A program made the position numbers and the translations under genes. The notes under the pieces are model-generated. The model searched no databases, was not told the origin of the DNA, and saw nothing but the letters and a program-made list of their open reading frames with translations. From Tepidiforma sp. (lineage in GTDB: Bacteria > Chloroflexota > Dehalococcoidia > Tepidiformales > Tepidiformaceae): a DNA stretch of 64,000 bases. Numbering within the stretch: the first letter of the stretch is position 1; each line of letters opens with the position of its first letter. The stretch lies in assembly GCA_026003935.1 (NCBI GenBank), contig BPIE01000002.1:62001-126000 (forward strand), read 5' to 3'. This document shows positions 1 to 64,000 of this stretch, in pieces.

Positions 1-41
1 AATTCGCGGCAAATCTCAAGCCCCTGCAACGGAGGAGTCGC

Positions 42-2006
42 ATGGCCGACATAGGTCTTCCGGTCGATGAACGCTACGACCCGCCAGCCCACGCCCGGGA
101 GGGCGCGCTGGTCCCGGACATGGATACGTACCGCGACCTGTACCGCCGGAGCGTAGAAGACCGGGAGAACTTCTGGCGCGAGATGGCGTCGCAGTTCCTG
201 ACTTTCTCGAAGCCGTTCGAGCGGGTCGTGGAGGAAGACCTGCACGCGGGGAAAGTAGCGTGGTTCATCGGCGGGAAGCTGAACGCCTCGGTGAACTGTA
301 TCGACCGGCATCTCAGTGAGCGGGGCGACAAGACCGCCATCCTGTGGGAAGGCGACGAGCCGGGAACGAACCGCCACGTGACGTACCGGGAACTCTCGGA
401 CATGGTGAACCGACTTGCCAACGCCCTGCGGCGCAAGGGCGTGAAGAAGGGCGACCGGGTCGCCATTTACATGGGGATGGTCCCTGAGCTGGCTGCAGCG
501 ATGCTGGCATGCGCGCGCATCGGGGCGATTCACTCCGTCATCTTCGGCGGGTTCTCGCCCCGTTCTATTCGAGACCGGGTCGATGACTCAAGCTGCAAGG
601 CGATTATCACGCAGGACGAAGGCCGCCGAGGCGGCAGGCCGGTGCCCCTCAAGGCAAACGTCGACGAGGCCCTCGCTGAGCCGGGCCACTCCGTGGAGTT
701 CTGCATCGTCTACCGTCACACCGGAACGGCGGTCAACATGGTGCAGGGGCGGGATACGTGGTGGCACGACGAGGTCGCAACAGAGTCCACAGAGTGCGTT
801 CCCGAGGAGATGGACAGCGAGGACCCGCTCTTCATCCTGTACACCTCTGGTTCGACCGGGAAGCCGAAGGGCGTGCTCCACACGCATGCGGGCTATCTGC
901 TCCACGTCATGGTGAGCCATAAGTACGTGTTCGACATCCGCGATGACGACATCTACTGCTGCGCTGCCGATGTGGGCTGGATTACCGGCCACAGCTACAT
1001 CGTCTATGGCCCGCTGGGAAACGGTGCCACGACGGTGATGTTCGAGTCGGTGCCGACATATCCGGATGCCGGGCGGTACTGGGACATGGTCGACCGACTG
1101 GGCATCAATGTGTTTTACACCGCGCCGACGGCCATCCGGGCCATCGCACGCGAGGGGGACGAGTTCGTGAAAAAGTACCGGCGGACGTCGCTCCGCGTGC
1201 TCGGCACCGTTGGCGAACCGATTAACCCGGAGGCTTGGCGCTGGTATTTCAACGTAGTCGGCGAAGGTCGGTGCGCGATTGTCGATACGTACTGGCAGAC
1301 GGAGACCGGCGGGCACATGATCACCGGCCTCGCCGGCTGCACGCCGATGAAGCCGGGTTCCGGGTCTTTGCCGTTCTTCGGCGTCCAGCCCTGCGTCGTC
1401 GATGAGAACGGGAACGAGCTCGAGGGCAACGGCGTTTCCGGGCGGCTCTGCATGAAAGCCTCGTGGCCGGGCATGATGCGCACCGTGTTCGGCGACCACG
1501 AGCGGTTCGTGCAGACGTACCTGACGACCTACCCCGGGAAGTACTTCACGGGTGACGGCTGCCATCGCGACAAGGACGGGTACTACTGGATCACTGGCCG
1601 GGTCGACGATGTCTTGAACGTCGCCGGCCACCGGCTGGGAACGGCCGAGATCGAAGGGGCACTGGTTGGGCATCCAGCGGTGGCGGAAGCCGCGGTGGTC
1701 GGCTACCCGCACGACGTAAAGGGAACGGGGGTTTACGCCTACGTCCTGCTGAACGCGGGCTATCAGGCTTCGCCGGAACTGGCGCGGGAGCTGCGCGAGG
1801 CAGTCCGCAAGGAGATTAGTCCGATCGCTACGCCGGACCGCATCCAATTCGTCGAGGGGCTCCCCAAGACGCGGTCCGGCAAGATCATGCGGCGCATCCT
1901 TCGCAAGATTGCGGAAGGTGAGCCGGAGAACGTCGGCGACGTGACGACGCTAGCCGACCCGGCGGTTGTCCAGGACATCATCAGCGGGGCGGCCAACGCG
2001 AGCTGA
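42..2006 (+). CDS. acs: Acetyl-CoA synthetase (AMP-forming)
   Basis: Converts acetate, ATP and CoA to acetyl-CoA through an acetyl-adenylate in the cytoplasm. The 654 residues match the usual family length. The N-terminal ACS domain is followed by the AMP-binding P-loop [12 protein letters not shown] (about residues 267-278). A WQTETGG segment and the hinge-region [21 protein letters not shown] follow. The C-terminal [11 protein letters not shown] carries the adenylation lysine, K614, which is the site acetylated in Acs enzymes (family knowledge). The start is supported by GGAGGAG 6-8 bases upstream of the ATG. An acyl-CoA dehydrogenase follows after 126 bases with its own possible -10 (TACAAT, 2039-2044), so co-transcription is uncertain. 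Propionate or another short acid is a possible alternative substrate, but Acs is the best call. Confidence 0.95.
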
Positions 2007-2132
2007 CGCGGCTGTTCGCGCGGGCCGAACGTTCCTGTTACAATCCGGCCCGCAACAATCAGACCGGGCCGAACCGGGTTCGGCGGGCCGCCGCCGTTGC
2101 GGCCACGACACATCGAAAGGGACGCAGAACGA

Positions 2133-3242
2133 ATGGACCTTGGCCTCAGCGAAGAACAGGAACTGCTGAAAAACTCTGCCCGTGAGTTCCTCGAGAAGGA
2201 GTGCCCGGAAGAGCACGTTCGGGCAATGGAGGAGGACGAGAAGGGCTACAGCCCCGAGCTGTGGAAGAAGATGGCCGACCTCGGCTGGCAGGGGCTGATG
2301 ATTCCCGAGGAGTACGGCGGCGCCGGCTTCTCGTTCCTCGACCTGTGCATCCTCGTCGAGGAGTTCGGGCGTGCGCTCGTGCCGGGTCCGTTCATCCCGA
2401 ACGCGGTCTGCGCGGCGGAGCTCATCCTCGCCGGGACGGAGGAGCAGAAGAAGAAGTACCTCCCGAACATCGCCAACGGCACGGCCATCCACACCTACGC
2501 CATCACCGAGCCCTCGGGCCGCTGGGACCGGGAAGGCATCGAAATGAAGGCCACCCAAAGCGGCAGCGACTACGTGCTGAACGGGACGAAACTTTTCGTG
2601 CCTGATGCACACGTCGCGGACTACCTGCACGTGGTTGCCTGGAAACCGGACGGCCGCCTCAGCACCTTCATCGTGCCTCGCACCGCAGAGGGCATCAGCA
2701 TCACCGTTCTGAAAACGATCGCGAGCGACAAGCAGTGCGAGGTGGTCTTCAAGGACGTGAAGGTTCCGGCGGCCGACGTCATCGACATGGACGAGAAGAC
2801 GGCCGCGCGACTGCGGAACATGGCGACCTGCCTCGAGTGCGCCTACCTGGTCGGCCTCGCCCAGCGGGACTTCGAGATCTCGGTGAACTACGCCAAAGAG
2901 CGCGTGCAGTTCGGCCGCCCGATTGGTTCATTCCAGGCCATCCAGCACAAGGCCGCGGACATGGTGACCGACGTCGACGGGATGCGGTTCATCATGTACA
3001 AGGCCGCGTGGGCTACGAGCGAGAACGAAGACTCGCAGGACATGGACACAGCGATGGCGAAGGCGTGGTGCTCCGATGCGAGCCGGCGCGTCGTCGCTCA
3101 CGGCCAGCAGATCCATGGCGGCATTGGCTTCACGAAGGACTACATCATCCAGCTCTACTTCCGGCGGCAGAAGCGCGCTGAGCTCTTCTGGGGCGATGGT
3201 GACTACCACCGCGAGCGCGTTGCTGAGATGCTGGAAATCTAG
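2133..3242 (+). CDS. Acyl-CoA dehydrogenase
   Basis: FAD-dependent alpha,beta-dehydrogenation of an acyl-CoA thioester. The 369-residue protein has the usual three-part fold: an N-terminal helical domain beginning MDLGLSEEQELL, a middle beta domain with YAITEPSG where the FAD/substrate loop lies, and a C-terminal helical domain. The C-terminal signature IHGGIGFTKDYIIQLYFRR is near residues 325-343. I chose the ATG at 2133 because family proteins begin at this sequence; an in-frame upstream start at 2097 would add 12 non-conserved residues. A strong terminator follows. It resembles the CaiA/steroid-type branch with unusual acyl chains, but the sequence does not settle the substrate. Confidence 0.92.
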   Translation: MDLGLSEEQELLKNSAREFLEKECPEEHVRAMEEDEKGYSPELWKKMADLGWQGLMIPEEYGGAGFSFLDLCILVEEFGRALVPGPFIPNAVCAAELILAGTEEQKKKYLPNIANGTAIHTYAITEPSGRWDREGIEMKATQSGSDYVLNGTKLFVPDAHVADYLHVVAWKPDGRLSTFIVPRTAEGISITVLKTIASDKQCEVVFKDVKVPAADVIDMDEKTAARLRNMATCLECAYLVGLAQRDFEISVNYAKERVQFGRPIGSFQAIQHKAADMVTDVDGMRFIMYKAAWATSENEDSQDMDTAMAKAWCSDASRRVVAHGQQIHGGIGFTKDYIIQLYFRRQKRAELFWGDGDYHRERVAEMLEI

Positions 3243-3265
3243 AGTTCCTGAGAGTTCGTTCGCGG

Positions 3266-3302
3266 GCGGGAGACCCGTGCGTGGGTCTCCCGCTCTCTTT
3301 TT
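3266..3302 (+). terminator. Rho-independent terminator after the acyl-CoA dehydrogenase
   Basis: An 11-bp perfect stem (GCGGGAGACCC at 3266-3276 with GGGTCTCCCGC at 3283-3293), a 6-base loop and a T-rich tail (TCTCTTTTT). It separates the acyl-CoA dehydrogenase from the lipoprotein gene. Confidence 0.9.
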
Positions 3303-3420
3303 CGGCTATTCATCATCTTGCTTCCACCAGAAGCGTACTTTGCTCGTAATGGTACTGTTGAGCAGCATAGCCAGTGCCGACGGTTATTCGGGAAGCCACG
3401 AGAGAAAGGGAATCGTCTAC

Positions 3421-3876
3421 ATGCTGTCAATTCGGAAACTCCTCCCGGCCGCGACCATCGTCACCGCCTTGGCGCTGGGAGCATGCCGAGGTGGCGACGG
3501 TTCCAGCGGCACTGGCTCCGACGAAGAGTTCGTAACCGGCGCGTGCAATGCCGCAGCCAAGTTCCAGGAAGACCTCAATGACGTCTTTGCAGACCTTGCC
3601 AACGCTGATTCTGAGGAAGAAGCGGTCAAGCTGGTCGCCGAGCCGTTCGAGAACTTCACGAAGGCCTTCAAGGACCTGAATCCGCCTGCAGACCTCAAAG
3701 AGTGGCACTCCGACGCGGGCAAGGCCCTCGACAGCACGGTCGCAGCGCTGAAGAAGGGCGATACGTCGGCGCTCGAAGGCGACCCATTCCCGGAAGCCCC
3801 GGCAGAGGTGCAGGACCGCCTGAACAAGGTGGCAGCGGAGGTGGAAGCGTGCCAAGAAACGGGGCTGTTCGAGTAG
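3421..3876 (+). CDS. Small lipoprotein of unknown function
   Basis: A 151-residue secreted protein. Residues 1-21 form a signal peptide with a basic N-region and hydrophobic core, ending in the lipobox LGAC with Cys22 as the lipidation site. The mature part begins with a Gly/Ser/acidic linker, followed by an acidic, probably all-helical domain of about 120 residues. That domain contains two further cysteines (CNAAAKF near the start and VEACQETG near the end), which could form a disulfide. The start is chosen because AGAGAAAGGGA lies upstream and the signal peptide begins there. A much longer in-frame open stretch upstream overlaps the previous gene and terminator and is not credible. I do not recognise a named family. 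Confidence 0.8.
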   Translation: MLSIRKLLPAATIVTALALGACRGGDGSSGTGSDEEFVTGACNAAAKFQEDLNDVFADLANADSEEEAVKLVAEPFENFTKAFKDLNPPADLKEWHSDAGKALDSTVAALKKGDTSALEGDPFPEAPAEVQDRLNKVAAEVEACQETGLFE

Positions 3877-4058
3877 CCTGCTGCTGACCGCTGCCCAGGC
3901 ACGGAGTCGGCGCCGGTGTGTCGCTGTACACCAGCGCCGCTCCGATATTGGCGAATCGGGACCGTGACTTACGCGTCACGCGGGTGCATCCTATCCCGGT
4001 GACCTCGGCCGAAAGATTCCACACTCCGTGGGGCGGGCTCGTCGATCGCGGCCGGGTG

Positions 4059-4865
4059 ATGGCTCGAGCGAGCTTGCTGGTGGTTGCCGTCTTCGCGAGC
4101 GGAGTGGCTGCGGGCAGTGGCCCAGGCGCAGTGAAGCACCCCGCCGGCGCTTTTGACGAAGGACTCCGTTTCGAGGTCCACGTCCTGACCATTGCCGACG
4201 ACGGTCATCCCTTTCCGCATGAGCCTGACGCGGTCGCAGCCTACCGCCCGAACCCGAACCGCTGGGCGGTCACCCGACTGCCCGTGCCGATCTGGTTGAA
4301 TCCATCCGGAGCTCCGGTACGGCTCGACGTCGATACCATCGTGGCAAATGCGGCCCGCCAGTGGTCAGACATTCCGGGTTCGACATTCGCGTACGAGTAT
4401 CGCGGAACGACCACGGCGGGTGCCGGCGCATGCAAATTCGGGTCGAGGGAGCTGGATGGCAGGAACACGGTGGTCTTCACCGATGAGCTGGCGCCGGGGA
4501 CACTGGGTATCACGTGCTCGGCGTGGTCAGGGGGGACAAGCGGGAACCTCGTTGAGTTCGACATCCAGCTGAACTCGAGTGTGAGGTGGGGAGCGAGCAA
4601 CAACCTCGGCCCCGAGGAGTACGACCTCGCCTCGACGGTCCTCCACGAGCTTGGACACGGGCTTGGTCTCGGACACCCCTGCTCCGCCGGGTGGAGCTGC
4701 ACCGTGGACGAGCGCCAGTCAGTGATGTTTCCGTCACTCAAACCGCGGGAGCAGCGCAATGTTCTCGGCGCGGATGACCGGGCGGGGGTTATCGAGCTGT
4801 ATCCCGGGAGCGGCGAGGCGCTGACCGGAACGCGCCTCTTCATCCCGGTGATCGGGCGCGATTGA
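4059..4865 (+). CDS. Secreted matrixin-like zinc metalloprotease
   Basis: A putative secreted metallopeptidase of the metzincin type, 268 residues. The N-terminus (MARASLLVVAVFASGVAAG) is a signal peptide. Zinc ligands are in HELGHGLGLGH (His196, Glu197, His200, His206), the full HExxHxxGxxH metzincin motif. A downstream SVMFPSL supplies the expected Met-turn. The fold, with DIPGSTFAYEYRG and WSGG segments before the motif, resembles M10A matrixins. There is no visible propeptide cysteine switch and no C-terminal hemopexin or binding domain. The start is weakly supported: there is no clear ribosome site, so a GTG or ATG farther upstream remains possible. Substrates are unknown. The next gene converges after 7 bases. 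Confidence 0.8.
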   Translation: MARASLLVVAVFASGVAAGSGPGAVKHPAGAFDEGLRFEVHVLTIADDGHPFPHEPDAVAAYRPNPNRWAVTRLPVPIWLNPSGAPVRLDVDTIVANAARQWSDIPGSTFAYEYRGTTTAGAGACKFGSRELDGRNTVVFTDELAPGTLGITCSAWSGGTSGNLVEFDIQLNSSVRWGASNNLGPEEYDLASTVLHELGHGLGLGHPCSAGWSCTVDERQSVMFPSLKPREQRNVLGADDRAGVIELYPGSGEALTGTRLFIPVIGRD

Positions 4866-4872
4866 GGCCGGT

Positions 4873-5202
4873 TCAATCGTCGAAGTCGACGTCGTCCCAG
4901 CTGTGAGCGTGGGAATGTCCGCCGTGACCATGACTGTGGCCATGTGAGTGGCTGTGCCCTCCACCCCATTCGTGGGAGTGCCCGTGGCCTTCGCCGCCTT
5001 CGCCGGAACCGCCGTCTTCCCACGGCGCAGGACCGTCTTCGATGCCGGGCTGTGCGAGCCCGACGAGGGCAACGCGCCCGAAGGCCTTCTTGGCCTGCTT
5101 GCCGCACCGGGGGCAGGGGATGAACTGGAGAACATCGGACATGGGCATCCGCTTCTCGGTCCGGGTGCCGCACGATGCACAGACATACTCATAGAGCGCC
5201 AT
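4873..5202 (-). CDS. FmdB-type zinc-ribbon protein with a His-rich tail
   Basis: A 109-residue protein. The N-terminal 40 residues are a FmdB/putative regulatory zinc ribbon: MALYEYVCASCG, then CPRCG, giving a CxxC-CxxC Zn site. The C-terminal 40 residues are extremely His/Gly-rich with repeated HSH and HGH units (about 15 histidines), then end in an acidic SWDDVDFDD. Metal binding, especially of Ni, Zn or Cu, by the tail is an inference. I chose the internal ATG because the family starts at MALYEY; the longer upstream reading is not conserved-looking. FmdB proteins are of uncertain function, historically linked to formamidase regulation. A second FmdB-like gene lies at 9482-9700. Confidence 0.78.
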   Translation of the reverse strand: MALYEYVCASCGTRTEKRMPMSDVLQFIPCPRCGKQAKKAFGRVALVGLAQPGIEDGPAPWEDGGSGEGGEGHGHSHEWGGGHSHSHGHSHGHGGHSHAHSWDDVDFDD

Positions 5203-5233
5203 GGTGAGATCGTCCGCCTGGCGCCGGTCGGCG

Positions 5234-5878
5234 TCAACGCGCGAGGTGGGGCCGGTAGGCCCATTCGCGAAGCGGCCATGGTGCTGGAGCAATGGTTGCC
5301 CAGGTGTCGGGCAACTCGGGGGCCGTCCATCCGGGTGGCGGGTGCCAATCCGGCCAGTCGCCGCCGAAGACGCCGCTGCCGGAGGCGATCAATTCGAGCA
5401 CGGCAAGGGCCTCGGCGCGGACCGAGGCAGCAAACGGGGCGGTGAAGACCCCTTGGTCGACGAGCGCGTCGAACTCCTCAAGGTCTTTCCACTCCCAGCG
5501 AAGGTCGGGCCAAACGACGATGTCGAGCGCGTGGTCGTTGGTATCGAAGCCGATCGGCGTGCGGCGGAACGGCTCCTCGAAGTTCACGTAGTACATGCGG
5601 AATCGGCGACCCGGGCCTTCCCAGCTGCACCATATGGAATGGGCGCGACCGGGGAACATGAGCCGGAGGGTCTCTCGCCGCCACCGGGCCGGGACGAGCC
5701 GCCGCGCCTCTCCCGGCGGACGGTGCCACGCCCGGTACTCCGTACCTTCGGGGATCCAGAGCGCAACAAGCTCGTCGTCGTCACGCACGACCCGGGCGGG
5801 CCAGGTCATCCCTACGGTGCTGTCGGCCCGTGTGATGTAGCGAAGCGCAGCGACGCTGCCTGGTTCGAAGCGTCCCAT
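5234..5878 (-). CDS. DUF402 domain protein
   Basis: A 214-residue protein with a DUF402 core. The conserved region is visible as FRMYYVNFEEPFRRTPIGFD and DHALDIVVWPDL (about residues 93-125), followed by an acidic helical C-terminus (EDLEEFDALVDQG). Related proteins include FomD-like and nucleoside-phosphate phosphohydrolases; their acidic residues (D/E in the DHALDIVV region) coordinate a divalent metal, so a phosphohydrolase role is possible by family. A second DUF402 gene is at 22856-23362, so the genome carries paralogs. The FmdB-like gene lies 31 bases downstream on the same strand and may be co-transcribed. Confidence is good for the domain and low for function. Confidence 0.78.
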   Translation of the reverse strand: MGRFEPGSVAALRYITRADSTVGMTWPARVVRDDDELVALWIPEGTEYRAWHRPPGEARRLVPARWRRETLRLMFPGRAHSIWCSWEGPGRRFRMYYVNFEEPFRRTPIGFDTNDHALDIVVWPDLRWEWKDLEEFDALVDQGVFTAPFAASVRAEALAVLELIASGSGVFGGDWPDWHPPPGWTAPELPDTWATIAPAPWPLREWAYRPHLAR

Positions 5879-5921
5879 CAGCTCCCTTCATCGTCCGCCT
5901 CCCGCGCTTGGGCGGCAAGGG

Positions 5922-6932
5922 TCAGTAGGCACGCGGGAGGGGCGTCGGAGTCGGCTTCGGCGGTATGGGCGTCCGCGTTGGCGTGGGCGTGCGGGTTGGG
6001 GTTGGCGTAATGGTCGGGGTCGGGGTCGGGGGCTCGGGCGTGGGCGTCGCCGTCGGAGGGCCCGGGTCGGGCTCAGTGGGCGAGGGTGCAGTCGGCTGGG
6101 TTCCACTGCTCCCCGGGCCGCCCGAGGGGCCGGGCGTGCTGGTCGCCGTGGGCTCAGGAGTCGGCGTGTCGTCGGGCCTGGGTGTTGGCGTGGGCGTCGG
6201 GGTCCATGGAATGACCTCACGGCCCGGCACCTGGACGAAATCGGCCGGGTCTACCGGCACTCCCAGGAAACGGATTTCGAAGTGGAGGAAACCGTCGGGT
6301 TCACCGGTTCCAACCACGGTCGACTTGCTCACCAGATTGCCTTTCGCCACCCGCAGACCCTGGAGCCACCCATAGAGGGTAGTGAAACCGCCTCCGCAAT
6401 CGACGACTACGTATGTTCCATAGTGCTCGCTGCTCCCGGTCTCAATGACTTCGCCGTCACAGGCCGACTGGACGGTGATGTTCTTGAGGCCGACTAGAGA
6501 GAAGTCGACACCGGCATGGCGCAGTCTGTTGCCACGGTCCGTACCGAAATAGTCCTCGACTCCAGCATGCGCCGTGAGCGGCAGGGCGAACCGCTTTCCG
6601 CCGGCAATGAGGTACTCCCGGATATCCGGCTTCGGCGGGTTTGGAACCGGCTCGTACGTGCCTTCCGTCATGCCACCCGCTCTCGAAGACGGGTGCCGGG
6701 TGGGGGCAGGCGTGTTGGTCGGACCGGCGCCGGGAATTCGTTCATCGGCTGCCACCGTGGACGGGTTGTCGCCTGCCGCCGGCGGTTCATCGGAGCCGCC
6801 CGTGAGCATCACGGCGCCGAGCGCTGCAAGTCCAAGCACCGGCACCGCCGCAAGCAGGTACAGCGGAGCCAGGCGCCGTTCAGTTCGGCGCGAACGGAAC
6901 TCTCTGCCGTAAAAGCCCCGGCCTGGCGGCAT
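5922..6932 (-). CDS. Membrane-anchored M23-like protein with a Pro/Thr-rich tail
   Basis: A 336-residue protein. A basic N-terminus is followed by one TM segment (about residues 22-45), an extracytoplasmic linker, an M23/LytM-like domain (about 120-245) and a long Pro/Thr/Glu tail of TPTP-type repeats to the C-terminus. The first Zn motif is present in RHAGVDFS (His139, Asp143). The HLH motif that normally supplies the catalytic His and last ligand reads FLHFEIR, so His217 remains but Phe215 replaces the first His. The protein may therefore be an inactive LytM factor regulating other murein hydrolases. The start is fixed by GAGGAGGAC just before the ATG. The tail is of the type that spans or sits in the wall. 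Confidence 0.83.
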   Translation of the reverse strand: MPPGRGFYGREFRSRRTERRLAPLYLLAAVPVLGLAALGAVMLTGGSDEPPAAGDNPSTVAADERIPGAGPTNTPAPTRHPSSRAGGMTEGTYEPVPNPPKPDIREYLIAGGKRFALPLTAHAGVEDYFGTDRGNRLRHAGVDFSLVGLKNITVQSACDGEVIETGSSEHYGTYVVVDCGGGFTTLYGWLQGLRVAKGNLVSKSTVVGTGEPDGFLHFEIRFLGVPVDPADFVQVPGREVIPWTPTPTPTPRPDDTPTPEPTATSTPGPSGGPGSSGTQPTAPSPTEPDPGPPTATPTPEPPTPTPTITPTPTRTPTPTRTPIPPKPTPTPLPRAY

Positions 6933-7547
6933 AAGTCCTCCTCGTCGCCCCGGCTTTCGCAGGCCACGGGCCCGCTGCTGCCGTGAGCCTCCTACGGGAG
7001 ATATCGGCTGCCCAGGTCTTGAGGCACAGGTGGGACACCGCAACGGGAGCCGCTGACACGGTCAGCGCAACGGCCCGGGCAACAGGTAGGAAACTGCATT
7101 CCCCGAGTGGATTGTCCGGGGGATAGCAGCAGGGATAGTTCGGTCGATTCCGTCGTCGTGGGGGGGTGTACGCCGAGGCAGCGCACCGGCCTTGGGCAGG
7201 GCCCCGCGGCACTCGTCGGGGCTGCCCGCCGCGAACCATCCTCGGCACCGGCCAGGGCCGCTCCATGGGAATATGCAGCCATCACGACGAAGCGGAGTGC
7301 ACCATCGTGAAGCTCGCGAATGGGGACCCTATCGCCGGCGTTCGCCGCCGCCGGGTGCGCGGTGTGCGGCTCATATTGCGCCTCGGGTTCCTCGGGGTCT
7401 CCGGCTGGGAACTGGCTGCCGTCCAGGGACGGACGCCCCTGCTCGAGCGCCGCATCGGGCAGGAATAGCGCACAGCGGGGGCATTTCGGCTACTATTTCG
7501 GCCGATGCTAAAGACCGGCCCGTATCGGCCGAGGAGAGGAGACCCCC
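6933..7547. other. 615-bp gap between divergent genes
   Basis: Lies between the start of the M23-like gene (minus) and an LLM oxidoreductase (plus). Open frames here have no ribosome site and no protein-like composition, so I call no gene. On the minus strand just before the M23-like gene there are short stems (CACGG with CCGTG; GGC with GCC around a GCGAAA-containing loop) that could belong to a structured leader. No known riboswitch core could be matched. A plausible -10 (TACTAT, 7490-7495) lies 53 bases before the LLM gene. Confidence 0.4.
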
Positions 7548-8741
7548 ATGACGTATCGGCCTGCGCGCATGCGCTTCGGAATCTTCCTTGCACCGTTTCA
7601 CCGACTCGGTGAGAACCCGACGGTCGCTCTCCAGCGGGACCTCGAACTGGTCGACCATCTCGACCGGCTGGACTACGACGAGGCGTGGTTCGGGGAACAT
7701 CACAGCGCTGGCTGGGAGTTGATTGCATCGCCGGAGCTGATGATCGCGGCGTCGGCGCAGCGAACGAAGCACATCAAGCTCGGGACAGGCGTGAGCTCCC
7801 TGCCCTACCATCACCCGTTCATGCTCGCCGACCGGATGGTGCAGCTCGACCATATGACGAGGGGCCGGGCGATGTTCGGGGTGGGGCCAGGCGCGCTGAC
7901 GTCGGACGCCTACATGCTCGGGATTGATGCCCTGACGCAGCGCGCCAGGATGGACGAAGCGCTTGGCGTCATCCTGCGGCTGTTCCGCGGGGAAACGGTG
8001 ACGATGGAGACGGAGTGGTTCACGATGCGGGAGGCGCGGCTCCAGCTCGCTCCGTACACCCACCCGCACATGCCGGTGGCCGTAGCGAGCACGTTCTCGC
8101 CCGCCGGGCCCGTTACCGCGGGCAAGCATGGCGTGGGCATCCTCAGTGTCGCGGTATCGCAGCCGGGCGGATTGATTTCGCTCTCGAAGACGTGGGAGAT
8201 GGCTGAGGAGGCTGCGGCGAAGGCCGGGAAGACCGTCAACCGGGACGATTGGCGGCTTGTCATGCCCATTCACCTCGCGGAGACCCGCGAGCAGGCGTTC
8301 GCAGACGTGGCGGAGGGGATGCTCAGGTGGAACAAGGAGTACTTCGAGAACACCCTCGGCAGGCCCGCGGACCCATCGAACCCGGGCGACGTAGAGTCGA
8401 CCGTCGCGCGCGGGGGCGCAATCATCGGCACTCCCGACGACGCCATCGAGGCTGTCGAGCGGCTGCTTGAGCTCTCCGGCGGGTTCGGATGCCTCCTGGG
8501 GCTGGCGCACGAGTGGACGACGTGGGAGAAGACACTCCACAGCTACGAACTCTGGGCGCGGTACGTCGCCCCGCGGTTCCAGGGGCAGTACGAGCGTATC
8601 GCGGCGAGCCAGAAGTTCGTCTCCGACAACCGGACGACGATTTTCGGCCCGAACGCGGCGGCGATCGGGAAGGCGTTCATCGATGCGGGTGTCCAACTCC
8701 CGGCCGAGATGGTCAACCGGATGCAGCGAGGGAACGTCTAG
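7548..8741 (+). CDS. LLM class flavin-dependent oxidoreductase
   Basis: A 397-residue luciferase-like (beta/alpha)8-barrel monooxygenase or dehydrogenase using FMNH2 or F420. Family marks are MRFGIFLAPFH at strand 1, EAWFGEHHSAGWE around residue 46-58, IKLGTGVSSLPYHHP (about 77-91) and the GRAMFGVGPGAL segment. It is longer than typical because of an insertion and helical C-terminus, as in the limonene/alkanal monooxygenase subgroup. Start: GAGGAGAGGAGACC before the ATG. It is one of four LLM proteins in the window and stands alone between a gap and a membrane protein, so context does not reveal the substrate. Confidence 0.9.
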   Translation: MTYRPARMRFGIFLAPFHRLGENPTVALQRDLELVDHLDRLDYDEAWFGEHHSAGWELIASPELMIAASAQRTKHIKLGTGVSSLPYHHPFMLADRMVQLDHMTRGRAMFGVGPGALTSDAYMLGIDALTQRARMDEALGVILRLFRGETVTMETEWFTMREARLQLAPYTHPHMPVAVASTFSPAGPVTAGKHGVGILSVAVSQPGGLISLSKTWEMAEEAAAKAGKTVNRDDWRLVMPIHLAETREQAFADVAEGMLRWNKEYFENTLGRPADPSNPGDVESTVARGGAIIGTPDDAIEAVERLLELSGGFGCLLGLAHEWTTWEKTLHSYELWARYVAPRFQGQYERIAASQKFVSDNRTTIFGPNAAAIGKAFIDAGVQLPAEMVNRMQRGNV

Positions 8742-8790
8742 CGCAGTTGCCGAATGAGCGGGGGGCGACCAAGATGAGCCCGGGGATTCG

Positions 8791-9493
8791 ATGGCACGAC
8801 TGCTTCGCGGGCTGGCTGCCGGGCTGTTCGCCGCCGCCCTGCCGCTCCTGATGGTGTGCAGCACCATCAGGTGGCTTGCCGGTGACATCCGCGTATTACC
8901 GGCACGGTTTCCGCGCATACGACGCGGCCGAACGAACGGGATTGCCGCTGGCTGAACTCGACCGCGCGGGGCGAGAAATCATCGACTATTTCGAGAATGA
9001 CGCGTCCGACCTGCGAATCGTGGTGACCGTGAACGGAATGGAACAGGGCCTGTTCAATGAGCGGGAAGTCGCGCATATGCGCGATGTGAAGGGGCTCATG
9101 CGGGCCCTGTTCCGCGTGCAGGAGGTCTCACTGGTCGTGGTCATGGGGTACGTGAGCCTTGCCGTGCTCTGGTCGGGGGAGCGTTCGGTCCGGGGCCTGG
9201 CGAAGCTGGCGCTGGGGGGGCTCGGGACAGGGGCGGCGGTGGTCGGAGTCATCGCGGTGTTCGCCGTGACGGGCTTCGACCAAGCATGGACAACGTTCCA
9301 CGAAGTTGCGTTTCGGAACGACCTTTGGCGGCTCGACCCCGACACGGACCGCCTGATCCAAATGTTCCCGGAGCCGTTCTGGCAGGAGGCAACCTATCTC
9401 GCCGGGGGGCTTATCGCGGGACAGGCCGCACTGGTTGCGGCCTTGTGCATTGGCTACCTTCTGAAGACTCGGGCTGGCGGCTCAGTTCGCTGA
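8791..9493 (+). CDS. DUF1461/TIGR01906-like membrane protein with apparent frameshift
   Basis: An integral membrane protein of unknown function. The frame from the ATG at 8791 encodes a typical first TM (MARLLRGLAAGLFAAALPLL) but then becomes basic and non-membrane. The frame used from about 8876 encodes the rest of the family: YYRHGF, FNEREVAHMRDVK (about the family signature) and three further TM segments. Dropping one base near 8882-8888 joins them as WLAGD-SAYYRHGF, which restores the family architecture. If translated as it stands, only a 205-residue product from TTG at 8876, lacking TM1, could be made. This is either a sequencing error or a recent inactivation. The 3' end overlaps the FmdB gene on the other strand by 12 bases. 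Confidence 0.65.
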
Positions 9494-9700
9494 CGCGCAG
9501 GCGCACGCTCCGCCTCCGCAGCAGCCGCCGGCAGCTGGCTCGGCTACCACCGCGGAGCCGCGCGGCGCGGCAAACATGGAGAGCACTCGCTCGGCACGGT
9601 GCCCGCGCGTGCACGTCGCAGGGTCGCCCGCCGACGCCATGGGGCGGCGCTCTTCGAACTTTTCGCGGCAGGTGGGGCAGTAGAATTCGTAGATCGCCAT
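9482..9700 (-). CDS. FmdB-type zinc-ribbon protein with a Cys-rich tail
   Basis: A 72-residue protein beginning MAIYEFYCPTC. The ribbon has CPTC and CTRGH in place of the usual second CxxC. The C-terminus has a Gly/Cys cluster, GGCCGGGACACA, with four cysteines that could bind metal. I chose the ATG at 9700 because the family begins at MAIYEF; eight extra upstream residues are possible. FmdB-family function is not established. The other family member in this window has a His-rich rather than Cys-rich tail. Confidence 0.75.
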   Translation of the reverse strand: MAIYEFYCPTCREKFEERRPMASAGDPATCTRGHRAERVLSMFAAPRGSAVVAEPAAGGCCGGGACACASAN

Positions 9701-9729
9701 ACGCGCATTATATGGCGACCGCACTCAGC

Positions 9730-9990
9730 TCAGGCAGCGCGGCTGGCACGGCGGCGCCGGACGCGCTGGGCGGTGCGAGTGGACGGCTGCAGCCGTGCGT
9801 TGAGCGCGATGACGCTGGCTGTACGGCGGGGCCTCCGGACGGGCGGCTCGATGAGCGGGAGCGCAATCGACTCGGCGGAGGCGAGCACGGCGCGTGTAAT
9901 CGCATTCGACGGTTCGACCCAATCATCGTCGCGCCGACGGCGGAGCAGGGCCTCGACGAGCGCCCGGTAACAGCGAATCAGCCAGGCCAT
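9730..9990 (-). CDS. Possible small basic hypothetical protein
   Basis: An 86-residue frame, MAWLIRCYRALVEALLRRRR at the start, then an ASAESIALPLIEPP stretch and a strongly basic C-terminus. It fills the gap between the FmdB gene and the alpha/beta hydrolase on the same strand. There is no good ribosome site and no recognisable family, and Arg-rich frames arise easily in GC-rich DNA, so this may not be a gene. Confidence 0.3.
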   Translation of the reverse strand: MAWLIRCYRALVEALLRRRRDDDWVEPSNAITRAVLASAESIALPLIEPPVRRPRRTASVIALNARLQPSTRTAQRVRRRRASRAA

Positions 9991-10037
9991 GGGAGCTAGA
10001 CCATAACCGGGATATTCACCTAATGGCAACGACTCAT

Positions 10038-10826
10038 CTACTCAGCAGTTTCCGCAGCAGCACGGTCGAGGAAGTGCTCGACGACACGGTTCCACTCGTC
10101 GGCCCGCTCGAAGTAGCAGGAGTGCCCGGCGCCGCGAATGACCGCAACTTCTGCACCCGGGACGAGTGAAGCGGCCTCGCGAATCATCTCGGGCGGCGTG
10201 ATGGCATCGTGTTCACCGACGATGTAGAGGATTGGCACGTTGAGCCGGCCGAGGACCTCGTGCATCGAGCCGCGGTACGAGGGAGGGGGCGGGCCGAGGA
10301 GCCCGCGCGGCCGGGGCGGGTTGAGCGCGTTCACCTGGCGGTACAGGAGTGCCAGTGCCGGATTCTCCTCTTCGAAGCCGGGAGCGAGGGCCTGTTCGCG
10401 GAGGCTGGCGCCGCCGCGCTCGGCCCGGAGAGATGCCTGCATGTCGCGGATGCGGTCATTCGTTGCGCCGGCGGTGGTGCCGCAGAGCACGAGAGAGGCG
10501 ATTCGCGAGGGGGCCAGCCGGGCGAGGCCGGCGACAGCCCGGCCGCCCATCGACTGAGCCACAACATGGGCGCGTTCGATGCGCAGGTGGTCGAGAAGCC
10601 CGAGGAGGTCCGTCCCGAGGGTTGTGCGAGCGACATTCATGTCGCCGCGGGAGAGTCCCCAGCCCCGGGCGTCGTAGACGGTGACACGAAAGCGGCCGGA
10701 GAAGTAGGCAGTCTGCTGCCACCACGCAAGGTGGTTGCCGCCCGCGCCATGGATGAACACGAGGTCGGGACCGCCGCCATGCTGGCGGTAGTAGAGGCGT
10801 GCACCATTGACGTTTGCGAAGGGCAT
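10038..10826 (-). CDS. Alpha/beta hydrolase
   Basis: A 262-residue alpha/beta-fold hydrolase. The oxyanion region is FIHGAGGNHLAWW (about residues 24-36). The nucleophile elbow is AQSMGG (Ser about 92), with Ala in place of the first Gly of GxSxG. The acid is in VGEHDAITP and the catalytic His in GAGHSCYFE. This resembles 3-oxoadipate enol-lactonase or general esterases, but substrate is not determinable. A -10-like TACACT on the minus strand (10836-10841) lies only 9 bases from the ATG, so the mRNA may be nearly leaderless. It is divergent from the LLM gene at 10912. Confidence 0.9.
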   Translation of the reverse strand: MPFANVNGARLYYRQHGGGPDLVFIHGAGGNHLAWWQQTAYFSGRFRVTVYDARGWGLSRGDMNVARTTLGTDLLGLLDHLRIERAHVVAQSMGGRAVAGLARLAPSRIASLVLCGTTAGATNDRIRDMQASLRAERGGASLREQALAPGFEEENPALALLYRQVNALNPPRPRGLLGPPPPSYRGSMHEVLGRLNVPILYIVGEHDAITPPEMIREAASLVPGAEVAVIRGAGHSCYFERADEWNRVVEHFLDRAAAETAE

Positions 10827-10911
10827 CGGCGGTGCAGTGTACCTTGCAGACGTACTTCACCAGAGCCGAGGGGGTGAGTAGGCTGCGGGCAACGAGGAGG
10901 TTCACGGCAAG

Positions 10912-11838
10912 ATGAAGATTGGGATTGGCATCGGCATCACCGGGGCCGAAGGGCTGTCGGAGGTCATTGGCCAGATTCAGCGGGCCGAGGAGAGCGGCTT
11001 CGATTCCGCCTGGCTTCCGAACATCTTCGGACTCGACGCCATTACGACCATCGCCATCGCGGGGCGAGAAACTTCGCGCATCGAGCTCGGGACGTTCGTG
11101 GTTCCAACCTACCCGAGGCACCCGGTTGCGATGGCGCAGCAAGCGCTGACGGCCTCAGCGGCGACGGGGGGGCGGTTCACGCTTGGGATTGGGTTGAGCC
11201 ATCGAGTCGTCATCGAGGGGATGTTCGGGCTCGACTATTCGAAGCCGGTACGGCACATGCGGGAGTACCTTTCGGTGCTGGTTCCACTTCTCGAGGGGAA
11301 AGCGGTCCAGTTCGCCGGGGAAGAGTTCCGGGTACAGGCCCAGCTCACGGTTGCCGGGGCGCCCCGTCCATCCGTCGTCGTTGCAGCGCTGGGGCCTCAG
11401 ATGCTGAAGCTGGCCGGCAGGCTTGCCGACGGGACGGCCACCTGGATGGGCGGTCCGGCTTACCTGCGCGATACGGCTGTGCCGGCCATTCGTGCGGCGG
11501 CGGAAGCGGCCGGTCGGCCAACGCCGCGGGTCGTGAGCGGATTCCCGGTGGCAGTCACAGCGGACCCGGCCCGCGCGCGGGAATCGGCCGCCCGCGTGTT
11601 CGCCGTCTATGGGACGCTGCCGTCGTATCGTGCGGTGCTCGACGTCGAAGGGGCGGCTGGACCGGCGGACGTTGCCATTGTCGGGAGCGAATCCGAAGTG
11701 ACGGACCGCCTGCGGGAGCTTTCCGCGGCTGGCGTGACGGACTTCAACGCGTCACCCTTCCCGGTGGACGGAGACCCGGGAGCCGTGCGGCGAACCATCG
11801 AGTTTCTTGCCGGGCTCAGGCGGGCTGGTGGAGTGTAG
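10912..11838 (+). CDS. LLM class F420-dependent oxidoreductase
   Basis: A 308-residue luciferase-like barrel that looks closest to the TIGR03564 (MSMEG_4879-like) group of F420-dependent oxidoreductases. Marks are MKIGIGIGITGAEG at strand 1, FDSAWLPNIFGLDA (about 30-45), IELGTFVVPTYPRHP and RFTLGIGLSHR. An AALGPQMLKLAGRLADGTATW segment lies in the second half. Start: GAGGAGG upstream of the ATG. F420 use is an inference from family resemblance; no F420 biosynthesis gene is in the window. Confidence 0.88.
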   Translation: MKIGIGIGITGAEGLSEVIGQIQRAEESGFDSAWLPNIFGLDAITTIAIAGRETSRIELGTFVVPTYPRHPVAMAQQALTASAATGGRFTLGIGLSHRVVIEGMFGLDYSKPVRHMREYLSVLVPLLEGKAVQFAGEEFRVQAQLTVAGAPRPSVVVAALGPQMLKLAGRLADGTATWMGGPAYLRDTAVPAIRAAAEAAGRPTPRVVSGFPVAVTADPARARESAARVFAVYGTLPSYRAVLDVEGAAGPADVAIVGSESEVTDRLRELSAAGVTDFNASPFPVDGDPGAVRRTIEFLAGLRRAGGV

Positions 11839-11886
11839 CCTTCCCCGGCTATGCCCGGTGCGCAGCGTTCGATACGCTGATCGTGA

Positions 11887-14244
11887 ATGAACGACCACAC
11901 GCTGCGCGTCCTCGAGTTCGACCGCGTGCTCGAGCTGCTCGCTGCTGAGGCGGCGTTCAGCCTTGGGGCAGAGCGAGCGCGTGCGCTGCGCCCGGCGGTG
12001 TCTTTCGCCGAAGCGAAGGGTCTCGCCGAGCAGACCGCACAAATGCGGCTCCTCGACCAGCTGGGCATCGACGTGCCGTTTTCGGGCGCTCGCGATATCC
12101 GGGCGCATCTCCGCGCTGCTGCGATTGGGCAGCTGCTCGAGCCCGGGGCGCTGCTGGAGTGTGCGCAGGTGTTGATGACCGCGAGGCGAGCCCGTCTCGT
12201 CCTCGACAAGGTCCGCGACCGGGTTCCGGCGCTGGCGGCACTCGGCGACGCGATCGGCGATTTCCGCTCGTTTGCGGAAGACGTCGAGGCGGCGGTTTCG
12301 CCGCGCGGCGAAGTCCTCGATACAGCGAGCGAGCAGCTGGCGCTCGTGCGGCGGGAACTCCGCGCCGCCGAGGCGCGCCTCGAGCAGCGGGCACAGGGTG
12401 CCCTCACCGAAGCGATACGCCGGGGAGCTGCGCAAGAGGGGCTGCTCACGGAGCGAAACGGTCGGAAGGTCATCCCGGTGCGCTCGGATAGCCGCTCACT
12501 GGTGCCGGGGATTGTCCACGACGTCTCGTCGAGCGGGGCGACACTCTTCATTGAACCGTTCTCGGTGGTCGAAGCAGGAAACGCAGTCCGTGAATTGCGT
12601 CTCGCAGAGGAGCGGGAGGTTCGGCGAGTCCTGCAGCGCCTCACGGACCAGCTCGGGACGCGGGCAGAGGAGGCGATGCGCTCCCTCGAGGCGCTGGGCG
12701 AGCTCGATCTCATTCACGCGAAGGCTCGGCTGGCGCGGAAGATGGCTGCTGCGCTGCCGCCCAGCGGCGAAGTTGAGACGTGGTTCAGCGAACGGGGCTC
12801 TACGCGCCTTATCCGGGCGCGTCACCCCCTGCTGCGCGGGCACGTGGTCCCGATCGACATCGAGGTCGGCGAAATCCCGCAAGGCATCCTGATTACGGGC
12901 CCAAACACCGGCGGCAAGACGGTCGCATTGAAGACCGTGGGCCTGCTGACGCTGATGGCGCAGGCCGGGTTGGGCGTCCCCTGTGACGACGGCAGCCGCA
13001 TCCGGTTTTACCCCAGGGTGTTCGCGGATATCGGCGACGAGCAGTCGATTGAGCAAAGCCTTTCGACGTTTTCTTCGCACCTTCGGAACATCATCAGCAT
13101 TCTCGGCGAGGCCGATGAGCGCACACTGGTGCTGCTCGATGAGCTCGGAGCCGGCACCGACCCCGCGGAAGGCGCAGCCATTGCGCGCGCCGTCATCGAG
13201 GAACTCCTTGAGCGTGGCTCGACGCTCGTCGCAACGACCCATCACGGCGAGCTCAAGGTGTTCGCTCACGGCGACCCGCGTCTTGCAAACGCGTCCGTCG
13301 AGTTCGACCTCGACACACTCAGCCCGACCTACCATCTCGTGGTCGGGCTGCCGGGCCAGTCGAACGCGCTGGCCATTGCGCGGCGGCTCGGGCTGGCAGA
13401 ACGCGTCGTTGCGCGGGCGGCTCAGCAGCTTTCGCCGGGGCATTTCGAACTCGAAGCGCTCCTCGAAGAGATCCGTGTGCAGCGGCGCGAAGCCGAGGCA
13501 GCGCGGGCGGCGGCTGAGCAGGCACGCGCCGAGGCTGAGGGGCTGCGGCGGGAACTCGCGCTGGAGCGAGAACGCATCGAGGACGAGCGGGCGGCCGTTC
13601 TGTCGGAGGCGAAGCGGGCGGCCGATGATGCCCTCGCGCACATGCGCCGGGAGGTCGAGCAGCTGCGCCGCAGAGCCGCCGAGCGGCAGTTCGACCCGAC
13701 GGCCGCGCAGGAGGCACTGCAACAGGCCGAGCGTCAGCGGGCGGAACTCGCCCGGCTGGCGGTGCCTCGAAAGGCTGCGGCTGCGACGCGGGCAGTTCCG
13801 GGGGAGATTGAGCCGGGAGACCTCGTCCACGTCCGCGATATCCCCCAGCTCGGGGAGGTGCTGACTGCGCCCGGTGAAGACGGCCGGCTGGAAGTGCAGT
13901 TCGGCAGCATCCGGATGAAGGTGAGCATCGACCGGGTAGACCGCATCGAAAAGCCGCGAGCCGAGGGCGGCCGCGTGTTGGTGCCGGCTGGTCCCCCGGT
14001 AAGTCACGAGCTCGATCTTCGAGGGCAGCGGGCGGAGGCAGCACTGGAGCGCTTTGAGAGCTACCTCGATGCTGCGTTCCGGGCAGGGCTGCCGTATGTG
14101 CGCATCATCCACGGCAAGGGCACAGGGGCGCTTCGCGCTGCCATTCGCGAGGCCCTCGCACGGCACCCGCTCGTGCGCGGCTACGAATCCGCGCCCGCGG
14201 CCGAAGGGGGCGACGGTGTGACCATCGCCCTGCTGGCAGGGTAG
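11887..14244 (+). CDS. mutS2: MutS2 family ATPase/endonuclease
   Basis: A 785-residue MutS2, the usual length. The core/lever region (1-300) is followed by the ABC-type ATPase with Walker A GPNTGGKT (about 338-345) and Walker B LVLLDELGAGTDP (Asp about 418). A long Ala/Arg/Glu coiled coil follows (about 530-630). A KOW-like linker leads to a C-terminal Smr nuclease domain (from about 708: ELDLRGQRAE, then IIHGKGTGALR). MutS2 proteins suppress recombination or rescue collided ribosomes; which applies here cannot be read from sequence. The promoter may be very close: a TACGCT -10-like hexamer ends 8 bases before the ATG. rarA follows 4 bases later. Confidence 0.96.
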   Translation: MNDHTLRVLEFDRVLELLAAEAAFSLGAERARALRPAVSFAEAKGLAEQTAQMRLLDQLGIDVPFSGARDIRAHLRAAAIGQLLEPGALLECAQVLMTARRARLVLDKVRDRVPALAALGDAIGDFRSFAEDVEAAVSPRGEVLDTASEQLALVRRELRAAEARLEQRAQGALTEAIRRGAAQEGLLTERNGRKVIPVRSDSRSLVPGIVHDVSSSGATLFIEPFSVVEAGNAVRELRLAEEREVRRVLQRLTDQLGTRAEEAMRSLEALGELDLIHAKARLARKMAAALPPSGEVETWFSERGSTRLIRARHPLLRGHVVPIDIEVGEIPQGILITGPNTGGKTVALKTVGLLTLMAQAGLGVPCDDGSRIRFYPRVFADIGDEQSIEQSLSTFSSHLRNIISILGEADERTLVLLDELGAGTDPAEGAAIARAVIEELLERGSTLVATTHHGELKVFAHGDPRLANASVEFDLDTLSPTYHLVVGLPGQSNALAIARRLGLAERVVARAAQQLSPGHFELEALLEEIRVQRREAEAARAAAEQARAEAEGLRRELALERERIEDERAAVLSEAKRAADDALAHMRREVEQLRRRAAERQFDPTAAQEALQQAERQRAELARLAVPRKAAAATRAVPGEIEPGDLVHVRDIPQLGEVLTAPGEDGRLEVQFGSIRMKVSIDRVDRIEKPRAEGGRVLVPAGPPVSHELDLRGQRAEAALERFESYLDAAFRAGLPYVRIIHGKGTGALRAAIREALARHPLVRGYESAPAAEGGDGVTIALLAG

Positions 14245-14248
14245 GTCG

Positions 14249-15658
14249 ATGGCGAGCGACGCGCTCCAGGGCGGTTTCAACTTCCCAGATGAGCCGGCGC
14301 CGAGCTCCGCCGCGGGGCCGGATGCACCGCTCGCCGCGAGAATGCGGCCGCGCACACTCGATGACGTCGTCGGGCAGGACGCGGCCATCGGCCCGGGCTC
14401 GATGCTGCGGGAACTGACGCGCCGTGGCCGTCTCCCGTCCGTCATCCTCTGGGGTCCGCCCGGCTGCGGCAAGACGACCATCGCGCGACTACTCGCTGCC
14501 TCCGTCGATGCGGCATTCGTCCAGCTCTCGGCCGTGACCTCCGGTGTGGCGGACCTCCGCAAAGTGATCGCGGATGCAGCGCGGGCGCGCATGAGCGGAC
14601 GGCGGACCGTGGTATTCATCGACGAGATTCACCGCTTCAACCGTACCCAGCAGGACGCCGTGCTCCCGCACGTCGAAGACGGGACAATCACGCTCATCGG
14701 CGCCACCACCGAGAATCCGTCGTTCGAAGTCGTGGCGCCGTTGTTGAGCCGCGTCCGGGTGGTGCGACTGACGGGTCTCGATACCACAGCGCTCGGCCAG
14801 CTCATCGACCGGGCGCTTGCAGACGCGGAGCGAGGGCTCGGCAAGACCGGGCTTTCGATTACAGGGGAGGCTCGCGAGCTCCTGACGCGGGGCGTGAACG
14901 GCGATGCGCGCGCTGCGCTGACCGCGCTCGAGGTCGCTGCTGACATGGCGGCTGCGCGTTCCAGCACCGTCGTCGAACGGGGCGACATCGTCGCAGCGCT
15001 GCAGGACCGCAGGCCGTATTACGACCGCGCCGGCGACGCGCATTACGACACGATTTCCGCATTCATTAAGTCAGTAAGGGGCAGCGACCCGAACGCTGCG
15101 CTGTACTGGCTCGCGCGGATGCTGGAGGCCGGTGAAGACCCGCTCTTCATTGCGCGGCGGCTTGTCATCCTGGCGGCGGAAGATGTCGGCCTCGCGGACC
15201 CGCAGGCGCTCGAACTCGCCGTCGCGTGCCAGCAGGCGGTGCATTTCCTCGGCCTCCCGGAAGGTGCCATCCCTATGGCCGAGTGTGTGGTGTACCTCGC
15301 GCTGGCACCCAAGAGCAATAGTGCGTACGCCGCGCTGGGCCGCGCGATGGAGGATGCCCGCGCAACGGCTTCTGAGCCCGTGCCGCTTCATTTGCGGAAC
15401 GCGGTAACCGGGCTCATGGCCGGGTTCGGCTACGGCGATGGCTACCGCTACGCCCATGACGAACCCGGCCACGTTGTTCGGGGGCAGCGATATTTGCCCG
15501 AATCGCTGGGGGACAGGGAGTATTACCTGGCGGGGCAGCTCGGGGCCGAAGCATTTCTCGCCAGACGATGGCAGGATGCCACGGGGGGCGGGGCGAGCCC
15601 GGGCGCCGCGCAAGACGAGAGAGCCCAAGAGGAAGACCGCAATGCCGGTGAAGGTTGA
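14249..15658 (+). CDS. rarA: Replication-associated recombination protein RarA (MgsA)
   Basis: A 469-residue AAA+ ATPase of the clamp-loader-like RarA family, acting at stalled forks. Walker A is WGPPGCGKTT (about 68-77) and Walker B VVFIDEIHRFNRTQQD. Sensor 1 is GATTENPSFE and the arginine finger lies in LLSRVRV. The C-terminal region carries the tetramerisation domain with KSVRGSDPNAALYW and MLEAGEDPLFIARRL, hallmark RarA strings. An acidic/Gly-rich tail follows. It sits 4 bases after mutS2 and its ribosome site overlaps the mutS2 stop, so the pair is probably co-translated. Confidence 0.96.
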   Translation: MASDALQGGFNFPDEPAPSSAAGPDAPLAARMRPRTLDDVVGQDAAIGPGSMLRELTRRGRLPSVILWGPPGCGKTTIARLLAASVDAAFVQLSAVTSGVADLRKVIADAARARMSGRRTVVFIDEIHRFNRTQQDAVLPHVEDGTITLIGATTENPSFEVVAPLLSRVRVVRLTGLDTTALGQLIDRALADAERGLGKTGLSITGEARELLTRGVNGDARAALTALEVAADMAAARSSTVVERGDIVAALQDRRPYYDRAGDAHYDTISAFIKSVRGSDPNAALYWLARMLEAGEDPLFIARRLVILAAEDVGLADPQALELAVACQQAVHFLGLPEGAIPMAECVVYLALAPKSNSAYAALGRAMEDARATASEPVPLHLRNAVTGLMAGFGYGDGYRYAHDEPGHVVRGQRYLPESLGDREYYLAGQLGAEAFLARRWQDATGGGASPGAAQDERAQEEDRNAGEG

Positions 15659-15986
15659 ATTCCTGTATTCGAAGGCAACCGGGCGAAGTCCCGAGGCTGA
15701 GGAGGCCCTGCGCCTCGCGCTCGAGGCTACCGACCCCTCCATCGAGGTGACATACATCGAGGTCGACGGGATGGAAGACGCCCGCGTGAAGCGGTTTCTC
15801 GGGTCGCCGTCGGTTCGGGTGAACGGGGTCGATGTCGAGTATGGCGACCGCGAACCCGACGAATACCAGTCGGGCACGCGGTACTACAACACCCCCCAGG
15901 GATGGAAGCCGTATCCACACGCCCGGCTCATCGCCAACGCAATCCTCGAGGCACAGGCGCGCGAGGCTGCAAATCGCCAGGGCTGA
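15642..15986 (+). CDS. Thioredoxin-fold protein lacking active-site cysteines
   Basis: A 114-residue protein. It begins MPVKVEFLYSKATGRSPEAE and continues with FLGSPSVRVNGVDVEYGDRE (about 49-68), then a TRYYNTPQGW segment and a C-terminal helix. FLGSPSVRVNG is the cis-Pro region of the thioredoxin-like proteins found near mercury and selenium genes (DF-family/DUF2703-like). In those a CP(S/N)C-like motif follows the first strand; here YSKATGRSP has no cysteine and the whole protein has none. Redox activity is therefore unlikely, and binding or a structural role is more plausible (inference). The start overlaps the rarA end by 17 bases, with AAGAGGAAG as ribosome site. Confidence 0.75.
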   Translation: MPVKVEFLYSKATGRSPEAEEALRLALEATDPSIEVTYIEVDGMEDARVKRFLGSPSVRVNGVDVEYGDREPDEYQSGTRYYNTPQGWKPYPHARLIANAILEAQAREAANRQG

Positions 15987-16060
15987 GGCGGAAATGAGGC
16001 CGCTCCCCTCGTGTGAGAACGGCCCCCTGTACCAGGAACGATTGACCATTGAGAACGGAG

Positions 16061-16082
16061 ACGGGCCGCATCTGCGGCCCGT
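16061..16082. terminator. Possible bidirectional terminator hairpin
   Basis: A perfect 10-bp inverted repeat, ACGGGCCGCA (16061-16070) and TGCGGCCCGT (16073-16082), between the convergent thioredoxin-fold and two-TM genes. It lacks a clear T-tract on either side, so termination is inferred from position and stem only. Confidence 0.45.
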
Positions 16083-16106
16083 TGGTTCGCCTGCGGCAGG
16101 CGATGC

Positions 16107-16790
16107 TTAGTGGCTCGCCGGCACAGGGTTCGGAGCGAGCACGACCCTGTCGGCAGGCGTCCGGAAGGCATGGATGTAGCCCGCGACCGAAAGAACGAAC
16201 ATGACTGCTGCGATGAGGTAGGAGATGTAGGCTGCGACCTGCACGCGGTCCGTAATCACGCTGAAACCGTACGTGGTGAGCAGCAAGCCACGCAGGGTCT
16301 CGCCAGTCTGGAAGGTGCTGCGGAGCGAGGTGGCCGCGTCGAGTTGCTTCTGGAGGCGCTCAGCCTCGGCGGTATCGCCGGCCTGCTTCGCAGCATTCAC
16401 CTTGTTGCGCAGGTCGGTGACGATGGGGCCCATCGTCGCGTAGGTTTCGTTGTCCCAGCCCATCTTTTGACCATCGACGGCCGCATTCGCCGCAGCGCGC
16501 CGCATGTGCATGGCGATGTAGTAGTTGGCGTAGCATTCTGCCTGCTTGCCCGTGGTGAGTTGCTCCCCGGCGTACTTGATGAGGCAGCTCGAGCCGGGCT
16601 TCCAATTCTTCTCCTCATCGGAGAGCGCGTCGACTGTGGCAAACGTGATGCGCTGGTCAGAAAGCTGCTGCTTCACGTAGTCGCGGCCCCAGCTCACCTG
16701 GTTGGAAAGGACGATGCCCAGTGCGACAAGCAGCGCTGTGATGCCGAGGCCGCCGGTGGCAAGGATGATGTCGAGCGTTCGACGTTTCAT
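16107..16790 (-). CDS. Two-TM membrane protein of unknown function
   Basis: A 227-residue protein with TM1 at about residues 7-28, a roughly 160-residue extracytoplasmic domain and TM2 near 192-213. The outer domain contains two cysteines (GSSCLIKY and AECYANYYIAMHM) that may pair, and a helical KVNAAKQAGDTAEAERLQKQ stretch. The start is fixed by GGAGGCTCAC directly before the ATG; a longer frame to 16895 is unlikely. I do not recognise the family. No partner gene is apparent: it is separated from the VWA gene by 311 bases. Confidence 0.75.
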   Translation of the reverse strand: MKRRTLDIILATGGLGITALLVALGIVLSNQVSWGRDYVKQQLSDQRITFATVDALSDEEKNWKPGSSCLIKYAGEQLTTGKQAECYANYYIAMHMRRAAANAAVDGQKMGWDNETYATMGPIVTDLRNKVNAAKQAGDTAEAERLQKQLDAATSLRSTFQTGETLRGLLLTTYGFSVITDRVQVAAYISYLIAAVMFVLSVAGYIHAFRTPADRVVLAPNPVPASH

Positions 16791-17101
16791 GTGAGCCTCC
16801 TGTGAACCTGCCCGAGTGCCCGGGCGAAGCTGGCAGGCACCCGATGTGCCTGTCGCGCCCCGCTGAGAGTGGACGCCTAACGGTTGCGCAAGCAAATGTT
16901 AGGGAGGGCCCTGCCGGTTCGGTCCGTCCAATCGGTCCGTGTTTTGTCGCCGAACGGCGCCGAATCCCGAGCGCCGACGGTAGAAGCCGCCGCCACGGAC
17001 CATGCCGCGGGCATGCATGACGGGACCGTTCACCCCGCCCGAGACGGCAAATGCACAGGAACAGCGGAGAAACCGTGGAAAGCGTCGCGCGCTGGCGCCG
17101 A
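16791..17101. other. Gap with an inverted repeat upstream of the two-TM gene
   Basis: Contains CCTAAC (16876-16881) and GTTAGG (16898-16903) as inverted arms enclosing the 8-bp palindrome TTGCGCAA (16884-16891). It lies 86-113 bases upstream of the two-TM gene start and could be an operator. The rest shows no gene. Confidence 0.4.
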
Positions 17102-20100
17102 CTACTCCGTGAGGCGCCGGTAGAGTGTCGGCAGCCGGCTCGGCAGCGACTCGATGTCTGCGACGACTTCGTATCCCATGTCTTCGCACATGGTCTTGAG
17201 GTAGTCGTGGCCGGCCCGATCGACGGTGAGCGCGAAAGGCGTGATGCCCTCGCGCTTGGCTTCGTTGAGGGCCTGCTTCGTGTCGTGGATGGCGTACTCC
17301 TTCTCGGTCCTGTCGCGCCCGTAGCCATGGTCCTGGGGGCGCCCGTCCGAGAGGAGGAAGAGAATTTTCACCTTGGCATCTGTCTGCATGAGCTTGTAGG
17401 TGGCGTGGCGAATGGCCGGGCCCATGCGGGTAGAGCGAATCGGCGTGATCTTGTCCAGGCGGTGCTTGATTTTCTCATCGAGCGTTTCGTCGAAGTCTTT
17501 GATAACGAAGAACTCGACGTTGTCGCGCCCGTAGCCGGAGAACCCGTAGATGCCGTACTGGTCTCCAATGGTTTCGAGAGCGGTCATCAGAAGGACGGTA
17601 GATTCCTTCTCGAGGTCGATGATGCGCTTCGGCGGGGAGGTGAGCTCTTGGCGCCGCTTTGAGACCCACCAGCTGAGGTACTTGCGGGGGTCGTCGTCGT
17701 AGTCGTCATCATCGTACTTCTTGTCGCGCTTATTGATTTCCTCGTCGGTGCTTGCAGACATGTCGATGAGGAATGCGACAGCAACGTCACGTTCGATTTT
17801 GTTGCGGCGCCAGTAGATTTTTTCAGTGGGGTTGGCCCCTGCGCGCTTTTCGACCATCCATTCGATGGCAGAGTCGAGGTCGAAGTCTTCGCCATCCGGA
17901 AGCCGCTTGATCTTCCTGAACATCTCCGGCTTCATCAACTCGAACTGCTTGCGGGTTTGCGCAACGAGGCCGGCGTGTTCGTGGAGCGCCTTTTCGTAGA
18001 AGCCTTCGTCGCCCTCTTCCAGCTTGGCTTCTTTGACGGCGCACCAGCGGGGCTTGTAATCCTGTGCGCGGAAGTCCCACTCGTCGTAATAGTAGACCGT
18101 TACGACCGGCTTGAGCGGCTCTTCCCCTTCGCCTTCGCCCGTTGAGTTATCACTCGTCGGCTGACCGCCCTGCTCGCCCTTCTCCGAGGCGGGGGTCCCG
18201 GCCTCCTTCATCAGGTTTGAGAGGAACATGCCCGTCGAGGCATCGAGGTCGCCCTCGTCCATCGCGTCGAGGTCGATCTCGACGCTTTTTGCGAGGAGCT
18301 CTGCGAGCTGTTCGGGCGTCAGCGGCATGGTTTGCTGCTGACCTGCCTGGCCTCCCTGTGCGTTTTCGCGCAGCTTCATCAGCAGGTCCACGAGCTCGGG
18401 CTTGAAATCGCCACGGAAGTCGATCTCTTGGGGACTCTCGTATTCTTCCTCGCCTTCGGCGCCGCCGCCGAGCTGTGCCTGGCTGCCCTGTGCGCCGCCT
18501 TCGCCGGCGGCATCCATCGGCATCGCCTGCCCCGGCTCCATCGGTTCGACCGCATCCCAATCGGCGGGGTCGAGGTCTTCCAGGATGTTCGGGATGGAGA
18601 TGGCCAGCTCGTACAGGGCGAGGGCGGCTTCGGCGGCGTCTTCGACGGTGGCACCGGGCCGCTGGACGGCGGCAAGGATGCCGAGCGCCCGGCTCATCGT
18701 GTCGGCGCGGTCACGCGGCCAGCGAACAAGGTGAAATCCGTCGAGGCTCGCGCGGACGAGGTTTTCGACAAAGGCATTGCGGAGCGGGAGAGCCTCCACG
18801 GGCGGGCGCCGCTCGAGCTCCTCGGCCTGCATGCGGACGAGCTGCCTGCGGATGCCGCCGTACTCGTCTTTGACACGGGCGTCGATACGCGCGTCCTCGG
18901 CGATGGTGAACAGGTCGCTGGCGAGCTGCCGGTCTGGGAAGAGGTCGAAGAACGCCTCCATATCCGTGGTGGCGGGGCGTTCGCGGTCACGCATGAATGC
19001 ATGGCGGCGGGTCGGGAAGATTGCCCCCGGCCGGTCGAATTCGAAGGTGAAGCTGCCGAATTCGATGTGCGCCGCCTGGTGGGTGGCGAACACCTTCATC
19101 GCGGCGAAGTTGTCGTCCTTGCTGGGAAACCGCTCCATCAGCTCGGGAAGAAAGATCGTGGTGCCGTCGGTGCTGGCGCGGTGCTCGTCGACCCAGCCGA
19201 TACCCTTCTCAGCGAGGGATTCGGCGGTCTGGATGCTGACGTTCCGCCCGGTGAGCGCCTTGCAATAAAGCCGGAGCACCTCCCCGACGCGGGAAAGCTC
19301 AACGCGCGCAGAGAGGTTCTCGAGAATATCCTCGGCCCGGGTGGACTGGAGACGGAAGTAGGCTTCGCCGCCCTCGGTGCTCGTCTGGAGGATGCGAAGG
19401 CCGGCCTGCTGCCAGGCTTCCAGCTCGTCGATGCGGATTCGACCCAGCACGGTTGGCATGACCGTGAGGAAGTCCATCGCTGCAAAGGGGGAGTAGGGTG
19501 CCAGCTGCTCCGCGAGCATGATGACCTGCTGGTGGTCGGTGGGCTCGAGCTCGCCGAGGGCGTTGGCGGCGTCTTCGAAATACTGGAAGGCGGAGCGCTG
19601 GTGGTGTCCACGCGCTGATTGTGCGGCGAGGAGGAGGAACCGTTCGCGGAGCGGCGCGTGCACCTTCTCGAGCAAAGGCACGCCGCGATCGAAGTAGAGC
19701 CGGGAGTCGGCCCAGGAGCTCTGCGCGAGCTCGGTGGCGAAGGTAACGAACGGGAGCCGGTCGTCTTCTTCGAGTCTGCCGAGGACGGCGGGAGCGGCGG
19801 CAAGGCAGGCTGAGGCGAGCTCGTAGCTGTGGCGGGCGAGCTCGTCGACGAAGATGATGAGGCGCGACGCCTGCCCGATGCGAAGGACGCGGAACAGCTC
19901 GGGAGTCACCTCGTAGAACTGCGCGGCGAGCGAGGAACTCTTCCAGTTCCCTTTGTAGAGGCGGCGGCCGAGCTCCGCCCACGCATGCACATTGCCTGGC
20001 CCGACCGTGCCGATGGCAGCGGGAGCGGCACGGAGAAATGCCACTGCGAGCGGAGCCGATTCCGCGGCCATCTGCAGCGCATCCCGACCGACTGTCTCGA

Positions 20101-20344
20101 TGGTGTCCCAGGTCGCCTGCGGCGGGTAGGCCGACCCGGCCTTGAAGTACTCGACGGCAGCTTCCCACGAGCGGAGGCTGAGGGCAGTAAGTTCCATGCC
20201 AGTTTCGGCCCAGGCCTGGAGCTGGCTTGGGGTGAGGCGGCCAGCGAGCGAACGGAGGCCAGCTTCGAACTGCTGGCCGAGCGGGGCCGGGAAGCCGGAC
20301 AGCCGCTCCTGGTGGCGGGCGAGGAGCTCAGTCACGATGGACAT
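17102..20344 (-). CDS. NorD/CbbO-type VWA protein, very long
   Basis: A 1080-residue protein, longer than the common 600-780-residue NorD/CbbO proteins. Residues 1 to about 400 are helical repeats rich in Ala/Leu. The middle region has ATHQAAHIEFGSF and later EDARIDARV, spaced like the metal-binding helix and third ligand of the NorD/CbbO core but with HQxxH instead of HExxH. An acidic/Gly/Gln linker follows (about 610-700). A C-terminal VWA domain has the MIDAS motif DMSAST (about 860) and LFLLSDGRP. Partner MoxR ATPases of the CbbQ/NorQ class use such proteins to remodel or activate metalloenzymes (family knowledge), and a NorQ-like gene lies in the same operon. No nitric-oxide reductase or Rubisco gene is nearby, so the target is unknown. 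An AAGGAGG site lies about 12 bases before the ATG. Confidence 0.85.
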   Translation of the reverse strand: MSIVTELLARHQERLSGFPAPLGQQFEAGLRSLAGRLTPSQLQAWAETGMELTALSLRSWEAAVEYFKAGSAYPPQATWDTIETVGRDALQMAAESAPLAVAFLRAAPAAIGTVGPGNVHAWAELGRRLYKGNWKSSSLAAQFYEVTPELFRVLRIGQASRLIIFVDELARHSYELASACLAAAPAVLGRLEEDDRLPFVTFATELAQSSWADSRLYFDRGVPLLEKVHAPLRERFLLLAAQSARGHHQRSAFQYFEDAANALGELEPTDHQQVIMLAEQLAPYSPFAAMDFLTVMPTVLGRIRIDELEAWQQAGLRILQTSTEGGEAYFRLQSTRAEDILENLSARVELSRVGEVLRLYCKALTGRNVSIQTAESLAEKGIGWVDEHRASTDGTTIFLPELMERFPSKDDNFAAMKVFATHQAAHIEFGSFTFEFDRPGAIFPTRRHAFMRDRERPATTDMEAFFDLFPDRQLASDLFTIAEDARIDARVKDEYGGIRRQLVRMQAEELERRPPVEALPLRNAFVENLVRASLDGFHLVRWPRDRADTMSRALGILAAVQRPGATVEDAAEAALALYELAISIPNILEDLDPADWDAVEPMEPGQAMPMDAAGEGGAQGSQAQLGGGAEGEEEYESPQEIDFRGDFKPELVDLLMKLRENAQGGQAGQQQTMPLTPEQLAELLAKSVEIDLDAMDEGDLDASTGMFLSNLMKEAGTPASEKGEQGGQPTSDNSTGEGEGEEPLKPVVTVYYYDEWDFRAQDYKPRWCAVKEAKLEEGDEGFYEKALHEHAGLVAQTRKQFELMKPEMFRKIKRLPDGEDFDLDSAIEWMVEKRAGANPTEKIYWRRNKIERDVAVAFLIDMSASTDEEINKRDKKYDDDDYDDDPRKYLSWWVSKRRQELTSPPKRIIDLEKESTVLLMTALETIGDQYGIYGFSGYGRDNVEFFVIKDFDETLDEKIKHRLDKITPIRSTRMGPAIRHATYKLMQTDAKVKILFLLSDGRPQDHGYGRDRTEKEYAIHDTKQALNEAKREGITPFALTVDRAGHDYLKTMCEDMGYEVVADIESLPSRLPTLYRRLTE

Positions 20345-20419
20345 CGGCGTCGTAGGTCCTCCTTGCCCAGTGGGCTCGTACAGGTCGCGAAAGGGCGAAC
20401 GGCGGTCGCGGATGCGGGC

Positions 20420-21031
20420 TCACTGCTCCCCCGAATGGCGGACGAAGTGACGGGTCGGGTCAGGGTAATCGTAGAAGACGACCTCACCGGTTGTCGTGTC
20501 CCAGGTTGCGCACGAGAGCTGGAAGTCGTTCCGGTGGTCCCGCGGGTCGCCGGCAGAGCCGGGATTGATAACGAGCACACGGCCGAACCGCTGGGCCATC
20601 TTGTAGTGGGTATGTCCGACGATGAGGACGTCGCAATCGAGTTCGGCGGCGCGCGCCCAAATCGGCTCGTGGGGGTAGTGGTAGTCCTTCCAGGGTTCCC
20701 ACGGGGAGCCGTGGGTCATCACAACCTTTTTACCGTCGACCATACGCTCAACGCGGTAGGGTTGCTGGCGAAGCCACGCAACGAGGTCCTGATCGACTTT
20801 TGGGTTGGAGAGCGCGCGCTGTCCATCGGGGCCGAGCAGCGTCTCCTCGTGGTTGCCGAGGACAACCACGGCATCGAGCTCCCGCAGCCGCCGAACGACA
20901 TCGTTGGACCAGCGGAACTGGAAGACGCTGTCGCCGGCGCACCAGAGCTGGTCGAAGGGCGCCATGAGTTCGAGCGCGCGTTCGAGGCCTTGGATGTTGC
21001 AGTGGATATCGGAGACGATGCCGAGGCGCAC
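20420..21031 (-). CDS. Metallophosphoesterase, YfcE-like
   Basis: A 203-residue calcineurin-like phosphoesterase. All metal-site motifs are visible: SDIHCN (DxH, about residues 7-12), GDSV, GNHE, MTHGSP and GHTHY. This small single-domain type hydrolyses phosphodiesters, including bis-pNPP and 2',3'-cyclic substrates in characterised relatives; its substrate here is open. The start is GTG. It sits between the NorQ-like ATPase gene (9 bases upstream) and the VWA gene, so it is embedded in a NorQ/NorD operon, which is unusual. Confidence 0.9.
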   Translation of the reverse strand: MRLGIVSDIHCNIQGLERALELMAPFDQLWCAGDSVFQFRWSNDVVRRLRELDAVVVLGNHEETLLGPDGQRALSNPKVDQDLVAWLRQQPYRVERMVDGKKVVMTHGSPWEPWKDYHYPHEPIWARAAELDCDVLIVGHTHYKMAQRFGRVLVINPGSAGDPRDHRNDFQLSCATWDTTTGEVVFYDYPDPTRHFVRHSGEQ

Positions 21032-21040
21032 CCGGGCTCC

Positions 21041-21928
21041 TTACTCGAAGATGCTCGTGACGACCTCTTCGATGGAGCGCTGCACTTCGGAGTCGTCGGT
21101 AAGCGCCCAGGTGATGGCGACCTGGCAAGCGCGCCGCGGCGGAATACCCTCGGCGATGAGGCGGCCAGCGTAGACGAGCAGGCGGGTGGAGACGCCTTCG
21201 CCGAGGCCGTGCTCCTTGAGGTTGCGAACCTTTTCCCCGAGCCGGGCGAGGTCCATGGCCGTTCGTTCATCGCAGCCGGATTCGTGCGCGATAATCTGGG
21301 CCTCTGCTTCGCGCGGCGGGTAGTTGAACTCGATGGCGATGAATCGCTGGCGGGTGGAGTGCTTGAGGTCTTTGAGGGCGCTCTGGTACCCGGGGTTGTA
21401 GCTGATGACCAGCAGGAAGCCTTCGGCCGCTTCGATTACCTGGCCAAGTTTTTCAATCGGCAGGAGCCGGCGGTAGTCGGTAAGGGGGTGGATGAGGACG
21501 GTGGTGTCCTTGCGGGCCTCGACGACCTCGTCGAGGTAGCAGATGGCACCGACCTTTACGGCGCGGGTCAGCGGGCCATCGACCCAGCGGGTGCCGTCAG
21601 TATCGAGAAGGTAGCGTCCGACGAGGTCGCTGGCGGTGAGGTCCTCGTGGCAGGCAACAGTGATCAGCGGCATCCGGTGCTCGACTTCTTCACCCGTCCG
21701 CGAGGAGATTTTCATCATGGGACGCCCAAGGCGGTACGCCATGTACTCGACGAAGCGCGTCTTGCCTGCTCCTGTGGGGCCCTTGAGGAGGACAGGGATT
21801 CGCTGGCGGTAGGCGGTTTCGAAGAGCTGCACTTCGTCCCCGATGGGGAGGTAATAGGGCTCTTCGTGAACGCTGTATTCTTCTACGGCGTAGATGGTTG
21901 CGCCCTGGACGGACCCGTTTTCGGCCAC
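21041..21928 (-). CDS. MoxR-family AAA+ ATPase of the CbbQ/NirQ/NorQ class
   Basis: A 295-residue AAA+ chaperone. Walker A is [10 protein letters not shown] (about 49-58), Walker [12 protein letters not shown], sensor 1 VISYNPGYQ and the arginine region [11 protein letters not shown]-terminal CbbQ/NirQ/NorQ helical domain follows ([13 protein letters not shown]). It is expected to form hexamers that, with a NorD/CbbO VWA partner, remodel a target enzyme. The partner is the 1080-residue VWA protein two genes downstream. The start is GTG, 3 bases after the coaE stop, so the genes are translationally coupled. Confidence 0.92.
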
Positions 21929-21931
21929 TGG

Positions 21932-22552
21932 CTAGTTCCTCCCGGCTGCGGCGCGCAGCCGCTCCTGTAGTGCTTCCCAGGCCTGCTGGATGCGGGCGTT
22001 GAGCTCCTCCAGCGTGCCATTGTTCTCGATGATGACGTGTCCCCGGCGGATACGCTCCTCGTTGCTGAGCTGGGAGGCGATGCGGGCACGGGCTGCCTCC
22101 GCGTCGAGGCCGTTGCGGCTCGCGAGGCGCTGAACGGCAATGTCGGGGTCAACGACCACGACCCAGATTTCGTCGACGAGGTCTTCCCAGCCCGCCTCGA
22201 ACAGGACCGCCGCCTCGAGAACGGCGATGTCGTTGCCCGCAGCTTCGAACTGGGCGAGCTGCTCGCTGGCGAGGCGGCGAATACCGGGCCAAACGATATC
22301 GGTGAGCTTCTTGAGTTCGTCCGGCCTGCCGAAGACCTTGCCGCCGAGGACCTTTCGGTCGATGGTGCCGTCGGGAGCCACGACGTCGCTCCCAAAGACT
22401 TCGACGACCCGGCGGTAGGTGTCAGTCCCCGGGTCGTAGGTGCGGTGTCCGAGCACGTCGGCGTCGATGACGGGGATACCGCGTTCGCGGAAGAAGTTGG
22501 TCACGGTCGATTTGCCGCTGGCGATGCCGCCCGTCAGCCCGATAACGTGCAC
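21932..22552 (-). CDS. coaE: Dephospho-CoA kinase
   Basis: Last step of CoA synthesis: phosphorylates the 3'-OH of dephospho-CoA with ATP. The 206 residues match the family. The P-loop GLTGGIASGKST is at residues 5-16, the CoA-domain segment is VIDADVLGHR, and the lid/AMP region includes ASRNGLDAEAARARIASQ. The start is GTG. A -10-like TACACT on the minus strand (22585-22590) lies upstream, so coaE may have its own promoter within the operon. Confidence 0.95.
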   Translation of the reverse strand: MHVIGLTGGIASGKSTVTNFFRERGIPVIDADVLGHRTYDPGTDTYRRVVEVFGSDVVAPDGTIDRKVLGGKVFGRPDELKKLTDIVWPGIRRLASEQLAQFEAAGNDIAVLEAAVLFEAGWEDLVDEIWVVVVDPDIAVQRLASRNGLDAEAARARIASQLSNEERIRRGHVIIENNGTLEELNARIQQAWEALQERLRAAAGRN

Positions 22553-22621
22553 GAATGACTCCGGCGGTGGTGGTTCGAATCTACAGTGTACGCCCGCGTC
22601 AGGGGGCTCACAAACCGGCAG

Positions 22622-22846
22622 TCAGCGGCGCACCGGATTGCCGTCGCGGTCGTACACCTCCTCCTGCCGCCCAAACTTGCGGTTGAGGTAGATGTAGAGC
22701 GCGAGCGCCGCCCCTCCGCCAACCGCTCCAATCACGAGGCCGAGCACAACGTCAGAGGCATTGAAGCGAACGAAAAGGAATATGACGAACGTAACGACAA
22801 AGCCAAGCAGAAAGGCGTTGAGGTATGGGCGGAGGGCGCGGAGCAT
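22622..22846 (-). CDS. Small two-TM membrane protein
   Basis: A 74-residue protein with two TM segments (about 10-28 and 33-53) separated by a short turn, then a charged cytoplasmic tail (NRKFGRQEEVYDRDGNPVRR). It lies 9 bases downstream of the DUF402 gene and is probably co-transcribed with it. I do not recognise the family. Confidence 0.65.
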   Translation of the reverse strand: MLRALRPYLNAFLLGFVVTFVIFLFVRFNASDVVLGLVIGAVGGGAALALYIYLNRKFGRQEEVYDRDGNPVRR

Positions 22847-22855
22847 GCGGGCATT

Positions 22856-23362
22856 TTACGCGTCCGAACCCTCGACGTGGCGAGCCTCGAGTTCCGCTGC
22901 TTCGTCGAGGATGTGGCGGTAACGGGCGTGGATGGCCCGGCTTGCGGCGCTGGCAGCGGCGAGTTCAGCTGCGGTCAGGGCTCCAGCCGCTGCGAGTGCC
23001 TCGAACTCGTCGCGGTCCTCTTCGAGAAGCACGTCGCCCGGCAGGACCCACCAATCGAGTACGAGGTCCCGGTATTCGACCCGGTCGGGGAGGATACGGA
23101 CACCGTTCACGGCGTCGAATCGGTGGGCGATGAGATTGCCGGCAGGGTCGCGCCAGCGGTAGAGGTTGTACGGGCGCCGGGACCAGAAGTAACCGAGCGA
23201 GACCGACCCGGGAGGAACGACGACGGGGATTTCCGGCGGGCCGCCGCCGCGCTGCATATGGAAGCGGACGATGACGAGGCCCCGGCCGCGGTGAACCAGC
23301 TCGGTAACGTAGGTGTGGACGTCGCCACCGGGTTTGCGCTTCACCTCGAGGTAGTCAGCCAT
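22856..23362 (-). CDS. DUF402 domain protein (second copy)
   Basis: A 168-residue protein starting MADYLEVKRKPGG. The core strings are YFWSRRPYNLYRWRDPAG, AHRFDAVNGVRILPD and VEYRDLVLDWWVLPG, the last carrying the acidic residues typical of DUF402. A helical, Ala/Glu-rich C-terminus follows. It may be a metal-dependent phosphohydrolase by family. It differs markedly from the first copy at 5234-5878, so these are not recent duplicates. It heads the minus-strand operon leading to coaE and norQ-like genes and is divergent from the crotonase gene. Confidence 0.78.
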   Translation of the reverse strand: MADYLEVKRKPGGDVHTYVTELVHRGRGLVIVRFHMQRGGGPPEIPVVVPPGSVSLGYFWSRRPYNLYRWRDPAGNLIAHRFDAVNGVRILPDRVEYRDLVLDWWVLPGDVLLEEDRDEFEALAAAGALTAAELAAASAASRAIHARYRHILDEAAELEARHVEGSDA

Positions 23363-23418
23363 GCAGGGCCCCGCAGGCGGGGGTATTCTGCGGCCAAGCA
23401 CGCGCAGGGAGCCTCACC

Positions 23419-24207
23419 ATGCCAGAAGCTGGATTCACTAACATCAGGTACGAGAAGCGCGACGCCGTCGCCATCATCACCATCGACCGGGAATCGGCAC
23501 TGAATGCCATCGATGCGAAGACTTCGAGTGAGATGTATCGCGCATGGTGCGATTTTCGCGATGACGACAGCCTGAGGGTCGCCATCCTAACGGGGACGGG
23601 GGCGAAGGCGTTCTCAACCGGGATGGACCTTGTCGCAACCGCGCGGGGAGAAAACCAGTTTGAGGGCGGCAAGCCGGTTCCGTTCGGCGGGTTTACGAAA
23701 CGCATGACCATCGACAAGCCGATTATCGCCGCCATCAACGGCTACTGCCTTGCGGGCGGGCTCGAGCTTGCGCTGGCCTGCGATATTCGGGTCTGCACGC
23801 CGGACGCGCGCTTCGGGCTGCCGGAAGTTCGCTGGGCCATCATGCCCGGCGCGGGCGGCACACAGCGGCTACCCCGGGCGATTCCGCAGGCTTGGGCGAA
23901 CTACATGATTCTCACCGGGGAGCAGATCGACGCAGAAACGGCGCTCCGCATCGGGCTCGTTTCGCACATCGTGCCGCGAGAGGAGCTGATGGACCGGGCC
24001 CTCCAGATTGCCGGTGTCATTTGCGAGCGGGGCCCGCTTGCCGTCCGGGCAGCCAAGGAAGCGATTCGCCGCGGGCTCGATATGCCGCTCGAGCATGGTC
24101 TCGCGTTCGAGGACCTGCTGCTCGGGCGGCTCTTTGCCACTGAAGATGCGAAAGAGGGGCCACGCGCATTCGCCGAGAAGCGCAAACCGAATTACCGGGG
24201 GAGGTGA
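23419..24207 (+). CDS. Enoyl-CoA hydratase/isomerase family protein
   Basis: A 262-residue crotonase-fold protein. The CoA-binding and oxyanion segments are visible: AFSTGMDL (about 71-78) and NGYCLAGGLELALACD (about 110-125). The first catalytic Glu is in LPEVRWAIMPGAGG. At the position of the second Glu of classical hydratases (in AMEMVLTG of the rat enzyme) this protein has ANYMILTG. It may therefore be an isomerase or another crotonase activity rather than a hydratase; this alignment is from memory. A -10-like TATTCT lies at 23383-23388. Followed closely by a lipoprotein gene. Confidence 0.9.
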   Translation: MPEAGFTNIRYEKRDAVAIITIDRESALNAIDAKTSSEMYRAWCDFRDDDSLRVAILTGTGAKAFSTGMDLVATARGENQFEGGKPVPFGGFTKRMTIDKPIIAAINGYCLAGGLELALACDIRVCTPDARFGLPEVRWAIMPGAGGTQRLPRAIPQAWANYMILTGEQIDAETALRIGLVSHIVPREELMDRALQIAGVICERGPLAVRAAKEAIRRGLDMPLEHGLAFEDLLLGRLFATEDAKEGPRAFAEKRKPNYRGR

Positions 24208-24210
24208 CCC

Positions 24211-25572
24211 ATGATGGCAGCCGCGCGGCCCCTCGTGGTGCTGAGCGGACTGCTGGTGTGGCTCGCGGCAGCGTGCTCTCACGGCAGCGGGGCCAGCCCC
24301 GCACCGGGGGTGGCTTCGGTCGCGGCGGAGCGCGTCCGCGAGGACGGCGCGGCGACGCTCCGCAGCCGCGTCATCGTGACGTTCACGGGGCCAGCGCGGT
24401 TCGCCGAGTCTCGCGTGCCGCTCGCATCTCACTTCGAGCTTCGGCTCAAGCGGGCTGATGGGAGCACGACAACGGTCCTTGTGGAATCGGCGGAGCGCAG
24501 CACCGAAGACCGCCGCCAGGTCGTGCTGACCGTCGACACGCTGGTAACCACCGGGAGCGTGCTCGTCGTCTCGCGGAAGGCGTTCGACCCGCGAGCAGAG
24601 GGGAGCATCGAGGCGCCCATCACGGGCGCCTTCGAACCGGCCATCGCGCTGCTGGCGAGCTCGGCGCTGGTGCCGGCCGATCCCGGGTTCTTCGACCCGC
24701 CGGCAGCACCGGGGCCCGACCCCGCCGGTGACGATGCGGCATCCATGCGAGAGGCGCTTCGGCGACACCTCGCGATGCGCGGGGAAGACGCGATAACCAG
24801 CTCCGACGCTCTCGCGACTTACGATGCGATTCCCGAGGCCATCGTGCCCTCGCCCAGGCTCCGGGCCGCTCTTGCTGGCCTGACGGGCACATTCGCTGAG
24901 CCGGCGCTCACCGACCTGCTCACTACGAACAATTGCACGGGGCTGCCAGCTGCGAGCATCGATTTCCGCGAACCGCCGGGCGACGCGAAGCTTCTCGCGC
25001 GTGTGACCTACGAAGGTTCCGGGGCCCGCGTCGTCTCGATTCATCCATCGCTGAGGTACGACCGATTCGAGCTCCTGATGCCGCTCCTCGCCCATGAGGC
25101 GGTCCACTGCGACCAGGCGGACAGCAAGGTCGAGGAGGTGGCGGCGACGGCATTCGACACCCTCCTCTACCTGCAGCTCGTAGCGGCCGACCCCTCGCTG
25201 GCGGAGGAGCGGACGGAGCTCGCGCGGGAGCTGCGCATCGATGCCCTTGCACTGCTCAACAGCGGCGCTGCCTGGCCAGAATCCGTGGGTATCCTCCAGT
25301 CGCCAGGCGTGTCTGCGGTGATGCCGAATACGACGGCACCGTACCGGTCGTTCGCGGAATTCGTCGCAGCGTCGTATCCAGCGGTGACTGAGGTTCTGTC
25401 GGCGACGGAGCCGCTCGCAGCCGCCTACATGGGGATGCTGGCAGCGGCTGCAGGCGCGGAGAGAGGCGATCCGTTTGACCTGCGCTACCTCGATGGACTG
25501 CTGGGACGGGCGCTCGAGCCCCGCGAGCTCGTGGCGGTCATCGAGGCGTTCGAACTGGTGCCTGCGGATTGA
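24211..25572 (+). CDS. Lipoprotein with an HExxH zinc-peptidase motif
   Basis: A 453-residue protein with signal peptide and lipobox LAAAC (Cys22). Residues 40-130 look like a beta domain. Residues 160 onward are helical and include LLAHEAVHCDQ, giving His295-Glu296-His299, the HExxH zinc motif, within a helix after a hydrophobic strand. Further down, VEEVAATAFDTLLY could supply a Glu ligand as in gluzincins. A putative surface metalloprotease is therefore proposed, but I recognise no named family and activity is unproven. It starts 3 bases after the crotonase stop, so the two are probably co-transcribed. Confidence 0.75.
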   Translation: MMAAARPLVVLSGLLVWLAAACSHGSGASPAPGVASVAAERVREDGAATLRSRVIVTFTGPARFAESRVPLASHFELRLKRADGSTTTVLVESAERSTEDRRQVVLTVDTLVTTGSVLVVSRKAFDPRAEGSIEAPITGAFEPAIALLASSALVPADPGFFDPPAAPGPDPAGDDAASMREALRRHLAMRGEDAITSSDALATYDAIPEAIVPSPRLRAALAGLTGTFAEPALTDLLTTNNCTGLPAASIDFREPPGDAKLLARVTYEGSGARVVSIHPSLRYDRFELLMPLLAHEAVHCDQADSKVEEVAATAFDTLLYLQLVAADPSLAEERTELARELRIDALALLNSGAAWPESVGILQSPGVSAVMPNTTAPYRSFAEFVAASYPAVTEVLSATEPLAAAYMGMLAAAAGAERGDPFDLRYLDGLLGRALEPRELVAVIEAFELVPAD

Positions 25573-25588
25573 CTTGGGCGACAGAGGC

Positions 25589-25619
25589 TTGTCCCGTACT
25601 GGGGAGCTCGTGCTAGCAT
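25589..25619 (+). promoter_or_regulatory. Candidate promoter for the SAM-riboswitch operon
   Basis: -35-like TTGTCC (25589-25594), 19-base spacer, -10-like TAGCAT (25614-25619). Predicted start around 25626, just upstream of the riboswitch. Confidence 0.45.
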
Positions 25620-25643
25620 TGACGGAAATCCCGCGAACGTGGC

Positions 25644-25761
25644 CGCTCGTATCGAGATGGGGTTGAGGGACCGGCCCGATGAAACCCCGGCAACCTGCCA
25701 GCGCGGTAAGGTGCCAAATCCGGCCTCCCGGGCGTGCATCCCTGGGGGAAAGATGAGAGCG
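25644..25761 (+). promoter_or_regulatory. SAM-I (S-box) riboswitch
   Basis: S-adenosylmethionine-binding leader. The conserved core is present in order: P1 5' strand with ATCGAGATGG, GAGGGACCGGCCCGATGAAA (25666-25685), CCCGGCAACC, GGTGCCAAATCC, a variable P4 stem and GATGAGAGCG closing P1. P1 pairs CGCTC (25644-25648) with GAGCG near 25757-25761. SAM binding is expected to switch expression of the following threonine synthase, NIL and sulfur-carrier genes off. No obvious T-tract terminator directly follows, so translational control or control via the hairpin at 25842-25860 is possible. Confidence 0.93.
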
Positions 25762-25806
25762 ACTTCGCTCCGAAACACGGCCCACGCGGAACGAGGAGAT
25801 GCCGAG

Positions 25807-25842
25807 ATGGTTGAGTTCCTGGGCCGAATGGTCATGCTCTAG
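25807..25842 (+). CDS. Possible 11-residue leader peptide
   Basis: Encodes MVEFLGRMVML between the riboswitch and threonine synthase. It has a good ribosome site (GAGGAG, 25793-25798, 8-base spacing). Three of eleven codons are Met. The stop codon is the first base of a hairpin. This arrangement resembles an amino-acid-sensing leader, but an alternative ATG sits at 25799 in another frame and the peptide may be fortuitous. Confidence 0.35.
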   Translation: MVEFLGRMVML

Positions 25843-25860
25843 CCCCTCACCAGAAGGGGC
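25842..25860 (+). promoter_or_regulatory. Hairpin after the leader peptide
   Basis: 6-bp stem GCCCCT/AGGGGC with a 7-base loop, starting at the last base of the leader-peptide stop. No T-run follows, so it is not a standard terminator. Confidence 0.4.
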
Positions 25861-25947
25861 CTCCCGACGTCCTTTCCGCCATTGCCTGACGAGCACCGCG
25901 CCAGCGCGCCGCTGCCGCAGGTCCAGTTTCCACAGGGAGGAACGAGC

Positions 25948-27192
25948 ATGAGTTATGCCAAGAATCTTCGCTGCCGCGAGTGTCACCGGGAGTACCCGCT
26001 CGAAGCGCGGCATGTTTGTGATTTCTGTTTCGGGCCCGTCGAGGTCACGTATGACTACGATGCCATCCGGAAGGTAGTGACCCGCGAGCGCATCGAACGC
26101 GGGCCTGCTTCGCTGTGGCGGTACCGCGACTTCCTGCCGTGCGACGCTGATTCGGCCATCGACATCGGCGCCGGGTTCACGCCGCTCATCGAGGCCAAGA
26201 ACCTCGGGAAAGCGCTCGGGCTGAAGAAGCTGTACATCAAGAACGACACGGTGAACCCGACGTGGTCGTTCAAGGACCGGGTGGTGGCAGTCGCGAGCAG
26301 CCGCGCCCGTGAGCTGGGCTACGACAAGCTCGCGTGCGCGAGCACGGGCAACCTTGCGAACAGCGTGAGCGCCCACGCGGCTGCAGCCGGAATGGAAGCG
26401 GTGGTGTTCATCCCGCACGACCTCGAGCTGGGTAAGGTGCTTGGCTCGAGCATTTACGGTCCGACGCTCGTGAAGGTGCGCGGGAACTACGATGCCGTCA
26501 ACCGGCTCTGCGCCGAGCTGGCCGGTGCCTACAACTGGGCGTTCGTGAACGTAAACGTGCGCCCGTACTACTCGGAAGGGTCGAAGACGCTCGGTTTCGA
26601 AGTGGCAGAGCAGCTGGGCTGGCGGGCGCCTGACCACTGCGTCGTGCCCATTGCGAGCGGCTCCCTGTTCGTGAAGATCCGGAAGGGGCTGCAGGAGCTC
26701 TGGAAGGCGGGGCTCATCGACGAGCCAAAGACGCGAATGAGCGGTGCGCAGGCGACGGGCTGCTCGCCGGTTGCCACGGCCTGGCAGGAAGGCACGATGA
26801 ACTTCCGACCGCAACGCCCGAACACAATCGCCAAGTCGCTAGCCATCGGGAACCCGGCCGACGGCTACTACAGCCTCGTGCAGCTCAAGGAGACTGGCGG
26901 AGCTTGCGGAAGCGTGACGGACGAGGAGATCGTCGCGGGGATGAAGCTGCTCGCGGAAACCGAAGGGATCTTTGCCGAGACCGCGGGCGGTGTCACCATC
27001 GCTTCCCTGAAGCAGCTGACCGAACAGGGGCATATCCACCCAGACGAACTGACCGTGGCATTCATCACGGGTGCCGGGTTCAAGACCGTCGAGGCCGTCG
27101 CCGAGGCGTTGAATCCGCCGCTCGAAATCGACGCCACGATGGAGAGCTTCGACGCCGCGTACAATGCGCGGGTCGCTCAGGGGGTCGCCTGA
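25948..27192 (+). CDS. thrC: Threonine synthase (PLP), zinc-ribbon type
   Basis: A 414-residue PLP enzyme of the threonine-synthase fold. An N-terminal zinc ribbon (CRECH and CDFCFG, residues 10-33) precedes the catalytic core. The PLP lysine is in PTWSFKDR (about Lys108). Substrate/PLP strings are CASTGNLANSVSAHAAAAG and VVPIASGSLF. The canonical reaction is O-phosphohomoserine to threonine. Because the operon is under a SAM-I riboswitch and carries a sulfur-carrier gene, an alternative is that this enzyme forms homocysteine from O-phosphohomoserine using protein-bound sulfur (inference). AGGGAGG 7 bases before the ATG sets the start. The stop overlaps the next ATG (TGATG). Confidence 0.88.
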   Translation: MSYAKNLRCRECHREYPLEARHVCDFCFGPVEVTYDYDAIRKVVTRERIERGPASLWRYRDFLPCDADSAIDIGAGFTPLIEAKNLGKALGLKKLYIKNDTVNPTWSFKDRVVAVASSRARELGYDKLACASTGNLANSVSAHAAAAGMEAVVFIPHDLELGKVLGSSIYGPTLVKVRGNYDAVNRLCAELAGAYNWAFVNVNVRPYYSEGSKTLGFEVAEQLGWRAPDHCVVPIASGSLFVKIRKGLQELWKAGLIDEPKTRMSGAQATGCSPVATAWQEGTMNFRPQRPNTIAKSLAIGNPADGYYSLVQLKETGGACGSVTDEEIVAGMKLLAETEGIFAETAGGVTIASLKQLTEQGHIHPDELTVAFITGAGFKTVEAVAEALNPPLEIDATMESFDAAYNARVAQGVA

Positions 27193-27434
27193 TGGCCGTG
27201 AAGCGCGTGCGGTTTACCTTTCCCGAGAACCTGATCCGCGAGCCGATCATTTATCGCCTCGGCCACGAGTTCCGCGTCATCACGAATGTACGGATGGCTG
27301 ACGTCGACGAGAAGACCGGCTGGGTGGTGCTCGAGCTCGAGGGTGACCCGGACGAGATTGAGCGCAGCATCGCCTGGGCGCAGGAGCGCGGCGTCCGCGT
27401 CGACCCCGTCACCGGTGACGTTGTGGAAGGCTGA
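27192..27434 (+). CDS. NIL domain protein
   Basis: An 80-residue protein with a NIL domain, the ferredoxin-like fold found at the C-terminus of the methionine transporter ATPase MetN and in sulfur-assimilation proteins. Visible marks are RFTFPENLIREPIIYRLG (residues 7-24), the signature containing the NLIREP-type motif that names the family. A VVLELEGDPDEIERSIAWA segment follows. In MetN the domain binds methionine; a free-standing NIL protein next to a sulfur carrier may sense or bind a sulfur amino acid. It overlaps the threonine synthase stop by one base and is followed after 78 bases by the sulfur-carrier gene. Confidence 0.88.
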   Translation: MAVKRVRFTFPENLIREPIIYRLGHEFRVITNVRMADVDEKTGWVVLELEGDPDEIERSIAWAQERGVRVDPVTGDVVEG

Positions 27435-27512
27435 GCCCCATCGGCCATCGGCGGGGCGCTGCCAGCCCGGCATTCTGACATCTCTGCAGATACCCACAGG
27501 AAGGAATTTCTC

Positions 27513-27794
27513 GTGCCCATCACTGTCCGCATTCCGCAGCCGCTCCGCCCACTGACGGGCAACCAGTCGACCGTGACCGCCGATGGCTCCACGCTGGAGG
27601 CGCTGGTGGCGAACCTTGAATCCGCCTATCCCGGCATCCGCGAGCGAATGGTCGACGAGACCGGCCAAATTCGGCGGTTCGTGAATATTTATGTGAACGG
27701 CGACGACGTGCGGTTCCTCGACGGCCTGTCGACGGCGCTGAAGGACGGCGACGAGGTGAGCATCGTCCCGGCGGTGGCCGGCGGCTCGGCCTGA
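27513..27794 (+). CDS. MoaD/ThiS-family sulfur-carrier protein
   Basis: A 93-residue ubiquitin-fold protein starting with GTG after AGGAAGG. The fold marks are VRIPQPLRPLTG, GSTLEALVANLESAYPGI, FVNIYVNGDDVR and the C-terminal DGDEVSIVPAVAGGSA. Sulfur carriers become thiocarboxylated on a terminal Gly-Gly; here Gly-Gly is followed by Ser-Ala, so two residues must be removed first, as in QbsE- and HcyS-type precursors that need a JAMM protease. The carrier could provide sulfur to the neighbouring PLP enzyme. It resembles mycobacterial CysO in the VPAVAGG ending. No adenylating enzyme or JAMM protease lies in the window. Confidence 0.88.
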   Translation: MPITVRIPQPLRPLTGNQSTVTADGSTLEALVANLESAYPGIRERMVDETGQIRRFVNIYVNGDDVRFLDGLSTALKDGDEVSIVPAVAGGSA

Positions 27795-27805
27795 GCACAG
27801 GCCGC

Positions 27806-30256
27806 TCAGGCGTTGCGGACGGCTTCTTCCAGCCGCGCCGTAGCCTCCTGGTAGGAGATGCCGGGCTCGAAGCGAATTGGCTCGCCAATGCTCACCCGCA
27901 CGCGCGCCCGTGGGTGGGGCAGCCACTTCCCTTCATAGAATCCGGGGCGGAGCACGTCGATCCGCATCGGGAGCACGGGTACGCCAGTCTCGACGGCGAG
28001 GAGTCCCGTTCCTGATTTGAAGGGCTGCATCGGGCCGATGACGGTCAGCTTGCCTTCCGGGAAGATGAGGACGTTCCAGCCCTCACCGAGCATCTTCGCG
28101 ACGTATTCGAGGCTTTCCCGCACCCCCGAGCCCTCCTTGGCGAAGGGGAAAGCGTTTCCGAGAAGACTTGCGAAGAAGCCGCGCAGCCGGTTGCCGAAGA
28201 TATCGCTGGCTGCGGCAGCGATGGCAACGCGGCGCCTGAAGCTGGGCGGCATGCTCCGCAGCAGCATGGCCTGGTCGAGGTGCATGTTGTGGTTCGAGAT
28301 GATGAGGCAGGGCTGCTGGACGGCGGCAAACCGTTCTCGACCGCGCACCTCGACGCTGTAGCCGATGCGAAGCAGGGGAAACACGAACCACGAGAGGAGC
28401 GCCTGCCGGAGCCACTGGACGGTGCGCCACCGCGGCCAGGCGGGAAACTTGCGGATGCGGACCCTGCGTTCGCCTTTTGCTACCATGCGCCGAAGCTCAC
28501 CGATGGTAGTCTGCGGGCCGACTTCGGCATCGTCCACGTACACGCCGAGGTCGTCCTCGATCGCCGACAGGAGCTCGACCCGGGCGAGTGAATCGAGGCC
28601 GAGGTCGGGGCCGAGGTTGACGGAGTCGGCCAGCGCCGCACCAGTGCGGGAAAGCGCCGCGATGATGCGGAGGAGGGGATCATCGGAGTCAACCACGGCT
28701 TGTGCGGGCGGCGGCTGGTGTTCGCGAAGGTAGGCCTCTACGAGCGGCCGCCGAACCTTGAGCGTGTGGGTCCGCGGAAAGTCAGGCTCGGGCCAGACGG
28801 TCCAGCCGAGGACTTGCTGGCGGGCATCGAGGGCCTCGTTGGCGCGCCGGACGGCCTCGGCAGCGGCGCCGGGCTGCGCCTCGACGACCACGGCGTGGAG
28901 CCGCACCTGTCCCTCGACCGTCAGCCCAAGAACCACGGCATCGGTGACCCCGGGCTGGCGCCGGAGGACGGTTTCGATGTCTTCGGGATAGACGTTCTGG
29001 CCGTCGGAAAGGACGATGAGGTCCTTCTTACGCCCCTTGAGGTAGAGGTAGCCGTCCTCGAGGTAGCCCAGGTCGCCGGTGCGGTACCAGTCGCCGTCGA
29101 AGGCCGCCGCGGTGGCCTCGGGCGATTGCCAGTAGCCCGGGAAGACGTTTTCCCCGCGGGTGAGTACTTCGCCATCCTCCGCGATGCGTACCTGCTGACC
29201 GGGAAGGGGACGGCCGACACTCCCGATGCGGCGGTCTTCGCGAGGATTGATCGAAACGATGGGGGCGCACTCGGTCGTGCCATAGCCTTCGACGACCGCG
29301 ACGCCCATCGTCTCCCATTTGAGCTGCACCTCGGGGTCGATCGCGGCCCCGCCGGTCGCCACGAAGTCGAGGGCGCCGCCGAACCGGGAAAGCACAGGGC
29401 GGAAGAGAAGCCGCCTCACCCGCGCGGGGAGGGGCTGGGCGACGTGGCGGAGCGTGCGCAGGAGGCCCAGTCGATGACGGGCCTCCGCTTCACGTTCGAT
29501 GCCCGCCATCAGCAGGCTCAGCACCTGCGGCACGCCGATAATGACGGTCGGCTTCCACTCCTGCATCGTTCGGCTTAGGGAGGCTGGCTGGCGGCTTGAG
29601 GGATAGCAGACCGCAGCGCCAGCGGCCAGCGGAGCGAAGCAGCCAGCGGTTTGCTCGAACATGTGGCTCAGAGGCAGAAGCGAGAGCATGCGCGTGCCGG
29701 GCCCGATGTCAATGGCGGCAAGGCCTGCCTCGACATTGGCCACGATGTTCCGGTGCGTGAGCATCACGCCCTTCGGGTCGCCGGTCGTGCCGCTGGTGAA
29801 GATAATCTCGGCAAGGTCCGCGCCGGCCAGGGGCGGGCCCTCGAATCGGCCATCCGCGGGGGGCCGAGCATCGTCGAGCACGAGGATGGGGAACTCGAAG
29901 CGCTCGAGCTGCGCTGCCTGAGCGCGCCCTGCAAGGGCGAGCTTCGGTTCGACGCGGGCAATCACCCGCTCTACGAATTCCGGTGAGCTGCGGACGTCGA
30001 GGGGGACGAGCACTCCGCCGGCGATGAACGTGCCGAACATTGCTGCGACCCACTCGGGCTGGTTGGGCGCCCAGGCGATGACCCGGTCGCCGGGCGAGAG
30101 TCCCATGCCCGTGAACATGCGGGCATACCCCTGCGCGCGCTGACCAAGGGCGGAATAGGTGTAACGGGTGGTTCGAACGCCCGCGCGCATGGTGAGCGCG
30201 AGGCGCTCGGGGTAGCGCTCGGCGGAGCGTGCCAGGAGTTCCGGCAGCGTGTTCAT
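27806..30256 (-). CDS. Triple fusion: AMP-dependent acyl ligase, ACP and PlsC acyltransferase
   Basis: An 816-residue protein with three domains. Residues 1 to about 500 form an acyl-activating enzyme: P-loop FTSGTTGDPKGVMLTH (about 149-164), GYGTTECAP, YRTGDLGYLEDGYL and GRKKDLIVLSDGQNVYPE. Residues about 520-595 are an acyl-carrier domain with DLGLDSLARVELL, whose Ser would take the phosphopantetheine. Residues about 610-816 are a PlsC-type acyltransferase: ISNHNMHLDQAM (HxxxxD) and FPEGK. The enzyme could activate a fatty acid, load it on its own ACP and pass it to an acceptor such as a lysophospholipid (inference). The gene overlaps the MBL hydrolase upstream by four bases. Confidence 0.92.
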   Translation of the reverse strand: MNTLPELLARSAERYPERLALTMRAGVRTTRYTYSALGQRAQGYARMFTGMGLSPGDRVIAWAPNQPEWVAAMFGTFIAGGVLVPLDVRSSPEFVERVIARVEPKLALAGRAQAAQLERFEFPILVLDDARPPADGRFEGPPLAGADLAEIIFTSGTTGDPKGVMLTHRNIVANVEAGLAAIDIGPGTRMLSLLPLSHMFEQTAGCFAPLAAGAAVCYPSSRQPASLSRTMQEWKPTVIIGVPQVLSLLMAGIEREAEARHRLGLLRTLRHVAQPLPARVRRLLFRPVLSRFGGALDFVATGGAAIDPEVQLKWETMGVAVVEGYGTTECAPIVSINPREDRRIGSVGRPLPGQQVRIAEDGEVLTRGENVFPGYWQSPEATAAAFDGDWYRTGDLGYLEDGYLYLKGRKKDLIVLSDGQNVYPEDIETVLRRQPGVTDAVVLGLTVEGQVRLHAVVVEAQPGAAAEAVRRANEALDARQQVLGWTVWPEPDFPRTHTLKVRRPLVEAYLREHQPPPAQAVVDSDDPLLRIIAALSRTGAALADSVNLGPDLGLDSLARVELLSAIEDDLGVYVDDAEVGPQTTIGELRRMVAKGERRVRIRKFPAWPRWRTVQWLRQALLSWFVFPLLRIGYSVEVRGRERFAAVQQPCLIISNHNMHLDQAMLLRSMPPSFRRRVAIAAAASDIFGNRLRGFFASLLGNAFPFAKEGSGVRESLEYVAKMLGEGWNVLIFPEGKLTVIGPMQPFKSGTGLLAVETGVPVLPMRIDVLRPGFYEGKWLPHPRARVRVSIGEPIRFEPGISYQEATARLEEAVRNA

Positions 30257-31023
30257 GCGGGGAGCGAGCGGACGAATTCGCGGACGCGCCGGTCGGCATC
30301 GCGCACGATGGGGCGGAAGTGACTGAAGCAGAGGGTGTCAAACTCGAGCTCGGCGAGCCGACGGATGGAGTCTGCCGCCTGTGCCATGTCCTGCGTGAAA
30401 AGGCGATGGGGGAGCATCAGCCGCCCAAAGCGATACTGCATTGCGTCGCCCACGATGAGTGCGCCGCGCTGTGGGAAGTAGAGCGCAATGGAGCCAGGGG
30501 TGTGACCGGGAGCATGCACGATGCGCATCCCACCGAGGACCGGAAACTCATCGCCGTCGCGCAGATAGACGTCGATGCGGGCGCGGCCGGGGTCCACCCA
30601 CTGCAGATAGGGCTCGGAGATGCGGGCGAGCAGCGGGTGGGTGAACGGGTTGGGAAGCGGGTCGTCGCTTTCGATGTGGTGGGCTTCGGCGAGATGTATG
30701 CCCGTCCGGGCCGGGACCCAGCGCTGCAGCTCAGGAAGGCCGCCCACGTGGTCGAGGTGGCTGTGCGTGATGACGATGTCCGCAATGTCGTCCGGGGAGC
30801 GGCCGAGCTCCCGGACCGTCTCGAGGATTCGCTCACCGGAGCCGGGCGCACCGGTATCGATGACGGTGATGCGGTCTTCGGCGATGAGATACGAGCGGGA
30901 TGCGCGTGTTCGGACCTGGTAGAGGCCCGGGAGAACTTCGACAAACGGTCGGAACGGCACAGGCCGAAGGTCTTGCCACCGCTCCTGCCAGGAGACGCGA
31001 CGAACGCCGGCGGGGTGAGTCAT
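30253..31023 (-). CDS. MBL-fold metallo-hydrolase
   Basis: A 256-residue metallo-beta-lactamase-fold hydrolase. Zn ligands are in ITHSHLDHVGG (HxHxDH), HAPGHTPGS, IVGDAM and FSHFRPI. The overall length and TPGS motif suggest a hydroxyacylglutathione hydrolase or thioesterase-like activity; substrate unknown. Its stop overlaps the start of the acyl-ligase fusion by four bases (ATGA), so it is the first gene of that two-gene unit. A 35-residue longer frame exists, but the ATG at 31023 is closer to the family start. Confidence 0.9.
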   Translation of the reverse strand: MTHPAGVRRVSWQERWQDLRPVPFRPFVEVLPGLYQVRTRASRSYLIAEDRITVIDTGAPGSGERILETVRELGRSPDDIADIVITHSHLDHVGGLPELQRWVPARTGIHLAEAHHIESDDPLPNPFTHPLLARISEPYLQWVDPGRARIDVYLRDGDEFPVLGGMRIVHAPGHTPGSIALYFPQRGALIVGDAMQYRFGRLMLPHRLFTQDMAQAADSIRRLAELEFDTLCFSHFRPIVRDADRRVREFVRSLPA

Positions 31024-31210
31024 GACGGGGAGAGGATACCAGCAAGGGGGCGGTGCGGTGGCCGGCCGGAGGGCAGATGGAAGCAGAGCAGTAGGAGAAG
31101 GGACAGAACCGAAAGCCGGCCACCGCACCCGGGTGGGACAATGTGAAGGCTATCACGAGCGGCTCGGTCTCGGAAGGTTGTGGGCGATTGAAGTTTTCGC
31201 GCGGACCAAT

Positions 31211-31224
31211 TGAGCGCACGCTCA
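31211..31224. promoter_or_regulatory. Palindromic candidate operator 1
   Basis: TGAGCG and CGCTCA arms around two central bases; perfect 6+6 palindrome of the TetR-operator type, upstream of the acyl-CoA dehydrogenase promoter. Confidence 0.5.
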
Positions 31225-31230
31225 CCAAAC

Positions 31231-31245
31231 GCGAACGGCGTTCGC
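31231..31245. promoter_or_regulatory. Palindromic candidate operator 2
   Basis: GCGAACG and CGTTCGC arms around one central base; perfect 7+7 palindrome abutting the candidate -35 at 31246. Confidence 0.5.
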
Positions 31246-31274
31246 TTGCAGGCGGGTACCGGTTCGTCCACAAT
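31246..31274 (+). promoter_or_regulatory. Candidate promoter of the acyl-CoA dehydrogenase
   Basis: -35 TTGCAG (31246-31251), 17-base spacer, -10 CACAAT (31269-31274). Predicted start about 50 bases before the gene. The two palindromes lie immediately upstream. The 309-bp divergent gap (31024-31332) holds no other evident feature. Confidence 0.55.
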
Positions 31275-31332
31275 CGGGAAACGCAGCTCCCCGGAGCAAC
31301 CGACAGCAGCTTTCGAAGAAGAAGGACATCCC

Positions 31333-32490
31333 ATGGCGATCAATCTCGGAGACAACGAACGCGAGGCGGCGTGGCGCAAAGAAGTGCGCGAGTTCATTGA
31401 GAAGGAGGCCCCCGCCGCGCTGCGCTCGGGCGGCGAGGGCGGTGAGGGCAGCCTATTTGCCCGGATGGGCGCCATCAAGGAGTGGCGCGACAAGCTGGCT
31501 GCCAAGGGCTGGATTGCGCCGGCCTGGCCGAAGAAGTACGGCGGCGCGGACATGACCGTCGTCGAGCAGTTCATCATGAACGAGGAGTTCGCCGAGGCTG
31601 GCGTGCCGGCCAACGTCGGCGGATTCGGCGTGATGATGATTGGCCCAACGCTCATCGAGCACGGGACGGAGGAGCAGAAGGAAGAGCACCTCGGCAAGAT
31701 CCTTCGCGGCGAAGTCATCTGGTGCCAGGGCTACAGCGAGCCCGGCGCGGGTTCAGACCTTGCGAGCCTTCAGACGCGGGCGGTTCGCGACGGCGACGAC
31801 TATGTGATCAATGGCCAGAAGATCTGGACGACCGGAGCCCAGTTTGCCGACTGGATGTACATGCTCGTCCGGACGGACCCGGATGCACCGAAACACCGCG
31901 GCATCACCTATCTGCTGGTTGATATGAAGTCGCCGGGTATTACGGTCCGGCCGCTGACGACGCTGGCAGGGACGCAGACGTTCAATGAGGTGTTCTTCGA
32001 GGACGTGCGCGTCCCGGTGAAGAACCGGGTGGGTGAGGAGAACCGGGGGTGGTACGTTGGGACCACAACGCTCGACTTCGAGCGGTCGTCGATCGGCTCG
32101 GCGGTGGGTATCCGCAAGCAGCTCGAGGGCCTGATGCGGCAGGCGAAAGAAGGCAAAGAGGCGAAGTTCCGGAGTGACACCGTGCGGCGGGAGTTCGCCG
32201 ACCGCTGGATCGAGGCCGAGGTGGCCAAGATGCTCAGTTACCGGGTTGTCTCGATGCAGGCTGCGGGCAAGATCCCGAACCACGAGGCGAGCATGTGCAA
32301 GCTGTTCACGAGCGAGCTGAGCCAGCGCATCGCCAATCTCTCGATGCACCTGTACGGCATGTACGGAAACATCCGGAACCGGGCGTCGATGGGGTACATG
32401 CAATCGGTTTCTGCGACCATCGCTGGCGGCACCACCGAGGTCCAGAAGAACATCATCGCGACGCGGGGGCTCGGGCTCCCGCGCGGCTAG
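31333..32490 (+). CDS. Acyl-CoA dehydrogenase
   Basis: A 385-residue FAD acyl-CoA dehydrogenase starting MAINLGDNEREAAWRKEVRE. Family strings: WCQGYSEPGAGSDLASLQT (about 122-140; the substrate/FAD loop), INGQKIWTTGAQFADWMY and the C-terminal YMQSVSATIAGGTTEVQKNI with the ETF-facing region. The IAGGTTEVQKNIIA ending is typical of the FadE17/25-like long-chain and steroid-side-chain group. GAAGAAGGAC lies upstream as ribosome site. Regulation by a TetR-type repressor is suggested by the palindromes upstream. Confidence 0.94.
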   Translation: MAINLGDNEREAAWRKEVREFIEKEAPAALRSGGEGGEGSLFARMGAIKEWRDKLAAKGWIAPAWPKKYGGADMTVVEQFIMNEEFAEAGVPANVGGFGVMMIGPTLIEHGTEEQKEEHLGKILRGEVIWCQGYSEPGAGSDLASLQTRAVRDGDDYVINGQKIWTTGAQFADWMYMLVRTDPDAPKHRGITYLLVDMKSPGITVRPLTTLAGTQTFNEVFFEDVRVPVKNRVGEENRGWYVGTTTLDFERSSIGSAVGIRKQLEGLMRQAKEGKEAKFRSDTVRREFADRWIEAEVAKMLSYRVVSMQAAGKIPNHEASMCKLFTSELSQRIANLSMHLYGMYGNIRNRASMGYMQSVSATIAGGTTEVQKNIIATRGLGLPRG

Positions 32491-32517
32491 GCAGTCCTCC
32501 ACAGCAGCGCAAACCGA

Positions 32518-32546
32518 GCGCCCCGCGACGCAAGGTCGCGGGGCGC
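32518..32546. terminator. Terminator hairpin after the acyl-CoA dehydrogenase
   Basis: 12-bp perfect stem (GCGCCCCGCGAC with GTCGCGGGGCGC) and a 5-base loop, with no strong T-tract on the plus strand. Confidence 0.6.
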
Positions 32547-32564
32547 CCCCGTCTTCGGGCGGAA

Positions 32565-32592
32565 TCGACAGGACGCCGCTCCGGGGGATAAT
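32565..32592 (+). promoter_or_regulatory. Candidate promoter of the GT2 gene
   Basis: -35 TCGACA (32565-32570), 16-base spacer, -10 GATAAT (32587-32592). The -10 overlaps the first possible ATG, so transcription would begin near 32599, at an in-frame GTG (32600). Confidence 0.5.
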
Positions 32593-33826
32593 GGCCCCCG
32601 TGGCGACGGCGTTTCGCTCGCTGACCCGGGTTCTGTTCGCGGCAGAGCTGCTGATGCTCGCGGTCTCGCTGTACCAGTCGGCGATCACGGCTGCCGGCTA
32701 CGCCCGGCGCGGGCGCCCGCGCCTCCCGGCGCCGCCAACCTGGCGTCCGCGCTTTGCGCTGGTTGCGTGCGCGCGGGACGAAGAGGCTGTCATCAGCAGG
32801 GTCGTCAGCGACCTTCTCGCCCAGGAATACCCAGCGGAGCTGCGGGACGTGTTCGTCGTTGCCCACAACTGCACCGACGGCACGGCGGCAGCTGCGATGA
32901 CGGCTGGAGCCCGGGTCATAGAAACGGCTTCGGACACCCCCGGCAAGGCGTGGGCCATCCGGGGTGCTCTGGCCTCCATCGGCGAGGGGTACGACTACGT
33001 TGGCATCTTCGACGCGGATGCACGGGTAGAGCCGGGGCTCCTGCGTGCGGTCGCCAGGCGCGGACCGGATGCGCGGTGTCTCCAGGCCGAGACGGTTCCC
33101 ATCGAGGATGCGGAGTGGACCGCCGAGGGGTACGGATTCGGGCGCAAGGCGCGGAATCTGTTCTGGTGGCGCCCGCGGGAAGCGCTCGGTCTCGGGACGA
33201 CCATCAGCGGGTGCGGGTGGTTCATCAAGCCGAGCGTGCTGCGGGAAGAGCTCCGCCGGGTCGAAACGCTGACGGAGGACCTCGAGCTCACCGTCCTGCT
33301 GGCACTGCGCGGGATTCGGGTGGTGTACGTTCCGGAGGCGCGCGTGGCGGTCGGCGAACCGCGCGACCTAGGCACGTCGATACGTCAGCGGCTCCGATGG
33401 GTTCGGGGGCACCTCCTCGTGCTGCGGCGGCTGTGGCCGGCGCTCGTGCGACGAGCCGCTGGGGGCGACCCGGCCGCGCTCGACCTCGCGGTCTACCTCG
33501 TAGCGCCGACACGGATGCTGACTCGCCTCGGCGCTAGCATCGCCGCGGTGCATTCGCTGACGGGCCTGCCGGGAGCTTTGCCCCGCGCGGTTTCGCTCCC
33601 GACGGCTGCTGCGGAGTGGGGCATCCCGGCCTGGATAGCGTGGCGGGAGCGGCTGCTCCCAGTCAGCCGCCGTGGATTTGAGCTGGCAATTCGTCACAGC
33701 CTGCTGAGCATGCTCTGGTTCCCTATCGGCGCGTGGGCGATGCTCACCGTACGGGTGCAGGCGTGGGCTCCAGCGCGGAGGACGTCGACGGAGGTGCCGC
33801 GTGGCGAACCCGCTGCGGGCCGCTGA
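32591..33826 (+). CDS. Membrane glycosyltransferase, family 2
   Basis: A 411-residue processive-type GT2. An N-terminal TM (about 12-32) is followed by the GT-A domain: LVACARDEEAVISRVV, FDADA (the DxD metal site, about 139-143), GCGWF, TLTEDLELTV (TED) and RQRLRWVRGH (the QxxRW motif). Two or three C-terminal TM segments follow. It probably transfers a sugar from a nucleotide donor to a lipid or growing glycan. Start: the ATG at 32591 overlaps a good -10, so the GTG at 32600 (Val4), read from a leaderless mRNA, is more likely. The next gene overlaps by 26 bases. Confidence 0.88.
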   Translation: MAPVATAFRSLTRVLFAAELLMLAVSLYQSAITAAGYARRGRPRLPAPPTWRPRFALVACARDEEAVISRVVSDLLAQEYPAELRDVFVVAHNCTDGTAAAAMTAGARVIETASDTPGKAWAIRGALASIGEGYDYVGIFDADARVEPGLLRAVARRGPDARCLQAETVPIEDAEWTAEGYGFGRKARNLFWWRPREALGLGTTISGCGWFIKPSVLREELRRVETLTEDLELTVLLALRGIRVVYVPEARVAVGEPRDLGTSIRQRLRWVRGHLLVLRRLWPALVRRAAGGDPAALDLAVYLVAPTRMLTRLGASIAAVHSLTGLPGALPRAVSLPTAAAEWGIPAWIAWRERLLPVSRRGFELAIRHSLLSMLWFPIGAWAMLTVRVQAWAPARRTSTEVPRGEPAAGR

Positions 33827-35318
33827 CAGCGGCACGACTGTCCCGGCGTGGGTGTTCGGGGGAGCTACCCTCCTGCTCGCGGCGACGCTGTTTTTCGGCA
33901 TCGCCACCCGCGTGAGCCTGGCGAACGACATCGACGTCGTCGCCCGTGCCGGCATTTCACGGGTGCTGCGGGGCGGCATTCCCGACCTCGTCGACACGTT
34001 TCTTCTCATTTCGCTCATGTTCCTGGGCTACGGATTGGCCCTCTGGGCGCTCTGGCGGGGATTCCGGTATGCGTTCGCCGGGGCTGTGGCGGGCACCGTG
34101 ATTTGCAGCCTCGCGATGCTCCCGGCCATGCCGCTCACGTCGCCCGATGCCGTACACCTCGCGGCGGATGTGCGAACGTTCTGGCTCCATGGCAAGTGGC
34201 CGGCCGAATTCAGCGGCACCCCTGACAAGGTGGACGACCCGGTCGCGAACGAAGTCCGGGTGTATCGTTCGAACCCGAGCGGGTATGGCCCGCTCGCATA
34301 CGTCATCGGGGGCGCAACGCTACCGTTCGTCGGGGACAACTTCAGGGCCAACCTCCTCGGCCAGAAGGTCATCGCCGGGCTGTTCTTCGTTGGAACGGCT
34401 GCAGCGGCAGGGTTGATCGCGAGGCGATTCGGCGGGAATGCCGCCTTCACGGCGGGCTTCATCGGACTCAACCCGATGATGCTCTGGCAGTACCCGGGCG
34501 ATGGCCACAACGACTCGCTGATGGCGTTCTTCGGCGTGCTCGCGCTTGGGGTCGCGACGGTTCCGGGATGGAAGGGACGCGCGGGCAGTGCAGCCGCCGG
34601 CCTGGCGTCCGCGCTCTGCAAATACGCGCTCGTGCTGGCGGCGCCGCTCCTCGCCGTGTACTGGTTCCCGCACCTCCGGCGTGCCATCGCCATTGGCGCA
34701 GCGGCGCTCGGATTCATCCTGCTGGCGGCGTACACGTTCGACTTCGCTCCCGTTCGGAACGGCACCCTCGGCCCGGCAACGGCGGTGGCTCCGACTACGC
34801 CGGCAGGTGTGCTTTCGGGCATGGCCGGCTTCGGCGGCCAGGGCAACGACCGGCTCGTCTTCTTGGGGTACATAGCCGCGCTCGGTATTCTCGCGGTGGT
34901 GCTCTGGAGACATCCCCTCGAAACGGGGCGCGACCTGGCACGGGCGACGGCCTGGGTGATGGGCCTGTTTCTGTTCGCTGCCTTCCCGGGCTTCCTGCCG
35001 TGGTACCTGGTCTGGTTCCTGCCCTTCGCGGCAATCGGCGGAGACCGGCGCCAGCTTTGGTGGGCGGGGAGCTGGACAGCAGCGGCGTTCTTGCCGGTGC
35101 TGGCACTCAACTGGCAAATCTCGATCAACCGGGCGTGGAACATCCCGGAACCGGTCCGCTGGTCCGTGGTGCTGGCATGGTCGCTCACGCTCATTGCGAC
35201 GTGGCTCGGGCCGCAGCTCTTCCGCGGAGGAGGAACGGCGCGGGCGAGGCGGGCCGCGTCGAGACCGCAGGTGGCTCGGCGCGACGTGCCCGGCCGGGCC
35301 GCGCGGCGGCGTGCCTGA
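33801..35318 (+). CDS. Polytopic membrane protein, GT-C/mannosyltransferase-like
   Basis: A 505-residue protein with about 11 TM segments. A large early loop contains TSPDAVHLAADVRTFWLHG (about 111-130) with acidic residues, as in GT-C glycosyltransferases that use polyprenyl-phosphate sugars; NPSGYGPLAYV and GDGHNDSLMAF are further conserved-looking stretches of GT87/MptA-type proteins. The start is GTG, inside the GT2 gene in another frame (26-base overlap). The C-terminus is a basic cytoplasmic tail. The donor and acceptor are not determinable. It converges on the flippase gene. Confidence 0.75.
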   Translation: MANPLRAADSGTTVPAWVFGGATLLLAATLFFGIATRVSLANDIDVVARAGISRVLRGGIPDLVDTFLLISLMFLGYGLALWALWRGFRYAFAGAVAGTVICSLAMLPAMPLTSPDAVHLAADVRTFWLHGKWPAEFSGTPDKVDDPVANEVRVYRSNPSGYGPLAYVIGGATLPFVGDNFRANLLGQKVIAGLFFVGTAAAAGLIARRFGGNAAFTAGFIGLNPMMLWQYPGDGHNDSLMAFFGVLALGVATVPGWKGRAGSAAAGLASALCKYALVLAAPLLAVYWFPHLRRAIAIGAAALGFILLAAYTFDFAPVRNGTLGPATAVAPTTPAGVLSGMAGFGGQGNDRLVFLGYIAALGILAVVLWRHPLETGRDLARATAWVMGLFLFAAFPGFLPWYLVWFLPFAAIGGDRRQLWWAGSWTAAAFLPVLALNWQISINRAWNIPEPVRWSVVLAWSLTLIATWLGPQLFRGGGTARARRAASRPQVARRDVPGRAARRRA

Positions 35319-35330
35319 GCGTGGGGCAGG

Positions 35331-36656
35331 TCAGGCCTTCGCACGCGCGCGGGACGCGAGTTCGCGAGCGAGTGCGGGATAGCGCTGGAGGTCGGAGCGG
35401 CGAATGCGCCACACCTCGCACGGGGACACCGGAGCAAGCCAGAGGAACAACGCGAAGGCTGTGGCGCCAGAGGCAAGGTAACTTGCAGTCGTTGCCCAGG
35501 CTGCACCCACGAAGCCGTAGACCGGGATGAGCGCGAGACCGGCCAGGACGCTGAATGCAAGTGAGAGAAGCCCAAGGACCAGCACGATGCCCGGCCGACC
35601 GAGCTGGTTCGCAAAGTAGTTGTTCAGAAGGGACTGCGGCGCGTAGAGCAGCGTTCCGATGCAAAGGATGCGCAACGGCAGGGCAGCGGGCCGATAGTCG
35701 GGACCGAACAGCACCACGACCGCCCAGGGGGCAAGCAGCGCAAGGGCCGCCGCCCCAACAGTCACGATGAGCAGCGTATGGCGAACGCCCGTCGCGGTGA
35801 TGCGGGCCGCCTCTTCGCGCGATTCGGCGCCGACGCGGGCAAACGACGCCATGGCGATCGAGGAAGAAAAGAGCCAGAGTGCCTCGGCACCAGCGATGGC
35901 CGAGGCGTAGATGCCGGCGCCTTCACGGCTATCGAGGCTGACCACCAGCAGCAGGTCGATCCGATAGTTGAGGAGGCCGACCACGCCGGCAAGTCCGCTT
36001 ACGAGGGTGAACCGCAGCATCCCGCGGAGGAGACCTGGATTGGGCCGATGCCGGAGCAGCCACGTCCACCAGCCGGGACGCCACGCGAGCAGGGGAAGGA
36101 GACCGAGGTACTGGGCCGCCGCCCACGCAGCCAGCGCGGCAACGGCCGTTCGTTCTCCCCAGCCGATGAGCACGATGACGAGGAGCATGAAGCCGACTGC
36201 CACCGGCAGGTTCGCGATGAGGTTGAACCAGGTGACGCGCCCCTCGCCAAGAACGATGCCGTTCAGAGTGTTCCGGATGATGTTCGGGGGGAGCAGCATG
36301 CCCGCGACGAGTCCTAGCCGGCCGAGGTCGCCCGGCAGCGCGAGCCAGGCCGCGGCGCCGGAGACCAGTGCCAGCAAGGAGGCCCCAAGCGCGAGAACCA
36401 GGGCATTGCCTGCGACCTCCGCGGGCTCGCGGCGCCGGTTAGCGACGAAGTAGCCGGTCGCTGCGCCGAGGCTGGTGATTCCGCCAACGGCAGAGGTGAA
36501 GACGACGGCCGAGGCGTACGCCCCGCGCTCATCCACCGAGAGCTGGCGGGCAGTGAGCACACCGATGGCGGCCCAGAGAAACGTCGCGCCGAAGCGGAAG
36601 ACGAGCGCAATGAGGCTCCCGGCAGCAATGCCCACGGCGGCATCGTAGCGCGGCAC
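35331..36656 (-). CDS. Oligosaccharide flippase, MATE/Wzx type
   Basis: A 441-residue MOP-superfamily protein with about 13-14 TM helices, expected to flip lipid-linked oligosaccharides. Visible family features are an N-terminal FRFGATFLWAAIGVLTARQLS helix with LSVDERGAYASAV (the Wzx-like ARxLGpxeyG region), and VVLFGPDYRPAALPLRIL in the second half. The frame extends to 36773, but the GTG at 36656 is 4 bases after the stop of the GT4 remnant and matches the family start better. It sits with GT2, a GT-C-like protein and the GT4 pseudogene, forming a surface-glycan block. Confidence 0.82.
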   Translation of the reverse strand: MPRYDAAVGIAAGSLIALVFRFGATFLWAAIGVLTARQLSVDERGAYASAVVFTSAVGGITSLGAATGYFVANRRREPAEVAGNALVLALGASLLALVSGAAAWLALPGDLGRLGLVAGMLLPPNIIRNTLNGIVLGEGRVTWFNLIANLPVAVGFMLLVIVLIGWGERTAVAALAAWAAAQYLGLLPLLAWRPGWWTWLLRHRPNPGLLRGMLRFTLVSGLAGVVGLLNYRIDLLLVVSLDSREGAGIYASAIAGAEALWLFSSSIAMASFARVGAESREEAARITATGVRHTLLIVTVGAAALALLAPWAVVVLFGPDYRPAALPLRILCIGTLLYAPQSLLNNYFANQLGRPGIVLVLGLLSLAFSVLAGLALIPVYGFVGAAWATTASYLASGATAFALFLWLAPVSPCEVWRIRRSDLQRYPALARELASRARAKA

Positions 36657-36660
36657 GCGG

Positions 36661-37707
36661 TTATGCCAACGTTGCGTAGACGGCGGCAAGTCTGTGACCG
36701 GCGGCTTCCACCGAAAACTCCATCGCGCGAGCGACGCCGGCTTCCCGGAGGCGTCGACCGAAGCCGGGGGCACCGAGGAGCCGCGTCATGGATTCACCGA
36801 ACCTGACGGGAAAGCCGGGGCTGTCTAACGGCACGAGCAGGGCGGCATCTCCGGCCACTTCCGCGATGGCCCCGCCATCGGATGCCACGGCCGGCAGCCC
36901 CATAGCCATCGCCGCCAGGACCGGATAGCCCAAGACTCCCGCGAGCGAGGGCTGCGTGGAGCGGGCGAAGGCGGTCGTCCGCGAGGGGCCTATGCTCGGT
37001 GAACCGCCCTTCGCGAGCCATGAGCGAGGCGGCCGGGGCCCGACGCGGATGAGAATGGCTTCTTGGAGCCGCGGCGTCGGCATGGCCTCGAGGAGGGCGC
37101 CGAGACCCTTGTGAGGGCCCGTGTGGCCTATCGACGGACGCGCGGGCCGGCTCGCTGGACCACGCCAGCCCCGGCGAGGGCTTGCTTCGGCATCGACCCG
37201 CGAAGTCGGCCGGAGGACGGGGCGAGGGGATTCGGGACCACCACCACGCGGTCGGGTTGAACCGGCAGGTGCTGCGGGAGGTCTTGGCGGCTGAACTGCG
37301 ACGGCGCAACCACGAGGTCGGCACTCGCGAGCGCCCAAGCGGCCGCCGGAGGGAGCTGCGCTTGACCGGTCCGAGCCGTCTACGGAAATAGCCGGGCCTC
37401 CACAGACCAAGGATGTCATGAATCGTCACAACGACTCGAGCATGGCGGCCAGAACGTGCGCCGCGGGGGCGAGCGCCTGGTCGGCGAGGTGGACGATTTC
37501 GAAACCGCCGCGGCTCGCTTCGCAGGCGGCGGCGCGGGATCATCGTGCGACGGCGCCACGGAACACAGAAGGCGGGTTCCACCGCGGGGCAAACAGCCGG
37601 GCCGTGATGACGTCGCCTGCAGCGAGCGAGGCTTCCAGACCGCCGGCGTAGCACGAGGTACTGCGCCGGCGCTGGCCCGGGAACGGTTCGGCGATGAGAA
37701 CTCGGAT
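36661..37707 (-). pseudogene. Glycosyltransferase family 4 pseudogene
   Basis: Remains of a GT4 enzyme spread over all three minus-strand frames. In order: IRVLIAEPFPGQRR (near 37705), GGFEIVHLADQALAPAAHVL, VVVTIHDILGLWRPGYF, LVVAPSQFSRQDLPQ with VVVVPNPL, IGHTGPHKGLGALLEAM, and a final intact-looking stretch with YPVLAAMAMGLPAVASDGG and the E-x7-E region through VYATLA. At least four frameshifts are needed to reconnect them and the start codon is missing. The 3' third still reads well, so decay may be recent, or the assembly is poor here. The order of motifs is that of a normal 350-380-residue GT4. Confidence 0.85.
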
Positions 37708-37760
37708 GTGAGCCCGATCGTATGGCCCGGGGGACCGGCGAACGATGGCGTCCGCTCTGC

Positions 37761-37766
37761 TAGACT
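37761..37766 (+). promoter_or_regulatory. Candidate -10 of tRNA-Gly
   Basis: TAGACT 29 bases before the tRNA 5' end. No convincing -35 partner was found. Confidence 0.35.
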
Positions 37767-37795
37767 GGAAAGCGGGGCGGTCCCGTGTATGGAGT

Positions 37796-37869
37796 GCGGG
37801 CGTGGCGTAGTGGTAGCGTGCGACCCTTCCAAGGTTGAGGTGCGGGTTCGATTCCCGCCGCCCGCTCCA
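37796..37869 (+). tRNA. tRNA-Gly (UCC anticodon)
   Basis: Acceptor GCGGGCG pairs with CGCCCGC, discriminator U, genomically encoded CCA. The anticodon arm is CGACC-CUUCCAA-GGUUG, giving anticodon UCC. The T arm is GCGGG-UUCGAUU-CCCGC. It lies just beyond the GT4 remnant on the opposite strand. Confidence 0.95.
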
Positions 37870-38151
37870 GATGAACATCCGGCATCACTTGCACGGCCGA
37901 ATTCAGGAATCGGCCGCGTCAGCCAGTCGTGATTCTCGTTGTTCGTAAGGACCTGATAGCCACGCTGGCCCGCCTTGCACCGTATTCCGTCTCGTGGTCG
38001 CCGGGTGCGGTGCACAACACCGGGGCGGTTTATCGGACCTCGCAGATTCCAGAACCAATGCCAGCGCTTGTATTCGGTGTAGAAGCCGCGAGTGCATCGG
38101 CGCGATGACATCCCCGACACCGCGGGAGTCGGCGCGGCCGGAGGCGAGCAG
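37870..38151. other. Gap between tRNA-Gly and the LuxR-HTH gene
   Basis: No convincing gene, repeat of the tRNA 3' end or integrase remnant was seen here. Frames overlapping it are shadows. Confidence 0.4.
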
Positions 38152-38454
38152 ATGCAACAGCAACTCAGCTCGCGGGAACGCGAGGTGGCCGCACTCGTCA
38201 CCCGCGGGATGACCGACGCGGAAATCGCGCTCACGGTGGGGCTGAGCGCCTCGACGGTGAAGCACTACGTCGAGACCGCCATGCGCAAGACCAGCGTGAC
38301 CAGCCGAGTCTCGCTCGCCACGCGGTGGCGCGACCGGGAGGGGGCCGGTTGCCCCCGGCCGACCGGCGGGGCCGACGAGCCGAATTGCGGGCCTCGTCGC
38401 GTGGGGGGGACGGTTCCTGAGGCATCCCACGGGGGAGAATCGCGATGCGGTTAG
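38152..38454 (+). CDS. Stand-alone LuxR-type HTH protein
   Basis: A 100-residue protein whose first 60 residues are a GerE/LuxR DNA-binding domain: LSSREREVAALVTRG (about 5-19), then MTDAEIALTVGLSASTVKHY with the recognition helix, and a final helix. The C-terminal 40 residues are Gly/Pro/Arg-rich and unstructured-looking. No receiver or sensor domain precedes it; a GTG at 38092 would add only 20 residues. GGAGGCG lies 6-8 bases upstream of the chosen ATG. It may be an orphan regulator or the surviving end of a longer response regulator, in keeping with the decayed gene just upstream. Confidence 0.65.
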   Translation: MQQQLSSREREVAALVTRGMTDAEIALTVGLSASTVKHYVETAMRKTSVTSRVSLATRWRDREGAGCPRPTGGADEPNCGPRRVGGTVPEASHGGESRCG

Positions 38455-38693
38455 TCTCTCAAGTAGTTACTGCGGTCGCCACTCCCCCGCCGGAACCCGC
38501 GGGCAGCGCTGTGTGCGACGAGAACACACGCGGCAAGTTCGAGGGGGTCATCGCGGGCTGCGCATCTCCCCGGACATCGCCGGGTTCGGCGAGCACACAG
38601 TCCCTTGCAAAGAGCCCGTCGCACGGGGGGCTGCTGATTTGCCAGGTCGGCGGGGCGGCTGCCGCGGGCCATGGTGGCCGGTGCCGGTAGGGG

Positions 38694-39341
38694 TCAGTAG
38701 AGACCCGGCAGGAGTCGCCAGCGGACGCGGCTGGCGTACTCGTCGTAGTCGCTGGTGGCGCGGAGCACGCGTTCTTCGGCCTGGATGCGCAACACCTGAA
38801 AGACCAGCACGGTCGCGAAGACGAAGGCGTTCCACCACCAGAGGTTGGCGAGCAGGAACCCCGCCAGGGTGATGTTGTGCCCGAGGTAAATCGGGTGGCG
38901 GACGAACCGGTAGGGGCCGAATGTCTTGAGCCCGCGGTTGGCGGCCACCACGCCGAAGCTCCGTCCAAGGGTGGCGAAGCTGACGATGACCCAGGTGAGT
39001 CCGACGACCTGAAGCGCGACGCCGTAGCCTTCGAGGATTCCGCCGGAGGGGGCGGGTCTCGAAGCGAGCGCGAACCACCCGCCGATGGTCGCGATGACCC
39101 AGTCGTAGACGCGCGTCGAGGTGTAGATGGGGCGCCGGCGGGTGAGGAAGATGCCGACAAGGATGGCCTGTTCGATGGCGAAGAAGGCGCTGGCGGCGGA
39201 ATGGCCTTCGAGCGCCGAGCGGCCGTGGGCGTAGAAGAAGAGCGCGCTGACTACGACAAGCGCGGCGTCCTGGGCGGTTGAGAGGCGCCGCTTCCACGCT
39301 GCAGGTGGATGCTCCGCGGGCGGTGTGCTGGGGTTCGTCAT
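38694..39341 (-). CDS. Isoprenylcysteine carboxyl methyltransferase-like membrane protein
   Basis: A 215-residue polytopic protein of the ICMT/PEMT-type methyltransferase superfamily. Four or five TM segments are followed by the SAM-binding signature YRFVRHPIYLGHNIT (about 142-156) and EERVLRATSDYDEY near the C-terminus. Bacterial homologues methylate unknown acceptors or lipids. The reading frame is open far upstream but the ATG at 39341, at the start of a short hydrophilic N-terminus, is the first sensible start. Confidence 0.85.
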   Translation of the reverse strand: MTNPSTPPAEHPPAAWKRRLSTAQDAALVVVSALFFYAHGRSALEGHSAASAFFAIEQAILVGIFLTRRRPIYTSTRVYDWVIATIGGWFALASRPAPSGGILEGYGVALQVVGLTWVIVSFATLGRSFGVVAANRGLKTFGPYRFVRHPIYLGHNITLAGFLLANLWWWNAFVFATVLVFQVLRIQAEERVLRATSDYDEYASRVRWRLLPGLY

Positions 39342-39683
39342 ACGCTCTGCTCCCTGCCGAGCCGTATTGGCCCGGTCGTCATAGATAACGTCGGCAGCGG
39401 GGCACTGGAGGTGCAGGGAGGAGGAGCCAACCGGGCGCGGGAGACGAAGGGGTTGCACGTAGGTGACTGGCCTTTTGGGGGGCTGGAGCGCGGCCGAACT
39501 TGCGAATAGCTCCAGCGATGGTGGCGTCCCGCCGGAAGGCGACCAACGCGACGGCCAAGCCCGCAAGGGGTTCGCGGAAGTCAGCAGGAAGGCAGGGGCC
39601 CTGGGGCCCGCAGCAAGGGCGCCAGCATCGAGGGGGACATACCCGGGGCAGGGACCCCAACAAAGAGAGGTAGGAGTACCGAC
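39342..39683. other. 342-bp region upstream of flp
   Basis: The probable promoter/5'-leader region of the Tad operon. It contains GC-rich inverted repeats (for example GGGCCC copies around 39597-39609) but no recognisable riboswitch and no gene. The ribosome site AGAGAGGTAGGAG precedes flp. Confidence 0.4.
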
Positions 39684-39869
39684 ATGTCGAAGCTTCGCAA
39701 CTGGGCCGTCAGCAAGGTCGCCGCGTGGCAGGCGCGCGACGAGGAAGGCCAGGGTCTCGCCGAATACGGCCTGATCCTCGCCCTCATCGCCATCGTCTGC
39801 ATTGGCGCTCTTACGCTCCTCGGCAGCAACATCTCCGACGCACTGAACAACGTCGCCGGCAGCATCTAG
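39684..39869 (+). CDS. flp: Flp-type IVb pilin
   Basis: A 61-residue major pilin of a Tad (tight-adherence) pilus. A short basic leader ends at Gly22; the mature N-terminus would be QGLAEYGLILALIAIVCIGA, with Glu at +5 and Tyr at +6, the diagnostic Flp Glu-Tyr pair. The helix is followed by a very short C-terminal SNISDALNNVAGSI. Processing would be by the prepilin peptidase at 47945-48616. A hairpin follows, which could leave flp mRNA in excess over the later operon genes. Confidence 0.95.
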   Translation: MSKLRNWAVSKVAAWQARDEEGQGLAEYGLILALIAIVCIGALTLLGSNISDALNNVAGSI

Positions 39870-39908
39870 TTCGCGTTGCCGGTGACGCCGGCACAGCGAC
39901 CAGCAGCG

Positions 39909-39940
39909 AAGGGGTGGGGGACGGAAGTTCCCCGCCCCTT
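39909..39940 (+). terminator. Hairpin after flp (partial terminator or stabiliser)
   Basis: 13-bp stem with two G-T pairs, AAGGGGTGGGGGA with TTCCCCGCCCCTT, and a 6-base loop; no long T-tract. Its position suits differential expression of pilin. Confidence 0.6.
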
Positions 39941-39965
39941 CTGCCATCAGACAGGAGACCGCAGC

Positions 39966-40472
39966 ATGTTGGAAGCGGGTCAGCAATCCCTGGAGCAGGG
40001 AGAGGTGGAGCCGGGCACGACCCGGCGTTCGGCGTTGCGGCGGCTGCTGCGGCGCTTCCGGGAGACGGAGACCGGGCAGGCGCTCGTAGAGTTCACGATG
40101 ATCCTGCCGCTCTTCGTGCTCCTGTTCATGAGCATGGTGGAGTTTGGGCGGGCCTTCCACACGTGGCTGTTGATCACGAATGCTGCCCGCGAAGGCGCCC
40201 GCATTGCGGCCGTCCAATCTGACCTTTCAACGGTGCAGACGCGGATTTACGACAGCTTCTGTGCCAACTACCCAAGCCAGTGCAATATCGACCCATCGAA
40301 GGTGACGATTACGACGAACAACATCCAGGGGTCGCGCGGGTCGATGGTGGAGATCGATGTTGCCTACGACTTCGACTGGGTGACTCCGATCGGGGACATC
40401 GTGAACCTCGTATCGGGCGGCAACCTCTCCGACCTCACGATCAGGTCGCACGCCTCGATGCGGCTGGAGTAG
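39966..40472 (+). CDS. tadE: TadE-like pseudopilin
   Basis: A 168-residue TadE-family minor pilin. The 37-residue basic leader ends at Gly37, followed by QALVEFTMILPLFVLLFMSM with Glu at +5, a prepilin-type site. The sequence NAAREGARIAA after the helix is the TadE signature. The C-terminal domain has two cysteines (FCANYPSQC) likely to pair. AGGAGAC before the ATG supports the start. Confidence 0.9.
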   Translation: MLEAGQQSLEQGEVEPGTTRRSALRRLLRRFRETETGQALVEFTMILPLFVLLFMSMVEFGRAFHTWLLITNAAREGARIAAVQSDLSTVQTRIYDSFCANYPSQCNIDPSKVTITTNNIQGSRGSMVEIDVAYDFDWVTPIGDIVNLVSGGNLSDLTIRSHASMRLE

Positions 40473-40504
40473 TCGGTCTACAGGCAGAACAAAGGAGGCG
40501 AGCG

Positions 40505-42013
40505 ATGGTCCGTTCGCTGCTTCGCAGAGGTTTGAGGAATGAGCGCGGGCAAGCATTGCCGCTGTTCGCGCTCTTCCTGATGGTGTTCATCGGGTTCGTT
40601 GCGATGAGCATCGATGTGGGCCGGTACGTGTGGGCGCGGACGCAGATGCAGGCGGCGGTGGACGCGGCAGCACTCGCGGCCGCGCAAAGCATGCCCAGCG
40701 AGACCGATGCGGCCACGAAGGCGACCGAGTACTGGACGGACAACAGCGGCTTCATTCGGAGCCAGGGGACCAACGTCCAGTTCGCTGTCTCGTACCCGGA
40801 AGGGAACAAGGCGGTGCGGGTGGAGGCGCGGGCGGACATCCCGACGTGGTTCGCGCGGCTGTTTGGGGTGGACCACTGGACGGTATCGGCATCGGGCGAT
40901 GCGGAGTCGCAGGTACTCGACATCGTGGTGGTGTTCGACATCTCGGGGTCGATGTGCTTCGACAGCTTCGCGCAGACGGAGACTTCGGGGGCGTACATGA
41001 TGAGCCCGGGACGGCTGACGCCGGCGGGCGGATTCGCGTTCCCGAGGCTGCGTTCGGCGATCACCGCGACCCAGACGAGCATCCCACTCAACGACGTTCG
41101 CATCTTTACGAGCACCAACGCGTCGACAAACCGAAGCAACTTCGGGACGACGTTCAACAGCACGACGCCGTACTGGCAGCGATCCGCCTCGGGTCTGCGC
41201 GCCGGGATGATCATGATCGACGGCGAGTTGATGCGGATCACCGGGGTGAATGTTTCAACCAACACGCTGACGGTCGTCCGGGGCCAGCAGAACAACAGCA
41301 CCGGCGTGTATACGACGGCAACGTCGCATGCGGCGAATGCGGAGGTGTGGGCGAACCGCACCGGCTATTCGAGCAGGAACGACTATTGCCAGCTGGCGAG
41401 CTACTACACACCCACCACGACCCAGAACGGCCCGGCGCAGCCATTCGACGCTGCGATCGATGCGGCGAAGTACTTTACGACGCTGTTCGACCCGGACTAC
41501 GACAAAATTGGCTCCGTACGGTACTCGACGACGGCTGCCATCAGCCAGAACCTCACTTCGAGCTTTTCGACCGTACGTGACAGCTTCGACGCCGTCCTGT
41601 GGCCGGCCGGCGCGACGAACATCCCCCACGGCCTGGCCGTTGGCAGACAGGTGCTCGACGGCCCGGGGAAGCGTGCGAACGCGGTTCGCGTGCTGGTGCT
41701 CGTAACGGACGGCATCGCCAACACGTATTGCGGGAGCTCGGCATACAACCCGGCGAACTACAACAGCACGTCGTGCAGCACGGGGAGCAGCGTGAGTACG
41801 GCAGAGACTCATGCCCGCAAGGAGGCTGAGCGGGCCAGGGACGCTGACATCATGATCTTCACGATCGGGCTCGGCAACGACCTCAACATCTCGTTCCTGC
41901 AAGACCTGGCGGATATCGGCGGCGGCAAGTTCTATCACGCACCGACGACGGCACAGCTCGACGAGGCATTCCAGGCAATCGCGGAGCAGACACACATCGC
42001 GCTGGTTCGGTAG
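40505..42013 (+). CDS. tadG: TadG-like protein with VWA domain
   Basis: A 502-residue TadG. An N-terminal GQALPLFALFLMVFIGFVAMS helix resembles a pilin helix but lacks Glu+5, so it is probably not cleaved. Then DVGRYVWARTQMQAAVDAAALAAAQ, the Tad signature. A VWA domain starts at VVVFDISGSM (MIDAS DxSGS, about 143-152). It is interrupted by a Thr/Asn/Ser-rich insertion of about 100 residues before VLVLVTDGIAN and IFTIGLGND. It may be a pilus-tip or surface adhesin-like component. The start is fixed by the GGAGG before the ATG at 40505. Confidence 0.9.
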   Translation: MVRSLLRRGLRNERGQALPLFALFLMVFIGFVAMSIDVGRYVWARTQMQAAVDAAALAAAQSMPSETDAATKATEYWTDNSGFIRSQGTNVQFAVSYPEGNKAVRVEARADIPTWFARLFGVDHWTVSASGDAESQVLDIVVVFDISGSMCFDSFAQTETSGAYMMSPGRLTPAGGFAFPRLRSAITATQTSIPLNDVRIFTSTNASTNRSNFGTTFNSTTPYWQRSASGLRAGMIMIDGELMRITGVNVSTNTLTVVRGQQNNSTGVYTTATSHAANAEVWANRTGYSSRNDYCQLASYYTPTTTQNGPAQPFDAAIDAAKYFTTLFDPDYDKIGSVRYSTTAAISQNLTSSFSTVRDSFDAVLWPAGATNIPHGLAVGRQVLDGPGKRANAVRVLVLVTDGIANTYCGSSAYNPANYNSTSCSTGSSVSTAETHARKEAERARDADIMIFTIGLGNDLNISFLQDLADIGGGKFYHAPTTAQLDEAFQAIAEQTHIALVR

Positions 42014-42038
42014 TCCGGAACATGGCCTCAGCGAACGG

Positions 42039-42075
42039 CATCCCCGTCCGAGCCCCGGCGGGGATGTCGTTTCTC
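42039..42075 (+). terminator. Hairpin with T-rich tail after tadG
   Basis: 8-bp stem CATCCCCG/CGGGGATG followed by TCGTTTCTCT. Possibly a partial terminator before cpaB. Confidence 0.6.
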
Positions 42076-42090
42076 TGGCGGATTCGCGGG

Positions 42091-42118
42091 GCGGTCTGTA
42101 GGGGAACCGTAAGACCGC
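42091..42118 (+). promoter_or_regulatory. Second hairpin between tadG and cpaB
   Basis: 7-bp stem GCGGTCT/AGACCGC with a 14-base loop, just ahead of the cpaB ribosome site. Confidence 0.45.
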
Positions 42119-42145
42119 CGATATAGCAAGGGGAGGAGTTCTCAC

Positions 42146-43045
42146 GTGAACAGATCGATTGCGGCAGCTACCAGTGGTTCGAATCGGAACAAGGGCGTGC
42201 TCTTGCTCGCCTGTGCGTTCGGTCTCCTGAGCGCTTTGCTCGTCTTCGCGTTCCTGAACAGCCGCGGCGGCAACGACAAGCTCGAGAGCGAAATCTTCGC
42301 TGGCGAGGGGGCCGAAACGGTCGTCGTCCTGACGCGCGACGTGGCGGTAGGCGAAAAGATTACCTCCGACATGCTCACGACGCGGACGATCCCGGCGACG
42401 GCGCTCCTGCCCGGGCGGGTGAAGGACAGCGAGCTCTCGTCACTCGTGGGCAAGGTTGCGACGGCGCCGATGTTCGCCGGCGAGCAAGTCATCGATGCCA
42501 AGGTGACCACGTATGTGGGCCAGGACACGCTCGCCTACAAGGTGCCGCAGGGCATGCGGGCGATTTCGCTGCAGGTTCCGCACGAGGCGTGGATTGCGGC
42601 GGGCCTGCCCCAGCCGGGCGACCGTGTCGACATCCTCGGCATCACGACGCTGAGCAAGGTTGACCCGCTGACCGGTGAGGAGAAGCCCAACGTGGTCGCG
42701 GGGTACATCGCCCAAGACGTCGAGGTGCTGGCAGTGGCGCAGACCGTCGTGAAGACGGTGCCGAAGGTGGATGGCGGGAGCAGCCCTGATGGAACAGCCG
42801 ACGGCGCTGGCGATATGGTCTCCGCGACGAGCGCGGGAGCGGTGAAGCAAGAGAACGCGACCTACGAGAAGGCGGTCTCGATCACGCTGGCGTTGCCGCC
42901 GGACCTCGCGGCGAAGGTGGCGCTCATCGATGCGATGCGCGACGACGTGGGGCAGTACCGCATCCTGCCGCGCCAGAAGGGTGACACGGACCCGATCACC
43001 GGCAAGCAGGTTTGGACGTACGACGACCTGTTCCCGGTGCGGTAG
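42146..43045 (+). CDS. cpaB: Tad pilus assembly protein CpaB/RcpC
   Basis: A 299-residue protein: one TM (about 18-37), then an SAF domain with VVVLTRDVAVGEKITSDML and TRTIPATALLPG, and a CpaB C-terminal domain (AISLQVPHEAWIAAGLPQPGDRVDIL). The start is GTG preceded by GGGGAGGAG. In diderms this family works with the outer-membrane secretin; no secretin gene is present here, consistent with a monoderm pilus. It is separated from cpaE by a GC-rich hairpin. Confidence 0.92.
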   Translation: MNRSIAAATSGSNRNKGVLLLACAFGLLSALLVFAFLNSRGGNDKLESEIFAGEGAETVVVLTRDVAVGEKITSDMLTTRTIPATALLPGRVKDSELSSLVGKVATAPMFAGEQVIDAKVTTYVGQDTLAYKVPQGMRAISLQVPHEAWIAAGLPQPGDRVDILGITTLSKVDPLTGEEKPNVVAGYIAQDVEVLAVAQTVVKTVPKVDGGSSPDGTADGAGDMVSATSAGAVKQENATYEKAVSITLALPPDLAAKVALIDAMRDDVGQYRILPRQKGDTDPITGKQVWTYDDLFPVR

Positions 43046-43061
43046 CAGGAGAGAACTTCAG

Positions 43062-43090
43062 CCGGGGGGCCGGCGCTGCCGGCCCCCCGG
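43062..43090 (+). terminator. Strong GC hairpin between cpaB and cpaE
   Basis: 13-bp perfect stem CCGGGGGGCCGGC/GCCGGCCCCCCGG with a 3-base loop and no T-tract. Confidence 0.5.
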
Positions 43091-43153
43091 TCAGACCGAT
43101 GACGCAGGCCCCTGGTGGTCGCCGGGGTGCAGACGGTGGAGGAAACGACAACC

Positions 43154-44374
43154 ATGGCACGAGTACCGCAGCTTCTCGTGGTGGACCCGGACAGGGAGAG
43201 CTCGGCCGAGCTGGCCAAGACGCTCCAGATGCTGGGGTTCGGGATTCTCGGGACCGCCGGCTACGGGGTGGAGGCATTCACCCTGTGCTTTCAGATGCGG
43301 CCCGACCTGGTGCTGATGCGGATCGAGGAGCCGCTCGTGCGCCCGGTCCAGACCCTCTCCCGCATCAATGATGGCCTGCCGGACCTGCCGATCATCGTGT
43401 TCTCGACCGAGGCGAACATCCGCCTCATGCGCCAGTCGATGGTTGGGGGCGCGTCGGACTACCTAGTCGAACCGCTGGACCCGGAGGAGCTCGAGACCTC
43501 GATCATGAAGGTGCTCGAGAAGAAGGAACGGGAGGCGATGCGGCGGCGCGGCGAACTCGCCGACCCGGTGGCACAGGGCACCATCATCACGGTGTTCGGC
43601 GCGAAGGGCGGCATCGGGAAAACGACGATCGCGTCGAACCTGGCCGTGGCACTCGCGACGGAGGCGCACCAGACGGTAGCGCTCGTTGATATGGACACGC
43701 GCTTCGGCGACGTGGCGATCACGATGGACATCCCGGTCGAGCGGTCGATCGCGGACCTGGCTCGGAACCTCGACAACGTCGACCGCAACACGCTGCGGGA
43801 ATACCTCGTGGAGCACGAGTCTGGGGTGCGCATCCTCCCGGCACCGACGCGTCCGAGCGACTGGCGGAACCTGAGCTCGGCGCATATCCGGGACGTGGTC
43901 GACGTTCTTTCGCAGACGCACGACTTCGTGATCCTGGATACGCCGGGAACGTTCAATGAAATCGTCGCGGCGGCGATCGAGGTGGGCACGATGATTCTGC
44001 TCATCACGACGCTTGACATGGCGAGCATCAAGGACACCGTCCTGGCACTCGAGATGCTGCACGAGCGGTTTGGCAACGACGACGAGCGCATCAAGGTGGT
44101 GCTGAACCGGGCCGGTGTCGACACCGGAGTACGGGAGAAAGATGTCGAGCGGACGCTGGACACGGACCTGTGGTGGAAGATTCCGCAGGACACCGAGGTC
44201 GTGAAGGCGGCCCAGCTGGGCCGGCCCATCGTTTTGAGCCGGCCGAACAGCCGGGTAGCGACGGAGATCAGGGAGATTGCCCGGGCCCTCGCGGGCATCC
44301 GGGCCCGTTCGAAGGCGCGGAAGAGCGGGGGGCTGGGCGGGCTCCTCGGCGGTCTGTTCCGAAAGAGCGCCTGA
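43154..44374 (+). CDS. cpaE: Tad pilus localisation ATPase CpaE/TadZ
   Basis: A 406-residue protein. Residues 1-120 are an atypical receiver domain (LLVVDPDRESSAELAKTLQ, with MLGFGILGTAGYG and RPDLVLMRIEEP; the phospho-acceptor position is not a clear Asp). Residues 138-385 form a MinD/ParA-type ATPase: deviant Walker A FGAKGGIGKTT (about 149-159), VDMDTRFGDVA, and LDTPGTFNEI. TadZ localises pilus assembly at the cell pole. A Gly/Lys-rich C-terminus ends the protein. GTGGAGG lies upstream of the ATG. Confidence 0.93.
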   Translation: MARVPQLLVVDPDRESSAELAKTLQMLGFGILGTAGYGVEAFTLCFQMRPDLVLMRIEEPLVRPVQTLSRINDGLPDLPIIVFSTEANIRLMRQSMVGGASDYLVEPLDPEELETSIMKVLEKKEREAMRRRGELADPVAQGTIITVFGAKGGIGKTTIASNLAVALATEAHQTVALVDMDTRFGDVAITMDIPVERSIADLARNLDNVDRNTLREYLVEHESGVRILPAPTRPSDWRNLSSAHIRDVVDVLSQTHDFVILDTPGTFNEIVAAAIEVGTMILLITTLDMASIKDTVLALEMLHERFGNDDERIKVVLNRAGVDTGVREKDVERTLDTDLWWKIPQDTEVVKAAQLGRPIVLSRPNSRVATEIREIARALAGIRARSKARKSGGLGGLLGGLFRKSA

Positions 44375-44400
44375 GATGCGTGTGATTGGAGGTTGGCGCC

Positions 44401-46083
44401 ATGCCGGATGACTTTCGCGATCGACGAGCAGCGGGAGACGGGGAGCGCCCGGCATTTGGCTGGGGTGCACGGCGCCGGCTCCTGCCGGGCGACCAGGGTG
44501 TTCCGCCGCGGGCGGAAGGGCCGGCGCCGGAGCCAGGTGCACCAAATCCGCCGGTGGGCAATCCTGATGCGCTGAAACTGCGGCCTTCGGGGCAGCTCGG
44601 GCGGCCTAGCACGGGAAAGCCCTGGGGGCACATCGAGCCGGCCTCTCCACCGCCGCCGGGGATTCCCGGGCAGGGCCGCCCGAGCGGGCTGGCCCGGAAC
44701 GGTGGAGCACAGCCGGCGCAGCACCAAGCCGCTGAGCCTGCCCCCGGGGCGCCGCTCCGGCCCGTGCGGCCGGTGCAGGTGGATGCACCGGGCGGGCGCG
44801 CCGCGGGCGCCAACGCCGTTGCCGAGGCGACGAAGATTCGCCTGCATGAACTGCTTATCGAGGAGCTGGAGCACGGCGCGCTCGAGGGCCTCGCGCCGGA
44901 GCAACAGCGGGAGGCGGTCATCAAAGCCGCGCGCGAACTGCTCGTCCAGGAGGGGCTGCAGCTCGGGGGGATGCCGCGTGACGAGCTGCTCGAGGCTGTC
45001 GCCGACGAGGCGCTGGGGCTGGGACCGCTGGAGCCGCTGCTTCGCGACCCGTCCATCTCTGAAGTGATGGTCAACGACATCGACAAGGTGTATTTCGAAC
45101 GCGAAGGGCGGATTTTCCGGAGCCCTGTGCGTTTCCGCGACAAGGCGCATGTCATGCGCATCATCGAGCGCATCGTAGCCCCGCTCGGGCGGCGCATCGA
45201 CGAATCGAGCCCGATGGTGGATGCCCGCCTGCCGGACGGCTCCCGCGTAAATATCACGATCCCGCCTGCTTCGCCGAAGGCGCCGACGATCACCATTCGA
45301 AAGTTCCGCGCTGACAAGATGCGCATGGCCGACCTCATCGCCGTTGGCGCGTTGAGCGAGCAGACGGCCGAGTTCCTCGCGATGTGCGTCCGGGCGCACC
45401 TCAACATCATCATTTCCGGCGGTACCGGCACCGGTAAGACGACCATCCTCAATGCGCTTTCGGCATTCATTCCGAACACGGAGCGCATCATCACCATCGA
45501 GGACCCTGCCGAACTTCGTCTCCAACAGGACCACGTGATTACGCTCGAGGCGCGGCCTGCGAGTATCGAGGGGAAGAACCAGATCAAGCAGCGCGACCTG
45601 GTGCGGAACTGCCTCCGCATGCGCCCGGACCGCATCATCGTTGGCGAGGTCCGCGGCGAGGAAGCGTTCGACATGCTCCAGGCGATGAACACGGGTCATG
45701 ACGGCTCGATTTCGACGATTCACGCAAATAACCCGCGCGAAGCGCTATCCCGTCTCGAAAACATGGTGCTGATGGCAGGGATGGACCTGCCGTCTCGGGC
45801 CATCCGCGAACAGATTGCTTCAGCGATTCACATCTTCGTTCAGTTGAGCCGGCTGCAGGACGGCTCGCGCAAGGTGACGCACGTGACGGAAGTGAGCGGC
45901 ATGGAGGGAGACACCATCACGCTGCAGGACATCTTCCTGTTCAAGCTGGACCGGGTCGACGAGGACGGAAAGGTGCACGGCTCAATGCGCCCGACCGGGA
46001 TTCGGCCGGGGTTCGCGCACAAGTTCGCCATCGCAGGTATCGAGCTGCCGAACAATCTGTTTGGCACCGGGGAAGGCTGGTAA
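44401..46083 (+). CDS. tadA: Tad pilus secretion ATPase CpaF/TadA
   Basis: A 560-residue type II/IV-secretion-superfamily ATPase. Residues 1-130 are a Pro/Gly/Arg-rich, probably disordered extension not seen in typical TadA. The catalytic part has Walker A GGTGTGKTTI (about 340-349), Asp-box ITIEDPAELRL, Walker B IIVGEVRGEEAFDML and His-box GHDGSISTIHANNPREAL. It powers Flp polymerisation. The chosen ATG follows GGAGG by 8 bases. It is followed closely by tadB. Confidence 0.95.
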   Translation: MPDDFRDRRAAGDGERPAFGWGARRRLLPGDQGVPPRAEGPAPEPGAPNPPVGNPDALKLRPSGQLGRPSTGKPWGHIEPASPPPPGIPGQGRPSGLARNGGAQPAQHQAAEPAPGAPLRPVRPVQVDAPGGRAAGANAVAEATKIRLHELLIEELEHGALEGLAPEQQREAVIKAARELLVQEGLQLGGMPRDELLEAVADEALGLGPLEPLLRDPSISEVMVNDIDKVYFEREGRIFRSPVRFRDKAHVMRIIERIVAPLGRRIDESSPMVDARLPDGSRVNITIPPASPKAPTITIRKFRADKMRMADLIAVGALSEQTAEFLAMCVRAHLNIIISGGTGTGKTTILNALSAFIPNTERIITIEDPAELRLQQDHVITLEARPASIEGKNQIKQRDLVRNCLRMRPDRIIVGEVRGEEAFDMLQAMNTGHDGSISTIHANNPREALSRLENMVLMAGMDLPSRAIREQIASAIHIFVQLSRLQDGSRKVTHVTEVSGMEGDTITLQDIFLFKLDRVDEDGKVHGSMRPTGIRPGFAHKFAIAGIELPNNLFGTGEGW

Positions 46084-46088
46084 CGACG

Positions 46089-47036
46089 ATGCTGGTCCTC
46101 GCGGCAATCTCGACAGGTGTGTGTGCGACGCTCCTGATGCTCTGGGTGTTTGGTTTCGGGGGCGGCGTCGAGGCATCGGCTCGGCTGAGGAAGCTGCGCG
46201 AGGTGGAGGCGCAGCTCCCGCAGGACACGCGGGCGCGGCTGCGGCGTCGGGCGTCGGTAAATTTCGCCGGCATCACGCTGATTTCCGGCAACATCGCTGC
46301 CAATTGGACGCGCGACCTGGAGCGTGCGGGCCTGACCCTGAATGCGAAGGAGTACTTCACGCTGCGCCTGGTGGTAGCGGTCATGTTCGCACTCGTGGGC
46401 GTGGCACTGCTGCCGCTTCCCATCCTGGGTGTGATGCTCGCGCCGCTGGGCTGGCTGCTCGTGGGTTTCTGGCTCAAGCGGCGTATCTCGAGCCGGCTTC
46501 ACAAGATGGAAGGCCAGCTGGTGGAGCTGCTGCAGATGCTTTCCAGCGGGCTCCGGGCGGGGTTCGGCTTGCTGCAGGCGATGGAAGCGGCGGCCGAGCA
46601 GATTCCCGCGCCGCTTTCGGTGGAGATTCGCCGGACGCTGCGGGACACGGCGATGGGTGCCAGCGTGGAGCAGGCTCTCGCGGCGCTCAATGAGCGAGTG
46701 GGGAGCCCCGATTTTGACATTGTCATTACGGCGATCCTGATTCAGCGGAGCGTGGGCGGGAACCTCGCGGAGATTCTCGACAACGTGGCGCACACCATGC
46801 GCGAACGGGAGCGCATCAAGGGCGAAATTCGCACGCTGACGTCGCAGCAGCGAATGACCGGCTACGTCATCGGCGGCATCCCGATTGGTCTGCTCGTCAT
46901 CTTCTACATGATCAGCCCGGAATTTACGGGGCTGCTGTTCACGGACCCGCTGGGGCGGCTGATGCTGATGGGCGCCTTCATCAGCGAGGTCATCGGCTAC
47001 CTCATCATCCAGAAGATCGTCAACATCGAGGTGTAG
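46089..47036 (+). CDS. tadB: Tad inner-membrane platform protein TadB
   Basis: A 315-residue type II secretion F-domain membrane protein with an N-terminal TM, two central TM segments (about 95-140) and a C-terminal one. The T2SSF signature is visible at QLVELLQMLSSGLRAGFGLLQAME and IQRSVGGNLAEILDNVAHTMRER. It forms a platform with TadC. It starts 5 bases after tadA. Confidence 0.93.
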   Translation: MLVLAAISTGVCATLLMLWVFGFGGGVEASARLRKLREVEAQLPQDTRARLRRRASVNFAGITLISGNIAANWTRDLERAGLTLNAKEYFTLRLVVAVMFALVGVALLPLPILGVMLAPLGWLLVGFWLKRRISSRLHKMEGQLVELLQMLSSGLRAGFGLLQAMEAAAEQIPAPLSVEIRRTLRDTAMGASVEQALAALNERVGSPDFDIVITAILIQRSVGGNLAEILDNVAHTMRERERIKGEIRTLTSQQRMTGYVIGGIPIGLLVIFYMISPEFTGLLFTDPLGRLMLMGAFISEVIGYLIIQKIVNIEV

Positions 47037-47040
47037 CGCG

Positions 47041-47943
47041 ATGGAACTCCTCATTGCCTTCAGCACGTTCCTGTTCGTGATGCTGATGACGTACGGCCTC
47101 CTCTACCGGTCGGCGGGGAACTCGGCGATGGATGTGCGTCTCGGCGGCCTGCGCTACACGCGGCCGTCGCGGGAATCGCTCCCCGACCCGGAAGCGGCGT
47201 TCTCGCAGCGCGTCATCAAGCCGCTCATCCAGAGCATCAACCGACAGATCAATGCCATCCTGCCGTCATCCATCGAAGAGCGCGTGGAGATGGCGCTCGT
47301 GCAGGCCGGCCTTCGGATGAAGCCGGGGCAGTTCATCGCGCTGGTGGCGGTGCTCGCTGGCCTGTTCCCGCTCCTGGGGCTTGTCTACTCGATGTCGGCC
47401 GGTCTCGATGCGCAGCGAACGCTGCTCGTGTTCGCCGTGCTAACGGGGATCGGGCTGTATGCGCCGCGGATCTTCCTCCTCGGGCGCATTCGCCGGCGCC
47501 AGAAGGAGATTTGGAAGTCGCTCCCGGACGCCTTCGACCTGATCACGGCCTCGGTGGAAGCCGGCCTCGGGATTGACGCTGCGTTTACGCGGGTCATCGA
47601 GAAGGTGAAGGGGCCGTTTGCTGAGGAGCTGACTCGAACGATGCGCGAGGTGCAGATGGGGCGCGCACGGCGGGATGCGTTCCTCGACATGGCCGACCGC
47701 ACCGGCGTTGATGAGCTGCGCCAGCTCATCAACGCGATTGTGCAGGCGGAAGCGATGGGCATTTCGATCGGCAGCGTCATCCGGGTGCAGACGGGTGTCA
47801 TCCGGACGAAGCGGCGTCAGCGCGCGGAGGAGGCTGCGTTCAAGGCGCCCATCAAGATGGTGTTCCCGCTCGTGTTCTTCATCTTCCCGGCCATCATGAT
47901 CGTGATCGGTGGGCCGGCAATCATCCAGCTGAAGAACCTGTAA
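47041..47943 (+). CDS. tadC: Tad inner-membrane platform protein TadC
   Basis: A 300-residue T2SSF-domain protein. TM segments occur near residues 2-22, 105-140 and 270-297. The F-domain reads SLPDAFDLITASVEAGLGID and NAIVQAEAMGISIGSVIRVQ. Pairs with TadB and lies 4 bases after it. The stop is 1 base from the end of the convergent prepilin peptidase gene, with no terminator between. Confidence 0.93.
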   Translation: MELLIAFSTFLFVMLMTYGLLYRSAGNSAMDVRLGGLRYTRPSRESLPDPEAAFSQRVIKPLIQSINRQINAILPSSIEERVEMALVQAGLRMKPGQFIALVAVLAGLFPLLGLVYSMSAGLDAQRTLLVFAVLTGIGLYAPRIFLLGRIRRRQKEIWKSLPDAFDLITASVEAGLGIDAAFTRVIEKVKGPFAEELTRTMREVQMGRARRDAFLDMADRTGVDELRQLINAIVQAEAMGISIGSVIRVQTGVIRTKRRQRAEEAAFKAPIKMVFPLVFFIFPAIMIVIGGPAIIQLKNL

Positions 47944-47944
47944 T

Positions 47945-48616
47945 TCAGCCGAACCGCTCGAACCAGAGGAGCACGATGACGGCCCCTGCCGCGAGGTAGG
48001 GGCCGTAGCTGTAGGTTGAGCCGCGCCCGCGAAGGACGATGAGCACAGCTGCGACGACGCCGGCCAGGAGGATGCCGAAGACGAGCGCTGACATGACCGC
48101 GGGCCACCCGGTGAGCAGCCCGATGAGCAGGATGAGCTTGGCATCGCCCATGCCGAACGCGGTTTCACGCGAGCGCGCGGCAGCGCCGGCCAGCGCGCCG
48201 AGCGTGAGGAGGGCGAAGGCGGCGACGAGGGCCACCGCTGCGCCGAGGGCGATGTCGAGAGCCGAACGGTCGGGCCAAAGAGGTGCGGCGACCATGGCGG
48301 CTATGATGCCGGGATAGACGAGCTTGTTGGGGATTCGGCGGCGGTCGAAGTCGGTGGAGCTGACGGCGATAAGGAGCAGGCTAAAGGCGGCGGTCAGCCA
48401 CGAGGCAACGGCATCGGGCTGCCCGGGACGAAAGGCGAGGGCGGCGACGAGCGCACCCGCGGGCACCGTGAAGGCGCGGAGGGCCAGCAGGCGCGCTCCC
48501 CGGGCCGGGTCTTCCCGGAATATCGGCTCCCGGTAGCAGCGGTGCTGGACTGCGGGGAACCAAAACCCGAGCAGCGCACCGGCCGCGCCGGCAACAGCTT
48601 CGGCGACCCATTCCAC
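47945..48616 (-). CDS. Prepilin peptidase (CpaA/TadV-type, A24)
   Basis: A 223-residue aspartic peptidase with about 6 TM helices. The catalytic Asp motifs are present: STDFDRRRIPNKLVYPG (about 82-98) and FGMGDAKL (the GxGD motif). It lacks the N-terminal methyltransferase cysteine domain of PilD, as in TadV/CpaA. It should process flp and tadE products. The start is GTG at 48616; the upstream open frame has no family features. It is transcribed toward the tad operon. Confidence 0.9.
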   Translation of the reverse strand: MEWVAEAVAGAAGALLGFWFPAVQHRCYREPIFREDPARGARLLALRAFTVPAGALVAALAFRPGQPDAVASWLTAAFSLLLIAVSSTDFDRRRIPNKLVYPGIIAAMVAAPLWPDRSALDIALGAAVALVAAFALLTLGALAGAAARSRETAFGMGDAKLILLIGLLTGWPAVMSALVFGILLAGVVAAVLIVLRGRGSTYSYGPYLAAGAVIVLLWFERFG

Positions 48617-48665
48617 GGGCGGACTATGGGCGGGGTTGCCATTAGCGGCAACACTGCACCGGCAG

Positions 48666-49016
48666 TCACAGGGGCGAGGACTCGAGTTCCTTACGGAGTT
48701 CTTCGAGAATCCCGGGCGGGATGGGCGCAAAGGGGCCGCCGAGCCGCTCATTCCAGCGCTGCGCGAACGAGGTGACGAACGCGTCTGGCACGGGCGGAGA
48801 CCGCCGGGGAACGAGGGGGGAAACTCCGCGCCCGAGTGCCTCGAACTCTGCTTCGCCAAGGAGTACAGCGAGCGCCTGGAGAAGGTGTTCGACGGTGATT
48901 TCGGACTCCAAGCGAAACGCCGCGAGGGAAGAGGCGGTGGACAGGAGGTCGGCGAGGCGGAGCTGGGAATCTCCCTGCACGTGGTCAGCAGTCGGGGTCT
49001 TCGACCTGGAGGTCAC
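48666..49016 (-). CDS. Hypothetical protein downstream of the MarR regulator
   Basis: A 116-residue protein, mostly helical: LRLADLLSTASSLAAFRLES (about 20-39) and TVEHLLQALAVLLGEAEFEAL. Then a Pro-rich turn and a C-terminal helix. The TVEHLLQALAVLLGE stretch looks superficially like a Clp N-terminal helix pair, but the match is too weak to claim. It overlaps the 3' end of the MarR gene by 32 bases on the same strand, which suggests coupling. Confidence 0.6.
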   Translation of the reverse strand: MTSRSKTPTADHVQGDSQLRLADLLSTASSLAAFRLESEITVEHLLQALAVLLGEAEFEALGRGVSPLVPRRSPPVPDAFVTSFAQRWNERLGGPFAPIPPGILEELRKELESSPL

Positions 49017-49464
49017 GTTTGCGGCGAAGGCTGCCTGATTCCACGAAACGTTCTACGGCACGGGCGAACTCGATCAGCTCAGTGGGGGACATGAACTCCA
49101 TGAGGCCGGCGGCGTAGTCGCGCAGCTCCTCGCGGAGCGAATCGACGACGGCACGCCCGCGGGGTTCGAGCCAGATGCAAATGCTCCGGCGGTCGTTGGG
49201 TGAAACCTCCCGCCGGATAAACCCGCCACGTTCGAGCCGCTCGAGGAGGGCCGAAACGGAAGGCCGGGTCACGTAGAGGCGTTCAGCGAGCTCGGCGTTG
49301 CTCAGCCCTTCCTGTTCGGCGAGGTGACCGAGCAGGCGGAGCTGGGTGACGGTGAGGTTTTCGCGGTCCCAAAGGGTGAGGCGGACGGGGTCGAGCAGGG
49401 CGCTGGCGCGGAAGAGCGCAGTGATGGCGCGCTCCTGTTCGGGGGTGCGTTGCTGGCGCTTCAC
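48985..49464 (-). CDS. MarR-family transcriptional regulator
   Basis: A 159-residue winged-helix repressor. The HTH is LSNAELAERLYVTRPSVSALLERLERGGFI (about 50-79 of the chosen protein) and the wing REVSPNDRRSICIWLEPRG, a classic MarR signature. The start is GTG preceded by GGAGGAGCC. It is divergent from the LLM gene at 49623 with a shared 158-bp regulatory gap, so that gene is its likely target (inference). Ligand unknown. Confidence 0.9.
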   Translation of the reverse strand: MKRQQRTPEQERAITALFRASALLDPVRLTLWDRENLTVTQLRLLGHLAEQEGLSNAELAERLYVTRPSVSALLERLERGGFIRREVSPNDRRSICIWLEPRGRAVVDSLREELRDYAAGLMEFMSPTELIEFARAVERFVESGSLRRKRDLQVEDPDC

Positions 49465-49544
49465 GTGGCTCCTCCGGCGTTCGAATTCCGCCCGTGTCCC
49501 CGGGGTGGATTCTGAGTTGATGGGGAGAGAAGCGCAAATTCCGA

Positions 49545-49578
49545 AGTGCGATGGCTGCACCGCCAGGAAGTTCGCACT
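49545..49578. promoter_or_regulatory. Inverted half-sites, candidate MarR operator
   Basis: AGTGCGA (49545-49551) and TCGCACT (49572-49578), perfect 7-bp inverted arms separated by 20 bases. The right arm overlaps the candidate -35 of the LLM gene. Confidence 0.45.
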
Positions 49579-49600
49579 GCCCTAAGCGTTCTGCTAGACT
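49571..49600 (+). promoter_or_regulatory. Candidate promoter of the LLM gene
   Basis: -35-like TTCGCA (49571-49576), 18-base spacer, -10 TAGACT (49595-49600), 22 bases before the ATG. Confidence 0.5.
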
Positions 49601-49622
49601 CCGCCCACACAGGAGGTTTCGA

Positions 49623-50921
49623 ATGAAGTTCGGGATTTTCTATGAGCACCAGCTTCCCCGCCCGTGGGACGATGGTGCGGAGCTGAAGCTCTTCCAGGAT
49701 GCGCTGGACCAAGTTGAGCTTGCCGATCGCCTGGGCATCGACTTTGCGTGGGAGGTGGAGCATCACTTCCTCGAAGAGTACTCGCACTCGTCGTGTCCTG
49801 AGGTGTTCCTGGCTGCGGCGAGCCAGCGGACGAAGCGCATCCGGCTGGGGCACGGCATCAAGCTGATGCCACCGAACTACAACCCGCCTGCCCGCATCGC
49901 CGAGGAGATTGCGACGCTGGACCTGGTCTCGAACGGCCGAGTCGAGTTCGGGACAGGCGAGTCGGCATCGCGGGCCGAGCTGGAGGGCTTCAACATCAAC
50001 CCGGCGGAGCGGCGGGCGATGTGGCTCGAAACGACCGAGCAGGTCTGCAACATGATGGCGATGGACCCGTACCCCGGGTTCCAGGGCAAGTACTTTTCCA
50101 TGCCGGTTCGCAACGTGGTGCCGAAGCCGGTGCAGAAGCCGCACCCGCCGCTGTGGGTGGCGTGCTCGAACCGGGACACCATCCACCTCGCAGCTCAGCT
50201 GGGCATCGGCGCGCTGACGTTTGCGTTCGTCGACCCCGCCGAAGCGAAGAAGTGGGTGGACGACTACTACGAGACGTTCAAGCGGGAGTGCGTGCCGATC
50301 GGGCACACGGTGAACCCGAACATCGCGATGGTGACGAGCTTCTCGATTCACCACGACCGGGAGGAAGCGTTTCGGCGGGGGTTCGACGGCTTCAAGTTCT
50401 TCCAATTTGGGCTCGGCCATCATTATGTCTTCGGGCACCACAAGCCGGGTCGGACGAATATCTGGGAGAACTACGAGCGGGTAAAGGCGGCCATGGGTGC
50501 CGAGCAGCTCGATTTCCTCGGCGGCGGTACGGACGGCATCGGGACACCTGAGGACCTGCGGCAGCACCTGCGGAAGTTCGCCGACGCTGGCGTCGACCAG
50601 ACGGTATTCATCCAGCAGGGAGGCAAAAACAAGCACGAGCATATCTGCGAGGCGCTGGAGCTGTTCGCTGCGGAGGTGATGCCGGAATTCAAGGAGGAAG
50701 AGGAGCGCCGCCAGCGGCAGAAGATGGACGAACTGGCTCCGTATATCGAGAAGGCCCTGCAGCGGAAGCAGCGCATGCGCGAGCTGACCGACGATGAAAT
50801 CCCGACGTACGCGGCCTACGGGGCGATGATCGCTGAAGTCGATACGTCGAATCTTGAAGGTGCCGCGCGCATCCGTGCAGAGCGCTGGCGGAAGATGCGG
50901 GAGGTGCTCTCGCAGGTCTAG
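49623..50921 (+). CDS. LLM class flavin-dependent oxidoreductase
   Basis: A 432-residue luciferase-like protein, long for the class. The barrel begins MKFGIFYEHQLPRPWDDG, then DFAWEVEHHFLEEYSHS (about 40-56), RIRLGHGIKLMPPNYNPP and GRVEFGTGESASRAELEGF. A long charged helical C-terminus (about 350-432) with DELAPYIEKALQRKQRMREL is unusual. Start: AGGAGG before ATG. A MarR regulator diverges from it, so expression is probably induced by a small molecule. A strong terminator follows. Confidence 0.9.
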   Translation: MKFGIFYEHQLPRPWDDGAELKLFQDALDQVELADRLGIDFAWEVEHHFLEEYSHSSCPEVFLAAASQRTKRIRLGHGIKLMPPNYNPPARIAEEIATLDLVSNGRVEFGTGESASRAELEGFNINPAERRAMWLETTEQVCNMMAMDPYPGFQGKYFSMPVRNVVPKPVQKPHPPLWVACSNRDTIHLAAQLGIGALTFAFVDPAEAKKWVDDYYETFKRECVPIGHTVNPNIAMVTSFSIHHDREEAFRRGFDGFKFFQFGLGHHYVFGHHKPGRTNIWENYERVKAAMGAEQLDFLGGGTDGIGTPEDLRQHLRKFADAGVDQTVFIQQGGKNKHEHICEALELFAAEVMPEFKEEEERRQRQKMDELAPYIEKALQRKQRMRELTDDEIPTYAAYGAMIAEVDTSNLEGAARIRAERWRKMREVLSQV

Positions 50922-50946
50922 CGTTCCGTCAATTCGCCAGGACGCA

Positions 50947-50985
50947 AACGGCCCTCCCCCGTCCGGGGAGGGCCGTTCTGCTTTC
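50947..50985 (+). terminator. Rho-independent terminator after the LLM gene
   Basis: 13-bp perfect stem AACGGCCCTCCCC/GGGGAGGGCCGTT, 5-base loop, followed by CTGCTTT. It may act in both directions between convergent genes. Confidence 0.85.
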
Positions 50986-50999
50986 GCGAAGGCGCATCG

Positions 51000-52655
51000 T
51001 CAGTTCGCGATGTCGGGTGTGCGGCGCGGCGGCGGGGAGCCAAGCCCGCCCATGGGGACGAGGCGCGACATGTCGATATCGATCAGGGCGGGTCCGCCGG
51101 CGACGATGGCTCGTTCGAGCGCGGCGCGGAAACCGGTGGCGGAGTCCACCCGCTCAGCGGGAACCCCCATCGCTTCGGCGAGCCGGACGAAATCGGGCGT
51201 TGCGAGGTCGACGCCGAACTGGCGACCTTCGAAGGTCCGGGCTTCGATGGTGCGGAGCACACCGTAACCGCCGTCGTTGAACAGGCAGACGACGACGGGC
51301 ACTCGGTATTGGGCCGCTGTTGCGAGCTCTCCGAGGTTGAGCATGAAGCCGCCATCGCCCTGGATGATCACGGCCGGCCTCCCTGTCCCGATGGACGCGC
51401 CGATGGCCAGCGGGAGGGCAGGGCCGATGGCGGCCGAGGTGGGATAGATGGAGGTACGCGGTGTGAGCACGGGCAGGAGGCGGTTGCCCCACAGATAGGC
51501 GGGGACCGTGGCGTCGCGCACGAGGAGCGTGTCACGCGGGGCAAGTTCGCGGATAGCGTCCATGATGGCTGCGTAGTCCGGGCCGATTTCGCGCCGGATT
51601 TGCTCGCGAGCCGCATCGCGAAGGGTGGCGGCCCGGGAGGCGTAGTCGGGGTCGCTGCGGTGCCCCTCCAGGTCGGACAGGAGCGAGGCAAGCGCAAGGC
51701 GGGCATCGCCAACGACGGCCGCATCGGGTTGATACACACGACCGACGACAGCGGGGTCGGCATCGACGTGAACAAGCTGCCCGCCGAAGCGGAGCGTCCA
51801 GTTGCGGGTAGGACCGGCCTGGAAACGGGTACCTACGGCGAGCACGGCGTCCGCCGTTTCGAAAAGCTCCTGCAAAGCGGGGTGGGCCGAGAGGGGACCG
51901 AGCGCGAGCGGGTGGTCTTCCGGGATGGCGCCGCGGCCATTTGGGGACGTGACCACGGGCGCGCCAAGTGCTTCCGCGAGCTGCTGGAGCACGGACTCGG
52001 CCCCGGCCGCAAGGACCCCGCCGCCGGCCCAGACCAGGATGCGGCGGGCAGAGCGCAGGACCTCTGCTGCACGGGCGAGCGCTGCACGGTCGGGCGCGAT
52101 GCGCGGCCACGCCTCGACGTGCGGCACGTCGACCGGTGCGCGGGCGTATTGAAGGTCGATGGGGATTTCCACTGCGCCCGGCGCCGGTCTCCCGGTGCAG
52201 ATGTCGCGGGCGACCGCGACAATCGTTTCGGCGATGTCCTCGGTGCGGCGAACCGATTCCGCGCGGCGGGTCACGGTTCGGAGCATCGGGAGCTGCGCCT
52301 CGGCCTCGTGGAGAAAGCCCCGGCCCTTGCCGTAGGAGAGCGATTCAACCTGCCCTGTGATGAGGAGCACTCGGCTCGAGGCGAACTGCGCCTCGTAGAG
52401 GCCGGTCATGGCGTTGGTGGTGCCGGGGCCGGTGCTGGCGACCGCGACTCCGAGGCGGCCGGTCGCGCGGGCGTAGCCGTCGGCAGCGTGGAGGGCGCCC
52501 TGCTCGTGCCGGACGGCGATGGGCGTGATACCGCCGAGGCGGTGGATGGCGTCGTAGATGGGGATATTGTGCACGCTGACGATGCCGAAGACGTGTTCGA
52601 CGCCGAGCGCACGGAGGGCGCGGTAGACGGCTTCGCCGCCGGTCATTTCCAGCAC
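51000..52655 (-). CDS. Thiamine-diphosphate-dependent enzyme, acetolactate-synthase-like
   Basis: A 551-residue three-domain ThDP enzyme: PYR domain with the catalytic Glu in IAVRHEQGALHAADGYAR (Glu about 50), central domain with VLVWAGGGVLAAGA-like nucleotide fold, and PP domain with GDGGFMLNLGELATAA and FNDGGYG (the GDG-x-NN-type ThDP/Mg site). Related enzymes include acetolactate synthase, benzoylformate decarboxylase and oxalyl-CoA decarboxylase; no regulatory subunit gene is near, which argues against anabolic ALS. Start: GTG at 52655, with CGGAGG 5-6 bases upstream, beats the in-frame ATG three codons later. Confidence 0.9.
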   Translation of the reverse strand: MLEMTGGEAVYRALRALGVEHVFGIVSVHNIPIYDAIHRLGGITPIAVRHEQGALHAADGYARATGRLGVAVASTGPGTTNAMTGLYEAQFASSRVLLITGQVESLSYGKGRGFLHEAEAQLPMLRTVTRRAESVRRTEDIAETIVAVARDICTGRPAPGAVEIPIDLQYARAPVDVPHVEAWPRIAPDRAALARAAEVLRSARRILVWAGGGVLAAGAESVLQQLAEALGAPVVTSPNGRGAIPEDHPLALGPLSAHPALQELFETADAVLAVGTRFQAGPTRNWTLRFGGQLVHVDADPAVVGRVYQPDAAVVGDARLALASLLSDLEGHRSDPDYASRAATLRDAAREQIRREIGPDYAAIMDAIRELAPRDTLLVRDATVPAYLWGNRLLPVLTPRTSIYPTSAAIGPALPLAIGASIGTGRPAVIIQGDGGFMLNLGELATAAQYRVPVVVCLFNDGGYGVLRTIEARTFEGRQFGVDLATPDFVRLAEAMGVPAERVDSATGFRAALERAIVAGGPALIDIDMSRLVPMGGLGSPPPRRTPDIAN

Positions 52656-52729
52656 GGGGGCCTCCGGGGCAGTGTGGGCGGGACGCTACCGGCGCCCCGG
52701 CCGGGGTGTCAATGCCGCGTCTGCGGGTG

Positions 52730-53737
52730 TTACCACCGGAACGGGCCGGCACGCCAATCGGCCTCGTGATAGGGCGAGACGTGGGTGCCGGGGCGGATGA
52801 TTTGGTCGATGGCCTCGCGGTCTTCGTCGGTTATGGCAACTTCAAGCGAAGCGAGGTTGTCTTCCAGCTGCTCGATGGTGCGAGGCCCGATGATGGGGCT
52901 GGTGACGCCGGGCTGGTGCATGCACCAGGCAAGCGAGAGACGAGAGAGGGTGGTTCCCTTGTCCCGGGCGAGCTGTTCGAGCGGCTCAATGACGTCCCAG
53001 ATGGCATCGTTCATGCGGCGGCGGTACATGGGGTTGGCATCGAGGTTAGCGTAACGACTGTCGGGCGGGGGTGGTGCGTTTCGGGAGTACTTGCCGGTCA
53101 GGAGCCCGCCAGCGAGCGGGCTCCACGGGATGATGCCGAAGCCGTAGGCCTGCGCCATGGGCAGCAGCTCGCGCTCAATTCGCCGGTCAAGGAGGTTATA
53201 GGGGGGCTGCTCGCAGACAAACCGCTCGAGCCCGTACTCCTTCGAGACCCAAAGGCTTTCGACGAGCTGCCAGGCGGCGAAGGTGCTCGTCCCGATGTAG
53301 CGGACCTTCCCGGAGCGGACGAGGTCGTCGAGCGCGCGGAGCGTTTCGTCGATAGGAACGTCGGGCTGTGGACGGTGGACCTGGTAGAGGTCGATCCAGT
53401 CGGTCTTGAGGCGGCGGAGGCTGGCTTCGCACTGCTCGATGATATGGCGGCGGGTGTTGCCCATCGCGTTGGGGCCTTCGCCGACCCGGCCATGCACTTT
53501 GGTTGCCAGCACGATGTCGTTTCTGCGGCCGTTGCGCTTGAGAGCATCGCCAACAGCTTCTTCGCTGCGCCCCTGGGCGTAGACATTGGCAGTGTCGATG
53601 AAATTGATGCCGGCATCGATGGCCCGGTCGATGATGTCGGCGGCATCGCCTGGCGCGGTCTTGCCTCCGAACATCATCGCGCCAAGGCAGAGCGGGCTGA
53701 CGCGGATGCCGGTTCGGCCGAGGGGTCGGTACTCCAT
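52730..53737 (-). CDS. Aldo/keto reductase
   Basis: A 335-residue NADPH-dependent (beta/alpha)8 oxidoreductase. The catalytic tetrad is visible: Asp and Tyr in FIDTANVYAQGRSEE, Lys in VLATKVHG and His in YQVHRPQPD. The C-terminal NADP-binding segment is SPIIGPRTIEQLEDN. It resembles the YghZ/general AKR group beginning MEYRPLGRTGIRVSPLCLG. It stands 62 bases downstream of the LLM gene on the same strand and may be co-transcribed with it. Confidence 0.93.
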   Translation of the reverse strand: MEYRPLGRTGIRVSPLCLGAMMFGGKTAPGDAADIIDRAIDAGINFIDTANVYAQGRSEEAVGDALKRNGRRNDIVLATKVHGRVGEGPNAMGNTRRHIIEQCEASLRRLKTDWIDLYQVHRPQPDVPIDETLRALDDLVRSGKVRYIGTSTFAAWQLVESLWVSKEYGLERFVCEQPPYNLLDRRIERELLPMAQAYGFGIIPWSPLAGGLLTGKYSRNAPPPPDSRYANLDANPMYRRRMNDAIWDVIEPLEQLARDKGTTLSRLSLAWCMHQPGVTSPIIGPRTIEQLEDNLASLEVAITDEDREAIDQIIRPGTHVSPYHEADWRAGPFRW

Positions 53738-53799
53738 CGCAGAACCTCGCAGTGCGGTTGGTGCGGAGAGCGTACGACACCTGGCTGAGGGCTGCAGGG

Positions 53800-54828
53800 T
53801 CAGCCGGGCAAGGGTGCAAGTCCGAACTCGGCTGCTAGGAGCTCGTAGCTACGCTTCCGGGCGGCGAACTCGAAGGTGATCGTGACAATCACGAGCTCGT
53901 CAGTGCCGTAGGCTGACGCGAGCTCGCGGAGCTTCGCTCCAACCGTGCCGGGGCTGCCGTAGATAGACGTCTCGCGGAGGTACGCGAGGTAGTCGAGCTC
54001 GGCTTCCGTGTAGTCGAACGCCATGGCGTCGCGGGGCGAGGGTACGCCGGGCGGTTCACCCGGGCGGGCGCGGCTGATGACTCTACTGGCCCAGCGGCTC
54101 CACGCGAGCACCTCGGCCTCCTCGTCGGTCTCCGCGCAGGTAGCGGCGACTGCGAGGGCCGACCGGGGCTGGGGCAGCCACGGCGAAGGTTGAAACGCTT
54201 CGGTGTACCGCCTGAGCACATCGTGAGGGCCCTCGGCGGAGATGAACTGCGCGAAGCAGAAGGCCCACCCCCGCTCAGCGGCAAGCTGCGCGCTCACTGT
54301 CGTGGAGCCGAGCAGCCACAATTCGGGCGCCCGGGGGCCGGCGGGCTGGGCGACGATGCCGCGGTAGGGGTGGCCGGGCGGGAACGTGCCCGTGAGAAAT
54401 CCTTCGAGCTCGGCGAGCTGTTCCGGGTAGCGGTCGACGTCGGGCAGGCCGCGACCGCGTCCGAGGGCGGCTGCTGTGCGCGTATCACTCCCGGGGGCGC
54501 GTCCAATGCCGAGGTCGATTCTCCCGGGGAAGAGCGTCTCGAGCATCCGGAACTGCTCGGCGACCTTGAGGGGGCTGTAGTGGGTGAGCATGACGCCGCC
54601 CGAGCCGACACGAATCTGCCTGGTGAGGGACGCGACCCGGGGGATGAGCACCTCGGGCGAGGCGGAAGCCAGCGAGCCGGCCGCGTGATGCTCGGCGAGC
54701 CAGTACCGGTGGTATCCGAGGGTGTCGCACAGCTGCGCCAGTTCCAGTGTCTCGGCGATGGCCTCGGCCGGGGTTCCGCCGCGTCGGATGGGCGATTGGT
54801 CGAGCACCGAGAGGACGAGGTCAGGCAA
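53800..54828 (-). CDS. LLM class flavin-dependent oxidoreductase, MsnO8-like
   Basis: A 342-residue luciferase-like barrel of the short-chain TIGR03558/MsnO8 type: LSVLDQSPIRRGGTPAEAI near the N-terminus, YHRYWLAEHHAAGSLASASP (about 38-57), IRVGSGGVMLTHYSPLKVAE, and RIDLGIGRAPGSD. The C-terminal half includes GTVGAKLRELASAYGTDELV, typical of the group. It overlaps malQ by 8 bases. It is the fourth LLM protein in the window and the only one in this subclass. Confidence 0.92.
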   Translation of the reverse strand: MPDLVLSVLDQSPIRRGGTPAEAIAETLELAQLCDTLGYHRYWLAEHHAAGSLASASPEVLIPRVASLTRQIRVGSGGVMLTHYSPLKVAEQFRMLETLFPGRIDLGIGRAPGSDTRTAAALGRGRGLPDVDRYPEQLAELEGFLTGTFPPGHPYRGIVAQPAGPRAPELWLLGSTTVSAQLAAERGWAFCFAQFISAEGPHDVLRRYTEAFQPSPWLPQPRSALAVAATCAETDEEAEVLAWSRWASRVISRARPGEPPGVPSPRDAMAFDYTEAELDYLAYLRETSIYGSPGTVGAKLRELASAYGTDELVIVTITFEFAARKRSYELLAAEFGLAPLPG

Positions 54829-56293
54829 GGCGGGCTCTCCCGGTTCGGCCGGCGAGCTCCGCGAGCCAGGCGAGGCGGTCCGGCTGAACCTGCTCCCAGG
54901 CGAAGCGCCATCTCCAGTTGCCTTCGGCGCGGCCAGGGAAGTTCATCCGATGCTCGCTGCCCAGGCGGAGGACGTCCTGCATGGGGATGATGGCCGTTTC
55001 GGCAACGCTTTCGTACGCGGTGCGGACCATGTCGTCGACGATGTTTGCACCATCGATGCCGAGTTCACGTCGGACATTATCGCGCTCCCACTCCGAGAGG
55101 GTGCTCCACCAGCCGAGGGTCGTGTCGTTGTCATGGGTGCCGGTATATACGACCTGATTCTCTCGCTGGTTACGCGGGAGGTAGGGATTGTTGGGGTCGC
55201 CGCCGAACGCGAACTGGAGCACGGCCATGCCGGGGTAGCCGAGCTCGTCGCGGAGAGCGCGGACGTCGTCGGTGATGATTCCGAGGTCCTCGACGATGAT
55301 GGGCAGCCTGCCGAGCTCGCGTTCGAGGACGTCGAACAGTTCGCGGCCGGGGCCAGGAACCCAGCGCCCATTGACGGCGGTCGGTTCGGCGGCGGGGATG
55401 TGCCAGGCAGCGACGAAGCCGCGAAAGTGGTCGACGCGGATGGCGTCGAAGAGCTCGAGCATTCGGCGAAAGCGGGCGACCCACCATGCGTAGCCTTCGG
55501 CGCGCATGGCGTCCCAGTCGTACAGCGGATTGCCCCACCGCTGGCCGGTGTCGCTGAAAGCATCGGGGGGCACGCCTGCAACGACTGCGGGATTGCCAGC
55601 CTCGTCGAGGAGGAACAGATGTCGCCGGGCCCAGTGGTCGGCGCTGTCCCGGTCGACGAAGATCGGCATGTCGCCGATGAGGAGCACGCCTCGCGCGCGG
55701 GCTGCTTCTCGCAGCTCCTGCCACTGGGTGTCGAACACGAACTGGAGGAAGCGCTGGAACTGCACCTCCTCGGCGAGCGCTGTGCCGGGCGCTGGCCTGT
55801 CGGGAGGGTAGACGCGGAACTGCGGCGGCCACTGCCACCAGGGCTGGCCGGTCAGCTCGCGTACGGCTTCGAACAGCGCGTAGTCATCAAGCCAGGGGTG
55901 TGCTGCCGAGAACGCGTCGAGGGCCGCGCTCCCTCCCCCCGCGATGAAGCGTTCGAAGGCGCTTCGGAGCCTCGGTAACCGAGCTGCGCGGAGTGCGTGG
56001 AAGTCCACGCGATTGGCTTCCCCGCAGGGTTCGAGCATGGCCTCACGAGGGTCCAGCCAGCCGCGGCCTGCGAGCCACTCAAGGTCGATCAAGCGGTCGT
56101 CGCCGGCGAAAGCCGAGCGGCCGGCATAGGGCGAATCGAACGGGCCCGGCGGGACGACCGGGAGCATCTGCCAGGCGCGTGCACCGGCCGCAGCGAGCAG
56201 GTCGAGAAATCGCAGCGCGGGCTCGCCGAGGGCGCCGGGGTGGGGAAGGGAGGTCGGATGGAGGAGGATGCCGGCGACGCGCTGACCCATCAT
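54821..56293 (-). CDS. malQ: 4-alpha-glucanotransferase (amylomaltase)
   Basis: A 490-residue GH77 enzyme that transfers alpha-1,4-glucan segments. Family strings: GILLHPTSLPHPGALGEPA at the N-terminus, IGDMPIFVDRDSADHW (about 228-243), IRVDHFRGFVAAWHIPA with the nucleophile Asp, IVEDLGIITDDV with the acid/base Glu, and YTGTHDNDTTLGWW with the third acidic residue. Length is normal. It overlaps pgi by 4 bases upstream and the LLM gene downstream, so these are one operon for glucan/glucose-phosphate metabolism. Confidence 0.95.
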   Translation of the reverse strand: MMGQRVAGILLHPTSLPHPGALGEPALRFLDLLAAAGARAWQMLPVVPPGPFDSPYAGRSAFAGDDRLIDLEWLAGRGWLDPREAMLEPCGEANRVDFHALRAARLPRLRSAFERFIAGGGSAALDAFSAAHPWLDDYALFEAVRELTGQPWWQWPPQFRVYPPDRPAPGTALAEEVQFQRFLQFVFDTQWQELREAARARGVLLIGDMPIFVDRDSADHWARRHLFLLDEAGNPAVVAGVPPDAFSDTGQRWGNPLYDWDAMRAEGYAWWVARFRRMLELFDAIRVDHFRGFVAAWHIPAAEPTAVNGRWVPGPGRELFDVLERELGRLPIIVEDLGIITDDVRALRDELGYPGMAVLQFAFGGDPNNPYLPRNQRENQVVYTGTHDNDTTLGWWSTLSEWERDNVRRELGIDGANIVDDMVRTAYESVAETAIIPMQDVLRLGSEHRMNFPGRAEGNWRWRFAWEQVQPDRLAWLAELAGRTGRARLA

Positions 56294-57819
56294 GGGGCTG
56301 CTGCCAGGCTCTCGAGCTCTTCGAGCGAGAGGCGCGCGACACGCCTTCCGTGTTCGAGCAGGGCGGCCACATCGCCGCGGGCCTGCGCGGCCTCGAGCTG
56401 CCCGAAGGTGAATGCCTCACCAGGGACGGGGTAATCGACCCCGGGAGGCTCCTCGACGACCAGAAAGACGCCGGTGTTGGGGCCTCCCTTGTGGAGCTGG
56501 CCGGTGGAGTGGAGGTACCGGGGGCCGAAACCCACGGTGACCGCCGCACGAAGCCGGTCGCGGAAGGCGTGCCGGGCACGGTCGAGGCGAGCCGCCGTCG
56601 CGCGCTCTCGGGGCAGGTAGGCCAGGATTGCCAGGTATTCGCCGGGCCGCAGCGACGAGAGCACGTCCGACGGGGGAGGCGTGGCGGGGTCGGGGGTCTC
56701 GCCGGCAAGCAGGCGGCGCGCCATCCGCTTGGCTTCTTCGACATTCGGCTGGTCGAAGGGGTTGACCCCGAGGATGTGCCCCGCGACGGCCGTAGCAAAC
56801 TCCCAGCGGAAGAACTCCGCAGCAAGGTCGAGAGGGCCGATAGCGGGGAGGCGCACGACGGGGTGGCCGGCGGCTTCGAGCTCGTCGAGGCCGTCAATCG
56901 GGCCGCAGGCGACGAAGAGGCGGTCACTCCCGTACACGGGCGGGGGTCCGATGCGTTCGCCCTCGACCGGCAGGATGCCGACGCCGTGTTTGCCGGTCGA
57001 CTCCGCGATGAGCTGTTCGATCCAGTGCCCGAGAGCCTCGACCTGGTGGGGGAGAATGAGGGTCAGCTTGTCGCGGCCGGCGCGGGCGGCCTCGGCGAGA
57101 ACCGCGCCGAGCCACGCTCCCGGGTTGCGTTCGGGGTCGTTCGACTCTTGGCAGGCGGTGACCATGGGGCCGAGGCGGCCGATCAGCCCGGGGACGTCGA
57201 CCCCGCAGAGCATTGCAGGCAGGAGGCCGAAGCAGGAGAGGGCGGAGAATCTCCCACCAATGTCGGGCGGATTGAGAACGAGGCGGCTGATACCGAGCCG
57301 ATGGGCTTCAGCTTCAAGCGGGGTGCCGGGGTCCGTAATGACGACGTAGCGCCCGGGGTTTGGCAGCTTGTTCCAGAAGAAGGCGAACTGGGCCCGTGTT
57401 TCTACCGTCGTGCCGGACTTGCTGGACACCGTGACGACCGTGCGGTCGAGGTCGATGCGTTCGAGAACCGCGGCGAGCTGGCGCGGGTCGGTTGAATCGA
57501 GGAGTTCGAGGCGGAGGCTGCCCGGCTGGGGGCCGAATGCCGAAGCCATGACCTCGGGTGCGAGGCTGGAGCCGCCCATCCCGAGCAGGAGCAGTGTCTC
57601 CGCGCCCGACGCGGTGAGTTCCTCGCGGAGCGCGGCGAAGGCGGGGAGGCGGGGGAACATTTGCTGATGCACCGTGAGCCAGCCAAGGCGGTCGGCGCAC
57701 TCGGCTGGTTCGGGCTTCCAGACCGTGTGGTCCCGGGCCCAAATGCGGCGGACAATCTGGTTTGAGGCTAGTGCGCGAAGCCTCGCCTGGACGGCCGTTT
57801 GGAGCGCTGCCGGCAGCAT
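56290..57819 (-). CDS. pgi: Glucose-6-phosphate isomerase
   Basis: A 509-residue protein of the PGI type seen as the C-terminal half of transaldolase/PGI fusions. SIS-domain motifs: LLGMGGSSLAPEV (about 96-108), SSKSGTTVET with the phosphate-binding Ser/Thr, LSCFGLLPA, VNPFDQPNVEEAK and the C-terminal LHKGGPNTGVFL. It interconverts glucose-6-phosphate and fructose-6-phosphate. The first gene of the pgi-malQ-LLM block unless the small frame upstream is real. Start follows TGAGGTGAC. Confidence 0.9.
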   Translation of the reverse strand: MLPAALQTAVQARLRALASNQIVRRIWARDHTVWKPEPAECADRLGWLTVHQQMFPRLPAFAALREELTASGAETLLLLGMGGSSLAPEVMASAFGPQPGSLRLELLDSTDPRQLAAVLERIDLDRTVVTVSSKSGTTVETRAQFAFFWNKLPNPGRYVVITDPGTPLEAEAHRLGISRLVLNPPDIGGRFSALSCFGLLPAMLCGVDVPGLIGRLGPMVTACQESNDPERNPGAWLGAVLAEAARAGRDKLTLILPHQVEALGHWIEQLIAESTGKHGVGILPVEGERIGPPPVYGSDRLFVACGPIDGLDELEAAGHPVVRLPAIGPLDLAAEFFRWEFATAVAGHILGVNPFDQPNVEEAKRMARRLLAGETPDPATPPPSDVLSSLRPGEYLAILAYLPRERATAARLDRARHAFRDRLRAAVTVGFGPRYLHSTGQLHKGGPNTGVFLVVEEPPGVDYPVPGEAFTFGQLEAAQARGDVAALLEHGRRVARLSLEELESLAAAP

Positions 57820-57825
57820 GTCACC

Positions 57826-58014
57826 TCAGGCAGTAGAGCGTTGGCCTCCACGATACCGGAGCGGGGATGTACTGGCAGTTCCGCGGGCGGGCACAACGAC
57901 CTGTTCGCCCGCGATGATGACGCGCTCACGCGGGACGAACGCCGGGCGAGGCTCGAGGCGGTGCCGCGGAGCGGGTGATTTCCGGAAGGGGAGGGGCTCA
58001 AGCGGGGAATGCAT
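57826..58014 (-). CDS. Possible 62-residue protein upstream of pgi
   Basis: A frame starting MHSPLEPLPFRKSPAPRH and ending PLRYRGGQRSTA, with a FVPRERVIIAGEQVVVPARG stretch that reads like a beta-rich segment. It ends 6 bases before pgi and would be its operon partner. There is no ribosome site and no family match. A TACACC -10-like hexamer lies 5 bases upstream of the ATG on the minus strand. Low confidence. The remainder of the 57820-58236 gap shows nothing else I can support. Confidence 0.3.
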   Translation of the reverse strand: MHSPLEPLPFRKSPAPRHRLEPRPAFVPRERVIIAGEQVVVPARGTASTSPLRYRGGQRSTA

Positions 58015-58236
58015 ATACCGGTGTAATCGGCACTGGCGAGCGCGCGTTTCCCGCGGTCGCCAGTTTCGGGAGGGAGCACCTCGCGTAGCAGACTGGTAGC
58101 TGTCCGCGCCGCGCCGCCGCGGGCGCTCGGGATTGCCTTTGGAGAAGTTCGGGTTTTCATGGAGTGAACACGCGGAGGGCGAATGCCGAATATTGTGGAC
58201 AGACGGGCTGCGCGGCAGCAGCACAGGAGGGCCAGG

Positions 58237-58428
58237 ATGCCGAGTCACATGCGCGTTTGCCAGCATTGCGGGGTTCCCTACGACTGGCGGCGCTCGCCGA
58301 GCGCCTATCTGAAGATGACGTACTGCGGGAGCCTCTGCGAGAAGGCTGACCTCGGGTTCACGATCGAGACACTGCTGCGGGAGTTCGAGTTCGTGCGGGG
58401 CGAATGGCGGGCGTTGCTTGCGGCGTGA
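58237..58428 (+). CDS. Zinc-ribbon mini-protein, copy 1
   Basis: A 63-residue protein. Core: VCQHCGVPYDWRRSPSAYL (about 7-25), then KMTYCGSLCEKADLGFTIE and a C-terminal helix. Four cysteines in CxxC...CxxxC form a likely zinc site. The core is about 70% identical by eye to the protein encoded 126 bases downstream (58555-58782). AGGAGG 6 bases before the ATG fixes the start; an upstream ATG at 58183 would add 18 non-conserved residues. I do not recognise the family. Confidence 0.8.
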   Translation: MPSHMRVCQHCGVPYDWRRSPSAYLKMTYCGSLCEKADLGFTIETLLREFEFVRGEWRALLAA

Positions 58429-58554
58429 TGGGGCTCAGCCCCGGGTAAGCGCCGGGGGTGGGTCGCTTTGCGAAACGCTCCGCAACTCTCTACGCTGGAT
58501 CGTGTACGGAAGCCGACCCGCGCGAGGCGGCCACTCCGGACAAGGAGGCCTGAC

Positions 58555-58782
58555 ATGGAAACGCCGATCGGCCCCGGGCCAACCGGGATGAACCTGAATA
58601 ATATCCGTGTGTGTGCGCGGTGCGGCCTCCGCTACGACTGGCGGAAGTCCCCGAGCGGAATGAAGATGACATACTGCTCATCGCTGTGCGAGAGGGCAGA
58701 CCTCGGGTTTACCGTGGAAGCCCTGCTGCGATGGGAGCGTGAGCCCGCAGAAAAGGAACCGGTGGCACCAGTTTCCGAGTAG
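58555..58782 (+). CDS. Zinc-ribbon mini-protein, copy 2
   Basis: A 75-residue paralog of the protein at 58237-58428. Core: VCARCGLRYDWRKSPSG, then MKMTYCSSLCERADLGFTVE. A longer N-terminus (METPIGPGPTGMNLNNI) and an acidic C-terminus distinguish it. The cysteines and the YDWR-SPS, KMTYC-SLCE-ADLGFT residues are invariant between the copies. AAGGAGG precedes the ATG. Function unknown; a small nucleic-acid- or protein-binding zinc module is the simplest guess. Confidence 0.82.
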   Translation: METPIGPGPTGMNLNNIRVCARCGLRYDWRKSPSGMKMTYCSSLCERADLGFTVEALLRWEREPAEKEPVAPVSE

Positions 58783-58809
58783 GGAAGCTGAGCCTAATGT
58801 CTCCCGACA

Positions 58810-58845
58810 GCGAGGGCCCCGGCAATGATGCCGGGGCCCTCGCTG
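58810..58845. terminator. Bidirectional terminator
   Basis: 15-bp perfect stem (AGCGAGGGCCCCGGC with GCCGGGGCCCTCGCT) and 6-base loop between the convergent zinc-ribbon and rhodanese genes. Confidence 0.85.
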
Positions 58846-58863
58846 GCTCAGCGGAGCTGCGGA

Positions 58864-59701
58864 CTACTCGAGGGTGAGCGGGGTATCGTCGCGATTCGCC
58901 CAGTCACGCATGGAGCCGTCATAGACGCGGACGTTGTCGTAGCCGACGAGCGCCATGGCGAACGCGGCATGGGCCGCGCGAATACCGCCCTGGCAGTAGG
59001 TTATGGTGGCCCGGTCACGGCGAAGGCCGGCTTCATTGAGGAGACGCTCAATCTCCTCGGCGGGAAGGAAGCGGCGGGTGTCGCCCGTTTCGACGAAGCG
59101 GACCCATTCGAGGTGCTGTGCACCGGGCACGTGGCCGACCCGGCGATTGCCGCGGTCGTTGGTGCCGTTCCACTCCTCGTCGGTGCGGGCGTCCAGCACC
59201 TGACAGGCGGGGTCTTCGAGATGCGCTTTGAGGTACTCCGCATCGGCGATGAGCTCCGGGTTGGGCCGAGCGGTGAACGCGGTCGGGGCGGGCCGGGTGG
59301 CGTGAAAGGTGATGGGGCGCCCTTCCGTGAGCCAGCGATGCCACCCGCCATTCAGCACGCGAACGTTGGCGTGGCCGTAGTAGTTGAGCACCCACCACAT
59401 GCGCGCGGCGAGGAGCGCGTTGTTGTCATCGTAGGGGATGACGAGCGTGTCGTTGGTAACCCCCAGCCGACCCATGAGGGCTTCGAACTCTGGCGGCGGC
59501 ATGACAAAGGTGCCGTGCTCGGCCCCAGGGGGGCCCTTTCTCCTTGATGTAGTAGTGGACGGGCAAGTGGACCGCGCCGGGGATGTGTGCGCGGCGGTAG
59601 GCTTCGAGCGCGGCGCAGTCGATGATGCGGACTGCCGGGTCATCGAGATGGTCCATGAGCCAGTCGGGCTCGACCAAGAGTTCGGGGCGTGCGTAACCCA
59701 T
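58864..59701 (-). CDS. Sulfurtransferase (tandem rhodanese) with a single-base frameshift
   Basis: A tandem-rhodanese thiosulfate/mercaptopyruvate sulfurtransferase of about 279 residues once repaired. The N-terminal part (MGYARPELLVEPDWLMDHLD to HYYIKEK) is in one frame; the rest (GAEHGTFVMPPPEFEALMGR onward) is in the next. The shift falls in a six-base G run (59528-59533). Reading it as five bases gives KEKGPPGAEHGTF, the expected family sequence. The catalytic loop is TYCQGGIRAAH (Cys near residue 230). The usual C-terminal VRVYDGSMRDWANR follows. Either an assembly/homopolymer error or a slippery-site mutation. Confidence 0.85.
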
Positions 59702-59757
59702 GCGGGCCTCCGGGGGTGCGGTTGCGGCGGGAGTGTACCCCGTCGAGCAGGCGCAGG

Positions 59758-62700
59758 TCAGGGTTGAGGTGTCGGCGTTGGGGTGACGACGTTGTTGGGG
59801 ACGCCGCCGAACGGCGTCGGTGTGGCGCCGGGGGACGGAAGCCCGCTGCGGCGAATGTTGATGAAGACCTGCAGGGAGAGCCCCTTGCCGTCGTTCGTGC
59901 TGAGGCGGAGGGTGTAGACGCCGTCTTCAAGTCCGCTTAGGCGAATGGTTCCGAGGGTGCCGTTTTCGACCTTCGCCGTGCCTTCGCCGATGGTGGTCCA
60001 TTCGCTCGGAGACGACGACTTGCCCAGCTCGAGCTTCCAGTTTTTGAGGTTGGGCGGGTTGACCGTGCCGATGACGTCGGTGTCGCTCGAGATGGTGCGG
60101 CCGGTCGTGATGTTGTTGATGGCGATGGCGGCGAGCCCGGTGCTCTTCTCCTTTGGAGCGATTGGGATGCCGCGCTTCTGGGCGAGCTCTTCGGCCAGTT
60201 CTGGTTTGAAGGCCGGCAGCTTGACGAACTTCTGCACCTTTCGGAATTCGGCGGGGGTTTGTTCGGTGGCGAGCAACCCGTTGCGGCTGTCGATTTCCTT
60301 TTCCTCGCAATCCGATTCGTAGGTGACGTCGGTCCGGACCCATGCGGTCACGACCTGGTCGCAGTATTTGAAGTCGGGGCCGAGGTAGCGGTCTGTGGCA
60401 GGCGTCTGAAACTCGCGCTGGGCGACGTTCTTGGGCTGGAGGTCAGAGAAGCCTTTGCCGATGTCGGGGACGCCGCGGGCGGCCAAGGTTTCGTGATAGT
60501 ACCCCATCCAGTTTTTCCAGAGCCGGACGGTCGTGTTGGCGGCTGCGAACTGGCGGTCGTTGACCAGCTCGTTGGTCGCGTTGCCCACCCAGACGGCAGT
60601 GGCGGCATGGCGGCTGTAGCCGGTCATCCAGGTTTCGAGCGTATCAGCGGCCGAACGAGGCCCCTGCTGGGTTCCGGTCTTTACACCGGACGGGATGCGC
60701 TGACCGTTGGCGAAGAAATCGAGGCCGAGGTCGTTGTTGCTGCCTCCGCAGCCCCAGATGATGAAGCGTGCGGTGCAGTCGGACATGATGCTGTGAAGCA
60801 GCCAGACTGAGCCGGCATCAACGACCTGGCGGGACTCCGGCTCGCCCTGGCGGAAGATGACGTTGCCGTCCTTATCGCGGACTTCCAAGACAACGACGGG
60901 GTCCAGTTCGCGGGTCCCTTCGATGCGGATGTAGCCCTTGTCGAAGAGCATTTTCTGCTCGAGGGCGAGCTCGTAGTCGGCACCGGTATCGAGCGCTGTG
61001 CTCTTCAGCTCGCTGACCTTCACATAGCGGGCGAGCGACGGAACGCCGACCATGCGTCCCATGTTGGCGATGGTGGCATCCATGTAGGCCATGTCGATGG
61101 CGCGGATGTTAGCGCCGCCGGTCGCGATGGAGGCACCGTAGGTCACGTCGGGGTGCGAGCGAAAGGTCGGGTCGAAGCGCTGTTCGAGCGTGGTGATGCC
61201 CAGCGCTTTCGCCATCTTGATGACGTTGTCGACGCCGGCTTCCTGAGCGGCGCGGAAGGCGGCAACGTTTTGCGAGCCGCCGAGGGCGGCGCGTGCGGAG
61301 ATGAGCCCTTCCGTCTTGTCGGCGTCCCGCCTGGGGTTTTCGATGGCTGTGCCTTCGACGGTGAGCGGGCTGGTGTCCCAGAAGATGCTCATCGGGGCCT
61401 TGTTGAGCACATCGAACCAGGTGAGGTAGACGGCCGGCTTGAAGGAAGAGCCGGGCTGGTTGATTTCGTTGAGCTGGTCGATGTCGCCAGCGACGCGCCG
61501 GTCTGAGCGGTAGGAGGGGTCGCGGTTGGGGGCGTAGACGATGATCTGGCCGGTGGACGGCTCGATGGTGACGATGGCGGCGTTATAGCATTCGCAGCCG
61601 GCTTCGAGGCCGGCGGCGATGAAACCCCGTGCCATCTCCATTGCCTTTGCGGTGAGCTCCCAATCAAGGGTGGAGGTGACCTTGTAGCCGGCCATGTGGA
61701 CGCTCGACTTGCAGTCAGGGGCGCTGGGGAGCTTGGGGAGGATGCCGGCCTCGCACATGCGCACGAGGCGGGGTTCGACCTGGTTGTCGACGAAGGCTTC
61801 CGCACGCTGAGGGTTGGAGCCGAGGTAGACACGGATTTCCTCAGCCTTGGCGGCGGCGGCCTGCTCGGGAGTGATGCGCCCGTGGCGGACCATGAGGTCG
61901 AGGACGTCCTCCTGGCGGGCCTTGGCGTCGCCTCCGACCACCGCGCGGCCAAGGTCGTCCAAGATGCACTCGCCCTGATCGTCTTTCACGCAATTGAGGC
62001 GGGGATGGTAGGTCGTCGGCGCCTGGGGAATGCCGGCGAGCAGGGCAGCCTCGGCGAGTGTGAGGTCTTTGGCGGGTTTCCGGAAGTATCCCTGTGCTGC
62101 AGCTTCGACACCGATATACCGGTCAGCGTAGCTGATCTGGTTCAGGTACCAGGTGAGGATTTGTTCTTTGGTGTAGTCCTGTTCGAGCTCGATGGCGTAG
62201 GCGATTTCTCGAAGTTTGCGGTCGAGGGTCCGTTCGGCGGTCACGCAGGCATTTCGGTTGTCGCCGTCCTCCGCGATGGACGGGCAGATATAGACGTTCT
62301 TGATGAGCTGCTGGGTGATGGATGAGCCGCCGGTTCCGGCGCCGAAGTCGTTCAGGATGTAATTCTCGTAGGCTGCGCGAATCAGCCCGCGGAGGTTGAC
62401 GCCCGGGTGCGTCCAGAAGGAGTTGTCTTCGGTGGAGACGGTGGCCTCAACCATCCACGGTGAGATCTGGTCCAGCGTGACGGGATTCAGGAGCTGGGCG
62501 TTGGGATTGGAGAGCGTGGCGAGGAGCACGCCGCCTTCGGGACCGCCGCGGTCGTAGATTTCCGTCGGCACCGAGGAGACCTCGAGGAGCTTTTGCTCGA
62601 TGGGGACGTAGTCGCGCGCGTAGGAGTTGTAGATGGTGAACAGGGCGCCGAAGCCGGCGGCAGCGCCAACCGCGCCGAGGCCGAGCAGGGCGAGGAGGGC

Positions 62701-62778
62701 GATGAGGAGGGGGCGCGCGCGACTTCCGCCATTGCGGCGGCGCTCGCGGAGACGTCGGCGGACGACAATGCTGGTCAC
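59758..62778 (-). CDS. Class A penicillin-binding protein (PBP1A-like)
   Basis: A 1006-residue bifunctional murein synthase. A basic cytoplasmic start and one TM (about 20-45) are followed by the GT51 transglycosylase: VSTEDNSFWTHPGVNLRG with the catalytic Glu (about 108-125) and GGSSITQQLIKNVYI. The transpeptidase has the three active-site motifs: GSSFKPAVYL (SxxK), GGSQN (SxN) and GVKTGTQQGP (KTG). A C-terminal Ig/FN3-like domain and a Pro/Thr tail complete it. Start: GTG at 62778. The window also holds an M23-like protein and a similar Pro/Thr tail, both consistent with a thick-wall monoderm. Confidence 0.92.
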   Translation of the reverse strand: MTSIVVRRRLRERRRNGGSRARPLLIALLALLGLGAVGAAAGFGALFTIYNSYARDYVPIEQKLLEVSSVPTEIYDRGGPEGGVLLATLSNPNAQLLNPVTLDQISPWMVEATVSTEDNSFWTHPGVNLRGLIRAAYENYILNDFGAGTGGSSITQQLIKNVYICPSIAEDGDNRNACVTAERTLDRKLREIAYAIELEQDYTKEQILTWYLNQISYADRYIGVEAAAQGYFRKPAKDLTLAEAALLAGIPQAPTTYHPRLNCVKDDQGECILDDLGRAVVGGDAKARQEDVLDLMVRHGRITPEQAAAAKAEEIRVYLGSNPQRAEAFVDNQVEPRLVRMCEAGILPKLPSAPDCKSSVHMAGYKVTSTLDWELTAKAMEMARGFIAAGLEAGCECYNAAIVTIEPSTGQIIVYAPNRDPSYRSDRRVAGDIDQLNEINQPGSSFKPAVYLTWFDVLNKAPMSIFWDTSPLTVEGTAIENPRRDADKTEGLISARAALGGSQNVAAFRAAQEAGVDNVIKMAKALGITTLEQRFDPTFRSHPDVTYGASIATGGANIRAIDMAYMDATIANMGRMVGVPSLARYVKVSELKSTALDTGADYELALEQKMLFDKGYIRIEGTRELDPVVVLEVRDKDGNVIFRQGEPESRQVVDAGSVWLLHSIMSDCTARFIIWGCGGSNNDLGLDFFANGQRIPSGVKTGTQQGPRSAADTLETWMTGYSRHAATAVWVGNATNELVNDRQFAAANTTVRLWKNWMGYYHETLAARGVPDIGKGFSDLQPKNVAQREFQTPATDRYLGPDFKYCDQVVTAWVRTDVTYESDCEEKEIDSRNGLLATEQTPAEFRKVQKFVKLPAFKPELAEELAQKRGIPIAPKEKSTGLAAIAINNITTGRTISSDTDVIGTVNPPNLKNWKLELGKSSSPSEWTTIGEGTAKVENGTLGTIRLSGLEDGVYTLRLSTNDGKGLSLQVFINIRRSGLPSPGATPTPFGGVPNNVVTPTPTPQP

Positions 62779-62882
62779 GGGCGGACACCCCCTGCACGCC
62801 CGGGGCGGATGCTCGGCATCGGAAACGAGGGTACCAGAAGCAGCCGGCTGAACGAACGACGGCGGGTAAGGCGGGCTTCCCC

Positions 62883-62888
62883 TATTCT
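62883..62888 (+). promoter_or_regulatory. Candidate -10 for leaderless gatC
   Basis: TATTCT ending 7 bases before the gatC ATG; the predicted transcription start is at or next to the A of ATG. No clear -35 and no ribosome site. Confidence 0.45.
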
Positions 62889-62895
62889 TGACGGC

Positions 62896-63183
62896 ATGGC
62901 GCTGACTCGTGATGACGTGTTGCACATTGCCCGTCTTGCCCGCATCGCCCTCGACGAAGACGAGGTCGAGCGATTCCGGGCGCAGCTTTCGGGAATCCTT
63001 GACCACTTCGAGGCGCTGGCCGCGGTCGAAACCGAGGGCATCGAACCGACGGCGCACCCGCTCCCGCTCGCGAACGTGATGCGGGACGATGAGGTGCAGC
63101 CGTCACTGCCGCGTGACGAGGCGCTGGCGAACGCCCCGCTGACCGAGGACGGGTATCTCCGGGTACGGGCGGTGCTGGAATGA
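62896..63183 (+). CDS. gatC: Asp/Glu-tRNA amidotransferase subunit C
   Basis: A 95-residue GatC, the small subunit that bridges GatA and GatB in the transamidase converting misacylated Glu-tRNA(Gln) or Asp-tRNA(Asn). Family strings: [20 protein letters not shown] at the N-terminus and a C-terminal [22 protein letters not shown]. There is no ribosome site; the TATTCT upstream suggests a leaderless mRNA. The stop overlaps the gatA start (ATGA). Confidence 0.95.
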
Positions 63184-64000
63184 GTGACCTCTGGAAGCTG
63201 ACTGCGCACGAGGCGCATGAAGGATTGCGGCGCCGGGAGTTCACGAGCGTCGAGCTCACGGAATCGGTACTCGAGCGGGTGGCGGAGGTGGAACCGACGA
63301 TCAACGCGTACATCACGCTTACGGCTGAGCTGGCCCTCGAGCAGGCCCGCGAAGCGGACGCGAAATTCGCAGCGGGGACGGCGACGCCCCTCACGGGCAT
63401 CCCCGTCGGGGTGAAGGACCTCATCGTGACGAGGGGTGTGCGGACGACGGCAGGGTCGAAGATGCTCGAGAACTTCATCCCGCCCTTTGACAGCCACGTC
63501 TACGAAAACTTACGGCGCGCCGGCGCAGTGATGATTGGCAAGTGCAACATGGACGAGTTTGCGATGGGCTCGTCGACGGAGCACTCCGCGTACGGCCCGA
63601 CGCGCAACCCCTGGAATCCTGACCTCGTTCCCGGCGGGTCGTCGGGCGGGTCGGCTGCAGCCGTAGCGGCGGGGGAATGTCTTGTGTCGCTCGGGAGCGA
63701 CACGGGGGGGTCGATTCGCCAGCCGGCGGCGCTGTGCGGGCAGGTGGGGCTCGATCCCACCTACGGACGGGTCAGCAGGTACGGGATCATCGCGTTCGGG
63801 AGCTCGCTCGACCAGGTCGGTCCAATCGGGCGGGATGTCGAGGATGTCGCGACGATGCTCGATTGCATCGGCGGGCACGACCCGCGGGACAGCACCACGA
63901 ACCCGGAGCCGATGCCCGACCTGCGGCACTACCTCGGGCGGGATATCCGCGGGATGCGGGTGGGCGTGCCGAAGGAGTATTTCATCAGCGGTATGGAGCC
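63180..64000 (+). CDS. gatA: Asp/Glu-tRNA amidotransferase subunit A (partial)
   Basis: The N-terminal 273 residues of GatA, running off the window. The amidase-signature catalytic Lys-Ser-Ser triad is present: [12 protein letters not shown] (Lys), [14 protein letters not shown] with the cis-Ser, and [12 protein letters not shown] with the nucleophile Ser. [16 protein letters not shown] follows. GatA hydrolyses glutamine and channels ammonia to GatB. The start overlaps the gatC stop by four bases. gatB should lie downstream or elsewhere in the genome. Confidence 0.95.

Follow-up and report, generated by a model that had tools for sequence, protein, structure and literature searches.

What does an enzyme annotated as threonine synthase make when its gene stands behind a SAM-I riboswitch? 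The question is raised by a forward-strand operon in the 64,000-nucleotide stretch of Tepidiforma DNA analyzed here (the window). The gene of the 414-aa PLP enzyme (25948..27192, +) is annotated as threonine synthase and is denoted here as metM-like, its product being a predicted homocysteine synthase. It is followed by the gene of a free 80-aa NIL-domain protein, a predicted methionine sensor (27192..27434, +), whose ATG overlaps the enzyme stop codon (TGATG), and by a metO-like gene with a GTG start that encodes a 93-aa sulfur-carrier protein (27513..27794, +). The earlier note, whose left boundary (25589) lies 57 nt 5′ of the aptamer, had proposed a protein-thiocarboxylate route to homocysteine. 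This candidate route is well supported by the gene content of the genus and by the homologous MetM/MetO pair as described in PMC12172450, and we judge it very probable that the operon encodes a homocysteine synthase of the MetM/MetO type to which a NIL subunit has been added. The core idea is not new, as it is already published for the homologous MetM/MetO of Streptomyces.

The SAM-I (S-box) aptamer is located at 25646..25759 (+) and matches Rfam RF00162 over the full covariance model (model 1-108; 71.9 bits, gathering score 44.4; E 7.6e-15), bearing out the complete aptamer that had been proposed ahead of the operon; binding of SAM is predicted from this match. An Rfam scan that took in 61 of the 81 named loci placed SAM-I 5′ of the enzyme gene in all 11 nearest Chloroflexota loci, in 23/23 actinobacterial loci other than Hakubella, and in Nonomuraea, and found none at 26 cyanobacterial, Nitrospirota, sponge-Dehalococcoidia and Hakubella loci. 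As the arrangement recurs across these Chloroflexota, actinobacterial and Nonomuraea loci, it is not due to chance. The remaining 20 loci (cyanobacterial, sponge) were covered by a fuzzy core pattern scan only, which gave no matches there and which misses 3 of 34 Rfam-positive loci (L031, L051, L071). Rfam also identified SAM-I in 19 of 20 additional leaders from this enzyme family, the exception being L201. A terminator scan found no intrinsic terminator 3′ of the aptamer and the leader is not predicted to fold more stably than shuffled sequences (z = 0.51), so that transcription termination lacks support as the mode of control.

The enzyme belongs to PF00291 (232 bits), and its N-terminal CxxC...CxxC is visible in the sequence, in agreement with the zinc-ribbon threonine-synthase-like enzyme first described. 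The NCBIfam threonine synthase models accept it (303.8 against a cut-off of 303; 266.7 against 167.1) and are its best models, which places it outside the CysM type; cysK and cysM models are absent among the 25 listed of 40 matching NCBIfam families. The same models fail to separate the group of this enzyme from the other ThrC-type group. In a tree, a single branch with 100/100 support splits 42 rows of the enzyme from 32 other ThrC-type rows (20 of them from relatives, the other 12 being linked paralogues from sponge Dehalococcoidia), with a warning from the tree program that long branches meet at this split. Fixed differences near PLP (V112, L136, T345, G347, G348) set 82/82 enzymes apart from the 32 other ThrC-type rows, and in both residues and clade the enzyme departs from the ThrC encoded 3′ of hom in this genus. 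The clade of the enzyme includes a protein of Nonomuraea (L131, metM-metO arrangement, 53% identity), from a chromosome-sized Nonomuraea record, the only one above 36% identity among the best 15 of 143 matching plasmid records; the named Streptomyces MetM was not found among these best 15.

A MetM/MetO pair was published for Streptomyces by Hasebe et al. in 2024, and its mechanism is reported to combine a thiocarboxylated carrier with O-phosphohomoserine. According to PMC12172450, MetM turns O-phosphohomoserine into homocysteine, with an adjacent carrier gene and an upstream SAM riboswitch. The Streptomyces system resembles the present one in its threonine-synthase-like PLP enzyme, adjoining carrier gene and upstream SAM riboswitch. 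The Tepidiforma operon has a clade shared with Nonomuraea, an adjacent Gly-Gly carrier and the SAM riboswitch, and homocysteine formation is predicted. It differs in the NIL gene between enzyme and carrier, in a leader ORF between aptamer and enzyme gene, and in a carrier that extends beyond Gly-Gly. The likeness to MetM rests on the Nonomuraea gene of metM-metO arrangement, MetM of S. albulus being known by description.

The family models would suit an ordinary threonine synthase that has come under SAM control incidentally, with carrier and NIL protein as bystanders. A Microcystis homologue that shares 51.6% identity with Streptomyces MetM is reported to act in vitro as threonine synthase and threonine deaminase; supplied with O-phosphohomoserine and Na2S, it gives an unassigned peak close to methionine, and the authors of that work doubt a full MetM role in the cell (PMC12172450). 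Against this reading, a separate ordinary thrC is found in five of six genus genomes, the sixth being the window's own (72.55% complete), and in G004 it sits two genes after homoserine dehydrogenase. A second ThrC-like enzyme is likewise encoded in 48/50 enzyme-bearing genomes of other groups, which carry no completeness figure. Full-length PF01053 proteins (the metY/metB/metZ/metC family), MetX and HcyBio (PF01837) are each found in 0/6 genus genomes, and the genus would then have no homocysteine route among those searched. The missing metY, metB and metC and the second thrC are the two signs that the earlier note had named in favor of its route. Linkage of the enzyme to the carrier is moreover kept across four phyla, and we consider an ordinary threonine synthase highly improbable.

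Among the relatives, full-length PF01053 is missing in 36 of 48 enzyme-bearing genomes and co-occurs with the enzyme in the other 12/48, as well as in 17/50 other enzyme-bearing genomes. HcyBio is present in 0/48 enzyme-bearing relatives and the enzyme in 0/4 HcyBio genomes among the relatives; among enzyme-bearing cyanobacterial genomes, 19/20 encode HcyBio. With HcyBio or PF01053 co-occurring in this way, the enzyme is often not the sole candidate route. MetX was called by full length and E value, since no match reached the 500-bit cut-off in the relatives or in 14 control genomes; 8 full ones were counted, excluding those of G028 (contig edge) and G059 (weak). The tally of the enzyme counts G001 (two pieces), G025 (N-terminal half incomplete), G041 and G051 (partial) as positive.

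The carrier had been described as MoaD/ThiS. The SAMP/MoaD-like part of that description holds (PF02597, 73.4 bits; NCBIfam SAMP1, 66.5 bits), and the protein is not a ThiS proper, as the ThiS model scores 19.6 bits, under its cut-off. Its C-terminus, AVAGGSA, runs two residues beyond the di-glycine; carriers of relatives nearly always terminate in AGG plus 0-2 residues, and that of G002 appears to end in GGA. A carrier match adjoins the enzyme in 64/80 loci, and on this linkage the carrier was ruled out as a bystander. In two Nitrospirota loci, enzyme, carrier, NIL, E1 and JAMM genes lie within one operon. No JAMM gene was found in the window's own, incomplete genome or in G002 (94% complete).

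MetY-type sulfhydrylases use sulfide, and a homocysteine synthase working on free sulfide, with the carrier serving another sulfur pathway (molybdenum cofactor, tRNA, cysteine), would fit the sponge Dehalococcoidia, where the carrier is unlinked to the enzyme. A close carrier match occurs elsewhere in the genome in 6/6 of these searched. The adjoining carrier in most loci, the E1 and JAMM genes sharing the two Nitrospirota operons, and a distinct locus in G005, of the same genus, where two carriers are encoded together with cysteine synthases, all speak against free sulfide, which we regard as very unlikely. A thiocarboxylated carrier as sulfur donor has analogues. HcyS/HcyF/HcyD with MetY form the thiocarboxylate methionine route of Wolinella, in which, as would be the case here, a carrier, E1 and JAMM protease supply a homocysteine-forming PLP enzyme; that enzyme is MetY (PF01053), whereas here it is a threonine synthase relative (PF00291). 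The mycobacterial cysteine route CysO/CysM/Mec+ offers a further analogy in its PALP-family PLP enzyme, thiocarboxylated carrier and JAMM protein. Unlike the predicted enzyme here, CysM acts on O-phosphoserine, and the cysteine synthases of G005 are encoded at their separate locus.

The NIL protein, noted earlier as a free domain, scores 56 bits against PF09383 (gathering score 24). It contains no Cys, and its profile matches the C-terminal domain of MetN (E 3.3e-9), with N32 aligned to MetN N295; an Ala substitution at N295 gives a 28-fold higher Ki for L-Met. The suggestion that it binds a sulfur amino acid fits this kinship, and with the methionine-binding Asn retained, the protein is probably a methionine sensor. 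In most non-cyanobacterial genomes (46/48; 26/30), the enzyme occurs together with a small NIL protein; among relatives, NIL is found in 50/52 with the enzyme or HcyBio versus 1/9 with neither. HcyBio (DUF39/COG1900, L-aspartate semialdehyde sulfurtransferase) is unrelated to the PLP enzyme here and also has a NIL encoded beside it, in 4/4 HcyBio genomes among the Chloroflexota relatives. The HcyBio-linked NILs are fused to ferredoxin, with two Fe-S motifs and 8 Cys in the 3/3 read, in contrast to the lone 80-aa NIL of this operon.

This pairing of NIL with two unrelated homocysteine enzymes would also be expected of a working subunit that docks the carrier or handles a sulfur intermediate, an adaptor common to the HcyBio and MetM routes. 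In Hakubella, a carrier cluster has two NIL genes between its E1-like and JAMM genes, and at L050 a NIL gene stands 3′ of a LarE-like sulfur transferase gene. On the other side, NIL was undetected in 5/50 other enzyme-bearing genomes (a count covering 50 of 51, with the record of L131, over 8 million bases, left out) and in G039 and G051, and none is encoded near the Nonomuraea enzyme gene, indicating that the chemistry does not require NIL. In MetN, the Asn retained here is the residue through which the NIL domain binds L-Met, and the HcyBio-partner NIL is stated to be a known methionine binder (PMC12068725). We consider a working subunit less likely than not and favor the methionine sensor.

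Between the aptamer and the enzyme gene we observed a feature absent from the earlier note, a leader ORF (25807..25842, +) that encodes MVEFLGRMVML and a stop and is preceded by a Shine-Dalgarno-like GAGGAG (25793..25798, +) 8 nt 5′ of its ATG. From 33 collected leaders, 3 duplicates and L201, which has no aptamer, were removed, and 29 distinct aptamer-bearing leaders, many of them close relatives, were kept. A leader ORF of 9-14 codons, mostly with GRMxM and following the family pattern ...GRMxM... up to the stop, is present in all 29 (29/30 distinct family leaders), each with a Shine-Dalgarno-like site 5′ of the start. A predicted stem, CGGCCC (25778-25783) with GGGCCG (25821-25826), encloses the ribosome binding site and start of the ORF (25778..25826, +; RNAalifold consensus of five pairs, 24 relatives). 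A possible hairpin GCCCCT/AGGGGC (25842..25860, +; sequence and alignments) begins at the leader stop codon; it has no T run 3′ of it, is not in the RNAalifold consensus of the 24 relatives, and was not returned by the terminator scan.

The predicted stem invites the reading that the GRMxM leader is an RNA element of the riboswitch expression platform that merely resembles an ORF. Its GGGCC/GGCCC pairs are each conserved in 23-24 of 24 rows, and as the paired letters themselves are nearly invariant, covariation is nearly absent and uninformative. The first ORF search required the GRMxM motif; in a repeat search without it, an ORF with ribosome binding site and start crossing the stem was found in 29/29 leaders in the leader frame, versus 3/29 and 2/29 in the other frames. 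Across 17 rows, the Arg codon of GRMxM varies in its third base (CGA 6, CGT 5, CGC 4, CGG 1, not Arg 1) and the second Met codon is kept 17/17. The stop codons are of three types (TAG, TAA, TGA), and start-to-stem spacings of 8, 11 and 14 nt all preserve the frame. An RNA element alone is thus unlikely, and translation of the leader ORF probably adds a second check on the operon. The GGGCCG.ATG anchor of a leader-type ORF was not seen at the second SAM-I riboswitch of the same genome. A riboswitch also acts jointly with a short translated ORF upstream of Mycobacterium tuberculosis metE and ppe2, which have a B12 riboswitch and a uORF (PMC11260477); the predicted arrangement here differs in its SAM-I ligand class and its GRMxM peptide.

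We infer the chemistry at this locus, the NIL role and the leader mechanism as follows. A MoeB-like E1, presumably encoded elsewhere, would adenylate the carrier at its C-terminal Gly-Gly, enabling thiocarboxylation, after a JAMM protease has trimmed the residues beyond Gly-Gly (here Ser-Ala). The PLP enzyme would bind O-phospho-L-homoserine and eliminate phosphate as threonine synthase does, and the nucleophile would come from the carrier thiocarboxylate instead of water, with hydrolysis then freeing homocysteine. NIL may bind methionine (or homocysteine) and restrain the enzyme, and SAM would turn the operon off through the riboswitch, with the Met codons of the GRMxM leader probably providing the second check. 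More tentatively, and with somewhat less than even confidence, we propose that a thiocarboxylate homocysteine synthase is controlled in three layers, by SAM through the aptamer, by Met supply through GRMxM, and by methionine through a stand-alone NIL subunit of a kind that acts on both MetM and HcyBio, and that the same enzyme is the source of homocysteine in those Acidimicrobiales that are related to Acidimicrobium ferrooxidans.

A literature search, with most subscription papers beyond its reach, found no paper on a NIL protein with MetM or on a SAM-I leader peptide like GRMxM; the NIL protein accompanying a MetM-type enzyme and the leader ORF between SAM-I aptamer and gene are apparently unreported. 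The predicted conserved leader peptide is an addition to a SAM-I riboswitch, and as NIL is tied to two independent homocysteine routes, the role of free NIL proteins becomes directly testable. PMC5764234, which mentions a protein thiocarboxylate pathway, names A. ferrooxidans as without known homocysteine routes, and the enzyme is a candidate to fill this published gap for Acidimicrobium. MetM would be the better name for the protein labeled threonine synthase in Chloroflexota, Actinomycetota, Nitrospirota and perhaps Cyanobacteriota, where, under the present label, pathway tools that rely on family models can wrongly call organisms incapable of methionine synthesis and miscount their threonine synthases.

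The SAM-I aptamer at 25646-25759 (Rfam, 71.9 bits against a gathering score of 44.4) is unambiguous, and is followed by genes encoding a PALP-family PLP enzyme of 414 aa (25948-27192), an 80-aa NIL-domain protein (27192-27434) whose start overlaps the stop of the enzyme gene, and a 93-aa sulfur-carrier protein (27513-27794). This confirms the layout described in the earlier note, a SAM-I riboswitch followed by a threonine-synthase-like enzyme, NIL and carrier. We place the end of the operon at the carrier gene because the next gene, an AMP-ligase/acyltransferase, lies on the opposite strand. The operon is preceded at 24211-25572 by a lipoprotein-like ORF of 453 aa, also present in locus L182 (3293-4672), that gave no match in Pfam or NCBIfam. 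The assembly is 1.6 Mb in size and 72.55% complete, and a Tepidiforma MAG provides the closest named sequence (L003, 96% identity).

The earlier note proposed the operon as a candidate protein-thiocarboxylate route to homocysteine; our comparisons support this as a prediction, and its core, homocysteine synthesis of the MetM/MetO type, is not new but already in print. In Streptomyces, metM has metO as its carrier and a SAM riboswitch upstream, and MetM is a homocysteine synthase acting on O-phosphohomoserine (PMC12172450, citing Hasebe et al. 2024). A literature search, with most subscription papers outside its reach, returned no report of the NIL partner or of NIL being tied to two routes to homocysteine, and none of the GRMxM leader described below.

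NCBIfam labels the enzyme a threonine synthase (303.8 bits, cut-off 303). Among 61 genomes, comprising its own and 60 relatives, the enzyme is present at 60% identity or more in 48, four of them with split or partial genes. A shorter second enzyme, with ~35% identity to that of the window, is also found among the 61 genomes, and the second thrC that the earlier note had proposed to look for occurs in 5 of the 6 genomes of the genus. In genome G004 the second enzyme gene sits two genes after homoserine dehydrogenase, and its product scores 304.2 with the thrC model versus 266.7 for the window's enzyme. Among 50 genomes reached via loci of other groups, a second ThrC-like enzyme at E 1e-30 or better is present in 48, the exceptions being G067 and G092. 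A tree of 74 rows (42 window-type, being every second of 82 sequences plus Nonomuraea, and all 32 others) places the window-type and other ThrC-type rows on opposite sides of one branch with 100/100 support, at a split where, by the program's own warning, long branches meet. In an alignment of the 82 and 32 sequences, V112 and T345 are found in 82/82 window-type rows versus G and P, respectively, in 32/32 others, L136 in 82/82 versus T or A, and G347 and G348 in 82/82 versus mostly S and A. These fixed differences lie beside the PLP lysine and within the PLP loops. As judged from gene content and alignment, the enzyme is set apart from ordinary threonine synthase by the second ThrC-like enzyme and by its clade and fixed residues. 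In 12 of 14 sponge Dehalococcoidia loci (L015-L025, L027), the enzyme and NIL are followed 3-6 kb downstream by another PLP enzyme of ThrC type; in the six sponge Dehalococcoidia genomes searched, ordinary ThrC is also present elsewhere.

The earlier note had also proposed checking for the absence of classical homocysteine synthases, and the six genomes of the genus indeed hold only short partial matches to PF01053 (the metY/metB/metZ/metC family), with neither full-length MetX nor HcyBio. Full-length PF01053 enzymes (E below 1e-100) are found in 15 of the 61 genomes, and HcyBio in 4 that all lack the enzyme. Full-length MetX matches are found in 8 genomes, besides a weak match and another truncated by its contig; no match anywhere, controls included, reached the MetX model cut-off. 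By these searches, both PF01053 and HcyBio are absent from 36 of the 48 enzyme-bearing genomes, and the other 12 have the enzyme together with PF01053. Among the 13 enzyme-free genomes, one or other of PF01053 and HcyBio is present in 6; the remaining 7 lack both and are at most 90% complete. In the 50 other-group genomes, PF01053 is present in 17 (one cut by its contig), and neither PF01053 nor HcyBio is found in 12/19 actinobacteria, 2/4 Nitrospirota, Hakubella and 6/6 sponge Dehalococcoidia. HcyBio is present in 19 of 20 cyanobacterial genomes (one a distant match, E 3e-49) and 0 of 30 others. The enzyme is thus not the sole candidate route to homocysteine in cyanobacteria, and its role there is less certain. 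The Microcystis homologue is reported to have threonine synthase and threonine deaminase activity, and with Na2S gave an unidentified product peak (PMC12172450). Acidimicrobium ferrooxidans is listed among organisms without any known homocysteine route in PMC5764234; the enzyme is present in Acidimicrobiales and Acidimicrobiaceae MAGs of the set.

An Rfam SAM-I riboswitch precedes the enzyme in 11/11 of the nearest Chloroflexota loci (81-96% identity), in 23/23 actinobacterial loci other than Hakubella, and in Nonomuraea, and in 0/26 loci of other origin (11 cyanobacterial, 9 sponge, 5 Nitrospirota, 1 Hakubella). Within the window's family, 19 of 20 additional leaders also have it, L201 being the one without. 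SAM-II matches just over the cut-off of 44 lie ~4.5 kb upstream of the enzyme in the Nitrospirota loci L033 (48-109, 46.2 bits) and L043 (3352-3413, 47.1 bits). The other SAM-I riboswitch of the window's own genome (L083, contig 1, 9968-10059, minus strand, 58.5 bits) is followed at 9718-5162 (minus strand) by MoxR-type ATPase and VWA/metallopeptidase-like genes, both identified by eye, and, in third place, a diverged S-adenosylmethionine synthetase (Pfam).

Between the aptamer end and the enzyme's first codon lie ~7 nt in L037, L040, L044 and similar actinobacterial loci, and 188 nt in the window, where a leader ORF at 25807-25842 is conserved in 28 related leaders. All 29 distinct aptamer-bearing leaders of the window's family have a ribosome-binding site, start codon, 9-14-codon frame and stop, with GRMxM in 27, GPMVM in L206 and GRPCM in L197. 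A motif-free search for ORFs with ribosome-binding site and start across the conserved GGGCCG recovered this frame in 29/29 leaders, and the other two frames in 3/29 and 2/29. In 17 equal-length rows, entropy over codons 2-11 is 0.62, 0.80 and 0.93 at codon positions 1 to 3, each of the four CGN codons occurs at the Arg position, and the last Met codon does not vary. A predicted stem encloses the leader ribosome-binding site and start, and no intrinsic terminator was seen in the leader. SAM binding may act together with leader translation to control Rho action or how accessible the enzyme's start is. A B12 riboswitch plus uORF is known in M. tuberculosis (PMC11260477).

Of 80 named loci, 64 have a carrier match adjoining the enzyme; it is lacking there in 14 sponge-type Dehalococcoidia, Hakubella and L063, whose contig ends there; a close carrier is encoded elsewhere in 6/6 sponge-type genomes searched. 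In the Streptomyces route, MetO is reportedly used in thiocarboxylated form. Enzyme-adjacent carriers end in AGG plus 0-2 residues, except in L031, where the frame extends 20 residues further, and L032, where it is cut by the contig. In 11 cyanobacterial loci (L056, L067-L069, L072-L074, L077-L079, L082), a second small carrier-like protein, MoaD-like by eye and ending PPVSGG in the four read, is encoded just upstream of the enzyme. Two Nitrospirota loci carry the set in one operon: L041 (a ThiS-like small ORF identified by eye, a CysK-type synthase, a MoeB-type E1, enzyme, carrier, NIL, second E1 and JAMM) and L033 of Leptospirillum (enzyme, carrier, NIL, E1 and JAMM). At a separate locus, G005, a genome of the window's genus, carries a CysK-type synthase gene, two carriers, an E1-like frame (by eye) and a gene for a CysK/CysM-type synthase; its JAMM gene lies apart from these. 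JAMM-family genes occur in 55 of the 61 genomes at a loose threshold (52 over cut-off), with none in the window's incomplete genome or G002. On a Hakubella contig distinct from that of its enzyme gene, L189 (3461-7990) encodes a cysteine-synthase-like protein (by eye), carrier, two E1-like proteins (one typed), two tandem NIL and JAMM.

NIL is found in 51 of the 61 genomes: 46 have it next to the enzyme, 4 next to HcyBio, and G044 has it alone; G055 has a second copy. It accompanies 46/48 enzyme-bearing, 4/4 HcyBio and 1/9 other genomes (Fisher p 1.3e-7, the genomes being related and not independent), and is present in 45 of the 50 other-group genomes (26/30 outside cyanobacteria). Six actinobacterial loci have NIL 4-8 kb downstream. 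In L050 (10408-11549), the one of these six that was typed, NIL is directly preceded and overlapped by the gene of a LarE-like sacrificial sulfur transferase, both lying a few kb beyond the genes for the enzyme, the carrier and a GroEL-like protein; L065 (12355-13595) resembles this by eye. Enzyme-linked NIL is ~80 aa and lacks an Fe-S motif; cysteine is absent from the Chloroflexota proteins and occurs once in each of the four actinobacterial proteins read whole. The 17 cyanobacterial and 3 HcyBio-linked NIL that were read mostly span 134-142 aa and contain Fe-S motifs and 8-9 Cys. A profile of 14 NIL proteins matches the MetN C-terminal domain in the PDB (3dhx, E 3.3e-9; 3dhw, E 1.8e-7), and N295 of 3dhw corresponds to its position 32, which is Asn in 13/14. 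Replacing N295 by Ala in E. coli MetNI increases the Ki for L-Met 28-fold (PMC12357092), and the NIL of the HcyBio partner is stated to bind methionine (PMC12068725). NIL may serve in docking or sulfur handling, but its best reading is as a predicted methionine sensor.
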